A stretch of DNA of 40,094 nt from Deltaproteobacteria bacterium RIFOXYA12_FULL_61_11 (GTDB lineage Bacteria; Bdellovibrionota_F; JAHFAK01; YA12-FULL-61-11), in NCBI GenBank assembly GCA_001799195.1, contig MGSU01000150.1:1-40094 (forward strand). Direction: 5' to 3'. How positions within the stretch are numbered: position 1 is the first letter of the stretch; each line of letters begins with the position of its first letter. Position numbers and translations under genes: made by a program. Under the pieces are notes generated by a model. It had not been told where the DNA came from and searched no databases. It worked only from the letters and a program-made list of their open reading frames with translations. Below are positions 1 through 40,094 of this stretch, in pieces.

Positions 1-229
1 GGATGCGGAGGAGGAGATGGAAGTGATTATCCATCAAGCAAAAGTCTATCAGACAGATACCATAGTGCTTTTTCGTTCCCGCCAGGAGGTCCAGGTAGAG
101 TTCCTTGAACGTAGGGTTGCTGAGCAGGTACTGGCGGGCGTGGTCGGTGCATTGCCAATAGGCGTGGACCAGATCGCCGTCGTGGAGCTGCAGGTCGCGA
201 GGCACACGGGTGTTGGTGATCATGCTCAT
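1..229 (-). CDS. REP-associated tyrosine (Y1) transposase, N-terminal part
   Basis: Reading the minus strand from an ATG at 229 gives an open frame that runs off the left edge, so about 76 residues are visible. It begins MSMITNTRVPRDLQL and contains the spaced pattern of IS200/RAYT Y1 transposases: an N-terminal strand, a segment on tRNA-length helices (YLLSNPTLKELY-like region), and near residue 68 the sequence CLMDNHFHLLL. The H-F-H is the HUH metal-binding motif of this family, which in most RAYTs follows exactly this 'LMDNHxH' context. The catalytic Tyr would lie in the missing C-terminal part. These enzymes nick and rejoin single-stranded DNA and mobilise short palindromes (REPs). An in-frame ATG at 223 is an alternative start; the 229 start is preceded by a GAGGTG-like ribosome site. 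An inverted repeat lies just beyond the start at 300-355. Confidence 0.8.
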   Translation of the reverse strand, partial: MSMITNTRVPRDLQLHDGDLVHAYWQCTDHARQYLLSNPTFKELYLDLLAGTKKHYGICLIDFCLMDNHFHLLLRI

Positions 230-484
230 GGCTGGAACACCTCAGCAGGATGCGAGCCAGGAATGGTTTCTCAAAAAGATAAGTAAAATCAAGTATCTAC
301 AAACCACCAGTCGTGGCATTCGGAAAGACGATCGGAAAGGCGATTCGGTGGTTTGAAGTCCAACGTGGATTTTGGTGGTGCTGTTTGACTCCCCCCGCTC
401 CTCCTGCTAGGCAAGAAGAGCCAGGCCGAGCCCTCGGGCCGGCCCTCATGACCCGAAGTTGCACGAGCTGGGAGGTGTTCGACC
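230..484. other. Intergenic gap between transposase and P-loop gene
   Basis: A divergent gap of 255 bp containing the inverted repeat at 300-355. No CDS or clear promoter pair is seen. Confidence 0.4.
300..355. repeat. Inverted repeat near the RAYT start
   Basis: A perfect 9-bp inverted repeat, CAAACCACC at 300-308 and GGTGGTTTG at 347-355, encloses two near-identical 12-bp units (CGGAAAGACGAT and CGGAAAGGCGAT). It lies 70 bp upstream of the Y1 transposase start and 130 bp upstream of the P-loop NTPase gene. RAYT genes are typically flanked by palindromic REP units, so it is a candidate REP, but only one copy is visible here. Confidence 0.35.
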
Positions 485-1237
485 ATGGCCGGAAAGATTT
501 TCGACCTCATCATCCTCAACGGGCGCCCGGCGGCGGGCAAATCCGAGGTCCTCGACTACCTCAAGAAGGTGCCTCTGGCCGAGCGTATCGAACGTTTCCA
601 CGTGGGTGAGTTCGCCGAATTCGATGACTTCCCGATCCTGTGGGAACGCTTCGAGGACGACGACATCTATACCCAGTACGGCAAAGAGCGCCTCATCTCC
701 AACACCGAGTTCACCTATCAGGGCCAGCACCTCAAAGGCTACGTGTTCAAGGACAAGTTCTTCTGGAATTACCTCATCCGGCGGCTCTGTCTCAATTACG
801 ATAAAGTATTACGGGACGATCCTCGCTATCACACCACGACCACCGCGCTCTTCGAGTTCTCCCGGGGTTCCGAGCACGGCGGCTTCCGCATGGCCTATGA
901 CCATCTGGACGATAGCATCCTGGCGCGGGCCTGTACCCTCTACATCAATTGTTCGTGGGAAGAGTCCCTGCGCAAGAACCGCCGCCGCTACAACCCCAAT
1001 AAACCGGACAGCATTCTCGAGCACGCTCTCGAGGACAAGAAGCTCGAGATGCTCTACAAGGGCTCAGACTGGGCCGATTTCTCGGCGGCAAACCCCGATC
1101 ACCTCCTGGTCAAGGGGAAGAAGGTGCCCTTCGCGATCCTACAGAACGAGCCCGAGATCACCGATCAACCCGACAAGCTCGGTCCTGCCCTGGAGCTGGC
1201 CCTGAACAAACTGTGGAAACTGCACACGGCCCGCTGA
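485..1237 (+). CDS. P-loop NTPase of unknown function, kinase-like
   Basis: The 250-residue protein has a Walker A motif, GRPAAGKS, at residues 13-20, directly after a hydrophobic beta strand (FDLIILN), as in small-molecule kinases and related P-loop phosphotransferases. The rest is rich in charged and aromatic residues (for example FDDFPILWERF, and a region around SRGSEHGGF and LRKNRRRYNPNK that could bind phosphate). No family name is recognised. The start is supported by GGGAGGT at 471-477. The gene is followed after 37 bp by an organophosphate-type transporter on the same strand, so the pair is probably co-transcribed and may handle the same phosphorylated or phosphorylatable metabolite. 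No signal peptide or membrane segment is visible, so it is expected to be cytoplasmic. Confidence 0.75.
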   Translation: MAGKIFDLIILNGRPAAGKSEVLDYLKKVPLAERIERFHVGEFAEFDDFPILWERFEDDDIYTQYGKERLISNTEFTYQGQHLKGYVFKDKFFWNYLIRRLCLNYDKVLRDDPRYHTTTTALFEFSRGSEHGGFRMAYDHLDDSILARACTLYINCSWEESLRKNRRRYNPNKPDSILEHALEDKKLEMLYKGSDWADFSAANPDHLLVKGKKVPFAILQNEPEITDQPDKLGPALELALNKLWKLHTAR

Positions 1238-1274
1238 ACCTTCGGCTTCACCCACCCCAGCTCGAGGTAGCTCC

Positions 1275-2741
1275 ATGTTCGACATCCTAGTCCCGGTGCT
1301 CGCCCTGACCATCGTGGTGGTCATCTACGCGATCAACAACCCAGCGAACCACAGCACCGAATTCCGCCTACGCTCCTTCATCAACTGGTTCCCGCTCGGA
1401 CTGACCTACGCACTCCTGTACATGGGTCGTTACAACCTGACCGTGGCCAAGAACGCCCTGGCCGATCTCAACCTGATGAGCAATTCGGACTTCGGCACCA
1501 TCTTCGGCATCGGGGCGGTGGTCTACGGCCTCTCCTTCACCGTCAACGGTCCCCTCACCGACAAGATCGGGGGCAAACGCTCGATCCTGATCGGTGCTTT
1601 CGGCGCGGCCGCGATCAACCTGGTCATGGGCTGGATGCTCTACCTCATCATCACCGGCCAGTCTTCCTTCGACCTGGCGACCACCTTCACCGTGCTCTAC
1701 GCCCTCAACATGTACTTCCAGAGCTTCGGCGCAGTCTCCATCGTCAAGGTCAACGCCAGTTGGTTCCACATCCGCGAGCGAGGGGTCTTCGGCGCTCTCT
1801 TCGGCGTGCTCATCTCCCTGGGCCTGGAATTCGCCTTCGATTGGAACTCGACCATCATCAAGGCGGTCTCGCCCGACGAGAGCCAGCTCGGAGTACTCGA
1901 ACACCTGTTGCGCGCCCTGTTCGGGGCCGAGGGTACGACGGTGGTGCAGACCTGGTGGGTCTTCTTCGTCCCCGCCATCTTGCTGGTGGTCTTCGCCATT
2001 TTCGAGATCTTCGTGCTCAAGGACCGGCCCTCGCAAGCCGGTTTGAAGGACTTCGAGACCGGCGACGCCTCCTCGGGCGAGATGGACCGCAACTTCACCG
2101 TGCTGCAGCTCTACAAGAAGATCCTGACCAACCCGATCATCATCACCATCGCCCTGATCGAGTTCTGCTCCGGCGTGCTCCGCAACGGCATCATGCACTG
2201 GGGCACCATCTACGCCAAGACCTTCGGTTTTCACACCACCGACTTCATCTTCAGCAACTGGGGCAAGGCTCTGATGATCGCCGGTATCACCGGCGGCTTC
2301 TTCGCCGGCCTGGTCAGCGACAAACTGTTCCAGTCCCGTCGGGCTCCCTCGGCCTGTCTCCTCTATGGAGGTATGGCCGTGGCCGTGGGCGTGATGGTCT
2401 TCACCCTCGACACTTACGCCGTGCTGGGTTACCTCGCCATCTTCATCTCGATGTGCGTGATCGGCGTCCACGGCATGCTCTCCGGCACCGCGACCATGGA
2501 TTTCGGCGGCCGCAAGGGTGCGGGGACCGCGGTAGGGGTGATCGACGGGTTCGTCTATCTCGGTACCGGCTTCCAGTCCCTGGCCCTGGGATACCTCCTG
2601 CCCAACGACCCCGCTACGGCGACCTGGCAGAGCTGGTCCTGGTGGCCGGTCTTCCTCCTGCCCTTCACCCTCATCGGACTCGCCCTGACCCTCAAGATCT
2701 GGAAGGCCTTCCCCGACCAGAAACGCGGCGGAGGTCACTGA
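1275..2741 (+). CDS. MFS transporter, organophosphate:phosphate antiporter (GlpT/UhpT) type
   Basis: The 488-residue protein is strongly hydrophobic with about twelve membrane segments. After a first N-terminal helix it carries YMGRYNLTVAKNAL, which matches the signature of the organophosphate:Pi antiporter (OPA) family (GlpT, UhpT), and then the MFS loop GPLTDKIGGKR between helices 2 and 3. The second half repeats the pattern with a GGFFAGLVSDKL loop. Family members exchange sugar phosphates or glycerol-3-phosphate for phosphate across the inner membrane; the substrate here cannot be read from sequence. GAGGT precedes the ATG. It is 37 bp after the P-loop NTPase and 13 bp before the next gene, suggesting one transcript. 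An extra N-terminal hydrophobic stretch before the usual start of the family makes it somewhat longer than typical (about 450). Confidence 0.85.
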   Translation: MFDILVPVLALTIVVVIYAINNPANHSTEFRLRSFINWFPLGLTYALLYMGRYNLTVAKNALADLNLMSNSDFGTIFGIGAVVYGLSFTVNGPLTDKIGGKRSILIGAFGAAAINLVMGWMLYLIITGQSSFDLATTFTVLYALNMYFQSFGAVSIVKVNASWFHIRERGVFGALFGVLISLGLEFAFDWNSTIIKAVSPDESQLGVLEHLLRALFGAEGTTVVQTWWVFFVPAILLVVFAIFEIFVLKDRPSQAGLKDFETGDASSGEMDRNFTVLQLYKKILTNPIIITIALIEFCSGVLRNGIMHWGTIYAKTFGFHTTDFIFSNWGKALMIAGITGGFFAGLVSDKLFQSRRAPSACLLYGGMAVAVGVMVFTLDTYAVLGYLAIFISMCVIGVHGMLSGTATMDFGGRKGAGTAVGVIDGFVYLGTGFQSLALGYLLPNDPATATWQSWSWWPVFLLPFTLIGLALTLKIWKAFPDQKRGGGH

Positions 2742-2754
2742 GAGATCACGCCTC

Positions 2755-4794
2755 GTGCGACTCCAACGCACCACTATCCCGGGCCTCGGCTTCGCTCTCT
2801 GCCTCGCAACGGTGCTGGGGGGTGTTCCCGAACCTGCCCCGGCCTTCGACTACTTAGAACACAGTTACCTGACCGACCGGGCCTGCTTCCTCGCGCAGAC
2901 GACCCTCGGCAAGCTCCTCTCGGCCGAGAATGCCGGGGCTCCGGACAACGAGGGGCACGAGTTCCTCGCAATACGCTACCTGGCCTTGTCGTTGCTCTGC
3001 CCGCTGCGCTGGGACAAACCGTACTGCAACGGAGGGTACAAACAGGCTGCCTCGGTGCTGCACGGACCTCGACCCGCCGAGGGGCAGGAGTATGCGATCA
3101 CCCTGGGCGACCTGGCCGCCTTGCCCGACCACCTGCCCTGGTACGGCCGTATCGGCGGTCTACCGCGCGCCGAGGACCCCGGGGTCATCGACCTCTTGCT
3201 CGAATGGCTCGAGAAGCCCCCCGGCGGGATGGTGGAAGACGTGGCCGAGGACGCCTGCGAAACCGGGGACGAACTGCCCTGGTCCGAACTCGACCGGGGG
3301 TTAGCGACCGATGCCCTTGCCTTGGTGGCTCATCCCGAACCGGCCCTCTCCGCGGCCCACTTCGCACCGAACCGCCGCCGTGCGCTGCTTCCCGGCCCAC
3401 ACGACCCGGCAGGCGCCTATTCCTTCGACAACCCGCAGTACCTGGACATGGTGCTGACCCACTACCACCATTTCGGTGCCGAGGCCTATGCCTCCTGGGT
3501 CGGCTTCCAGCATGCGGCGCGATCGGCCGCCGAGACCCCCTGCACCGCTCTCCTCCTGCTCTCGGCCGAACAGGCGGAGGATCTCTCCGGTCCGAACTTC
3601 TCTGAAGAACTCTGGGAGGCCTCGAGCGAGAGCGCCCGCCGCGACCTCGGTTGCCGGCTGCTCGCGGCGCGCCTCACCGAACGTGTACTCCAATGGCGCA
3701 AGAGCGCAGACCCAGGTCTGACCGGACCGGTCGTGCCATGGGTCGATCGGCTCGCTCAGGAACAGGATGCAGCGGGAGAGCTCGGCCTGCGACTGGCCTC
3801 TGCCTTCCTCTCACTACCCCTCTGCGGCAGCGGGTTGCATTTCCTGCAGGACAACCTCTCGGGCGGGCACCTGCGCACCCGGCCCTACGCCACCCGGATC
3901 GAAGAGACGAGGCGCAGGCACGACCACGACAGCGCCGTGGGCGTGGTCGCCATCTTCCACGGCCATCCTGCCTTCGCTTCGCCCCCCCAGCCGTTCCTCG
4001 CCTTCGGTGATGGCTATCTGCTCGGACCAGGCGCGGGTGGGCGAAGCCTGGAGGAAGGCCTCGGGCTCGGCCAATGCATCCACCACCCGCCGGAAGATCC
4101 CGAGACGGCCACGAACTGTCTCTTGCGCTACCAACGCGCCCTGATCCTCGCCTCGACGGCCGCGGCCTTGCGGGACTGGGCAAGTATTCTCCCCCGGGGG
4201 AAATACTTCGAAGAACGGCACTCTCTCGGCAGGTTTCTCCTCTCCCGGCCGGTCGACCTCGTTTCGCTCTCCGACCATCTGCCCTATGCCATGCTGCACA
4301 TCGGAGATCTGCCGGTACCATGGGAACCGCTTAGTTACCAAGCCCTTGTATTTGCCTATGGTATTGAACTGCGCGCCCGCGGTCTCGTCCAGGGCTTCGA
4401 CCTCTCCCTGCTCTCGGCCCTGGGGCGGGAAGCCACCTGGCTGAGCGGGTACCACCTCGGCGCAAGGGTGGGAGCGGTCGATGGACCGAACAACCGCCTC
4501 CTACTGGCCGCGGGGTACGGTTTCCATTGGCGTTGGGCGGCTCGTTTCCTCCTGGACTTAGTCCCCCTGACCTTCCTCGGTCTTGGAGACGGGAGCGACC
4601 GAGGAATGCTCACCGCGGGTCTCGATCCGGCCATCGGACTGTCCGTCCTGCCCGAAGGGTGGATCAAGTTCCCGCTGCAAGTGTCCCTGACCGGGCGTTT
4701 GCCGACAACCTTTCTCGACAGCACTCGAGGCCTGGTCGCCCGCGGCGTCCTCTCCCCCTGGCTGGAATTGGCCGTGGGGCTGGCCTATTTCTGA
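2755..4794 (+). CDS. Exported Zn-phospholipase C/S1-P1-nuclease-like protein with barrel-like C-terminus
   Basis: The 679-residue product starts with GTG and has a signal peptide ending near APA-FDY (residues 28-33). The central part is helical, with LHFLQDN at 361-367 (His362, Asp366) followed by GGHLRTRP and a cluster RRRHDHD. This resembles the 'ALHFLxDxxxxGH' helix of zinc-dependent phospholipase C-like proteins, where His and Asp bind zinc. An upstream HYHHF segment may supply another ligand. Roughly residues 530-679 look like alternating strands and end in an aromatic residue (ELAVGLAYF), as in outer-membrane barrels. The enzyme class is therefore inferred from motif spacing, and the C-terminal barrel from pattern only. 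It follows the transporter by 13 bp but may belong to a separate function. Confidence 0.6.
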   Translation: MRLQRTTIPGLGFALCLATVLGGVPEPAPAFDYLEHSYLTDRACFLAQTTLGKLLSAENAGAPDNEGHEFLAIRYLALSLLCPLRWDKPYCNGGYKQAASVLHGPRPAEGQEYAITLGDLAALPDHLPWYGRIGGLPRAEDPGVIDLLLEWLEKPPGGMVEDVAEDACETGDELPWSELDRGLATDALALVAHPEPALSAAHFAPNRRRALLPGPHDPAGAYSFDNPQYLDMVLTHYHHFGAEAYASWVGFQHAARSAAETPCTALLLLSAEQAEDLSGPNFSEELWEASSESARRDLGCRLLAARLTERVLQWRKSADPGLTGPVVPWVDRLAQEQDAAGELGLRLASAFLSLPLCGSGLHFLQDNLSGGHLRTRPYATRIEETRRRHDHDSAVGVVAIFHGHPAFASPPQPFLAFGDGYLLGPGAGGRSLEEGLGLGQCIHHPPEDPETATNCLLRYQRALILASTAAALRDWASILPRGKYFEERHSLGRFLLSRPVDLVSLSDHLPYAMLHIGDLPVPWEPLSYQALVFAYGIELRARGLVQGFDLSLLSALGREATWLSGYHLGARVGAVDGPNNRLLLAAGYGFHWRWAARFLLDLVPLTFLGLGDGSDRGMLTAGLDPAIGLSVLPEGWIKFPLQVSLTGRLPTTFLDSTRGLVARGVLSPWLELAVGLAYF

Positions 4795-4994
4795 CGCCCT
4801 GGCCAAGCGCTCTCCGGGCAGGTTCCCCCAAGAGGTGGGAATCGTCTCGATGGTCCTCGCTCCAGCCCTTCTCCGGGTTCCCCAAGTACCATGATCCAAT
4901 AACAATTTTTGCACCATGACGAGTATGAACCTGCGGTTCTGGGATCCGGCAGTTCCTATGGACTTCTCGAACTCCTTCGACTAGCATCAGGGGT

Positions 4995-5846
4995 ATGAAT
5001 ATCGTGCCTCCACCGCGTGTCGCAGCTCCCCACCTCGGTCTTCGGCTACTCGGCCTCCTGCTCGTATGCTGGGCAGCCGTTCCGGGTTCGACCGCACCCG
5101 CGGCTTCGCCCCCCGTAACCCTCTTCCTCTACGCCCCGGACGTCAAACTGCAGAAGACCTCCTCCCTCCTCGCCGCGGCCAGGGAGTGTTTCACCGCACT
5201 GGATCTGCCCCTCGCTCTCGAGGTCTTCGAACGGGCGGAGGTCCTGGACCCTCAGATCCTGGCCCAAAAACCGGCCTTCTTGCTCTGCCCCGGATGGTAC
5301 CTCGCCGAACACCGCGTGGAACTGGCCCTGGTCCCGCTGTTACGGGCGACGGTGAACGGCATCACCTCCTACAAAAAACTCCTCCTCGGCCGGGGCGGCC
5401 TCGAACTCCACAAACTCGACCATGCCAAGCTGGCCCTGACCCCCCTGGGAGAAGACACCCAGGCGATGCTGCAGCGCGAGCTGCTCAAGGGCGCTCCCAT
5501 CACTCCGGCGACCTTCTCCCTGATCCTGGTCAACAAAGACATCGATGCCATCTTCGCCCTGGCGTTCGGACAGGTCGAGCTGAGTCTCGTCCGGCCAGAG
5601 AACCTCGAACACCTGCGCACGGTCAATCCGAGGGTTGTTAACGAATTCAAGGTGCTACATGAAACCTCAGCCCTCGTCACTCCCACGATGTGCGGGCTCG
5701 AGGGCAACTATAGCCCGGCCCTGGGAGAACACCTGACCAAAACCCTGCTCCTGCTCGGCACCTCGAAGCTTCAGGCAGCCCGCACCTTCCTCGGCCTGCT
5801 CGGGTACGACGGGTTCGTCAGGGAAGCCAAGGGTAGCAAGGAATGA
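4995..5846 (+). CDS. Periplasmic phosphate/phosphonate-type (PhnD-like) binding protein
   Basis: The 283-residue protein has a signal peptide (hydrophobic LGLRLLGLLLVCWAAVPGS, cleavage near APA-ASP). The mature part follows the fold of PhnD/type 2 periplasmic binding proteins: VTLFLYAPDVKLQ at the first strand, then AQKPAFLLCPGWYL, GITSYKKLLLGRGG and NKDIDAIFALAFGQ, the last corresponding to the hinge helix where captured substrate is sensed. No ABC permease or ATPase is nearby. It ends 7 bp before a large membrane-bound histidine kinase, so it probably works as a periplasmic ligand sensor for that kinase rather than as a transport component. AGGGGT precedes the ATG closely. The ligand is unknown. 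Confidence 0.7.
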   Translation: MNIVPPPRVAAPHLGLRLLGLLLVCWAAVPGSTAPAASPPVTLFLYAPDVKLQKTSSLLAAARECFTALDLPLALEVFERAEVLDPQILAQKPAFLLCPGWYLAEHRVELALVPLLRATVNGITSYKKLLLGRGGLELHKLDHAKLALTPLGEDTQAMLQRELLKGAPITPATFSLILVNKDIDAIFALAFGQVELSLVRPENLEHLRTVNPRVVNEFKVLHETSALVTPTMCGLEGNYSPALGEHLTKTLLLLGTSKLQAARTFLGLLGYDGFVREAKGSKE

Positions 5847-5853
5847 CCCCCCG

Positions 5854-8709
5854 GTGGTAAACACCGTCTCCCCAGCACCACCGAGTCCGCCCGCACCAAC
5901 CTTCTCCTTCCTGAAAAAACTGGCGGCCCTGAGCATCACCCTCGTGGTCTTGACCACGGTCGGCACCAGCTTCGTGCATATCCGCTCCTTCGAACAAGCC
6001 ATGGAGGAAGAACTCGCGGCTAAGGTAACCCTTCTCCGGGCGAACCTCGTGGCCGAGGGCCGGACCCTGACCTCAAACTTGGCCCTGGGCATCGGCGAGG
6101 CCCTAGCCGGACATAACTATGGCTTCGTCGAGACCCTACTCTCTTCGACCCTCGCTTCCGACAGCCGGCTGCGCTACGGCATGGTCATGAACCGCGACCG
6201 GCTGACCTTGGTCCACAGCGACCCTCGGCTCGTCCATCAAGTCCTGAACGACGATCAAGCCACAACCACGGCCGCGCTCGAGGAAACCCGCGACTTCGAG
6301 CTCACCCGCGACGGCGAGCGTTTACTCGAGGTCGCCTCACCGATCCTCCTCGCCGGGACCCGCTGGGGCACGCTGCGCTTGGCCTACACCCAGCGTTTCA
6401 TCGACGATGCCATCGCCCGGACCCGCAGCACCTCACGGGCCAAGGTCCGCTCCTTCTGGTTCGCCGCGCTCAGCATCGCCTCCGGATTGATCCTGCTCTC
6501 GACCCTCGTGTCCTGGTTCTTCTCCCGCCGCCTGACCGCACCGGTGACCAGCATGGTCGAACTGACGGATCAACTCGCCCGCGGAAACCTCGGCCGGAGG
6601 CTGTGCCTGCAGAGCAATGACGAACTCGGGATCCTGGCCCGGTCGATCGACGTCATGGCCGACAACCTGGAAGAGAGCTTCCGAGTCGTGCGGGAACAGA
6701 ACAGTCGGTTGCTCGAGCTGGATCGTTTGAAGACCGAGTTCTTGGCCAACACCTCGCACGAACTGCGCACCCCGCTCAACGGCATCCTCGGGCTCACCGA
6801 AGTCCTCCTTGAGCGCCTCGGCGATCGGTCCGAAGCATTGCGTCCGCTGCTTCTGAGCATCCGCACCAGCGCGCAACGCCTGACCGGCCTGGTCGAAGGA
6901 TTGCTCGAGCTCGCCACGGTCCAGCGCAAAGAGGCCAGAGCAAAACCCTCGTCCTTCTCCCTGGCCGAACTCGTCACCGTGGTCGCCGATCTCACCCGGG
7001 GACTCCTCGTCGGCCGGCCGCTCAGCCTCGAGCTCGAGGTCTCCGACCCAGATGCGACCGTGGTACAAGATCGCGCTAAACTGACCCAGATCCTGCTCAA
7101 CCTGACCGGCAACGCGACCAAGTTCACCTCGGAGGGAGGGGTATCGCTCCACTGCACGGTGACCCGAGATACGGTCGAGTTCGAGGTCGGCGATACGGGC
7201 ATCGGGATTCCCGCCGAACACTTCGAGGCGATCTTCGACGAGTTCCGCCAACTCGACGGCGCCGCTGACCGAGCCCATAGCGGCGTCGGTCTTGGCCTCG
7301 CGCTGTGCCGCCGCTACACCGGGCTGCTCGGCGGCACCATCGAGGTGAAAAGCGAACTCGGCAAGGGCAGCACCTTTACCGTGAGGATCCCCCGCTTCCT
7401 CGAGCTCGGCCATGATAACGTTGCGGTCTTGGAAGGCCTCCCTGCGCCGCTGTCGGACCCTACGCTCCGATCCGCCCCGGAAACCTCACCGTCCGAGCTC
7501 GTCTTGCCGTCCGAACGGACCACCCAGGAAGGCCCGAACTCGGACCTCCAACCACGCCGGGGTTGGGGAGAGCTCGTCCTGGTGGTGGACGATGAAGCGG
7601 TGAACGTCGAGGTGTTGTGTGCCCGTTTGCAGCTCGATGGCTTCACACCAGAGGGTTACACCGACCCCCTCGAGGCCCTCCGGCGACTGCAGGATCCGGC
7701 ACGACCCAGGCCAGAGCTGCTCTTACTCGACCTGATGATGCCGGGCCTGAGCGGTTTCGAGTTCTGCCGCCGCCTCAAGGCAGATCCGGCGCTGGCCGAC
7801 CTACCCATACTCGTGATCTCTGCCAGGGCCCAGGTCCAGGACCGGGTTCGTGCCCTGGGTCTGGGAGCCGACGATTACCTGGTCAAGCCCTTCGACAAAC
7901 TCGAACTGCTGGCCAGGATGGATGTCTCCCTGCGCGCGGTGAGAGCGAGGCGCGAACGCGAATTGATGCAGCGGGATTTGCTCCAGACCAAGAAACTGGC
8001 CGCTCTCGGAGAACTGAGCGCGGGCATTGCGCACGAAATCAACAACCCCCTGACCGTGATCCAGGGCTACGCGGAGGAGATCGGGGCCTTATGCGAGGAC
8101 CACGACCCCAAGGTCCTGACCTTGCGACAGTATCTCGAGCAGATCTTCACCGCGGTCCAACGCGTGAGCAAGATCACCAACAGCTTGCGCCGCTTCTCCC
8201 GCCAGAGCGGTCCCGAGGGCGACCTGCGTCCGAACCAGCTCAATCAGGTCGTCGAGGAAGCCCTCGGTCTTCTCGAGAAAAAACTGCGCGACTCCCACAT
8301 TCCCATCCACACCAACCTCGCCGAGGATCTACCGCTCGTCTCCTGTGACAGCACCTTGATCGAACAGGTCTTGATCAACATCCTCAACAACGCGATCAAT
8401 GCTATTGAAGACCGAGGCGCTACCCTCGAAGCCAGGAGCAATTCCCGTATCGAACTCAGCACGGCCCTGGACCAGGGCAATGGCGCCAGTATCACCATCT
8501 GGAACAACGGAGTACCCATCCCGCCGGAGATCAAGGACCGCATCCTCGAGCCCTTCTTCACCACCAAAGAAGTCGGCCGGGGCACGGGTCTGGGGTTGTA
8601 CCTCAGCTACAGCATCATGCGCGGCCATCATGGTCGCTTGAGCTATGACAGCGGGGAGGCGGAGGGGACGTATTTCCGCCTGCACTTCCCGCCGCTCACG
8701 GCCACCTGA
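5854..8709 (+). CDS. Hybrid sensor histidine kinase with two kinase cores flanking a receiver
   Basis: The 951-residue protein has TM1 (about 24-43), a periplasmic sensor region, TM2 (about 201-225) and HAMP (about 226-280). A first kinase core follows, with the phospho-acceptor His302 in TSHELRTPLNG and an ATPase domain (N box LLNLTGNATKF, G1 GDTGIGIP, G2 GVGLGL). Next is a receiver with Asp626 in LLLDLMMPG and Lys in VKPFD, then a second core with His727 in GIAHEINNPL and a second ATPase (NILNNAINAI, GRGTGLGLYL). In the second ATPase the G1 box reads WNNGVPIPPE, so the usual adenine-contacting Asp is Asn. The start is a GTG at 5854, 7 bp after the PhnD-like gene, with which it presumably forms a sensing pair. 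No separate response regulator is present nearby, so the output may be via phosphorelay elsewhere. Confidence 0.92.
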   Translation: MVNTVSPAPPSPPAPTFSFLKKLAALSITLVVLTTVGTSFVHIRSFEQAMEEELAAKVTLLRANLVAEGRTLTSNLALGIGEALAGHNYGFVETLLSSTLASDSRLRYGMVMNRDRLTLVHSDPRLVHQVLNDDQATTTAALEETRDFELTRDGERLLEVASPILLAGTRWGTLRLAYTQRFIDDAIARTRSTSRAKVRSFWFAALSIASGLILLSTLVSWFFSRRLTAPVTSMVELTDQLARGNLGRRLCLQSNDELGILARSIDVMADNLEESFRVVREQNSRLLELDRLKTEFLANTSHELRTPLNGILGLTEVLLERLGDRSEALRPLLLSIRTSAQRLTGLVEGLLELATVQRKEARAKPSSFSLAELVTVVADLTRGLLVGRPLSLELEVSDPDATVVQDRAKLTQILLNLTGNATKFTSEGGVSLHCTVTRDTVEFEVGDTGIGIPAEHFEAIFDEFRQLDGAADRAHSGVGLGLALCRRYTGLLGGTIEVKSELGKGSTFTVRIPRFLELGHDNVAVLEGLPAPLSDPTLRSAPETSPSELVLPSERTTQEGPNSDLQPRRGWGELVLVVDDEAVNVEVLCARLQLDGFTPEGYTDPLEALRRLQDPARPRPELLLLDLMMPGLSGFEFCRRLKADPALADLPILVISARAQVQDRVRALGLGADDYLVKPFDKLELLARMDVSLRAVRARRERELMQRDLLQTKKLAALGELSAGIAHEINNPLTVIQGYAEEIGALCEDHDPKVLTLRQYLEQIFTAVQRVSKITNSLRRFSRQSGPEGDLRPNQLNQVVEEALGLLEKKLRDSHIPIHTNLAEDLPLVSCDSTLIEQVLINILNNAINAIEDRGATLEARSNSRIELSTALDQGNGASITIWNNGVPIPPEIKDRILEPFFTTKEVGRGTGLGLYLSYSIMRGHHGRLSYDSGEAEGTYFRLHFPPLTAT

Positions 8710-8787
8710 ACACCGAGCCCAGGGAGAGCCGCCCGCCGTTCGGGGAAAAACCGAGATGAGATGAGGGGCTGGCCTCGTCCTTCACCG

Positions 8788-10788
8788 TCAGAAGCGATAG
8801 CGCAACCGCAGCATGAAGGCCGAACCGTCGCTGGGGAGGGTGAGATCCTCGGCGTTGGCGAAGGCCGGTTCCCGATAGTCCCAATCGAGCAGGTTGGTCA
8901 CGAGCAGCGTACCTTCCAGACCCTCCAGGAAGAGTCGGTCGGCGAGGAGCGCAAGATTGACCAACATGACCCGCTCGGTCCGCCCGGCCAGGTCGCGCGT
9001 GAGGCGCGGAGCAAGATAGTGGACCTCGGGGGAGAGGTAATATCCCGCGAAGAGCGGCACACTCACGCTCGCGTTGGCCAGGAGCCATGGCGAGAAGGCG
9101 GGTTCTGCTCCGTCCTGGCGAAGTCTCAGCACGGTCACATTGGCCTGTCCCTGCCAAGCGGACGGGGCGCCCAGGTAGCGCAGCCCGGTCTCGCTGCCAT
9201 ACCCGGTGAAAAGCCCGCGATTGAGGTATTGCAGGACTTCCCGGTCTTCGTCGTAGGTGCCTACCACCTCCTGGGCGATCAGGTCCGAGGCGCGCAGGTG
9301 ATAGACGAGATCGTACAGGGTCCACGCCCCCACCCGGTGCTCGTAGCCGGCTTCGACCATGCGGATGCGCTCGGAGCGGAGGTCGCGGTTGGCCCGGTAG
9401 GCCCCGCCGTCGTCGAAGAAGGCCTCATACGACGTTGGATTACGAAAACCCTCGCCGAACATCAGCTTGAAGGTGCCACTTGAGTAGGGGGTGTACACCG
9501 CTGCCCCGCGAGGACTGACATTGTTCTCGAAGACGCTGTGACCGTCGAAACGGAGACCCAGGGTCAAGTGCAATTCGGGCAGCACGCTCAGCTCTTCCTG
9601 GAGGAAGGCGGTATACCGAGAGAAATCGTCTTCTTTGGCGATATCGACCAAGGCGAGGGTCGGGTCGTCTCCTCGGACCTCCCTACTCAGGTTCTCGGTG
9701 GCCAGGTATTCGCCTCCCAAGCCGAACACGGTACGGGAACGCCCCTCGAAGAAACTGAGCAACCCCTGGTACTCGGCACCGGGCCTGTCCCCGCGGTTCT
9801 CGTCGAGCCACAGCGGGTCCGGGCGGTAATCGAGTCTGTCCTCGAAGCGGAACCGGTCGTAATAGAGCCGCATGCTGTGCTCGTACCAGGCGCTGAGCTC
9901 CTGGCTATAGGAGAGGTCGAGCAAAACCTGCTGGTCGCGGTAGAGATTCTCGGTCGAACCGAAGTTCGTCTCATAGGGTGCGTGCGGCAAGCCTTTCTCG
10001 CGCATCGAGGTCAGGGCCAGGAAACGCCAGCCTCCCCAGCGCAGCGTGAGGTCGGCGGCGAGTTTGCGTTCGCGATCGGTCCGACTGGTCTTGCCGTCAT
10101 GGGCCGGGTAGGACTGCTTCTCGAAGGACTCGGGTTCCTCGAGGACAACGACCCCGGCCATGACCTCGCCCTGCTCTGCGAAGGCCGATCCCAGCGAGTA
10201 GGTTGCCTTGCCGCCGCGAAGGGGACGATATTCGGCCGAAGCCTCTCCCTCGAGGGAACGTTCGGGCCGGCGAGTGACCACATTGATCAAGGCATAGAAG
10301 GCGTTGGAACCATAAAGCGCCGAAGCAGGTCCGCGGACGATCTCGAGACGTTCGACGCGGGAGAGGTCGAGAGGAAACGTCTCGTCGAGGTGGACCGAGG
10401 CCCCGTTGGGTTCATTGACCGTGTGCCCGTCGATGGAGATCAACACCCTGGTGTTGAAGTCTTCACCCAGCGTCAAACCGCGGAACCCGAGGTAGTGGTA
10501 GTCCCGGCCGTCGGTGACGTGGAAGCCCGAGACCGAGCGCACGACATCGGAGAGGGTGCGATGGCCGTAGCGGCGGAGCTGTTCCGCAGTAAAGACGGTA
10601 ACGAAGGCGGGGGCCTCTCTCGTCGTCTGCGAATAGCGCGAGGCGGCGACGATGAGCTCTCCCGCAGTACGCAAGAACTCTTCTTCTCCGACCTTCTCGT
10701 CAAAGGGGTTCAGTTCCTCCGAGGCCCTCGTCTCCAACGCCGGTAACACAAGCGAGAGTCCCAGGACGAACAGCAGGCGATGGACCAT
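8788..10788 (-). CDS. TonB-dependent outer-membrane receptor
   Basis: The 666-residue protein has a signal peptide (RLLFVLGLSLVLPALETRA), then a plug domain (about residues 40-165): ELIVAASRYSQTTREAPA resembles a TonB-interacting start, followed by AEQLRRYGHRTLSDVVRSVSGF, LISIDGHTVN, ERLEIVRGPASALYGSNAF and INVVTRRP, all characteristic of TonB-dependent receptors. The rest is a 22-strand barrel-type region ending in LRLRYRF with the C-terminal aromatic. It resembles the vitamin/iron/catecholate group, but the substrate cannot be deduced. The preceding gene on this strand ends 9 bp upstream and encodes a periplasmic binding protein, so uptake of a shared ligand across both membranes is likely. 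No ABC permease or ATPase is in the window. Confidence 0.93.
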   Translation of the reverse strand: MVHRLLFVLGLSLVLPALETRASEELNPFDEKVGEEEFLRTAGELIVAASRYSQTTREAPAFVTVFTAEQLRRYGHRTLSDVVRSVSGFHVTDGRDYHYLGFRGLTLGEDFNTRVLISIDGHTVNEPNGASVHLDETFPLDLSRVERLEIVRGPASALYGSNAFYALINVVTRRPERSLEGEASAEYRPLRGGKATYSLGSAFAEQGEVMAGVVVLEEPESFEKQSYPAHDGKTSRTDRERKLAADLTLRWGGWRFLALTSMREKGLPHAPYETNFGSTENLYRDQQVLLDLSYSQELSAWYEHSMRLYYDRFRFEDRLDYRPDPLWLDENRGDRPGAEYQGLLSFFEGRSRTVFGLGGEYLATENLSREVRGDDPTLALVDIAKEDDFSRYTAFLQEELSVLPELHLTLGLRFDGHSVFENNVSPRGAAVYTPYSSGTFKLMFGEGFRNPTSYEAFFDDGGAYRANRDLRSERIRMVEAGYEHRVGAWTLYDLVYHLRASDLIAQEVVGTYDEDREVLQYLNRGLFTGYGSETGLRYLGAPSAWQGQANVTVLRLRQDGAEPAFSPWLLANASVSVPLFAGYYLSPEVHYLAPRLTRDLAGRTERVMLVNLALLADRLFLEGLEGTLLVTNLLDWDYREPAFANAEDLTLPSDGSAFMLRLRYRF

Positions 10789-10797
10789 TGGAGGACC

Positions 10798-11748
10798 TCA
10801 GTCGATGAGGGTGTCGGCCATCTGGAGCAGGGAGGGCGGCACGGCCAGACCGAGGCTGGCGGCGGTCCTGCGGTTGAACACCAGGGTCGTCCCGACCGGT
10901 GCGACCACGCGGGTTTCGGGTTCTCCCTGCGGCTTTGCTTGCTGGGATAGCAACTCGCCGGCCATGAGAGCCGCTTGCATGCCGATGGCACGGTAGTCCG
11001 GAGATATCGAGAGCAGGGCCCCTGCGCGTACGAATTCCTCTGAGAAGGCCATGAACGGGAGCTTCCGCTGAAGGCACTGCTGCTGGAGATGGGAAAAATT
11101 GGACGCGGTGTAGATGACCTGGTCGGGCAGCATCCAGAAGGCATCGATCTTGGGGGCGAGGGCGGCGAAGACCTTGGGCACCGCAGCGGCTTCCTCCACC
11201 GGGAGCGCCACCAGCTCCAGCCCGTATTCGGCAGCGACCCGGGCCGCCTCTTGCCGGCGGGGTTCATGGTGCTTCGGGTGGTAGAGTATGCCCAAGCGCT
11301 TGAGCCCGGGCACGGTCATCAGGAACTGGGCGAACATGCTCTGGATCGGAACGTCGAGGGAAATGCCCGAGACGTTCTTGCCGGACAGGCCGTAGTTGTG
11401 CCAGTTGATGACGTCCGCGAAGAGTACCGGAACCTCTCTCACCCGCCGAGCGGCAAGATAGGCCGCTTTGGCTCCAAGAGCCAGCACCAGGACCGGCTTC
11501 TGCTTCATCGCCTCGCTGAGTAGCTTCTCGCCGCGAGCCTGGTTGCCATCGAGCTCGAACTGCCGGAGGGTATAGGAACCGTGCCTCCGGAAGGCCTCGA
11601 TGGTCTCCTGGTAGGCCGGGACCTCGGCCGAGGTCAAGACCAGGATATCGCGGGGGAGCGCCGCGGCTGACCACCACGAGCAGAGCATCAGGATCCCCAG
11701 CCGGGTGGTCGTGGAACAGAGCATAGGTCCGTGTCTTCGCATTGCCAT
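10798..11748 (-). CDS. Periplasmic substrate-binding protein, ABC_sub_bind family
   Basis: The 316-residue protein begins with an export signal (LGILMLCSWWSAAALP) and matches the ABC_sub_bind family in order: DILVLTSAEVPAY, the helix LLSEAMKQKPVLVLALGAKAA, VPVLFADVINW, GISLDVPIQSMF, LKRLGILYHPKH and AFWMLPDQVIY, with FMAFSEEFVRAGALLSISPDY and a terminal NRRTAASLGLAVPPSLL. This family includes tryptophan-binding and other uncharacterised periplasmic proteins. It lies upstream of the TonB receptor in the same transcript (9-bp gap). CGGAGA precedes the ATG at 11748; a second ATG at 11742 is possible. As with the TonB receptor, no transport ATPase is seen here. Confidence 0.85.
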   Translation of the reverse strand: MAMRRHGPMLCSTTTRLGILMLCSWWSAAALPRDILVLTSAEVPAYQETIEAFRRHGSYTLRQFELDGNQARGEKLLSEAMKQKPVLVLALGAKAAYLAARRVREVPVLFADVINWHNYGLSGKNVSGISLDVPIQSMFAQFLMTVPGLKRLGILYHPKHHEPRRQEAARVAAEYGLELVALPVEEAAAVPKVFAALAPKIDAFWMLPDQVIYTASNFSHLQQQCLQRKLPFMAFSEEFVRAGALLSISPDYRAIGMQAALMAGELLSQQAKPQGEPETRVVAPVGTTLVFNRRTAASLGLAVPPSLLQMADTLID

Positions 11749-11804
11749 CGTCTCCGGTGGGAAGGATGGTAATGGAAGCTCGAACAGAACACAAGTTGTA
11801 TAAG

Positions 11805-11939
11805 TTCTGTCTTGGGGGGGTCGAGGGGTCCTGTCGCCTCACACCCCCGCCATGCTCATCCTTGCGCGTGGCGGGGGTCCCCCGTCGGCGCCACCCCTAC
11901 AGGGTTACGGGAACAATCAGCAATCCCCCCAAGACTGAA
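11805..11939. repeat. Hairpin-rich inverted-repeat element, copy 1
   Basis: The ends are 16-bp imperfect inverted repeats, TTCTGTCTTGGGGGGG at 11805-11820 and TCCCCCCAAGACTGAA at 11924-11939. Inside is a perfect 10-bp hairpin, ACCCCCGCCA at 11843-11852 with TGGCGGGGGT at 11869-11878. The blocks GAGGGGTCCTGTC..CCTCACAC, CCATGCTCATCCTTGCGC and GTGGCGGGGG.CCCCCGTCGG recur in the copy at 25052-25295. It fills most of the 272-bp gap between the minus-strand ABC_sub_bind gene and the YhhQ gene. It has no coding capacity and no obvious target-site duplication. A MITE-like or structured non-coding element is the best description. Confidence 0.75.
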
Positions 11940-12020
11940 TGGTTCACAAGTTCGAGGTATTTCTTGCCTCGGACCTGTTCCAGCGTCTAGGCTCGAGTGG
12001 ACGTATCTCGATGAAACCCG

Positions 12021-12827
12021 ATGGACCTCTCTCCCGCACAACTCGTCCTCGTCCTCAATGCGTGGCCGCCCGAACTCCTCCTGCTCCTCGAGCTGGTCTG
12101 CTGTTTCGGCGGGGTCTGCCTGATGGGCCGCCTCTTCGGCGCGGCCGGGTTGCAGGTCTACGTCTGTCTCGGCGTCATTGCCGCGAACCTGCAGGTACTC
12201 AAGGTAGTGAAATTCACCCTCTTCGAGCATCCGGTCGCGCTGGGCACGGTGGTGTTCGCCTCGACCTATCTGTGCACCGACATCCTGGCAGAATTCTATG
12301 GGCGTAAGGAAGCAAGCAAGGCAGTGTGGCTCGGCTTCGCCTCGCTCCTCGTCTTCGACCTCCTGATGCTCCTCACCCTCGGCTTCCGCCCACTGAGTCA
12401 GGCCGAAGCCCCCCCGGGACTCTCTTGGGCCCTGGGAGTCCACGATCACCTCGCCGCGCTGTTCCTCCCGGCACCGGCACTCCTCGTCGCAGGCATGACC
12501 GCGTACCTGTGCAGCCAACACCACGATGTCTGGCTCTACCAGGTCCTCCAGCGGATGACGGGTGGACGCCACCTGTGGTTGCGCAACAACCTCTCCACCA
12601 TGCTCTCGGCCCTGCTCGACAATACGATCTTCAGCGTCCTCGCTTGGGTCGTCCTGGCTCCCGAACCGGTCGGCGTCGACGCCCTGGTCTTCACCTACAT
12701 CCTCGGCACCTGGTACTTGCGCGTGCTGGTCGCCGCCCTCGACACTCCCTTCGTCTACCTGGCACGGTGGCTCTATAGTCGCCAGGCGACGGCCGGAGGA
12801 GCTCCCGAGGGAACGAGTCCCTGCTGA
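12021..12827 (+). CDS. yhhQ: Queuosine precursor transporter, YhhQ/VUT family
   Basis: The 268-residue, six- to seven-helix membrane protein matches the YhhQ/QPTR family (PF02592, formerly DUF165): early ANLQVLKVVKF, the conserved FASTYLCTDILAEFYGRKEASKAVWLGF block (loop and start of a helix), and the C-terminal half with WLRNNLSTMLSALLDNTIFSVLAW and YILGTWYLRVLVAALDTPFVYLARW. In E. coli YhhQ imports preQ0/preQ1, and homologues in salvage-type bacteria are proposed to import queuine or queuosine. The ribosome site is weak (no clear GGAG). No preQ1 riboswitch-like sequence is visible upstream. Because tgt, qng1 and a Q-mannosyltransferase lie elsewhere in the window, queuine or a Q derivative is a plausible substrate; this is inference. 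Confidence 0.92.
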   Translation: MDLSPAQLVLVLNAWPPELLLLLELVCCFGGVCLMGRLFGAAGLQVYVCLGVIAANLQVLKVVKFTLFEHPVALGTVVFASTYLCTDILAEFYGRKEASKAVWLGFASLLVFDLLMLLTLGFRPLSQAEAPPGLSWALGVHDHLAALFLPAPALLVAGMTAYLCSQHHDVWLYQVLQRMTGGRHLWLRNNLSTMLSALLDNTIFSVLAWVVLAPEPVGVDALVFTYILGTWYLRVLVAALDTPFVYLARWLYSRQATAGGAPEGTSPC

Positions 12828-12839
12828 GTCCGATCCGGC

Positions 12840-13433
12840 TCAAGCACCCCCGATCCGGCGTACGGGGAGGAAGAGCTTCCGAGGATAGTCGGAGCGCACC
12901 CCGGTGAGCGGCAGGTCCTGGAAGCGCAAGAACAGCGGACCATCGATCGCCAGCTCCTCGCGCTCGAGGAAGGCAAACAACCTGTTCACCGCCTCGGTCT
13001 GGTCGTCCCCTAGCCCGAGCTGGATCACGACCATGGGCCGTTCTTTCAGGAAGTGGAACTCGAGCGGCGGGTGGACCAGCACCTCGTGCTCGATCCTGAA
13101 ACCGAACGCGGTGGTTCGAAGGGTCGGCGGTTGCGCGTGCGGTCGGCCCAACTCCAGGACCTCGTAGAGCAACCCGGAGGGCACGTGCTGCTCTTCCGCG
13201 AGCGCTTGCAGGTGCTGGAGCTGGGCTACCAGGTCACACGCCCCCGGAGCGCAGGGTAGACCGTAATACGCCACCACGTGATTCTCGAGTCGTGGGACCA
13301 TGGGCGCGGCCGGGACCCCTGCGGTGTCCACCCGCTCGAGCCCCCCCCGACCGCTGCAGGAGGAACGGCCGTCCGAAATACACCCCAGGAGGACACTGAA
13401 CAGCACGAGGTCGAGAAGACGATGCCTCGACAT
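12840..13433 (-). CDS. Lipoprotein of unknown function
   Basis: The 197-residue product has a lipoprotein signal (LLDLVLFSVLLGC, lipobox LLGC with Cys near residue 18) and so should be anchored in the cell envelope. A low-complexity linker follows, then a globular part with FLKERPMVVIQLGLG and ELAIDGPLFLRFQDLPLTGV. No domain is recognised. It converges on yhhQ with a 12-bp gap, and on its 5' side a 194-bp divergent gap separates it from the large membrane protein. Confidence 0.7.
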   Translation of the reverse strand: MSRHRLLDLVLFSVLLGCISDGRSSCSGRGGLERVDTAGVPAAPMVPRLENHVVAYYGLPCAPGACDLVAQLQHLQALAEEQHVPSGLLYEVLELGRPHAQPPTLRTTAFGFRIEHEVLVHPPLEFHFLKERPMVVIQLGLGDDQTEAVNRLFAFLEREELAIDGPLFLRFQDLPLTGVRSDYPRKLFLPVRRIGGA

Positions 13434-13627
13434 ACCCGGTCACCTCGCCGTGAGAGCTCTCGACAGGTCAGGACCAGAAAGTACCCAAGCCGGGGTCGAG
13501 GGTCAATCCCCTGCATGCACGCGGCAACCACCAAGGCTTGAATCCCCGGCCCCGTTTCTGCTAGGTTCGGTCTACTCGGATCCGGCTGCATCGCAGACCC
13601 GCAGCCCTTGGCCCTCGAGGACACCCT

Positions 13628-15736
13628 ATGCGACCATGGGCGCGTCAACGCTTCCTGCAGCCACTCGCCCCGGCTACCTCACGCACCTTCCCCACGATGC
13701 CTTGCCTCGGCCTGGTCGTAGTCTTGGCTTGCTTTGCCTTGTTGGAATGGCACCATCCCTACTGGTTCCTCCAGGACGACAACCGGACCTTCTTCCTGCC
13801 CAACTTCCTCCACAACCTGCAGGCCGCGACCAGCGGAAACCTCGCCCTGTACAACTTCTTCGAACATCGCGGTACGGTCCACCTCGCGCTCGGGCAGAGC
13901 GCGGTGCTCCACCCTCTCCCCTACCTCGCCCTCTCCGCGAGCAGCGTCCTCTTCGGACATCACCTCGCGGGCATGGAGCTCCTGGCCCTCCTGCTCCTCC
14001 TCGGCACCTTCATCGGTACCTATGCCCTTGGCCGGCGTCTCGGCCTCGACCCCGCTCCCGCGACCTTCGCCGGCACGGCCATGGCTCTGTGCAGTTTCGT
14101 CGTCCAGGGCGGCGCCTCGTGGTGGGTGTTCCTCCACCTCTCGGCCTATTTCCCCGCGCTGTTGGCCCTCGACCTCGCCCATCTCCGTTCCCGGGATACC
14201 GCGAGCGGTCTCGGCGGGGTACTCCTGCGGCTGCTCGGGTTCTACTGCGGGCACTTCCAGCTCTTCCTGCTCGGGATCCTCTTCGAGGCCTTGTTCGTAG
14301 GTGGGTGGGCGGTCCTCGAATTCGGCGGCCGACGGCGAGCACCATCCGGGGCACTCCTCTCCTGGTCAACCGGGTTGGCCTTGTCCCTCCTCGGCGCAGC
14401 TCCCTTGCTCCTCCCGGCGCTGGCCCAACTCGGGGAATCTGCCTTCCGGACCGCCCCCTTGGATCCGCTGCAATGCTTTCAGCGCAGCGTCGACCTCCCC
14501 GTCCTCTGGCGGGGACTCTTCAGCCGGAACCCGGGCGACTACGGCGACTATGCCCGACTGACCTTCAGCTCCCTGGTCTACGATGGGTTGCTCCCCCCCC
14601 TGGCCACACTCGCCCTCCTCCTCGCTGTTCCTTTCCGCGCCGCACGTCCCCTCCGAGGACCGACGGGCCTCCTGCTCCTACTCGGGTTGCCCCCCTTGTT
14701 CCTCGGTCTCGCCCCGGTACTCGAACTGCTCTCGAACACCCCCCTCCTCAATCTTTTCCGCTGGCACTTCAAGAGCATCTATTTTACCTATCTGGCGCTG
14801 AACCTGCTCGCGGGCTTCGCTCTGCAGCGCTTCGGCCAGCGCCTCTCCAGACCTCGGCTCGTCTGCGTGATCGCCTTGCTCATGCTCCTCCAGACGATCG
14901 ACGTCATGAGCCTCCACCTCTCGGCCCCTCCGCGCTCCTTCAGCATCAAGGCCGAGGGCCCTCCCCCCGTGGAAGACTCCCTCGTCGAGGTTCTCGCGGG
15001 GACCCGGCTCCTCACCCTGCCCCATCTCGCCGATGCCGACTTGATCTTCCTGGATTTCAACTACCCGACCCTCCGCCGCGTGGTGCATTTCGCGGGCTAC
15101 GCGGATCCTCTGCTCGGAAAACGACAGTTCGACGGGCTGACCAGCCTGGGTGCGTCGTTCATCTCGGCTGGAGGAGAGGTACACTTCGACGACGGCGTCC
15201 TGCCCGTGGAGCTGCTCCGGTCGTGGGGTGTCTCCCGCTACCTGCTCGGCAGCGACTACCTCGGCCGCTACGGACCCGTACTCCGCGAGCACGGTCTCAC
15301 TCCTTGTATCCGCGAAGAGCGGCGCGTGGTCTTCTGCGACGGACGCGCACGACCCTTGGTGTCCTGGGAAGACGGCGGCACCGAAAGTCTCGACGAATTC
15401 ACGCTTGGTCCTGAAGGGCTCCGCTGCAGGGTGGAAACCCCGGCGCCGCGAACCCTCATACTGGCCTGGCTCCAGGACCCGCGCCTCGCGCTGCGTCTCG
15501 ATGGAAGGCTCGTTCCGACCTCGCCGGACGGACGGGGGCGGATCAGCGCCGACCTCCCCCCGGGGCAGCACGAGCTGCTCCTGCGCTTCGAAGATCCGCT
15601 GTTCGAACTCGCCCTCCGAGGTTCTCTCTCCGGCTACGCTGCCGTGTTCCTCTTGGGCCTCCTGGTCCGGCTCCTCGGGTCCCGCCGGAAAGCTGCCGGG
15701 TCCGGGAAGGACCCAAGCTCGGGGACTCTTCCATGA
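13628..15736 (+). CDS. Large multi-spanning membrane protein, YfhO/glycosyltransferase-like
   Basis: The 702-residue protein has about a dozen hydrophobic helices over the first 450 residues and a soluble C-terminal part ending in another helix (LSGYAAVFLLGLLVRLLGS). The early WFLQDDNRTFFLPNF segment after the first helix, a large periplasmic loop position with acidic residues, resembles GT-C-type glycosyltransferases and YfhO-family proteins, where the Asp-rich first loop binds the lipid-phosphate sugar donor. The match is by architecture and is moderate. Its stop overlaps the start of the downstream SGNH gene by 4 bp (ATGA), so both are translated together, suggesting a role in acylation or glycosylation of a surface glycan. 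GAGGA precedes the ATG. Confidence 0.65.
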   Translation: MRPWARQRFLQPLAPATSRTFPTMPCLGLVVVLACFALLEWHHPYWFLQDDNRTFFLPNFLHNLQAATSGNLALYNFFEHRGTVHLALGQSAVLHPLPYLALSASSVLFGHHLAGMELLALLLLLGTFIGTYALGRRLGLDPAPATFAGTAMALCSFVVQGGASWWVFLHLSAYFPALLALDLAHLRSRDTASGLGGVLLRLLGFYCGHFQLFLLGILFEALFVGGWAVLEFGGRRRAPSGALLSWSTGLALSLLGAAPLLLPALAQLGESAFRTAPLDPLQCFQRSVDLPVLWRGLFSRNPGDYGDYARLTFSSLVYDGLLPPLATLALLLAVPFRAARPLRGPTGLLLLLGLPPLFLGLAPVLELLSNTPLLNLFRWHFKSIYFTYLALNLLAGFALQRFGQRLSRPRLVCVIALLMLLQTIDVMSLHLSAPPRSFSIKAEGPPPVEDSLVEVLAGTRLLTLPHLADADLIFLDFNYPTLRRVVHFAGYADPLLGKRQFDGLTSLGASFISAGGEVHFDDGVLPVELLRSWGVSRYLLGSDYLGRYGPVLREHGLTPCIREERRVVFCDGRARPLVSWEDGGTESLDEFTLGPEGLRCRVETPAPRTLILAWLQDPRLALRLDGRLVPTSPDGRGRISADLPPGQHELLLRFEDPLFELALRGSLSGYAAVFLLGLLVRLLGSRRKAAGSGKDPSSGTLP

Positions 15737-16794
15737 AAACTTCCCTGCTCCTCAATCTCTCGCTGGCCTGCTGTTCTCTGCTCTGCGCGCTCCTCCTCGG
15801 GGAAGGGTTCCTGCGGCTGCGCTTCCTGGCCTGGCCCTTCGAGCCGGCGCCCCGGAGACAATCCCATCTGACCGGCCGAGATGCCGCGCTGGGGTGGCGC
15901 CTCCCCCGGGAACAGGGCACGAATAGCCTGGGACTGCGCAACCGGGAGCTCGCAGCGAAGAAACCGGAGGTGTTCCGGGTTCTCTTCCTCGGCGACTCGT
16001 TGCTCTGGATCGGCGATACGAGCGACGGCCGACTGCACACCCAGGTCATCGAGGAAAACCTCAACCGCGCCATGCCGACCCCGCATAGGGTCGAGGTGAT
16101 CAATGCCGGGGTCCCCGGCTATACGACCTACCAAGAGGCCGAGTTCCTCAAGGCGTACGGTCTGGCCATGGAACCCGACCTCGTCGTGGTCTGTTTCGTG
16201 CTCAACGATGTCTATCCCCGGTATCTCCACCGCCCCTCTCGCGAGGAGATGTTCCCCTTCGATCCCGCCGCGAGGCTCCACCGCTTCGACGGCACAAGAT
16301 TCCCCGGCCGCTTGTTCGCGCGAAGCTATCTGGCGCACGAAGCCGCGTATTCATTTGAAATCGTTAGGCAGTTCTTCGGATTCGCCCCCTCCTTCTCCTT
16401 CCAGCACCGCGACGATTTCTATCTGGCCTGGAAATCCCATGGTTGGGCAGAAAGTGCGAAGCTGCTCGAGGCGATGCAGCACGTACTGCACCCGACCGGC
16501 GCCCCTCTCGCCCTGGTGGTCTTCCCGATCAGGGATCAACTCGAAGCCCGGAACCTCGACCGGGACCGCGACTACGTCCTCTCTCCCCAACGCCGCCTGC
16601 GGACGCTCTGCGAACAACGAAAAATCCCCTACCACGACCTGACCGAGGCGCTCCTCGCCGGCGGAGGCCCGAGGCTCTTCGCCGATCATGTGCACCTCAC
16701 CGCCCGGGGTAATGACCTCGTCGCTGTCGAGGTGACGCGCTTCCTGTTGGAGGACACGGCGTTCCGGTTCGCGGGATGGACCAGCGGCCTATAG
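15733..16794 (+). CDS. SGNH/GDSL-type hydrolase, membrane-anchored
   Basis: The 353-residue protein begins with a membrane anchor or signal (LLNLSLACCSLLCALLL). The SGNH blocks are all visible: FLGDSLLW (Ser nucleophile, block I), NAGVPGYTTYQ (Gly block II), FVLNDVY (Asn block III) and DHVHLTARGN (Asp and His, block V). Such enzymes remove or transfer acyl groups on polysaccharides. It overlaps the upstream GT-C-like gene by 4 bp and its 3' end overlaps the convergent FGE-like gene by 6 bp. An acetyl-hydrolysing or transferring function on an exported glycan fits the context, but the substrate is unknown. Confidence 0.85.
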   Translation: MKTSLLLNLSLACCSLLCALLLGEGFLRLRFLAWPFEPAPRRQSHLTGRDAALGWRLPREQGTNSLGLRNRELAAKKPEVFRVLFLGDSLLWIGDTSDGRLHTQVIEENLNRAMPTPHRVEVINAGVPGYTTYQEAEFLKAYGLAMEPDLVVVCFVLNDVYPRYLHRPSREEMFPFDPAARLHRFDGTRFPGRLFARSYLAHEAAYSFEIVRQFFGFAPSFSFQHRDDFYLAWKSHGWAESAKLLEAMQHVLHPTGAPLALVVFPIRDQLEARNLDRDRDYVLSPQRRLRTLCEQRKIPYHDLTEALLAGGGPRLFADHVHLTARGNDLVAVEVTRFLLEDTAFRFAGWTSGL

Positions 16795-17682
16795 GGACCG
16801 GGCCACGCGGAACCCGAGGTGCTCGGAGGGTTTGTCCGGGACGAATTCCTGGCGGTACGCGGCCCGGCAATACTTTTCGTAATAGCTCCAGCACCCCCCG
16901 CGGAACTCGCGGGTAGGTCCTTCCGCGGGGCCCGAGGGATCGAACCCGGAGCCGGTGGGATATGCACCCGCCACGTCAAAGACCCACTCCCAGACATTGC
17001 CGAGCAGGTCGTAGAGACCCCAGGCATTGGGAACCTTCAGACCGACCGGATGGATCCTCCCCTCTTTGTTCCCTCCATACCAGGCGATCTCCTCGAGCTC
17101 GCCGTACCGAGGTCCGGTCGTCCCGGCCCGCGCGGCATATTCCCACTCGGCCTCCGTGGGGAGACGATAACCCGCACAGGTCTGGTCCCATCGCACGGCA
17201 GCACCATCGACCGTATAGCACCGCGGGAGATGTTCGCGAGTCGACAGGGCGTTGCAGAACCGGATCGCGTCGAACCACGTGACCGATTCGACAGGACATT
17301 CCCTCCCACAGGACGTGTTCCGGCTGGGATTCGCGCCGAACAGGTCCTGCCATTGTCCCTGGGTGACCTCTGTCGCCCCGAGCAGGAACGGTCTCCGGAG
17401 GGTCACGCGATGTTGAGTCTCGTCACCCTGTCTGCCGTCCTCTTCCGGCGGTGCCCCCATGAGGAAGGTCCCGGGTTCGATCCTCACCATCACCTGGCCG
17501 AGGCTATTCTTCCCACCCGCAGGCCAAACAGCACTCCCTCCGGCCGGCTCCTCACCCTCGGGCTTCTCAGTCCGAATGAACCAGCCCACCGCGAGCGCCA
17601 CCACGGCCACGAGCAACACCCAGGTGCCTTTTTCGATTATCGCGACCATGCGGCCCCGTTGTGATCCAAGACTTTGTGCCAT
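16789..17682 (-). CDS. FGE-sulfatase-domain protein (SUMF1-like), membrane-anchored
   Basis: The 297-residue protein has one N-terminal transmembrane anchor (WVLLVAVVALAVGWF, residues 21-35). Then comes a formylglycine-generating-enzyme-like domain: MVRIEPGTFLMG, FLLGATEVTQGQW, CPVESVTWFDAIRFCNALS, YRLPTEAEWEYAARAG, WGLYDLLGNVWEW and RGGCWSYYEKYCRAAYR. In true FGEs the active-site copper is held by two Cys in an RGGSxxCxxxxC pattern. Here a Cys sits directly after RGG and a second nine residues after RGG, but the canonical position holds Tyr. Sulfatase activation is therefore doubtful; most bacterial members of this broad family are non-catalytic or have other roles. It converges on the SGNH gene. 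Confidence 0.85.
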   Translation of the reverse strand: MAQSLGSQRGRMVAIIEKGTWVLLVAVVALAVGWFIRTEKPEGEEPAGGSAVWPAGGKNSLGQVMVRIEPGTFLMGAPPEEDGRQGDETQHRVTLRRPFLLGATEVTQGQWQDLFGANPSRNTSCGRECPVESVTWFDAIRFCNALSTREHLPRCYTVDGAAVRWDQTCAGYRLPTEAEWEYAARAGTTGPRYGELEEIAWYGGNKEGRIHPVGLKVPNAWGLYDLLGNVWEWVFDVAGAYPTGSGFDPSGPAEGPTREFRGGCWSYYEKYCRAAYRQEFVPDKPSEHLGFRVARSL

Positions 17683-17890
17683 ACGACGAGTATCTCACGA
17701 AAGACAGTACCGCGGCGACGACATGTCAACCGAGCCGACACCAAGGCCGACGCAATCAGGCTCGGGCCAACCGTGCAATTTATTTAACAGATTGTTTTAC
17801 AAGGTTCATCTTGGTGCGGTCCGACCTGGCATCGTGGAGCGGATCGTGCAATCGGTCCGTCCCGCCCCTGCAATGTCGACGAGGTGATCG

Positions 17891-19117
17891 ATGCATCGCT
17901 TGTTCCCTCTCCTGACCATTGCCCTGCTCGGCTGCATGAGCGAGTATGAACTCCAGGTCGACGAGCAGGCCAAGCAGCAGGACCTCGCTACGGCCATGCA
18001 CGACGACGCCATCGACCGGAGCGGCCCGGTGGCGGGGCTCTTCCCCCCCCTGCAACTGCCGCCACCCGGGACCTCCTGGTTCCCTCCCGAGCAGCCCGGC
18101 GCGATCCGGCCGACCCTCGGCAGCGGCCAGGCCTCGCCGGGAAACGTCCCCGTTACTTCGACCGGGTCGGAGACCGCCATCGTTCCGGCCACCGTGCCCA
18201 CTCCCGACCTGCCCACCGGTATCGAGCAAGGTTGCCCAGCCCTTCCCCAAGACCTGCTCATCGTGGATCTGAAGTCCGGCTGGTGGTCAGGCGACGGCGG
18301 TGAATTCTTCGAGCACATCCTCTCCGGCATCGGCGATCCTTGTCTCGGCAGAATCACCATCGACTACCATCACGTGACCAACGCCTACCACGCTACCCTT
18401 CGCACCGGGGGTTCGAGCGGCAGTTCCGAGTTGCGCTTCTACGAAGGCGAGCCGCGCTTCGGCAAGGTCTTCGGGGCCACGGATTGGGATACCTACGAAC
18501 AGATCTGGATCCTCTCGGGGTCCGAGGCCGATCCTCTCGATCTGCCCGTCCAGGGCGACTTCTTCCAAAAACTCGCCCAACACCTCGTCGCCTCGGACGC
18601 GGCCGTGTTCCTCGGTGCGGGTTTCGGCTCGATCACCCACAGCAATGCCCTCGCCGAAGCCTTGGACCTCGGGACGATCTTCGACACGAGAGAGAGGGAG
18701 GGAGGCTTACTCTCACCTCAGTTGGGAGGCGTGGAGGTTGTGGATTATCTTGAACTCGTCGCGCAACACCCGATGTTCCAAGAGGTCACCTCGGTGGTCG
18801 AACGGGTCCGCATGGCCGGGGGAATGATCGAGCTAGAGGCCAATCCCTCCAATGGGTTCGAGGGCTTCCTGAACGGCCTGATGGCTCCGCCCAGGGTCGT
18901 GGCCGGCAGCGACCGGATCATCAACGGCAGGGATTTCGAGGCACTCGCGAAGAACGCGACAGGCGATACGGTCATCGCGGTCGGGAAAGCCTCGTTGGCC
19001 CGCCGCATCGTCCTCGACTCGGGTTTACAACGCTTCTACGCGGTGGCCGGGCAAAACGGCGCGGGCACGCTGGCCTATCTGCGCAACATGGTGCTCTATC
19101 TCTCCGGGGTTCGCTGA
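17891..19117 (+). CDS. Lipoprotein of unknown function
   Basis: The 408-residue product has a lipoprotein signal (LFPLLTIALLGC, lipobox ALLGC). A Pro/Ser/Gly-rich linker of roughly 90 residues follows, then a globular domain from about residue 120 with LLIVDLKSGWWSGDGGEF, FLGAGFGSITHSNAL and ALAKNATGDTVIAVG. The alternation of hydrophobic strands with glycine turns is of an alpha/beta type, and no family is recognised. The start is supported by GAGGTGATCGATG. It converges with and overlaps the Q-mannosyltransferase gene by 22 bp. The 208-bp gap upstream holds an AT-rich stretch (TTATTTAACAGATTG) that may contain its promoter. Confidence 0.65.
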   Translation: MHRLFPLLTIALLGCMSEYELQVDEQAKQQDLATAMHDDAIDRSGPVAGLFPPLQLPPPGTSWFPPEQPGAIRPTLGSGQASPGNVPVTSTGSETAIVPATVPTPDLPTGIEQGCPALPQDLLIVDLKSGWWSGDGGEFFEHILSGIGDPCLGRITIDYHHVTNAYHATLRTGGSSGSSELRFYEGEPRFGKVFGATDWDTYEQIWILSGSEADPLDLPVQGDFFQKLAQHLVASDAAVFLGAGFGSITHSNALAEALDLGTIFDTREREGGLLSPQLGGVEVVDYLELVAQHPMFQEVTSVVERVRMAGGMIELEANPSNGFEGFLNGLMAPPRVVAGSDRIINGRDFEALAKNATGDTVIAVGKASLARRIVLDSGLQRFYAVAGQNGAGTLAYLRNMVLYLSGVR

Positions 19118-20250
19118 ACTCGAGGAGCCGCAGAGGTCAGGTCGTCGACCAACCGATCGTAGTCCGTCGCCAGCCTCGGCCAGGCATACTTGCCCATGGC
19201 CTCGCTGAGTCTCCCGGTCACGTCGGCCTCCGGACCTCGCTCCACGAGCGCTGCCAGTCGTTCGACAAAAGCCCCCTCGGGATACAGCACCGCCTCGTGC
19301 AGCTCCGGCGGCACGAGCTCCGGATACACCAGCCGCCTCGGCAGGAGGGGATGGCAGCCGGCGGCGAGCGCCTCGACGACGCTCAGCCCGAAGAAGTCCT
19401 GTCGCGAGGTCACGGGCAGGATATCGCTCTGGTGCAACAAGGTCAGGTAGGCCTCGCGCGGCAGCGGACCGAAGGCCACCAGCCTCTCTCCGAGTAGGTC
19501 CTGGGCCCGGTCGAAGGGGGTTGCACATTCTCCTCTGCGCTCCCCGGCGAGGGCAACGCGGAAGCGCAGGCCGCGACGCACGAGTTCGACCAGGGCGGAG
19601 AAGAACTCCTCGGGTCCCTTGTCGTGCTCCCAGCGATGGTTCCAGAGGAGCAGGGGTCCCTCGGGATGGGGGACCCTCCGGGTCGCAAGGACAGTCAAAC
19701 GGGCATACTCCACGCCCACGGGCAATACAGCGCAGCGAGGCGGCAACCCTCGCAGCTCTGCAAGCCCGCGGTGATCCGGCAACCGTCGCAAGAGCGTCTC
19801 CATACCCTCGAAGAAGCTGTCGCGGTTGTAGGCCGAGTTGAAGGCAACGCGATCGGCGGCCAACGCGGTGGTGAAATTGCGAAAAGCATAGCCCGCAGCG
19901 TCGGCGTCCCCCTCGGCCCCTCTCCTGCTCGAAACCGGGTAGGCGCACTGGTTCTCGTGGAAATAGGCCAGAACCGGCACCTTGGGCCAAGCACGGACAA
20001 GGCCGAGGAAGGTCGCGAGGTCGAGCAGGTCGCTCGCCACGAGCAGGTCCGGCGGTGCTCCTCTTCGCGCCAATCCGGCCAGCGTCACCGCCGCCCCGTG
20101 CATGCGCCACTTCCAGTGCCGGGCGGACAACCCGAGGACCTCGATCCTATGCCTGCTCGCGCCGCGCCAACCCTCGGCCCAAGCCGCATGGGCACCTCCG
20201 AGCCAGGGCTCGAGCAACAAAATCCTCCGGCTGTCCTCCCCCTCGCTCAT
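19096..20250 (-). CDS. tRNA-queuosine alpha-mannosyltransferase family protein (QTMAN/GTDC1-like)
   Basis: The 384-residue glycosyltransferase matches the family known from human QTMAN (GTDC1), which transfers mannose from GDP-mannose to the cyclopentenediol of queuosine in tRNA-Asp. The opening LEPWLGGAHAAW, the segment HWKWRMHG, SDLLDLATF, YFHENQCAYPV, FNSAYNRDSFF and PDHRG all align by eye with the family's N-terminal DUF3524 domain. The C-terminal half is GT4-like, with LWNHRWEHDKGP and SRQDFFGLSVVEALAAG, the donor-binding region. The ATG at 20250 was chosen over a much longer open frame because it starts the conserved domain and overlaps the GH38 stop by 4 bp (ATGA). It should act in the cytosol on charged or uncharged tRNA. 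Specificity for Q over another acceptor is inferred from family and context. Confidence 0.85.
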   Translation of the reverse strand: MSEGEDSRRILLLEPWLGGAHAAWAEGWRGASRHRIEVLGLSARHWKWRMHGAAVTLAGLARRGAPPDLLVASDLLDLATFLGLVRAWPKVPVLAYFHENQCAYPVSSRRGAEGDADAAGYAFRNFTTALAADRVAFNSAYNRDSFFEGMETLLRRLPDHRGLAELRGLPPRCAVLPVGVEYARLTVLATRRVPHPEGPLLLWNHRWEHDKGPEEFFSALVELVRRGLRFRVALAGERRGECATPFDRAQDLLGERLVAFGPLPREAYLTLLHQSDILPVTSRQDFFGLSVVEALAAGCHPLLPRRLVYPELVPPELHEAVLYPEGAFVERLAALVERGPEADVTGRLSEAMGKYAWPRLATDYDRLVDDLTSAAPRVQRTPER

Positions 20251-23200
20251 GCGCTGAAAGTACAGTGTACGGTCTTCACCTCGAAGGGCCGGAGACCGAT
20301 CCGGAGGCTTTGCGGCGTCACCAGGGAGACCGTAGAGCCCTGGCGTGGCCGTTCCAAGAGGTCGACCTCCGCTGCCGAACCGAGCGGTAGGCCGCATCGG
20401 AGCGACGCCTCGACGGTGCGGCCGTGGCATTCCCACATACGCACGATGATACCCTCTCCCTGTTCCGGCTTCTTCACCGTCTCGACGCAGAGATGCGGGC
20501 AGTCGGTGGAGAACAGCGCCGGCGGAACGGTAGCGTGCCCCCCCCCCGAGCCCGCAGGAATCCGTTCGACCAACGGCGGGTGGGCCAGCTCGTAAGCCCG
20601 GCGAACCACCTCGCCCTGGACCAGGTCGCCCTGGTGGGGCAGCAGGGCGTAGGTGAAACGGTGCCGCCCGAGGTCTGCGCTCTGGTCGGGTATACGTGGG
20701 CTGCGTAACAGGGCCAGGTCGAGCACGCCGTCCTCCAGGCGGTGTCCGTACTTGCCGTCGTTGAGCAGAGCGAGGCCGAGTTCCGGGGTCGAGCAGTCCA
20801 CCCAGCGCTGCGCCGGGACTTCGAACCTGGCCCACTCCCACGAGGTGTTGGTGTGGCCGGGCCGCTGCAGGTGGCCGAACTGGATCGAGGCATGGAAGAT
20901 GCCGTGCCGCAAGGCGGACGGGAAGGAGACGCGCAGCATGCGGTGCTCCTCGCGCCACTCCACCAGGGTGACGAAGTCCAGTCGCGGGCTGTTCGCACCG
21001 AGTCGGACCTCCTGGACCACCTCGGACCTGCCGATGGCCAGACGCTGTTCCAGGGCGATGCGCAGGGGCCCCTTTTCGAGCACGCGGCGCGACACGAGGC
21101 GCGGCCGCTCCGGCGGCCGGTCCAAATAGAAGCGGTCGACCTCCCAGGCGTCGTAGACGTTGGGCCGGTCCTCATACAGGGCCAAGGCATTGCCGCCGAG
21201 CCCCGGGGCGAGCAGCTCGCGGCCGCTGCCGCGCTCCACGAGGCTGGTCAACTCACCGTGTTCACCGAAGCGGGCGCACAGCAAGGAGTTCTCGAGCAGG
21301 TCGGGTCCTACGGTCAGGTGTGGATCAGGCTCGAAGGGTCGCGGCGTCAGAGGCTCCACGGTCTGGGCAGGCAGCCCCACCACAACGAGCAGGTCACCGC
21401 GCTCCGGTTCGACCGCGCTTTCCGGCAGGCGCTGGCCAGCACCCGCGGCGGTCCAGGTCTGGGTCTGTTCCGGAGGCACGCTCACGGCCAGGAGTTCGCG
21501 TCGGTCCCAGGCCAGGGGGTTGTAGACGACCAGACAGGGTTCAACCCCTGAGGTCGAACTCGTACCGACCGCCTCGAGGCCCTCGGTTGCCAGCCGTTCC
21601 AGCGAGGACAGAGTCTCCCGGTGGGCCGCCTCGGCCTCCTCATAGACCCGGCGGATCGAAGAACCGGGCAGGATGTCGTGGAACTGGTGGAACAGGATGG
21701 TACGCCACGCCTGGTCGAGTTCCCGGCTCGGATAGGGCAGACCTACCACCTGTTCGGCCAGGAGGCGCAGACCCTCGACCGAGCGGGCAAGGGTCTCGGC
21801 GGCGAGGTTGTCGGCCTTGGTGCGGGCTTGCGTGGTCAAGACCCCGCGGTGCATCTCGAGGTACAGTTCGCCGCTCCACAGAGGCAGTTCGGCGCGGTGC
21901 TGAGCCAAACGGCCGAGCATGGCCTCGGCTCCACCCAGGGAGAGGCGCGGCAAGCCCTCGGTCGAGGCGGCGCGCAGGGCCCGTTCGAGCTCCAGGCGAT
22001 CCGGTCCGCCGCCGCCGTCGCCCAGGCCGAACAGGACCAGGGCCTCGTCGAGCAGGGCCTTCTGCCGATAGTTGCGCTCGGCGAAACGCAGGTCGGCCGG
22101 ACGGTTCTCGCCGTTGTAGTTCTCCTCGGGCGTGCAGTGCGCCAGCACCTCGGAGCCGTCCAGCCCGCGCCAACGGAAGGTGTGGTGGGGGAAAACATTG
22201 ACCTGCGACCAGCTCAGCTTGTTGGTGAGGAAATGTTCCACCCCGGCGAGCACGAGGAGCTGCGGCAGCGCGGCCGAGAAGCCGAAGGTGTCGGGCAACC
22301 ATAGCGTCGTCGCCTCGCGGCCGAAGCGCTCCCGGAAGCAGCGTTTGCCGTAGAGGAGTTGGCGGCACAGCGATTCGCCGCCGACGAGATTCGTGTCCAT
22401 CTCCACGTAGGTGCAGCCCTGCAGCTCCCAGCGGCCTTCCTGCACGGCCCGGTGTACCCGGGCGTAGAGGTCGGGCCGCAGCTCGGCCAGTCGGTCGTAG
22501 AGCCAGGTCTGGCTCATGCCGAAACGGTGCTCGGGGTACCGCTCGAGCAGGCTGAGCTGGGTGCTGACCGTGCGCACGAGCTTCCGTTCGGTCTCCCGCA
22601 CCGGCCAGAGCCAGGCAAGATCGAGGTGAGCGTGCCCGACCGCGGTCAAGCGCAGCGTGGTCGGCACGGCCGGCTTGGCAAGCTCGGCGGCCAGCGCTAT
22701 GCGGGCCGCGGCGACTTCGTCGGTTCTCAGCTCGCCGGCCAGACCGGCGGCCCGGACCAGGGCCGCACGGACGGTCGAACGCTTCAGGCTGTCCCAGGGA
22801 AGGTCGAGCATCAGGTCGCGCAGGAACTCCAGGTCGCAGTAGAGCTGGAACACATCCTCGCGCCAGGCGCCCAGTTCGCAGCGCAATACGCGGCCGAGGC
22901 GGGGGTCGTCCCAGTCCGGCTCCTCGGGCGGGGCGATCGGGTTGGCTCCGGTCTCGCACAGCAGGGTGATCGTGCCGTCAAGGGCGAAAAGACCGCGGAG
23001 CGGTAGCACGTCGCGCAACGAGACGCGCCGGTCCGGAATGCGGATTTCGGTGGTCAGCCCCTGCAACGGCCGACCGTCCGCGGTCAAGACCAGGGTCTCA
23101 CCGCCCAGGTCGAGGCGCAGGGCCGGGTCACGGCTGCGCTGCTGCTCCGGAACTATAGCGGTCAAGCGGAAGACGGCGCAGTCCCACTTCCCACCCCAGC

Positions 23201-23399
23201 GTTGCCCGCGGACGAAAGGAACGAGCGGCTCGCCGAGGGCCTCGAACAGGGGTCGCGGCTCGGCCGAGACCGTCCCCTCCAGCACGGCCTCGCCCCACGG
23301 CTCGAAGCGGTGCTCCCAGCAGCGGTCGAGCAGACGATCGATACGTACTTCCTGTTGCCGGTCGAAGGCCCCGGTCACGTCCTTGGTCGGTTTGCTCAT
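20247..23399 (-). CDS. GH38 alpha-mannosidase, cytosolic Ams1/MAN2C1 type
   Basis: The 1050-residue protein lacks a signal peptide. The catalytic domain has HAHLDLAWLWPVRET (zinc ligands His258 and Asp260), the nucleophile motif WLPDTFGFS (Asp370) with NKLSW after it, and HQFHDILPGSS for a further zinc His. An N-terminal beta domain and a long C-terminal sandwich give the length usual for the cytosolic Ams1/MAN2C1 class, which remove alpha-linked mannose. The ATG at 23399 was chosen over an upstream GTG/ATG because AGGAGCGGGG precedes it and the extra 20 residues would be encoded by a repeat that also occurs at 24518-24578. Its TGA overlaps the Q-mannosyltransferase ATG, so the two products should be made in fixed ratio. 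The natural substrate is not known; mannosyl-queuosine is a hypothesis. Confidence 0.9.
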   Translation of the reverse strand: MSKPTKDVTGAFDRQQEVRIDRLLDRCWEHRFEPWGEAVLEGTVSAEPRPLFEALGEPLVPFVRGQRWGGKWDCAVFRLTAIVPEQQRSRDPALRLDLGGETLVLTADGRPLQGLTTEIRIPDRRVSLRDVLPLRGLFALDGTITLLCETGANPIAPPEEPDWDDPRLGRVLRCELGAWREDVFQLYCDLEFLRDLMLDLPWDSLKRSTVRAALVRAAGLAGELRTDEVAAARIALAAELAKPAVPTTLRLTAVGHAHLDLAWLWPVRETERKLVRTVSTQLSLLERYPEHRFGMSQTWLYDRLAELRPDLYARVHRAVQEGRWELQGCTYVEMDTNLVGGESLCRQLLYGKRCFRERFGREATTLWLPDTFGFSAALPQLLVLAGVEHFLTNKLSWSQVNVFPHHTFRWRGLDGSEVLAHCTPEENYNGENRPADLRFAERNYRQKALLDEALVLFGLGDGGGGPDRLELERALRAASTEGLPRLSLGGAEAMLGRLAQHRAELPLWSGELYLEMHRGVLTTQARTKADNLAAETLARSVEGLRLLAEQVVGLPYPSRELDQAWRTILFHQFHDILPGSSIRRVYEEAEAAHRETLSSLERLATEGLEAVGTSSTSGVEPCLVVYNPLAWDRRELLAVSVPPEQTQTWTAAGAGQRLPESAVEPERGDLLVVVGLPAQTVEPLTPRPFEPDPHLTVGPDLLENSLLCARFGEHGELTSLVERGSGRELLAPGLGGNALALYEDRPNVYDAWEVDRFYLDRPPERPRLVSRRVLEKGPLRIALEQRLAIGRSEVVQEVRLGANSPRLDFVTLVEWREEHRMLRVSFPSALRHGIFHASIQFGHLQRPGHTNTSWEWARFEVPAQRWVDCSTPELGLALLNDGKYGHRLEDGVLDLALLRSPRIPDQSADLGRHRFTYALLPHQGDLVQGEVVRRAYELAHPPLVERIPAGSGGGHATVPPALFSTDCPHLCVETVKKPEQGEGIIVRMWECHGRTVEASLRCGLPLGSAAEVDLLERPRQGSTVSLVTPQSLRIGLRPFEVKTVHCTFSA

Positions 23400-23417
23400 G
23401 GCCCCGCTCCTGTCACC

Positions 23418-23478
23418 CCACGGACCTGTGATGTAGCAAAGAGCAAGGGGGAAGGGCAATCACTCGTTACCGCTGCGG
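23418..23478. repeat. 61-bp direct repeat, copy A
   Basis: This segment and 24518-24578 share 61 bp with one mismatch (C versus T at 23444/24544). The similarity extends with gaps to a GCCCCGCTCCTGT block that, on the minus strand, is the AGGAGCGGGG ribosome site of the GH38 gene. The copy probably covers the promoter and leader of the mannosidase gene: on the minus strand TTGCCC and TACATC are separated by 18 bp and could be -35/-10 boxes (weak). Confidence 0.85.
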
Positions 23479-23641
23479 CTTTCCCATCTGCCACAGCGGT
23501 CAACAAGGCCCTGCTCTCCCTCCTTCTCCTGACCCGCACGCTCCGGAGCTTGTCGGCGAAGGAGCGGTGAACAGCCGAGGACTCTAGCCCGTTGATGGTC
23601 GAAAAACGCCGGGTGTCGAGGAGAAAACTGAAACAAGGGGT

Positions 23642-23848
23642 TCAGGGTTGGTTCAGGGTCTTCTGGTGCTCCATGGCCAAGCGGCTCAGCTCGACTCCGC
23701 TCAGACCCTGGAACAGGGACTCCCTCCAACGCGTATAATCGAAGCGTTCTCGTTGGATCAGGGCAATGAAGCGTTCGGTTTCCACCAGCCCGAGGTTGCG
23801 GCTGAGGATTTCGAGGCCCAATACTTTTATTTCGGTGTCCGTCTTCAA
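23642..23848 (-). CDS. Small antitoxin of a PIN toxin-antitoxin pair
   Basis: The 68-residue product reads IKVLGLEILSRNLGLVETERFIALI, then RERFDYTRWRESLFQGLSGVELSRLAM. It resembles the small helical proteins that accompany PIN-domain toxins of this type, in which 'GLVxxERFIxLIxRExFDYTxWR' is conserved. It begins 4 bp inside the end of the PIN gene (overlap 23845-23848), so it is translated after the toxin; toxin-first order is less usual. It probably neutralises the PIN ribonuclease by binding its active site. GC content here is lower than in the flanking GH38 gene, which fits mobile origin. Confidence 0.7.
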   Translation of the reverse strand: MKTDTEIKVLGLEILSRNLGLVETERFIALIQRERFDYTRWRESLFQGLSGVELSRLAMEHQKTLNQP

Positions 23849-24285
23849 GCCAAACCCTCCAGGTCCATGAGAAAATTGATGGGATTGATAAGGGTAATCG
23901 AGGTTATACGTGCTGCTTTCCCGAGGATACTCCTATCCACGGTCAGGAAATATTGACAGCTCGAGGCAAGGGCGCAGGCTACGTGCAACGCATCCAGAGG
24001 TTTGAGGCCGAGGTTCGTCAACTGGTCAAGCCTGGTGAGCGTCTGTTCCGTTTCATCGATAAAGGTATCTGCCAACTCCTTCCAGCGTTGTATTTCTAGC
24101 CGACGTTCCAAGAATGGGTTGGCTTGGTTCTCGTAATCGAGAATATAGGACCAGGCTAATGCGAGTTGTCCGGTCTTGATCTTTTCCTGGATTGCTAACT
24201 TTGCTTCGGTTTCGAGTCGTATCGTTAGCATGGTTTGGTCGTCGAAAGGCCGGTTGAAACAGCAATTATCGAGGTACACCTTCAT
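23845..24285 (-). CDS. PIN-domain ribonuclease toxin
   Basis: The 146-residue protein begins MKVYLDNCCFNRPFDD, the first strand and Asp (residue 6) of a PIN domain with the CCFNRPFDDQ motif typical of one VapC-like group. It continues with TEAKLAIQEKI, SYILDYENQANPFLERR (acidic residues of the active site), LKPLDALHVACALAS with the third Asp, and FLTVDRSIL with the fourth. These four acidic positions bind metal for RNA cleavage. The small gene downstream, overlapping by 4 bp, is its likely antitoxin. The pair sits between two copies of a 61-bp repeat in a patch of low GC. Confidence 0.85.
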   Translation of the reverse strand: MKVYLDNCCFNRPFDDQTMLTIRLETEAKLAIQEKIKTGQLALAWSYILDYENQANPFLERRLEIQRWKELADTFIDETEQTLTRLDQLTNLGLKPLDALHVACALASSCQYFLTVDRSILGKAARITSITLINPINFLMDLEGLA

Positions 24286-24309
24286 ATGCTTCTCATCCCA
24301 CGCTTCCCT

Positions 24310-24483
24310 TCATGCCGCTTCTGTCGCAAGGTGGCCAGGGTCCAGGGCATGGGCACTCTCCTTCCGAGGGTCGTCGCCGTCGAACTGCCGGTCCCGGTCC
24401 AGCTCACTATCCCATCGCCCACCGCAGCGGTCAAGGTCCACCTCTTGCGCACCGACCATGCACTCGAACCCCGAGTTGGACAT
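24310..24483 (-). pseudogene. Short ORF, possible remnant of a zinc-ribbon protein
   Basis: A 57-residue frame starts with ATG at 24483, just inside repeat copy B in the same relative position as the GH38 start is to copy A. It contains EVDLDRCGGRWDSELDRD, which resembles half of a TFIIB-type zinc ribbon ('DxCxxCGGxWLDxxEL') with one Cys pair lost. It ends 24 bp before the PIN toxin start and could be translated with it. It may be a fusion of the duplicated leader with a decayed gene, and is too short to call with confidence. Confidence 0.3.
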
Positions 24484-24517
24484 TCTTCTACCAATGCCCC
24501 CGCTCCTGTGCTCCGCT

Positions 24518-24578
24518 CCACGGACCTGTGATGTAGCAAAGAGTAAGGGGGAAGGGCAATCACTCGTTACCGCTGCGG
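24518..24578. repeat. 61-bp direct repeat, copy B
   Basis: This copy is identical to 23418-23478 except for one base. The pair is 1.1 kb apart and encloses the toxin-antitoxin genes and the short remnant. The arrangement could have arisen by duplication of the mannosidase leader when the module inserted, or by recombination between leaders of two genes. Confidence 0.85.
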
Positions 24579-24659
24579 GGGATGGAATTCCCTCTCGAGG
24601 AGGTCATCCTCTCTGGCTTGCACCGTCAACACCTCGAGGAGCGAACCACGGCCATGGCT

Positions 24660-24935
24660 TCACCGTAACGGGTCAATGCGGAAGGGTTCGTCGCCGGCAA
24701 GGGCAAGCTCCCGGTTCGCCAGCAACTCCTCGCGGTGGAGATCACACCAGACCTGCACCATGCGCAACTGGCGCGGCGGGAACTCACCGGCTAGCACCCT
24801 GCCATCCTCGATGGCAAGAGCAGCCTTGTGTTTCTGATACCTGACATGAATGTGCGGCAGGTGATGCTGCACGGTATCACCATAGAAAATGGAGACCAGG
24901 TTTCCTCTTCTTCCGGGTGGTCCATCGAGTTGCAT
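24660..24935 (-). CDS. DUF4160 family protein, atypical N-terminus
   Basis: The 91-residue product contains VSIFYGDTVQHHLPHIHVRYQKHKAALAI, then LRMVQVWCDLHREELLANRELAL and FRIDPLR, which match DUF4160 proteins (often gene pairs with DUF2442, of toxin-antitoxin-like context). Typical members have about seven more residues ('GIIVYMYF') between FYG and the His-rich part, so an in-frame deletion is suspected here. The ATG at 24935 is preceded by GGAGTG. Its stop overlaps a GTG at 24663 that opens a 19-residue frame (to 24604), possibly a truncated DUF2442 partner. Function unknown. Confidence 0.65.
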   Translation of the reverse strand: MQLDGPPGRRGNLVSIFYGDTVQHHLPHIHVRYQKHKAALAIEDGRVLAGEFPPRQLRMVQVWCDLHREELLANRELALAGDEPFRIDPLR

Positions 24936-25051
24936 GAGGTCACTCCGAGTTCGTAGGCCGAAAGAGCTCGCTTCCCGTCCAGCATACCTACCAAGATCGA
25001 GCAGGGGAAGCAGTACGTGTCGTCCGTCGTATGGCTTCAGACTGGGTGGAT

Positions 25052-25295
25052 TTCAGTTTCGGGTGGTACGAGGGGTCCTGTCACCTCACACAACGACGCC
25101 GCTGCATCCTGCGCGTCGCTTGCAGGTCCGCATCCATGCGGCCACCCCCACCATGCTCATCCTTGCGCCCGATGGTGCGGCCTCCTGCGCACCACCTGGA
25201 GGTGTGCATCCATGCACCCACCGTGGCGGGGGACCCCCGTCGGTGCCCCCCCGTCAATGGAGTGGTCACTCACGTGCAATTCACCCAAAACTGAA
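25052..25295. repeat. Hairpin-rich inverted-repeat element, copy 2
   Basis: The ends are TTCAGTTTCGGGTGG (25052-25066) and TTCACCCAAAACTGAA (25280-25295). A third end-like sequence, TTCAGACTGGGTGG, is at 25036-25049. The interior shares CGAGGGGTCCTGTC.CCTCACAC, CCATGCTCATCCTTGCGC and GTGGCGGGGG.CCCCCGTCGG with copy 1 but is about 110 bp longer. The extra DNA is a string of short hairpins with CC or similar loops, such as CCGCATCCATGCGG, GGTGCGG..TGCGCACC and GTGCATCCATGCAC. It fills much of the 403-bp gap between the DUF4160 gene and the next CDS, which otherwise holds nothing recognisable. Confidence 0.75.
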
Positions 25296-25338
25296 CGTCT
25301 CTGAAGGCTTACCGTCCGTCTGGTCAACCGAGAACCGC

Positions 25339-26658
25339 TCAGCGTTTCCCATGTTCCAACCGCAGTTCGAGCTGCAAATAGCGCTCGCGGAGAGCCTCGA
25401 CCTTGGCAGGGTCTGCACCCTCAACCCCGACCGTTCCCTTGGGGAGCCAGGCATAGGGTCTGTCCGCGAAGGCCTGGTAGTAGACCCTCAACCGCTCCTC
25501 CACCCAGGCCGGGGACCCGGGGGTGAGACCGAGTAAGGCCGCGAAGGTTTCATAGAGCAGGGAGGCGACCAGGTAATTGCCGGCTTCGCTCAGATAGGGG
25601 ATGGAGCGCAACAGGACCTCGCGTTCCACCTGGAACGCGGGAAACCTGCGGGACAAATCCTCGAACAGATCCACCACCTCATACTCGCCGCGTATATAGC
25701 GATGGAAGATCCGGTTGAGCTGCACGGGAAGCAACACGACGAGGAACGTACCGCCCCGGGCTTCGACGTCGTTCCTCCACACCGTGAGCACGGCGTTGAA
25801 CACGGCCACGGCGTGAAGAAGCTCTCGGTTCTCACGCTCTTCGGTGTGGAAGCCCTGGAAGATCGAGCGATCGCGATCATCGCTCGTCCTTTTCTGTTGG
25901 GCGGTGACGAGCTCGCGTTCCTGCCGCTCCTTCCAGCGGGCGAGGCTCTCGAAACCTCCGAGCCGCTCGAGCACGAAATACGTCAGGTGCAGCCGCGAGA
26001 GGAGGCTCAGCCACCACGGCACCAGGTCCGCGGTCAGGCTCACCAGGGAACCGTCCTCGGCGAGGTCATAGAGTCCCGTTTCGTAAATGTTATTGATGTC
26101 ATTGAAACAAAAGAAATAGACCACCACGTCGAGGTGATCGCGCAAGGGCGTGGCGAGGTACGTACGATAGCTTTGGTCCACACCATAGCTCGAGACCCCG
26201 AAGTTGAGGACCTCGAACCGAGCCGCGGAGGCGTTGAGCAGGTACTCGAGCGGCAGGGGGAAGAGATAGGGGGAGGGCAGGCCGAGCTGGGCGAGATACG
26301 AGTCCCCAAACAGGCCGATCCTCGTGGAAGGTTCCAACCGGTCGAGAGCGAGGTCCCGGGGGTGGCGCAGACCGAGGTTATTGGTGATCAGGGGGAACGG
26401 ACGGGAAGAGTCGGCGTGCTCGAGGTATTGGACCGTGTTCGGCATCGGCCGCCAGAGGCGGAAAGGATCCGCGGTGGTGAAGGTCTCCGCGGCGTTCCGG
26501 TAGCGTGTCGTCGACCATCGCACCGCCCCTTCGGCGAGGAACACCGCCACGAGGAGGGACACCCCGGCAAGGGCCAGGTCGAGGCTTCTTCCGAGGAGGG
26601 ATGTGCGGTCGCGCCGAGGTAGCATGGCATCGAGCCGTGAGCCTGAGCTCGTGGTCAT
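25339..26658 (-). CDS. SGNH-hydrolase-like protein lacking the canonical Asp-His end
   Basis: The protein of about 439 residues (from ATG at 26658) has an N-terminal anchor (LDLALAGVSLLVAVFLAEGA) and SGNH blocks FGDSYLAQ (Ser), NFGVSSYGVDQ (Gly) and FFCFNDINN (Asn). The position of block V reads LRSIPYLSEAGNYLVA, where DxxH is expected before 'LxxxGN', so the catalytic Asp and His appear replaced. It may be inactive, use another base, or act as a binding protein. Three start codons upstream were considered; the 26658 start gives the shortest N-region before the anchor. It is a paralogue in fold of the gene at 15733 but not closely similar. Confidence 0.7.
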   Translation of the reverse strand: MTTSSGSRLDAMLPRRDRTSLLGRSLDLALAGVSLLVAVFLAEGAVRWSTTRYRNAAETFTTADPFRLWRPMPNTVQYLEHADSSRPFPLITNNLGLRHPRDLALDRLEPSTRIGLFGDSYLAQLGLPSPYLFPLPLEYLLNASAARFEVLNFGVSSYGVDQSYRTYLATPLRDHLDVVVYFFCFNDINNIYETGLYDLAEDGSLVSLTADLVPWWLSLLSRLHLTYFVLERLGGFESLARWKERQERELVTAQQKRTSDDRDRSIFQGFHTEERENRELLHAVAVFNAVLTVWRNDVEARGGTFLVVLLPVQLNRIFHRYIRGEYEVVDLFEDLSRRFPAFQVEREVLLRSIPYLSEAGNYLVASLLYETFAALLGLTPGSPAWVEERLRVYYQAFADRPYAWLPKGTVGVEGADPAKVEALRERYLQLELRLEHGKR

Positions 26659-26981
26659 CGTCCCAGGATACCAGACCAACCTGGTTTGGCCGAGAAGGAA
26701 CTATCAACAGCACGGTCGCGGTGCTGAGTACAAGAAGAGGTGCCGCGATTGAACAAGATCCAACGTGGTTCCAGACCATGTTGTTTCGAGCTAGCGTTTT
26801 GGAGGGGCGCAGAAAGAACCGCGCAGGAAGATTTCAGGGGGTCTACGCTAGTAATGGAGAAGGATTGACACCAGATGCAGCATATAACACATTGAATAAA
26901 CACGGATTAATTTGGTCTATTATATGCAACTTCCATGGAAGACTGGGGTTTATTGTACTTCTTCATGATCGGAGATTCGTC
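26659..26981. other. AT-rich non-coding gap
   Basis: About 320 bp between the SGNH-like gene and the repeat protein, with a sharp drop in GC content after about 26,880 (for example AACACATTGAATAAAC). It presumably holds the promoter of the repeat-protein gene, but no clear -35/-10 pair or other feature is seen. Confidence 0.5.
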
Positions 26982-27806
26982 ATGAAAAACATGGTGGCAA
27001 TGCTTCTTCTTCCATTACTGGCCTTCAGTATACCTCTCTATGCACAAGATCCAACTTCCGTGCCTGACGATGAAACGCAACTGCTTACGTGGCCCAAACA
27101 TTTGTCTTCAGGATTACCATTCAGCATTGACAGCAATGAAGATGGGGTCTGTGTCGCCCTTGGGTATGAAAGAGCTGCGGCTGGAAGTAGCCGCACGGAT
27201 GGCTTTCTCTACAACACGATACTGGTTGATACTGATGGTATTGTGGTCGGAGGACCATCAGCAAAAGCTATTTCCCAGATGGTATGTGTCAACTTTCTCG
27301 GCATCTCCATAAAGGAAAAGAGTGTGCTGCTAAGGAAACCAGTACACCAGGGTTCGAATCTACCGTTCAGCACCAACAGCAATGAAGACGGTGTTTGTGT
27401 GGCCTTAGGATACGAACGAGCGGCGGCTAACAGTAGCCGTACGGATGGTTTTCGGTATAATACCATACTCGTTGATGATGAAGGTTTGGTCATCGGAGGG
27501 CCAGTATCGAAAGCCATTTCGCAAATTGTCTGCATGAACTCCAGCGACAAAGTACAGCAAAAAGAAAAAAGCACTTTGGTGGTGAGGCCCAAGCACGATG
27601 CCTCCCGTTTACCGTTCAGTACCGCCAGTGACGAACATGGTATTTGTATTGCGCTTGGCTTTGAAAAAGCGGCCCAGGGCAGTAGTAGGACGGACGGATA
27701 CCGGTACGATACCATCCAAGTTGATACTACGGGAAAAGTTGTTGGCGGACCAAGGAGTACAGCGGTTGGCCAAATCGTATGTTTGCAAGATAATTGCGAA
27801 GAATAA
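26982..27806 (+). CDS. Exported three-repeat protein with paired cysteines
   Basis: The 274-residue product has a signal peptide (MVAMLLLPLLAFSIPLYAQ) and three tandem repeats at about residues 38-103, 120-185 and 203-268. Each contains LPFS, GVCVALGYERAA, SSRTDG, YNTILVD, GGP, and IVC. Each repeat has two Cys exactly 45 residues apart (57/102, 139/184, 222/267), which suggests one intra-repeat disulfide each. No known family is recognised. GGAG at 26971-26974 supports this start over a longer upstream frame. Base composition from about 26700 to 27830 is far more AT-rich than the neighbours, so the gene is probably acquired. Confidence 0.75.
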   Translation: MKNMVAMLLLPLLAFSIPLYAQDPTSVPDDETQLLTWPKHLSSGLPFSIDSNEDGVCVALGYERAAAGSSRTDGFLYNTILVDTDGIVVGGPSAKAISQMVCVNFLGISIKEKSVLLRKPVHQGSNLPFSTNSNEDGVCVALGYERAAANSSRTDGFRYNTILVDDEGLVIGGPVSKAISQIVCMNSSDKVQQKEKSTLVVRPKHDASRLPFSTASDEHGICIALGFEKAAQGSSRTDGYRYDTIQVDTTGKVVGGPRSTAVGQIVCLQDNCEE

Positions 27807-27852
27807 CTCTGGTGAAAAAACCTACATGATGTTCCTTCGAGCGGCTTCACCC

Positions 27853-27872
27853 AGGGCGGGCTACTCCGCCTT
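27853..27872 (+). terminator. Short hairpin after the repeat protein
   Basis: AGGGCGG (27853-27859) can pair with CCGCCTT (27866-27872) around a 6-nt loop. It is followed only by TGTGCT, so a terminator function for the repeat-protein gene is possible but weak. Confidence 0.25.
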
Positions 27873-27895
27873 TGTGCTATTCCCCGTTGCCAGAC

Positions 27896-27922
27896 CCTAC
27901 CGGTCCTGGTACACCCGGTAGG
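27896..27922 (+). promoter_or_regulatory. Perfect hairpin upstream of tgt
   Basis: CCTACCGG at 27896-27903 is perfectly repeated as CCGGTAGG at 27915-27922 with an 11-nt loop, 22 bp before the tgt start. No T-run follows, so it is not a standard terminator. It could be a leader hairpin or operator affecting the tgt-qng1 operon. It does not match preQ1 riboswitch consensus that I know. Confidence 0.35.
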
Positions 27923-27944
27923 AATTGTCCTTCCCGAGCGCCGC

Positions 27945-29093
27945 ATGATCTCCTTCCGCGTGACCGCGCGTTCCAGCCGCTCCGCCGCCCGCCTGGGCGT
28001 GCTCTCGACCCCGCACGGCGATATCGAGACCCCGGCCTTCGTACCCGTGGCCACGCGCGCCGCGGTCAAGGCCATCTCGCTGCAACAAGCCGCCGAGGCT
28101 GGCTGCCAACTGCTGATCTGCAACACCTTCCATTTGCACCTGACTCCCGGCGAGGACCTCGTCGCCGCGGCCGGCGGCCTGCACTCCTTCATGGGCTGGC
28201 AGCGGCCGCTGATGACCGACAGCGGCGGGTACCAGGTCTTCAGCCTCGGTTTCGGCAGGGACCACGACGTGGGGAAACTCCGCGGCGTGTTCCCCGGCAA
28301 GGAGCAGCAGGCCACCATCAAACCCGGGTCTCAGCCGAACCACGTGAAGATCACCGACGACGGAGTGTGGTTCCGCTCGCCGCGCGACGGCAGCAAGCAT
28401 TTCCTCGGTCCGGCTGAGAGCCTGGCCATGCAGCGCAAACTCGGGGCCGACATCGTCTTCGCCTTCGACGAGTGTACCGCGCCGCTGACCACCCCGGCCT
28501 ATCTCGAACTCTCGCTGCGCCGCACCCATGCCTGGGCCGAACGTTGTCTCGAACTGCACGACGGAGAGCAGGCCCTCTACGGCATCGTCCAGGGTTCCCA
28601 CTATCGCGAGCTGCGGCAGCATAGCGCCCGCTTCATCGGCGGCCTGCCCTTCGCCGGTTTCGGCATCGGTGGGGACCTCGGTCAGGACAAGCAGGACATG
28701 CACCAGGTGCTGGAATGGACGGTCCCGCTCTTGCCCGAAGAGCGACCGCGCCACCTCTTGGGTATCGGCCATCCCGAGGACTTCGACGAGATCGTCCGCC
28801 GCGGCGTGGACACCTTCGACTGCATCGTTCCCACCCTGCACGCCAGGCACGGCATCGCGTTCACCGCCGAGGGCCGGCTCAACCTGCGCAACCGGCGGTT
28901 CCTCACCGACCCGGCTCCGCTCGACCCGGCCTGCTCCTGCCCAACGTGCCGGTATGCCAGCCGTCGCTACCTCGCCCACCTGGTCCGGCTGGAGGAGATC
29001 GGAGCCATGGCCGCCCTTACCGTCCATAATCTCCACTACTGCAACCGTCTGGCCGCATCGCTGCGCGAGGCCATCGCAAAGGGAAGCCTATGA
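27945..29093 (+). CDS. tgt: tRNA-guanine transglycosylase, non-canonical base pocket
   Basis: The 382-residue enzyme exchanges guanine-34 of tRNAs with GUN anticodons for preQ1 (bacteria) or queuine (eukaryotes and some bacteria). TGT features are clear: MTDSGGYQVF (Asp92), FAFDECTAP (Asp175), YGIVQG (Gln216), nucleophile Asp292 in FDCIVPT, and zinc ligands Cys330, Cys332, Cys335 and His361 (CSCPTC...VHN). Two features are unusual. There is an insertion of about 25 residues after the FSL motif (103-130), and the base-contacting loop reads GGDLG (242-246) where canonical bacterial enzymes have GGLAVGE. The FDECT-type sequence places it in a clade containing TGTs thought to use queuine. The 4-bp overlap with qng1 supports a queuine-using role. 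The ribosome site is only GAG at the right spacing. Confidence 0.93.
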   Translation: MISFRVTARSSRSAARLGVLSTPHGDIETPAFVPVATRAAVKAISLQQAAEAGCQLLICNTFHLHLTPGEDLVAAAGGLHSFMGWQRPLMTDSGGYQVFSLGFGRDHDVGKLRGVFPGKEQQATIKPGSQPNHVKITDDGVWFRSPRDGSKHFLGPAESLAMQRKLGADIVFAFDECTAPLTTPAYLELSLRRTHAWAERCLELHDGEQALYGIVQGSHYRELRQHSARFIGGLPFAGFGIGGDLGQDKQDMHQVLEWTVPLLPEERPRHLLGIGHPEDFDEIVRRGVDTFDCIVPTLHARHGIAFTAEGRLNLRNRRFLTDPAPLDPACSCPTCRYASRRYLAHLVRLEEIGAMAALTVHNLHYCNRLAASLREAIAKGSL

Positions 29094-30058
29094 CCAACAA
29101 CCCGGTCCTCACCTCCACGCTCCCCGTCGTCGAGGCCGCGGTCCACGTCACCCTCCAGCGCAAGGCCCTCACTTCCTTGGCCCTCCGTTGGTTGCGGGAG
29201 CAGAAACTTCCCCCGCCCTGGCCGGACGAGCACCACCTCGGACCTGCCGACGCCGAGACCACGGCCCGCTATATCCTGCTGCTCGACACGCTCAACTTCT
29301 GCTTCTGGCCCCTGCCGGGCACGTGCAAGTGGACCGTCGCCACGCCGCAAGGGAACCTCGGCGGGTACTTCGGCCTCAGCCAGGCCCTGGCCCGCTGGTT
29401 CCGTGAACGGCCGGAGAGGACGACCGCAAAGGCCCTCGCCAACGTGCCCGAGGAGGAATTCGAGGCGGTCCTCGCCGGCGAGGGGAGCTTGCAGTTCTTG
29501 CCCGAGCGCCGGGCCTTCACGCGAGCCCTGGGCGACGTTCTGGTTGAGCGGTACGGCGGCAGCGCCCTGCGCTTGCTTGCCGCGGCCAAGGGCAGCACCG
29601 CGAAGCTCGTCGAACTGGTCGTGGCCGAGCTTCCCGGCTTCGACGACAGGGCGAGGTATGCCGGAGAGGTCGTGCTCCTGCGCAAGCGAGCCCAGATCCT
29701 CTGCGCCGATCTCCACGGCGCTTTCCACGGGACCGGTCCCGGTCGCTTCGACGACCTCGCTTACCTCACCGCCTTTGCCGACTACAAGCTGCCCCAACTC
29801 CTCGAACGCATCGGGGTACTGCGCTACTCGCCCGAGCTGCGGGCAAGCCTCGCCGCTGAGCAACTCCTGCCTGCGGGGTCTGCCCTGGAAGTCGAACTGC
29901 GCGCGGCCACGGTCTGGGCTGTGGAGTTGCTGCGCCGGGAACTCGAGGCCCGCGGTCGGGCCTTCCTACCCCTGGAACTCGACTGGATTCTGTGGAACGA
30001 CGCCAAGCTGCTGCCACCCGGCCTGCCGTACCACCGCACCCCGACCGTGTTCTACTGA
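29090..30058 (+). CDS. qng1: Queuosine-5'-phosphate N-glycosylase (queuosine salvage protein, DUF2419)
   Basis: The 322-residue protein shows the whole motif set of the Q-salvage family (PF10343), which hydrolyses queuosine-5'-phosphate to queuine and ribose-5-phosphate. Motifs are LDTLNFCFWP (65-74), WTV and GGYFGLSQAL (81-100), RKRAQILCADL (198-208), LTAFADYKLPQLL (226-238), EVELRA (267-272), DWILWNDAK (298-306) and PYHRTPTVFY at the C-terminus. It is full length with no signal. Its ATG overlaps the TGT stop by 4 bp, so free queuine may be passed directly to tRNA insertion. This protein is common in eukaryotes and rarer in bacteria. Its presence is the strongest evidence for Q salvage rather than de novo synthesis. 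Confidence 0.93.
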   Translation: MTNNPVLTSTLPVVEAAVHVTLQRKALTSLALRWLREQKLPPPWPDEHHLGPADAETTARYILLLDTLNFCFWPLPGTCKWTVATPQGNLGGYFGLSQALARWFRERPERTTAKALANVPEEEFEAVLAGEGSLQFLPERRAFTRALGDVLVERYGGSALRLLAAAKGSTAKLVELVVAELPGFDDRARYAGEVVLLRKRAQILCADLHGAFHGTGPGRFDDLAYLTAFADYKLPQLLERIGVLRYSPELRASLAAEQLLPAGSALEVELRAATVWAVELLRRELEARGRAFLPLELDWILWNDAKLLPPGLPYHRTPTVFY

Positions 30059-30061
30059 CCC

Positions 30062-30757
30062 ATGGTTCAGTGCAACCCTCTGCTTCGCGTGGCTGCTCTG
30101 GTTCTGTTCACTTCCTGCACCCGCGCTCTCCCGCCCGCCATCCTGCCGCAAGAGAATGAACCGCCGCCCGCCGAATTGGAACTCGAGGCGACCCCGCGAC
30201 GGTCCTTCAACGAGGCCGAGCTGATCCTGATCCAGAACGTGGCCTTCTTCGAGTCCGGGTGGATCGAGCGCGCCGAACAGTGCGAGGGCATCGCGGGCAC
30301 CGTCCTCGGCCGCTGGCTCCATCCCAACCACCGCCGCTACGGCCGCACCCTGTGGGAGGTGACCCGGCCGGACCAATTCCACGTCGTGCGCGACTTCTCG
30401 CTCTGCCTCGACCAGACCTGCACGACGCTGCGCTCGATCCGCTCCGGGCTCGCCGTGCCCGAAACGGCGGCCTACCTGCACCACCCCAGCGGCAAGAGTC
30501 AGACCGTGAAGGAGTTGGTCACTGCTCAGTACGCGCTCTGCGCAGCCGCGGTGCGCGGCCGACTGGCCGACCCCCGAGGGAGCGTCTTCCTCGACTTCCG
30601 CGCCGACGGCAGCGGCGGCACGGTCTTCGACGTCCCTTTCGACCTACCCGACGAGCTGCCGACCCTTGCCGAACCGCAACGCGAGCTCGAGGACGTGCTA
30701 CGCGAGCACCTAGGCGACAGCTCTGCGGACGAGGCCGAGTCTCCGGGGGGGGAATAA
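30062..30757 (+). CDS. Lipoprotein, possible SleB-like cell-wall hydrolase
   Basis: The 231-residue product has a lipobox (VLFTSC, Cys near residue 19) and a Pro-rich linker. From about residue 50 there is an ILIQNVAFFESGW helix, then EGIAGTVLGRWLHPNHRRYGRTLWEVTRPDQF, which resembles the 'EA..ggx..va.vvlNR......p.tv.xVi..p.QF' pattern of Hydrolase_2 (SleB-type lytic) domains. The match is by eye and moderate. The ATG is 3 bp after the qng1 stop, so it is in the same transcript as the Q genes, but no functional link is evident. It converges on the small heat-shock gene. Confidence 0.6.
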   Translation: MVQCNPLLRVAALVLFTSCTRALPPAILPQENEPPPAELELEATPRRSFNEAELILIQNVAFFESGWIERAEQCEGIAGTVLGRWLHPNHRRYGRTLWEVTRPDQFHVVRDFSLCLDQTCTTLRSIRSGLAVPETAAYLHHPSGKSQTVKELVTAQYALCAAAVRGRLADPRGSVFLDFRADGSGGTVFDVPFDLPDELPTLAEPQRELEDVLREHLGDSSADEAESPGGE

Positions 30758-30761
30758 GGGC

Positions 30762-31217
30762 TCAGTTGATCTCGATGGTGCGTGGGCGGGTGCGTTCGCT
30801 GCGGGGAAGGATGAGGTGCAACAGCCCGTTCTTGAAGTGGGCCTCGATCTTCTCGACCTCGACATCGGGCGGGAGCTGCAGCTCGCGTCGGAAAGGTCCG
30901 AAGGCTCTTTCGATCAGAGCATAACTCTCACCCTCGGCCAATTCCTCGGGACACTTCTCCCCCGTCAGCACGAGCAGACCTTCGCAATGTTCCACGCAGA
31001 GCTGCTTCTTGGTCATGCCCGGGAGTTCGGCGAAGACCTCGTACGCGGTCGCGGTCTCCTTCACGTCGACCAGGGGCTCGAACCCCTCCTCGACCTCTTC
31101 CTCGTCCACCGCTTCCTCGACGGCCCGCTCTTCCTGGGCCATCTCGGCCAACAGGCGGCGCAACGTGGCCGCGTCTTTGACCACGATACCCTGGGGGTTG
31201 GTCTCGTTCTCTTGCAT
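30762..31217 (-). CDS. Small heat-shock protein, Hsp20 family
   Basis: The 151-residue protein has an acidic N-terminal region with a long run of Glu (residues 35-50) and an alpha-crystallin domain from about residue 55: VDVKETATAYEVFAELPGMTKKQL, VLTGEK, ERAFGPFRRELQLPPDV and HFKNGLLHLILPR, the last being the conserved A/xxNGxLxxxxP motif. The C-terminal I-x-I (IEIN) is present and is used for oligomer assembly. It should act as an ATP-independent holdase in the cytosol. AAGGAG lies upstream of the ATG. No CIRCE sequence was seen. Confidence 0.93.
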   Translation of the reverse strand: MQENETNPQGIVVKDAATLRRLLAEMAQEERAVEEAVDEEEVEEGFEPLVDVKETATAYEVFAELPGMTKKQLCVEHCEGLLVLTGEKCPEELAEGESYALIERAFGPFRRELQLPPDVEVEKIEAHFKNGLLHLILPRSERTRPRTIEIN

Positions 31218-31297
31218 GGGGTACTCCTTGGGTTCTCCTCGTTCGGACAGGGTTGCATAGAATATAGGGGAGGGGGAGTCAAGAACCGCCTACGGCC

Positions 31298-32137
31298 TCA
31301 GAGGAAATACCAGATGAGCCCGAGCGACGCGCCGAGCAGGCGGATATCATAGCGCCGCAGGTTGCCGAGATCCAAGAAGTGGTATTCGAGCAGCGAGAGG
31401 TCGCCGAAGACCGAGACCCGCTCGGAGAGTTGATGGCGGAGCGAGGGGGCGAGCTCTATTTCGAGCCCCGGAGCATTCTCGATCACGTCGTGCGTGTAGA
31501 ACAGCAGAAACTTAATAGAGAGCTCGAAATCCTCGAGTTCGCTCAGGAGTGCGGTGGCTCCTAGACCTACGGCGTAGTCCTCGACGAATTCGAAGGCCGC
31601 TCGGTTGGCAAAGGTCAGGGGTCGCGCGAGCAGCTCCAGTCCCAGGGCCGACGACGTCTCCAGAGCCAGGAACCAGGTCGCGTCATGGTAGAGGCCGAGC
31701 CCGAGGAAGGGTTCGAAGACCGGTTTGGGTGTCCGGTACGCAACCAAGTCGCGGCTATTCGTTGCTGTTGGTTCATCCTCGGGAGCAGCACCGAGGTCGT
31801 CCTGGGTAACGGGCAACAACGGGTCGGTCCCTGGCTCTCCCGTTGTTTGGGTCGGAGCGACCACGGGAGTAGCCGAGGTTCCCTTAGGAGCGGTCGGCGC
31901 GGGTTCCGAGGTGGTACTCCCTGCAGCGGCTTTGGGTTCGGCAACGGCCTTCACCGTTCCTTTATGGCCCTTGGGCTCTTTTTTCGCCTGGTTCTTTGCC
32001 GCCTTCGATGGCTGCGAGGGCGCGGGCTCCTCCTTGACCGAGGGTTCGGGGACCGGGTCGCTGAATTCGTCGTCTTCGACGATCTGTCCGAGGGCGGCGG
32101 TGGCAAAGAGCAGCAGAGCGAGGCTGAGCTGGTACAT
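31298..32137 (-). CDS. Exported protein with low-complexity linker and beta-barrel-like domain
   Basis: The start was placed at 32137 (MYQLSLALLLFATAALGQ), a clean signal peptide, rather than at the upstream ATG of the longer frame. About 100 residues of Lys/Pro/Thr/Ala-rich linker follow, then a domain of alternating strands (PVFEPFLGLGLYHDATWFLALE, FELSIKFLLFYTHDV, YHFLDLGNLRRYDIRLLGASLGLIWYFL) with the look of an eight-stranded barrel. It may be an outer-membrane protein. Function is unknown. Confidence 0.65.
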   Translation of the reverse strand: MYQLSLALLLFATAALGQIVEDDEFSDPVPEPSVKEEPAPSQPSKAAKNQAKKEPKGHKGTVKAVAEPKAAAGSTTSEPAPTAPKGTSATPVVAPTQTTGEPGTDPLLPVTQDDLGAAPEDEPTATNSRDLVAYRTPKPVFEPFLGLGLYHDATWFLALETSSALGLELLARPLTFANRAAFEFVEDYAVGLGATALLSELEDFELSIKFLLFYTHDVIENAPGLEIELAPSLRHQLSERVSVFGDLSLLEYHFLDLGNLRRYDIRLLGASLGLIWYFL

Positions 32138-32241
32138 AGGGTCACCGTAGTAAAATGCAACAACACGGGTCTCGGCGGCGGAACGGGAGAACCGTAGCCC
32201 CTTGTTGTACTTCAGAACCATGCCGTGGGCAAGGAGCATCT

Positions 32242-32289
32242 CCTCCCCCTACCCCATCCTAGCTCCGAAAAGAGAGGAGTCAGGGGAGG
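32242..32289 (-). terminator. Nested hairpin downstream of the FGE-like lipoprotein
   Basis: CCTCCCC (32242-32248) and GGGGAGG (32283-32289) flank an inner CTCC..GGAG stem. It lies at and beyond the stop of the minus-strand gene. There is no T-run, so termination is not certain. Confidence 0.3.
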
Positions 32290-33407
32290 TAGGGACGGGT
32301 TCGGGCCAAGCGGAAACCGAGATGATGGTTGCGCTCGCGCGGCGCTTCCCCCTGACGTCCGGCACAGGTACAACCTCCGGCAAGACTGTACCAGCTCCCC
32401 CCGCGAACCACGCGGACCTCTCCCTTCGATGGGCCGGAGGGATCGACCGCGGGCTCGACGGGCAACTCCTCCAGCCAATCTTGGGTCCATTCCCCGACAT
32501 TGCCGAGCAGGTCGAGGAACCCCCAGGCATTTGGCCGTTTGGTTCCCACCCGCTGCGGACCGCAGCGCTCGGACGGGTACTGCTTGCCGGGCCAATCGGT
32601 GCAATCCACCCCCTCGGGATAGAGCACCTCGCTATTGCCGCCATACCAGGCAACGAGGTCGAGTTCCGGCGAATGGTTCTCTCCCAGAGTGGTCATCGGC
32701 CCGCTGTACAGCGTGGTGACCGTCCCTGCTCTGGCAGCGTATTCCCACTCGGCTTCGGTGGGCAACCGGTACCCGTCACACGACGCATCGAAGACCGCCT
32801 CGCCCTCTCCGAGGGCATAACACCGCGCCAGGCCGCGGAGCTCGGAGAGGCGGTTGCAGTAGGCCACCGCCTCGAACCACGACACCTGCTCGACCGGGCA
32901 ATCCAGACCGCAAGGCCGGAAATGGCTGGGATGCTCTCCGGTGACGGCAGCCCATTGGCCCTGGGTCACCTCGTACTTGCCAAGGAAGAACGACTTGCTC
33001 AGACGTACCTCGTGCTGGGGAGCTTCGATCGGATAGCTCTCCCCCGTGCCCTCGAGCTGCGGTTCTCCCATCAGGAAACGCCCGGCTTCGACGCGCAGCA
33101 GTTCTGGTTCGGCAGGGGTCAGCGCGATTGGAGCCAGCGTGAGCGTCTTCTTGCGAGGGAGCGAGAGACTCAAGCGCGAGGGTTCGAGGTAAGGTCCAGC
33201 GTGGACCCTCAGCACGAGCTCCCCGGGGCGATACTCGAGGGTGTACCGTCCCCGATCATCGGTGAGGGTGGAGAAGGTACTCCCCTCGACTTCAACCATC
33301 GCGCCGGCGAGCGGCTTCCCGACCGCATCGACCACCTCGCCGACCAGCCGCTGCCGGGTACAGCCAACGAGCCCCAGAACCAATCCGAAAACAGCGATAC
33401 CTCTCAA
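32280..33407 (-). CDS. Lipoprotein with carboxypeptidase-regulatory-like and FGE-sulfatase domains
   Basis: The protein is taken from a TTG at 33407 (MRGIAVFGLVLGLVGC), which gives an ideal lipoprotein signal with GAAGG before it; the open frame extends 24 residues further up to another TTG. After the lipobox Cys is a CarboxypepD_reg-like beta sandwich (VVDAVGKPLAGAMVEVEG...TDDRGRYTLEY). Then follows an FGE-like domain: RVEAGRFLMG, SFFLGKYEVTQGQW, CPVEQVSWFEAVAYCNRLS, YRLPTEAEWEYAARAG, WGFLDLLGNVGEW and RGGSWYSLAGGCTC. The canonical first copper-binding Cys is Ser (RGGSWYS). It is a probable non-catalytic surface protein, the second of its type here. It follows the next gene upstream with only 70 bp. 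Confidence 0.75.
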   Translation of the reverse strand: MRGIAVFGLVLGLVGCTRQRLVGEVVDAVGKPLAGAMVEVEGSTFSTLTDDRGRYTLEYRPGELVLRVHAGPYLEPSRLSLSLPRKKTLTLAPIALTPAEPELLRVEAGRFLMGEPQLEGTGESYPIEAPQHEVRLSKSFFLGKYEVTQGQWAAVTGEHPSHFRPCGLDCPVEQVSWFEAVAYCNRLSELRGLARCYALGEGEAVFDASCDGYRLPTEAEWEYAARAGTVTTLYSGPMTTLGENHSPELDLVAWYGGNSEVLYPEGVDCTDWPGKQYPSERCGPQRVGTKRPNAWGFLDLLGNVGEWTQDWLEELPVEPAVDPSGPSKGEVRVVRGGSWYSLAGGCTCAGRQGEAPRERNHHLGFRLARTRPYLP

Positions 33408-33479
33408 GGCAGCCTTCGGGGAACAGAAAAAACCCGTGGAAGACCGGGAAGGCTCGAGAACAGAGGCAGGACGGAACAA

Positions 33480-33941
33480 TCAGAGCGCCTTGCCGCAATC
33501 GAAGGACGCCAACGGCCGCCACAGCCCGGCGTCGTCGAGATAGAGCACCACTCCGTGATAGCCCTCGATATCCTCGCCTTCGTCATTGACATCCCAGGTG
33601 GAGTGCGAGGTGAACTGGAAACGAATCGGCTCGGCTTCGTCGTCTTCCTCTTTGGCAAAGCTGAAATGCACCAACAACTCGTTGTAGTCGTTCTTACTGA
33701 GGGTCACTGTAGCCCCCTCGCGGGTGTCAAAATCCCGGATGCACCCCATATCGACGACAAGCCCACCTTCGACCTGTTCGATATCGAAGTTGGGGTATTC
33801 GTAGACGCTCAGGCCCTCTTCGAAGATCGAAGAGTCAAAGACCCGGGTAGCTCGGCAATCGACCAGCTTCTGCCGCGGCTTGGCGAGAGCTGCTCCGGCG
33901 ACCAGAATGAGAATCAAGGCAAAAATTATACGTTGGCTCAT
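33480..33941 (-). CDS. Small exported protein of unknown function
   Basis: The 153-residue product starts at 33941 (MSQRIIFALILILVAGAALA, cleavage after ALA) with GGAGTAACGCT upstream. The longer frame to 34019 adds a non-conserved stretch. The mature part is acidic with four Cys (DCRATRVFD, MGCIRDFD, SFDCGKAL) that may form disulfides and a beta-rich look (VEGGLVVDMG, VTLSKNDYNELLVHFSF). No family is recognised. It precedes the FGE-like lipoprotein and may share its transcript. Confidence 0.65.
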   Translation of the reverse strand: MSQRIIFALILILVAGAALAKPRQKLVDCRATRVFDSSIFEEGLSVYEYPNFDIEQVEGGLVVDMGCIRDFDTREGATVTLSKNDYNELLVHFSFAKEEDDEAEPIRFQFTSHSTWDVNDEGEDIEGYHGVVLYLDDAGLWRPLASFDCGKAL

Positions 33942-34223
33942 AGCGTTACTCCTTCGTTGTGACAACTGGCGAGGGTAACCCGACTGTTTTTCGACGGGCC
34001 ACCTTGAACACGACGGCACGAATACCAGAAGTAACGCGTGGTGTCAAATTTATCATGCCGCAAGGTCCCTCTACCACCGCTGACAGTGGCCCCACCCTCC
34101 TTCGTCAAGACCTTGTCGATACGGTCTTAAAAAATACTCAACACCTTGTTATGTTTGGTCGATGATGATGGCACGAAACCTGGATGCCGTTCCGGCGCCA
34201 AGGTCAACCCCGAGGATACCGCC
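33942..34223. other. Intergenic gap with a short inverted repeat
   Basis: A 282-bp divergent gap. It holds AAGACC (34109-34114) and GGTCTT (34125-34130) followed by AAAAAA, which could be part of an operator. Nothing else is recognised. Confidence 0.3.
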
Positions 34224-34508
34224 ATGGTCATCGAGCTACGCGACTATCTCTCTCCCTCTGCACAACGCCCCCTCGCTCCGCGTACCGATCAACCCCCCGC
34301 AAAGGTCGTCCCCTTCATCCAGAACGACGCGGCCTCTGCTCGCGCGTTGCAGGCCCTGGCCTCCAGCGATCTGGCCGAACTCTCTCCCGAGGACGTGGCT
34401 CGGCTGGTCGAGCGGGTCAAGAACCTCCTCGCCGAAAATCCGGATCAGGCAGCTCGCATCTTCTCGGAATTGGACGGTCGGACGGTAGCGCGGCTGCTCA
34501 ACGAGTGA
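34224..34508 (+). CDS. Small cytoplasmic protein of unknown function
   Basis: The 94-residue product starts at 34224 (MVIELRDYLS) with GAGGA 8 bases upstream. It has a Pro-rich first half, a central ALQALASSDLAEL, and a helical C-terminus LSPEDVARLVERVKNLL...ELDGRTVARLLNE. There is no membrane or signal segment. Its small size and helical, acidic C-terminus recall small regulators such as anti-sigma factors, but no family is recognised. Its stop overlaps the convergent gene by 11 bp. Confidence 0.55.
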   Translation: MVIELRDYLSPSAQRPLAPRTDQPPAKVVPFIQNDAASARALQALASSDLAELSPEDVARLVERVKNLLAENPDQAARIFSELDGRTVARLLNE

Positions 34509-35301
34509 CCTCGGGACGCCCTGAAGGCAAGGCTCTCTCGAGCAGGTCCTCGCTGACCCGACGATAGTATTCTCCTCCCTCCACCGCTGTCGTCCCCTTG
34601 GGCACCTCGAAGAAGGCGCCGGCGAGGTCGTGCAACTCGAGGCGTTGCAGGACGAAAGGGGCAACGGGCAGGTCGAGCGCGATCGGGACCACCCCCGCGG
34701 CGAGGAACAGCAGGACATCGGCGCGTTCGTAGCGATAGCGCAGGCTCGGGGGCAAGCGCAGCCTCTTCTTGATATCGGCAGCCAGGGTAGAGGCCAACAC
34801 GGCATCGCGTAACACCCAGGCGCCGAGGACCGGCTTTTTCGCGGCGTCGAGCAGCTCGGCCGCCACACAGTTGAGCATGCCGAATAGGCGAGTCCGTTGG
34901 GGTACCGCGAGGCGGACCGTGCCCTCTCTACGTTCCGGCGGCTCAACATACGTCTGCCCGTGCTCCCCGACTTCGGCCGCATGCAACGCTTCCAACCGGG
35001 CCGCATGCTCGGCGAGGCTCTCGCGACGATAGAAAGCCCTGCCCGGCCGCCAGGTGCGCACCTCGCCGCGCTTGCGATCCAGCACTCGCAGCTCCCCCTC
35101 GGGCAGCGCGGTGCGCTCGTACGGATCCACTGCCCAGTGTTCGAAAACCCTCCGGCCACCGAACTCGTCGAGTTGCTCGAACTGTACGTGCAACCCGGGT
35201 TCAGCCGCAACGAGAGGGATCCTGGACAAAAGGAGGAAAAACAGGACTGCGGGGAAAGGGACGTGCCCCCTCGGTATGCTCTCGATCGACACGGACCTCA
35301 C
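34498..35301 (-). CDS. Exported protein of unknown function
   Basis: The 267-residue product begins with GTG at 35301 and has a signal peptide (VLFFLLLSRIPLVAA). The globular part has RTALPEGELRVLDRKRGEVRTW and ERADVLLFLAAGVVPIALDL. No domain is recognised. It overlaps the upstream gene by 4 bp (GTGA), so the two form a translational pair. Confidence 0.65.
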   Translation of the reverse strand: MRSVSIESIPRGHVPFPAVLFFLLLSRIPLVAAEPGLHVQFEQLDEFGGRRVFEHWAVDPYERTALPEGELRVLDRKRGEVRTWRPGRAFYRRESLAEHAARLEALHAAEVGEHGQTYVEPPERREGTVRLAVPQRTRLFGMLNCVAAELLDAAKKPVLGAWVLRDAVLASTLAADIKKRLRLPPSLRYRYERADVLLFLAAGVVPIALDLPVAPFVLQRLELHDLAGAFFEVPKGTTAVEGGEYYRRVSEDLLERALPSGRPEVTR

Positions 35302-35900
35302 GTCCCCTCCGGCACGAACAGACCGGCTTTGTCGGCTCCGAGCATACCCGCGGCAAAAACCTTGTCTTCCACGAGCTGCAAACCCTGGATGGCCTCGGTG
35401 GGAAGGATCGGGTAGTGCCGTGCGCTCTCCAGGGCTTCCACGATGCGTTCCATGGTGTTGTCCTCTTCCTGCCAGGCCTGCTCATCGAAGCGCGAGAGAT
35501 CGAGCCAGGTCGAGTAGCCGCGCAGGGATTTCTCCCGCACGACATTGTAATAGAACTCGAAGTACGACAGGGCCAGCTCTCGCAGGTTGCGGAACACCGG
35601 TTCTCGGTAGCGCAGAGTGGTGAAGTTCGACTTGGCCACCGCGCCCCACAAACCGCCCTCTCGGAACAAGCACAGCACGTGGTCATCGTCGCGATGCGCG
35701 GTCAGCTCCATGATCAAGGCCGGACGGCCGGTCCTGGAAAGAACCGCCGCCGCAAAGACCGCACCGTCGAAACAATGCGCCCTACCGTCGCGCACCACAC
35801 TGATCGGACTGCGATAACAATGGTCGGTACTGTAGGGTAGGCCATCGAGGTACCGCTGGACTTCGGACGGATGGGATAGAGGGGGAAGGACCACGCTCAT
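35298..35900 (-). CDS. Transglutaminase-like/cysteine-peptidase-fold protein
   Basis: The 200-residue cytoplasmic protein has YSTDHCYRSP, then RAHCFDGAVFAAAVL (Cys63-like nucleophile at the start of a helix), LIMELTAHRDDDHVLCLFREGGLWGAVAKSN (His and Asp/Asn). The order Cys, His, Asn/Asp within about 60 residues is that of the transglutaminase-like fold. The catalytic role is inferred from this order alone. GCGAGG precedes the ATG. It is translationally coupled to the exported protein at 34498-35301. Confidence 0.55.
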   Translation of the reverse strand: MSVVLPPLSHPSEVQRYLDGLPYSTDHCYRSPISVVRDGRAHCFDGAVFAAAVLSRTGRPALIMELTAHRDDDHVLCLFREGGLWGAVAKSNFTTLRYREPVFRNLRELALSYFEFYYNVVREKSLRGYSTWLDLSRFDEQAWQEEDNTMERIVEALESARHYPILPTEAIQGLQLVEDKVFAAGMLGADKAGLFVPEGT

Positions 35901-36059
35901 GGCAACCTCGCAACACGTTCCGGGCTCTCCCGGATGTTCCCAGCCCTAGCATAGGTTTTCCGGGATGCGCAAGCCCTCGATCGGGCTGGTCTACTTCCCC
36001 ATTCCGTGCTATGGTACTGTGTCCGGACGAACCGGTGCAGTACAACGCGAGTGACCAGC

Positions 36060-37697
36060 ATGCCGAAGAACACCGACGCCCATGAACTCCACCGAGCCGT
36101 CCTCGAGGCCCAACTCGACGGCCTTCTCTACCTCGATTCCGGCGGTTTCATCCGCTATGCCAACGCCGCCGCAGGTCTTCTGCTCGATTCCTCCGCGGCA
36201 GACCTCGTCGGTACCACGTTCGAATATCCCCTACACAATACCGAGCGCACCGAACTGGAAATCACCCTCAAGGATCAAGAGAAGCGCATTCTCGAAGCGA
36301 GGGTCAGCGGCAGCGAGAACGGGTTGGAAGGCCATGTGCTGGTACAGCTCCGCGACATCAGCGACCTGCGGCAGAGCAATCTCATCCACCACACCTTCTA
36401 CGACCACCTCACTGATCTCCCCAACCGCATGCTGTTCAAAGACAGGCTCAAGCTCGAGCTGTTCCATTCTCAGCGCAGCCGCAAGCTGGTCGCAGTGGTG
36501 GTGCTGAACATTAACCGCTTCAAATCGATCAATGAAGCGCTCGGCTACACCCTCGGTGATCGTATCCTCCAACTCGTAGCCTCGAGACTACGCGAGACCT
36601 TCCGCCGCAGCGACACCGTGGCAAGGATCGGCAGCGACGAGTTCGGTCTTGTCCTGCCCGGCCTCAACAAGGCCGAAGATTGCAGTCGACTCGCCTCCAA
36701 GATCATCACCGCATTCGAAGAAGTCTGCACGGTCGACCGGCACGAACTCTACCTCTCGGTGTGCCTCGGCATCGCCCTGCACCCCGACGACGGAACCACG
36801 GTCGACACCTTGCTCAAGAACGCCGGGACTGCCCTTGACCGGGCTCGCCAGCAAGGCCGCAACACCTTCCAACTCTATTCCGAGGCCAATCAGACCCTGG
36901 CGTATGAACGCGTCGAACTCGAACGCCAACTCTGCAAGGCCATGGACAACGAGGAATTCGAGGTCTACTACCAGCCGCAGATCTCCCTTGTCGACCATCG
37001 CATTCTCGGCGGCGAGGCCCTGCTGCGCTGGAACTCGATCGGCTCCGGGCTGGTCCCGGCCTACCACTTCATCACCCTGGCCGAGGAGACCGGTCTTATC
37101 CAACCCATCGGCGATTGGGTGGTTCGTACGGTGTGCCGCCAGATCGCCCTCTGGGAAAAACTCACCGACCGGCCTTTCTGCATCACCGTGAACATCTCCC
37201 CCTTGCAGTTCTCCCGGGACGGCTTCGTCGACAACCTCATTGCCCTGATCAAGGAGTGCGGTCTCGACACGTCCCACCTGGGCCTGGAGATCACCGAACA
37301 CCTGCTGATGAAGGACGTCTCGGTCGCGGTGCGGGACCTGCGTCGCCTAAAAGAGCTCGGTATCAGCATCTCCATCGACGACTTCGGCACCGGGTACTCC
37401 TCGCTCTCCTACCTGCGCAAGTTCCCCATCGACGTGCTCAAGATCGATCAGAGCTTTGTGCGGGAAGTCACCGTCAACCAGAACGACGCCGAAATCGCCT
37501 CGGCCATCGTCACCATGGCCAAGGCCCTCAACCTGACCGTCATTGCCGAGGGGGTGGAGAGCCGCGAACAGCTCGAATTCTTCCAACGTCTCGGTTGCGA
37601 TGGGGTTCAGGGCTACCTGTTCAGCCGCGCCATACCGGTCACCGAATTCTCGACCTTCCTCACCGATCCGAACATCTTCGCCGCCAAGGCCTGCTGA
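36060..37697 (+). CDS. PAS-GGDEF-EAL protein, probable c-di-GMP phosphodiesterase
   Basis: The 545-residue soluble protein has a PAS-like N-terminus (about 10-110: LDGLLYLDSGGFIRYANAAAGLLL), a GGDEF domain (about 125-275) and an EAL domain (about 285-540). The GGDEF domain reads GSDEF at 191-195, and the metal-binding Asp region 'LDxDxFK' is LNINRFK, so cyclase activity is probably lost. An RxxD inhibitory site (RRSD at 182-185) is kept. The EAL domain has all expected residues: EALLR (E319), TVNISPLQF, LEITEHLL, IDDFGTGYSSL, DVLKIDQSFV, AEGVES and VQGYLFSRAI. It should hydrolyse c-di-GMP to pGpG. Start chosen at the ATG after GAGTGA. Confidence 0.9.
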   Translation: MPKNTDAHELHRAVLEAQLDGLLYLDSGGFIRYANAAAGLLLDSSAADLVGTTFEYPLHNTERTELEITLKDQEKRILEARVSGSENGLEGHVLVQLRDISDLRQSNLIHHTFYDHLTDLPNRMLFKDRLKLELFHSQRSRKLVAVVVLNINRFKSINEALGYTLGDRILQLVASRLRETFRRSDTVARIGSDEFGLVLPGLNKAEDCSRLASKIITAFEEVCTVDRHELYLSVCLGIALHPDDGTTVDTLLKNAGTALDRARQQGRNTFQLYSEANQTLAYERVELERQLCKAMDNEEFEVYYQPQISLVDHRILGGEALLRWNSIGSGLVPAYHFITLAEETGLIQPIGDWVVRTVCRQIALWEKLTDRPFCITVNISPLQFSRDGFVDNLIALIKECGLDTSHLGLEITEHLLMKDVSVAVRDLRRLKELGISISIDDFGTGYSSLSYLRKFPIDVLKIDQSFVREVTVNQNDAEIASAIVTMAKALNLTVIAEGVESREQLEFFQRLGCDGVQGYLFSRAIPVTEFSTFLTDPNIFAAKAC

Positions 37698-37701
37698 GCC
37701 T

Positions 37702-39354
37702 ATGACCACGCGCTCTTCCTTCGCGTTCTTCTTCCCCCTTCTCCTGTTCCTGGTCTGCTCGGCCCCCGAAGACACCTCGTCCAGCGATCCCAAGGTACCC
37801 AGCACGGTCGGGTCCTTCCAGTACCATGACCCTCAGGACGACAACGGCCGGGCTCGACTGACCCTCCGCTTCGAAGGAGAGGAACTCGCCGGTTCGTATA
37901 TCGTGGCAATCTATTCGCGCTGGCGGGAACTCCCCGACGACCCAAACGCCGAGATTCCCCGTCACCGCATCTATCCCTTCGACCTCACCTTCACCGGGGA
38001 GCTGGCCACCCGCTACGCGGCCCCGGACCCCAGCGCCGACCCCGCCAGCAGTGATCAGACTCAACCCGGCACTCCGGTCGTCACCCAACCCACGGCAGCA
38101 TCCTTTTCCTCCAAGTACTATACCCGCAACCAAGAGGTTGCCTTCAACCTGGCGAATACCGACCCGCTCCTGCCTCCGGAGAGGATCACCGCCAAGATCA
38201 CCGATCAAGGGACCTCGCATGTCCTGGCCGTGGATGCCCGGGACCTACCCCCCGAGGACGTGGAGACGATGATCTCCCGTAAGGACCTCGACAGCCTCCA
38301 CCTCGAACTGGAAGAGGCCTTCTTCCCCCGGCTGCGCTCCTTGATTGGTCCGCTCCCGGCCGAGGCTCAAGCCGTGCAGAGCGTTGGCGGAGCGGTGCCC
38401 GACCAAGACGGACGGATTATGATCCTCCTCTCCTCGACCTTCTCCCCGCGCGACGGCGGTTGTTTCCTGCGCTTGGCCGACGCCTTCGAAGAGGTCCCCG
38501 CCAACCCGGGCAGCAACGAGCAATACCTGATCTATTGCGGCCTGCCCGGCCACAACGGCCTGGCCGGACTGCAGAACAGCAAGGAATTCTACGCCTTGCT
38601 CTCGCAGGCCGTCGCCGATCTTATGGTGTTGGCCAAGAAATACCTGCTCGTGGTGAAGGGCAGAACCAGCGCCGCCTTCCCCCGAGAGCAACCCTTTGTC
38701 GTGGAAGGCCTCAGACTCCTGCTCAACGACCTACTCGGGTATCAACCCATCGCCCGCAGGAACGATATCGTCGGCCGTTTTCTCGAAGCCGAGGACGAAA
38801 CCCCCTCGTTGAGCGCCGTTCGATTCGACCGTTCCTCGGAACCGGGAAAATCCGGCCTTTACTACCTCTTCATGCGGTTCCTGTTCGAACGAGAACTCGG
38901 CGAGAGCCAGCGACAACGCGGGACTATTTCGGGTCAAGGCGTGACCGCGCTGCTGCAGCCCTTGTTCAACAACACTTCCACCGGCACGGCTTTGATCGAG
39001 GAGGTCACCGGCACGACCCTCGAGGTCCTCTACGATGAATTCCTCCTCCAGGTCCTCGGGGAGACCGTGGATCCCTCGGCCGACCACCCTTCCTTCGACC
39101 CTCCGATCAAGGACGAGACCACGGGCCAAGAAATCGGTATCGCCCTTCGGGGCACCGGGACCTCGACCGTGGATCTCACTGCGAAACTGGCGTTACCCTT
39201 AGCTCGGCTCGCGCCGAGTACATCGCTCAAGCGGTTGTGGCCCTTCAGTTTCCGGGCCTTCTCCTACGATGTCCTGACCGATGGCACGGGGACCATCACC
39301 CTCACCTGTGACCGGGAAGCCCAGCCCCGAGCCTTGGTGGTGAGGATCCGATGA
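37702..39354 (+). CDS. Lipoprotein resembling an inactive M30-type peptidase
   Basis: The 550-residue product has a lipobox (LLFLVC, Cys near residue 19) and a low-complexity acidic linker. Its central part has DGRIMILLSSTFSPRDGG and, further on, VADLMVLAKKY and VVEGLRLLLNDLLGYQ. These align with the HExxH and 'NEGLxxLxEDLxGY' regions of hyicolysin-like (M30) metallopeptidases, but the HExxH position has no His-Glu pair. A carbohydrate-type beta domain follows (LFNNTSTGTALIEEVTGTTLEVLYDEFL, and a terminal sandwich). A catalytically dead surface protein is the best guess. The start at 37702 (MTTRSSFAFFFPLLLFLVC) is inside a longer frame. Confidence 0.6.
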   Translation: MTTRSSFAFFFPLLLFLVCSAPEDTSSSDPKVPSTVGSFQYHDPQDDNGRARLTLRFEGEELAGSYIVAIYSRWRELPDDPNAEIPRHRIYPFDLTFTGELATRYAAPDPSADPASSDQTQPGTPVVTQPTAASFSSKYYTRNQEVAFNLANTDPLLPPERITAKITDQGTSHVLAVDARDLPPEDVETMISRKDLDSLHLELEEAFFPRLRSLIGPLPAEAQAVQSVGGAVPDQDGRIMILLSSTFSPRDGGCFLRLADAFEEVPANPGSNEQYLIYCGLPGHNGLAGLQNSKEFYALLSQAVADLMVLAKKYLLVVKGRTSAAFPREQPFVVEGLRLLLNDLLGYQPIARRNDIVGRFLEAEDETPSLSAVRFDRSSEPGKSGLYYLFMRFLFERELGESQRQRGTISGQGVTALLQPLFNNTSTGTALIEEVTGTTLEVLYDEFLLQVLGETVDPSADHPSFDPPIKDETTGQEIGIALRGTGTSTVDLTAKLALPLARLAPSTSLKRLWPFSFRAFSYDVLTDGTGTITLTCDREAQPRALVVRIR

Positions 39355-39782
39355 CCCGGTCCCCGCTAGCATGGGCAATGGGGTTCTTGCTCGCCCTACC
39401 ACTGCCTTCCTCGGCCGAGAGTCCGACGATCGAACTCGCCTTCACGGCCGATCGCCACGGTCGCACCCTCCACCTCCACCTCGACGGAAAACCCGCGCTG
39501 CGCTATACGCACACCCCAAACCAGCGCTTGGGCGATGCGTCCTTCCTGCAACATCCCGCGATCCTCGACTTCCGCTACCATTACCTCGAACGCTCCTACT
39601 TCCTGTACCACGCTCTACCCCGAGGTACGCGTCCAGAACTCCTCGTGGTCTTCGAACCATCCCTCCTGGATCGTTCGGTCACGATCACCACCCATCAGCA
39701 GGGGCAGATCCTGGTCTATCTCATCGGCGACCTCGACCTCGCCTCCGACGAGCACCTCGAGGATTGGTTGATCGCTGAATGA
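39351..39782 (+). CDS. Small exported protein of unknown function
   Basis: The 143-residue product has a signal peptide (WAMGFLLALPLPSSA) and overlaps the upstream lipoprotein stop by 4 bp (ATGA). The mature part is beta-rich (TIELAFTADRHGRTLHLHLDGKPALRY, HYLERSYFLYHALPRGTRPELLVVFEP). No family is recognised. It presumably works with the lipoprotein. Confidence 0.65.
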   Translation: MTRSPLAWAMGFLLALPLPSSAESPTIELAFTADRHGRTLHLHLDGKPALRYTHTPNQRLGDASFLQHPAILDFRYHYLERSYFLYHALPRGTRPELLVVFEPSLLDRSVTITTHQQGQILVYLIGDLDLASDEHLEDWLIAE

Positions 39783-39813
39783 AGCAGGCCGCGCCGAGCA
39801 GCTCCTCACCGCT

Positions 39814-40094
39814 TCAGAACCGCGCTCCGAGGAGGAGGTAGGGCCGGTCGTCGAGGACGACCGGAGCGAGTATCGGCTCGACGGAGGTCACCTCGTTGAG
39901 CCGCCGGACCTTCATTTTGAAGCGTTCGTTGTAGGTTTGCACCGCCTCGACGGCGCTGATCAGGCCAAAAACCTTGGTCCCCAGGTACAGCACGAGCCCG
40001 CTGTAGAAGAGGGCCTCCCCTTGGCTGAAGTAGGCGTCATTGAAATAGGCGCTCGGGTCGGACATGGTCAGGCCGAAACCCGAGCCGGCCACCG
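39814..40094 (-). CDS. Membrane-associated protein, partial (5' end beyond window)
   Basis: The last 93 or so codons of a minus-strand frame. It contains SAYFNDAYFSQGEALFYSGLVLYLGTKVFGLISAVEAVQTYNERF, with a hydrophobic helix, and ends in LLLGARF. The pattern FYSGLVLYLGTKVFGLISAVEA is seen in several uncharacterised outer-membrane-associated proteins. It converges on the gene before it. No family is named. Confidence 0.5.
   Translation of the reverse strand, partial: VAGSGFGLTMSDPSAYFNDAYFSQGEALFYSGLVLYLGTKVFGLISAVEAVQTYNERFKMKVRRLNEVTSVEPILAPVVLDDRPYLLLGARF

Follow-up and report, generated by a model that had tools for sequence, protein, structure and literature searches.

The cytosolic class III of the GH38 alpha-mannosidases includes human MAN2C1, and its known Ams1/MAN2C1-type members trim free oligosaccharides. 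A mannose-adding enzyme is described for the tRNA nucleoside queuosine (Q), namely vertebrate QTMAN (GTDC1), a tRNA-queuosine alpha-mannosyltransferase that combines the N-terminal family PF12038 with a GT4 domain. In its natural product, mannosyl-Q, the mannose is alpha-linked to the allylic hydroxyl (PMC8654956). Work from the 1980s led to the inference that mannose and galactose must be taken off Q in animal cells before its base can be used again; Gunduz and Katze found free mannosyl-Q to be low relative to tRNA, and in vivo removal of the sugars was deduced from this (both reviewed in PMC4425180). According to the same review, published in 2015, eubacteria make no sugar-modified Q (PMC4425180). 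Direct bacterial salvage of the base queuine is known from Chlamydia trachomatis, which uses a QPTR transporter and a queuine-accepting Tgt, and published Tgts of this type carry a shortened GG[LS][AS]G loop (PMC11570991).

The window analysed here is a 40,094-nucleotide stretch of a Deltaproteobacteria contig (MGSU01000150.1), in which a predicted mannosidase gene and a QTMAN-family gene lie together on the minus strand. The upstream gene (20247..23399) encodes a class III (Ams1/MAN2C1-like) GH38 alpha-mannosidase of 1050 aa, and the downstream gene (19096..20250) a QTMAN-family GT-B/GT4 glycosyltransferase of 384 aa, a predicted tRNA-queuosine alpha-mannosyltransferase. Both reading frames are intact and overlap by four bases, the GH38 stop and the QTMAN start sharing the ATGA at 20247..20250 (TCAT on the plus strand), just as the first-pass annotation had read them. 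Inspection of the upstream sequence revealed no obvious Shine-Dalgarno motif before the QTMAN ATG, which makes translational coupling of the two genes plausible. However, the overlap in itself says little about shared function, because two further same-strand pairs among the genes called in the window also overlap by ATGA, one of them encoding a membrane protein and an SGNH-like protein (13628-15736 / 15733-16794). Four-base overlaps of this kind are ordinary gene packing and do not on their own demonstrate a common role.

The family assignments that had been made for the two proteins were both upheld. The GH38 product matches all four domains in Pfam, i.e. Glyco_hydro_38N (1.1e-75), Alpha-mann_mid, 38C and 38C2, and retains the catalytic motifs GHAHLD, WLPDTFG and QFHDILPGS, which cover the metal site and the nucleophile. 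A PDB search returned Ams1 of fission yeast (S. pombe), an enzyme of the cytosolic class III type, as the best solved relative (6e-156), ahead of the next alpha-mannosidase chain at 1.9e-127. The class III assignment follows the four-domain architecture together with an Ams1-like extended N-terminus, and no obvious signal peptide is present. The protein thus shares its complete set of domains and catalytic motifs with yeast Ams1 and animal MAN2C1; unlike these, it sits on a long branch of the class III tree and its gene overlaps that of a QTMAN. Four of the five rows in its tree group come from QTMAN-positive genomes, a grouping that is confounded by taxonomy and by the length of the branch. 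A Q-specific GH38 clade was considered and rejected, the clustering with QTMAN-positive genomes being weak (11 of 500 shuffles were as low) and taxonomically confounded, and the group also including a QTMAN-free genome.

Similarly, the QTMAN product matches QTMAN_N (PF12038; 2.1e-51) and a C-terminal GT4 domain (5.2e-10), the architecture of the vertebrate enzyme. In an alignment of six bacterial sequences it keeps every residue on which the five distant homologues agree, HENQ and WNHRW among them, and the family motif WKWRM and the conserved donor-site glutamate are likewise present. A search by sequence found no solved relative. In contrast to vertebrate GTDC1, the protein is bacterial and encoded together with a Q-salvage set, and its activity is predicted from the sequence.

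The Q-salvage setting, which had also been part of the earlier reading, is borne out by the remainder of the contig and by the genome. On the plus strand of the same contig lie genes for a transporter of the Vut_1/YhhQ (QPTR, COG1738) queuosine-precursor family (12021..12827; PF02592, 3.6e-45), a bacterial Tgt with a shortened substrate loop (27945..29093; TIGR00430, 1.3e-126) and a member of the Qng1 (Q_salvage, DUF2419) queuosine nucleosidase family (29090..30058; PF10343, 4.1e-72), the last with a PDB match to 7uk3/7u07 (DUF2419) at 2e-76. The tgt and qng1 genes overlap by ATGA, and they adjoin in four of 31 other Qng1 loci with 1.5-kb flanks. QueA was not found in the source genome, which is 87% complete, and for QueC a single sub-threshold partial match was obtained in a search that gave strong matches in positive genomes. 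Since both are missing, the organism, which carries QTMAN, probably obtains queuine by salvage. The QPTR-family transporter, a Tgt pocket loop of shortened length and Qng1, with QueA and QueC absent, are features in common with direct queuine salvage in bacteria; relative to the route of C. trachomatis, the present genome has Qng1 and QTMAN in addition, and the residues of its loop differ. When aligned to the Tgt of Z. mobilis, this loop reads GG-DLG and lacks one residue relative to the preQ1-type GGLAVG; it thereby has the length of the published queuine-type loop but other residues. In Chloroflexota, Tgts encoded beside qng1 (loci L144 and L121) have the loop IGGSLG. Three other genomes (G147, G235 and G275) were found to combine QTMAN with Qng1, all of them lacking QueA and a strong QueC match, and all four genomes with this combination are without QueA and retain the queuine route. 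As a separate observation, the Chloroflexota genome G147 has a cluster of qng1, tgt and a gene for a CbiQ-type ECF transporter (L216, 6183-10610), which suggests that an ECF system carries a Q precursor into that organism.

The first-pass annotation had further proposed a mannosidase dedicated to mannosyl-Q, and had looked to adjacency of the two genes across bacteria as a check. A genome scan yielded at least 588 QTMAN loci, the best 80 of which were taken with flanks of up to 10 kb; combined with loci from whole-genome searches, and excluding the source genome, these gave 117 QTMAN loci from many phyla, including a phylum with QTMAN in 40 of 82 genomes. Upstream sequence of at least 500 nt was available for 113 of them, and for 104 the flanks were this long in both directions. 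Within the available flanks, GH38 was found beside QTMAN at none of the 117 loci. The search was sensitive enough for this purpose, as it recognised 49 GH38 loci down to approximately 21% identity. Moreover, 36 of 56 QTMAN-bearing genomes gave no GH38 match at all, and of the three further QTMAN-plus-Qng1 genomes, G235 and G275 yielded no GH38 at E values up to 1e-20. In the third, G147, the contig that encodes a class III GH38 is not that of QTMAN, and the GH38 gene immediately follows four genes for an Opp-type ABC importer, a context usual for the breakdown of glycans. GH38 is, conversely, frequent among Qng1 genomes that lack QTMAN: in 72 Chloroflexota genomes with Qng1, a GH38 match was present in 46 and QTMAN in just three. 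In combination, the missing adjacency and the absence of GH38 from most QTMAN genomes, including two of the three with Qng1, speak against a conserved GH38-QTMAN module, and conservation lends no support to a mannosidase reserved for mannosyl-Q. No close relatives were found in plasmids or viral contigs, and the single other genome compared from the phylum of the source organism is without QTMAN.

A conserved gene neighbourhood for QTMAN in general was likewise rejected, on the basis of the 117 loci and of 152 adjacent reading frames scanned against Pfam. The neighbours depend on the lineage and are mostly housekeeping genes, as judged from the 25 commonest families, a listing that rare neighbours may escape. 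Frequent recurrence was seen solely for an alpha/beta hydrolase, whose gene accounts for 13 of the 73 frames lying directly downstream of QTMAN, for the most part in Saprospiraceae (loci L010, L012, L018, L028, L036, L042, L045 and others); it is a possible functional partner of QTMAN.

The account that we lean towards is that the GH38 enzyme handles other alpha-mannosides and that its pairing with QTMAN is fortuitous. The gene families, the intact motifs, the overlap, the lack of QueA and QueC and the unconserved pairing are read from the sequence, and the catalytic activities, the tRNA target and the co-translation are what we infer. The organism is probably unable to make queuosine and would import a Q precursor via the YhhQ/QPTR transporter; Qng1 would free queuine, a queuine-accepting Tgt would insert it into tRNA, and QTMAN would then probably move mannose from GDP-mannose onto Q34 of tRNA-Asp. 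GH38, predicted to be a cytosolic class III exo-alpha-mannosidase, would most likely meet other alpha-mannosides as its everyday substrates, such as imported oligomannosides or glycan fragments, and its presence on one mRNA with QTMAN would reflect a gene order that is specific to the lineage and probably fortuitous. The absence of the pairing from all other bacteria examined fits such a chance origin. Counted against it are the position of this GH38 gene, which adjoins a mannosyltransferase and not a sugar importer, and, with the taxonomic confounding and long branch noted above, the four of five rows from QTMAN-positive genomes in its tree group. Approximately 0.02 GH38 neighbours of QTMAN would be expected by chance, a rough estimate from 45 GH38 matches in 57 genomes with about 4,300 genes assumed for each; the locus, however, was picked for its striking appearance, and the independent sample gives 0/117.

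It is somewhat unlikely that GH38 instead serves salvage by stripping the alpha-mannose from mannosyl-QMP or mannosyl-Q. These would be released by degradation of tRNA-Asp or enter with foreign RNA, and Qng1 would be blocked until demannosylation allowed it to act and queuine to return to Tgt. The mannosyl-Q linkage has the right anomer for GH38 (PMC8654956), and animal-cell extracts salvaged 5'-QMP and not mannosyl-5'-QMP (PMC4425180). A literature search, which covered open-access papers and left subscription papers mostly outside, found no described enzyme for the removal of Q sugars. In addition, the galactose of tRNA-borne galQ can be cleaved off by a commercial beta-galactosidase (PMC12313893), which indicates that Q34 glycosides are reachable by glycosidases. 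For these reasons a cytosolic alpha-mannosidase whose gene is predicted to share a transcript with QTMAN, in a probable Q auxotroph, makes a sensible candidate demannosylase; the overlap of the two genes and a genome equipped with Qng1, Tgt and a QPTR-type transporter and devoid of QueA and QueC are in keeping with this. Against it stand the unconserved pairing, the two QTMAN- and Qng1-bearing genomes without GH38, the importer-linked GH38 of the third, and the fact that the gene studied here is joined to QTMAN and not to tgt-qng1. The reachability of Q34 glycosides bears equally on the proposal that GH38 is an eraser acting on intact tRNA-Asp, where it would take the mannose off Q34 and make mannosyl-Q a reversible, regulated mark. 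Although overlapping genes for the addition and removal of mannose would suit such a switch, two enzymes made together would oppose each other, nothing in the GH38 sequence hints at RNA binding and the pairing is, again, not conserved; we regard regulated erasure as very improbable. The two proteins could also belong to a glycan pathway, the PF12038 protein being a GT4 glycosyltransferase of that pathway and not a tRNA enzyme. Its GT domain is indeed generic GT4, and the literature searched yielded no bacterial QTMAN whose activity had been demonstrated. Co-occurrence with QueA does not discriminate here and proves no function for QTMAN, since QueA occurs at similar frequency in genomes without QTMAN (34/40) and in those with it (51/58). 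However, the strong QTMAN_N match and conserved family motifs, the queuine route kept by all four QueA-less genomes that combine QTMAN with Qng1, and the lack of recognised glycan-synthesis genes both beside QTMAN here and among the families recurring beside it elsewhere make a glycan role improbable. The fortuitous pairing of a general alpha-mannosidase with a tRNA-directed QTMAN is retained as the preferred explanation.

The distribution of the family bears on sugar-modified Q beyond this locus. QTMAN-family genes were detected in six of 98 genomes sampled across phyla, the source genome included, and are found in many bacterial phyla, reaching about half of the genomes in the phylum of 82 genomes noted above. 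Culturable carriers include Geomonas, Geothermobacter and Phaeodactylibacter. This wide spread predicts mannosyl-Q in bacterial tRNA, contrary to the view expressed in the 2015 review (PMC4425180). The locus also places a candidate family, the class III cytosolic GH38 enzymes with human MAN2C1, beside the writer QTMAN in a probable Q auxotroph, and the question of demannosylation therefore becomes testable with purified enzymes. It is a tentative proposal, and one which we consider rather doubtful, that class III GH38 supplies the demannosylase missing from queuosine salvage and that the eukaryotic relatives MAN2C1 and Ams1 could act likewise in animals.

Two minor features of the window may be recorded. 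It encodes two FGE-sulfatase (formylglycine-generating-enzyme-like) proteins, at 16789-17682 and 32280-33479, the latter judged solely by its resemblance to the former, and a Pfam scan recognised no sulfatase near either gene. Just upstream of GH38, a 61-nt direct repeat, 98% identical between its copies, occurs at 23418-23478 and 24518-24578, and between the copies lies a low-GC (49%) ORF at 23845-24285 with a weak PIN-domain match. The arrangement resembles the insertion of a cassette with duplication of the region upstream of GH38.

What the first reader, a model, noticed from the sequence alone, without database searches (positions are those of the whole stretch)
27945..30058. tgt-qng1 overlapping pair: a bacterial queuine salvage operon
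Seen: tgt and qng1 overlap by 4 bp, with all Qng1 motifs intact. Known: Qng1 releases queuine from queuosine-5'-phosphate; canonical bacterial TGT inserts preQ1, not queuine. Inference: this TGT uses queuine supplied by Qng1, so the organism recycles Q from turned-over or scavenged tRNA.
Basis: partly seen in the sequence, partly recalled or inferred. Interest (0 to 1): 0.8.

Follow-up and report, generated by a model that had tools for sequence, protein, structure and literature searches.

The report
Queuine salvage genes in a bacterium
This bacterium seems unable to make the tRNA vitamin queuine and instead recovers it with a two-gene salvage unit, an arrangement already known from other bacteria; the same stretch of DNA also carries a relative of the animal enzyme that adds mannose to the finished tRNA base, which is the part worth testing.

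Summary
In detail: tgt (27945-29093) and qng1 (29090-30058) overlap by ATGA and are intact. The pair is not rare: in 47 of 80 Qng1 loci tgt lies beside qng1 on the same strand. The interpretation survives its own test: in the window's genome (87% complete) QueA, QueC, QueD, QueF, QueG and QueH are not found and this tgt is the only one; the only class mate held has all but QueH, and a canonical TGT. The window TGT belongs to a distinct clade with a one-residue-shorter substrate loop (GG-DLG, not GGLSVGE) and a long insertion. Of 48 Qng1 genomes, the 25 without QueA have only this type, while 18 of the 23 with QueA have a canonical TGT. Best reading: a queuine-inserting TGT fed by Qng1, a new member of a known kind. 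New here: the same 40 kb holds the genome's only queuosine-precursor transporter and its only homologue of QTMAN, the animal enzyme that mannosylates queuosine in tRNA-Asp; this gene overlaps an alpha-mannosidase gene by 4 bp. QTMAN is in 25 of 386 genomes, 23 with QueA; the other two have the short-loop TGT. Mannosyl-queuosine in bacteria is untested.

The parts
27945..29093 (+). tgt: tRNA-guanine transglycosylase of the short-loop (queuine-type) clade, 382 aa
28668..28682 (+). substrate loop GGDLG (residues 242-246), one residue shorter than GGLSVG of canonical TGTs
28248..28340 (+). clade-specific insertion after DSGGYQVFSL (about residues 102-132; low model confidence at 111-121)
29090..29093 (+). 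ATGA overlap of the tgt stop and the qng1 start
29090..30058 (+). qng1: queuosine-5'-phosphate N-glycosylase (Q_salvage, DUF2419), 322 aa
12021..12827 (+). QPTR (YhhQ-family) queuosine precursor transporter, the only one found in the genome
   Evidence: TIGR00697 159.8 bits, cut-off 50.95
19096..20250 (-). homologue of QTMAN, tRNA-queuosine alpha-mannosyltransferase, the only one found in the genome; the link to queuosine here is inferred
   Evidence: (QTMAN_N 174.5 bits, cut-off 25)
20247..23399 (-). GH38 alpha-mannosidase (Ams1-like), whose stop overlaps the QTMAN start by ATGA (20247-20250); role in queuosine metabolism is speculative

Best explanation
tgt-qng1 is a direct queuine salvage module. 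Qng1 hydrolyses queuosine-5'-phosphate (from tRNA turnover or scavenged RNA) to free queuine. The TGT, whose substrate loop is shortened so that the queuine-blocking valine is gone, inserts queuine directly at G34 of tRNAs with GUN anticodons. The organism lacks the preQ1 route and probably also imports queuine through the QPTR on the same contig. Shown: gene identities, overlap, single copies, synthesis genes not found, loop type, clade. Inferred: substrate preference, flux, import substrate.
For: QueA, QueC, QueD, QueF, QueG, QueH not found in the own genome, one TGT only, one Qng1, one QPTR. The only class mate G001 has QueA, QueC, QueD, QueF, a QueG-like match and a canonical TGT, and no Qng1. 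45 of 46 TGTs read beside qng1 have the short loop, the other was unreadable. Of 48 Qng1 genomes examined, 25 of 25 without QueA have only short-loop TGTs; 18 of 23 with QueA have a canonical TGT, 10 of them alongside a short one (Fisher p 4.6e-9, no correction for kinship). Short and canonical TGTs separate at one branch even with loop and insert removed (SH-aLRT 97). Valine in the loop is reported to clash with queuine (PMC10723273, section 6 read); PDB 4hqv is titled a Zymomonas TGT Y106F, C158V, V233G mutant with queuine.
Against: No kinetics. The genome is 87% complete; QueE, QueK and QueL were not searched. The loop letters (GGDLG) are not the GG[LS][AS]G published for queuine-using TGTs, only the length agrees. 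5 of 23 QueA-positive Qng1 genomes show only short-loop TGTs (G117, with QueA, QueC, QueF and QueG, is the clearest), which would fit a short-loop TGT that accepts preQ1, or missing contigs. 6 of 48 Qng1 genomes have only a canonical TGT, so Qng1 alone does not imply the queuine type. Bartonella shows that a genome with TGT and QPTR alone can use preQ1 (PMC10723273, abstract). No queuine-using TGT of proven specificity (Chlamydia, human) could be placed in the tree.
Confidence: 0.85

Rival explanations
1. Bartonella-like case: the TGT still uses preQ1 (or preQ0) imported by the QPTR, tRNAs end with preQ1, and Qng1 serves something else, for instance breakdown of queuosine for carbon or nitrogen.
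For: Precedent in Bartonella henselae (PMC10723273, abstract and passages). QPTR of other bacteria carries preQ1/preQ0 (PMC11130926, sections 6 and 7). Five QueA-positive genomes with only short-loop TGTs.
Against: Bartonella TGT has the GGLAVG loop, this one does not. The short loop goes with absence of QueA. The overlap with qng1 points to queuine as the shared metabolite.
Confidence: 0.08
2. The missing que genes are an artefact of an incomplete draft genome; the organism makes queuosine de novo and tgt-qng1 only recycles it or is a second TGT, as in 10 other genomes with both types.
For: 342 contigs, 87% complete. Ten of 48 Qng1 genomes have both TGT types.
Against: Six families all missing at once plus a missing canonical TGT; in the class mate G001 the five that are present lie on five different contigs, so one lost region would not explain it. 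At 13% missing each, losing all seven independently is about 6e-7 (my arithmetic).
Confidence: 0.07
3. The QTMAN homologue is an ordinary glycosyltransferase (with the mannosidase, part of a glycan or solute pathway) and its place near the queuosine genes is chance.
For: It also matches general GT4 models weakly. It sits beside an alpha-mannosidase, not beside tgt. 25 of 26 other QTMAN loci show no GH38 in the fetched flank and 25 of 26 show no QueA, QueF or QueG by tblastn, so neither linkage is a family trait. QueA is widespread, so its co-occurrence is weak evidence. One QTMAN genome, G420, showed no TGT.
Against: Strong match to the QTMAN N-terminal domain, 174.5 bits against a cut-off of 25, with the motifs of 26 homologues kept. 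QPTR, QTMAN and tgt-qng1, each single in the genome, lie within 18 kb of 4.64 Mb. 23 of 25 QTMAN genomes have QueA and the other two a short-loop TGT. In G026 QTMAN lies within 7 kb of queF and queG.
Confidence: 0.5

Closest known systems
Direct queuine salvage of Chlamydia trachomatis (queuine-specific bTGT plus QPTR)
   Same: TGT without QueA and QueG/QueH, QPTR importer, changed TGT pocket (as described in PMC10723273, passages read)
Bacterial Qng1 (DUF2419), such as the solved 7u07/7uk3 proteins
   Same: Whole-length match, 45% identity over the aligned rows
   Different: Solved work concerns the enzyme alone; here it is paired with a short-loop TGT, as in 47 of 80 loci
tgt-qng1 pairs of Patescibacteria (L005, L006, L034, L046, L048, L071)
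   Same: Same gene order; TGT in one clade (99) and Qng1 in one group (93) with the window; 4-bp overlaps in L034 and L048
   Different: Small-genome hosts; the window's host has a 4.64 Mb genome and also QPTR and QTMAN
Animal QTMAN, tRNA-queuosine alpha-mannosyltransferase (GTDC1)
   Same: QTMAN_N domain plus glycosyltransferase domain
   Different: Bacterial; no activity on tRNA has been tested as far as my searches showed; coupled to a GH38 gene

Membership tests
Bacterial-type TGT (Q_tRNA_tgt) | Score over the equivalog cut-off | tested here: met
   422.5 against 306.75 bits; AlphaFold model pLDDT 89.7, Z 49 to Zymomonas TGT entries, rmsd 1.3, 351 residues
Bacterial-type TGT (Q_tRNA_tgt) | Catalytic Asp and four Zn ligands | tested here: met
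   D292, C330, C332, C335, H361 invariant in 23 rows; roles recalled
preQ1-inserting TGT | GGLAVG/GGLSVG substrate loop | tested here: not met
   GG-DLG, one residue shorter
Queuine-inserting TGT | GG[LS][AS]G loop without the valine, as published | tested here: inconclusive
   Length fits, letters differ (GGDLG, PMC10723273 section 6)
Queuine-inserting TGT | Uses queuine in base exchange | not testable with these tools
   needs an enzyme assay
Qng1 (Q_salvage) | Full-length family match and conserved active-site blocks | tested here: met
   243.6 bits; E 2e-76 to solved Qng1; blocks kept
Queuine salvage without de novo synthesis | No QueA, QueC, QueD, QueF, QueG, QueH | tested here: met
   none over its cut-off in an 87% complete genome; QueE not searched
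QPTR | Equivalog match | tested here: met
   TIGR00697 159.8 bits, cut-off 50.95; substrate untested
QTMAN | QTMAN N-terminal domain over its cut-off | tested here: met
   174.5 bits, cut-off 25
QTMAN | Transfers mannose to queuosine of tRNA-Asp | not testable with these tools
   needs tRNA mass spectrometry

The most novel reading that the evidence does not exclude
This bacterium runs an animal-style queuosine economy: it imports or recycles queuine (QPTR, Qng1, queuine-type TGT) and then mannosylates the queuosine of tRNA-Asp with a bacterial QTMAN, while the translationally coupled GH38 alpha-mannosidase strips mannose from mannosyl-queuosine nucleotides of degraded tRNA so that Qng1 can release clean queuine. 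Mannosyl-queuosine would then be a bacterial modification as well, in about one in fifteen of the genomes searched (25 of 386).
Probability: 0.3. Interest if true: 0.8.

Novelty: new member of a known kind. Interest (0 to 1): 0.5.

Why it matters
A one-residue loop deletion together with an insertion marks the TGTs that go with Qng1 and with absence of QueA, so likely queuine users can be read from sequence in uncultured bacteria; ten genomes carry both TGT types and are a natural control. The QTMAN homologues, if active on tRNA, would extend sugar-modified queuosine to bacteria, where its purpose, still unknown in animals, could be tested genetically.

Tried and rejected
Rfam found no RNA family in the window at gathering thresholds, so no preQ1 riboswitch; ARAGORN found no tRNA. 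Binning error: rejected, composition fits. GH38-QTMAN as a general pairing: rejected, 1 of 26 other QTMAN loci has GH38 in the fetched flank, about 5 kb away and on the other strand (L157). QTMAN, QPTR or GH38 as usual neighbours of qng1: none found around 80 Qng1 loci by tblastn with the window proteins at E 1e-5 (many loci are short). Qng1 or QTMAN on plasmids: no match. The structure model confirms the fold but no coordinates are given, so the pocket could not be measured; human QTRT1 was not among the 50 rows shown. A promoter-like site at 27766-27794 (found as two overlapping hits) was not used. The published papers on Qng1 structure and on Chlamydia queuine salvage are not held; I know them only from the reference list and text of held papers and from recall.

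Full report
Observation. tgt and qng1 are at the stated coordinates, intact, on the + strand, sharing ATGA at 29090-29093. TGT scores 422.5 bits against the Q_tRNA_tgt equivalog, Qng1 243.6 bits against Q_salvage, and Qng1's best solved match has E 2e-76. Each is the only copy found in a 4.64 Mb, 342-contig, 87% complete genome.

How common the pair is. A scan of the genome-contig collection with a three-row Qng1 alignment gave 250 relatives, of which the best 80 were kept. 48 of 80 loci show a TGT match in the held flank and 47 could be paired on one strand: 40 in the order qng1-tgt, 7 in the order tgt-qng1 as here, with short overlaps frequent in both orders. Many loci end at contig edges, so this is a lower bound. 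Neighbourhoods of bTGT and Qng1 have been surveyed before (PMC11130926, sections 6 and 7 read). The pair itself is therefore ordinary.

Synthesis genes. In the window's genome QueA, QueD, QueF, QueG and QueH gave no match, and QueC one match of 20.2 bits under its cut-off of 22. The same searches rang in 9, 9, 8, 9, 2 and 12 of 14 control genomes (QueA, QueD, QueF, QueG, QueH, QueC), so they work. The only class mate held, G001 (96% complete), has QueA (239.8 bits, cut at a contig end), QueC, QueD, QueF, a QueG-like match of 169 bits (cut-off 200) and a canonical TGT, but no Qng1, QTMAN or QPTR.

The TGT is of another type. In the canonical TGTs read here the substrate loop is GGLSVGE or close to it; in the window it is GG-DLG. 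45 of 46 TGTs of 200 aa or more beside qng1 have the short loop, and the other (L050) could not be read. Over all TGTs collected, 64 rows are short, 43 canonical, 2 other (the rows include the window twice, four further duplicate loci and Zymomonas). All 64 short rows also have a longer stretch after the DSGG motif, 36-69 aa against 15-16. With insert and loop removed, 57 short and 40 canonical rows separate at one branch, SH-aLRT 97 (quick search; 12 rows dropped as duplicates, near copies, broken or odd).

Genome test. In 48 Qng1 genomes (48 of the 80 loci, chosen for spread), 25 lack a QueA match and all 25 have only short-loop TGTs; of 23 with QueA, 18 have a canonical TGT, 10 of these together with a short one, and 5 have only short ones (QueA, TGT). 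Fisher p is 4.6e-9, without correction for kinship. The genomes are mostly drafts, so single absences are weak. The five QueA-positive genomes with only the short type, and six Qng1 genomes with only a canonical TGT, do not fit a strict rule; one of the 48 is labelled an archaeon (L044). PMC10723273 (abstract, passages and section 6 read) states that queuine-salvaging bTGTs typically carry GG[LS][AS]G instead of GGLAVG and that the valine would clash with queuine; PDB 4hqv is titled a Zymomonas TGT Y106F, C158V, V233G mutant with queuine. The window loop has that length but not those letters, so the published motif is not strictly met.

Origin. The window TGT sits with Patescibacteria TGTs (99) and its Qng1 falls in the matching group (93, not starred, long branch); the gene order agrees. 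The class mate's canonical TGT lies elsewhere in the tree. Horizontal exchange of the pair is likely; its direction is unknown. GC and third-position GC of the pair match the neighbouring genes, so any transfer is not recent.

Surroundings. The same contig carries the genome's only QPTR (12021-12827; TIGR00697 159.8 bits) and its only QTMAN homologue (19096-20250; QTMAN_N 174.5 bits). Three single-copy units of this kind within 18 kb of 4.64 Mb would be unlikely by chance (about 3e-5 by my own post hoc arithmetic, uncorrected for what else I might have noticed). QTMAN starts inside the stop of a GH38 alpha-mannosidase gene (ATGA), whose closest solved relatives are Ams1 proteins.

QTMAN in bacteria. 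25 of 386 genomes have it over the cut-off; 23 of those 25 have QueA, and the two without (the own genome and G249) each have a short-loop TGT as their only TGT. G117 and G129, the other two QTMAN genomes among the 50, have QueA. One QTMAN genome, G420, showed no TGT. In G026 QTMAN lies within 7 kb of queF and queG; in the other 25 QTMAN loci tblastn with one QueA, QueF and QueG found none in the flank. QueA is common in bacteria, so the co-occurrence is consistent with a queuosine role but does not prove it. Searches for QTMAN, DUF3524, mannosyl-queuosine, and queuosine with mannosyltransferase or alpha-mannosidase (listings, plus passages of PMC12313893 and PMC12518689) showed QTMAN discussed for animals and other eukaryotes; I saw no report of it in bacteria, within that library only.

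Verdict. The salvage pair is a new member of a known kind. The part worth following is the QTMAN homologue with its mannosidase partner.

Noticed in passing
window 19096-23399 (-): QTMAN homologue whose start overlaps the stop of a GH38 alpha-mannosidase gene by ATGA; both lie 5-9 kb from tgt-qng1.
   Followed up: partly
L044 10001-12143: A contig labelled Woesearchaeota archaeon carries qng1 and a bacterial-type short-loop TGT side by side, and its genome shows no QueA; queuine salvage in an archaeon, or a mixed bin.
   Followed up: partly
L196 (G249): A QTMAN-bearing genome without QueA whose only TGT has the short loop; no Qng1 was found on the two TGT-contig pieces or on the QTMAN contig piece, the rest of the genome was not searched for Qng1.
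   Followed up: partly
L008, L009, L014, L047, L059, L076: Six Qng1 genomes (G101, G102, G107, G129, G137, G143) have QueA and only a canonical TGT; how the released queuine is used there is unclear.
   Followed up: no
window 23418-23478 and 24518-24578: 61-nt direct repeat, 98% identical, 1100 bases apart, around an ORF with a sub-cut-off PIN match.
   Followed up: no
window 27115-27789: Three direct copies of a 180-nt unit, spaced 246 and 249 bases, inside the ORF 26505-27806 just upstream of tgt; no Pfam family.
   Followed up: no
window 8788-11748 (-): TonB-dependent receptor beside an ABC substrate-binding protein; a possible uptake route, substrate unknown.
   Followed up: no
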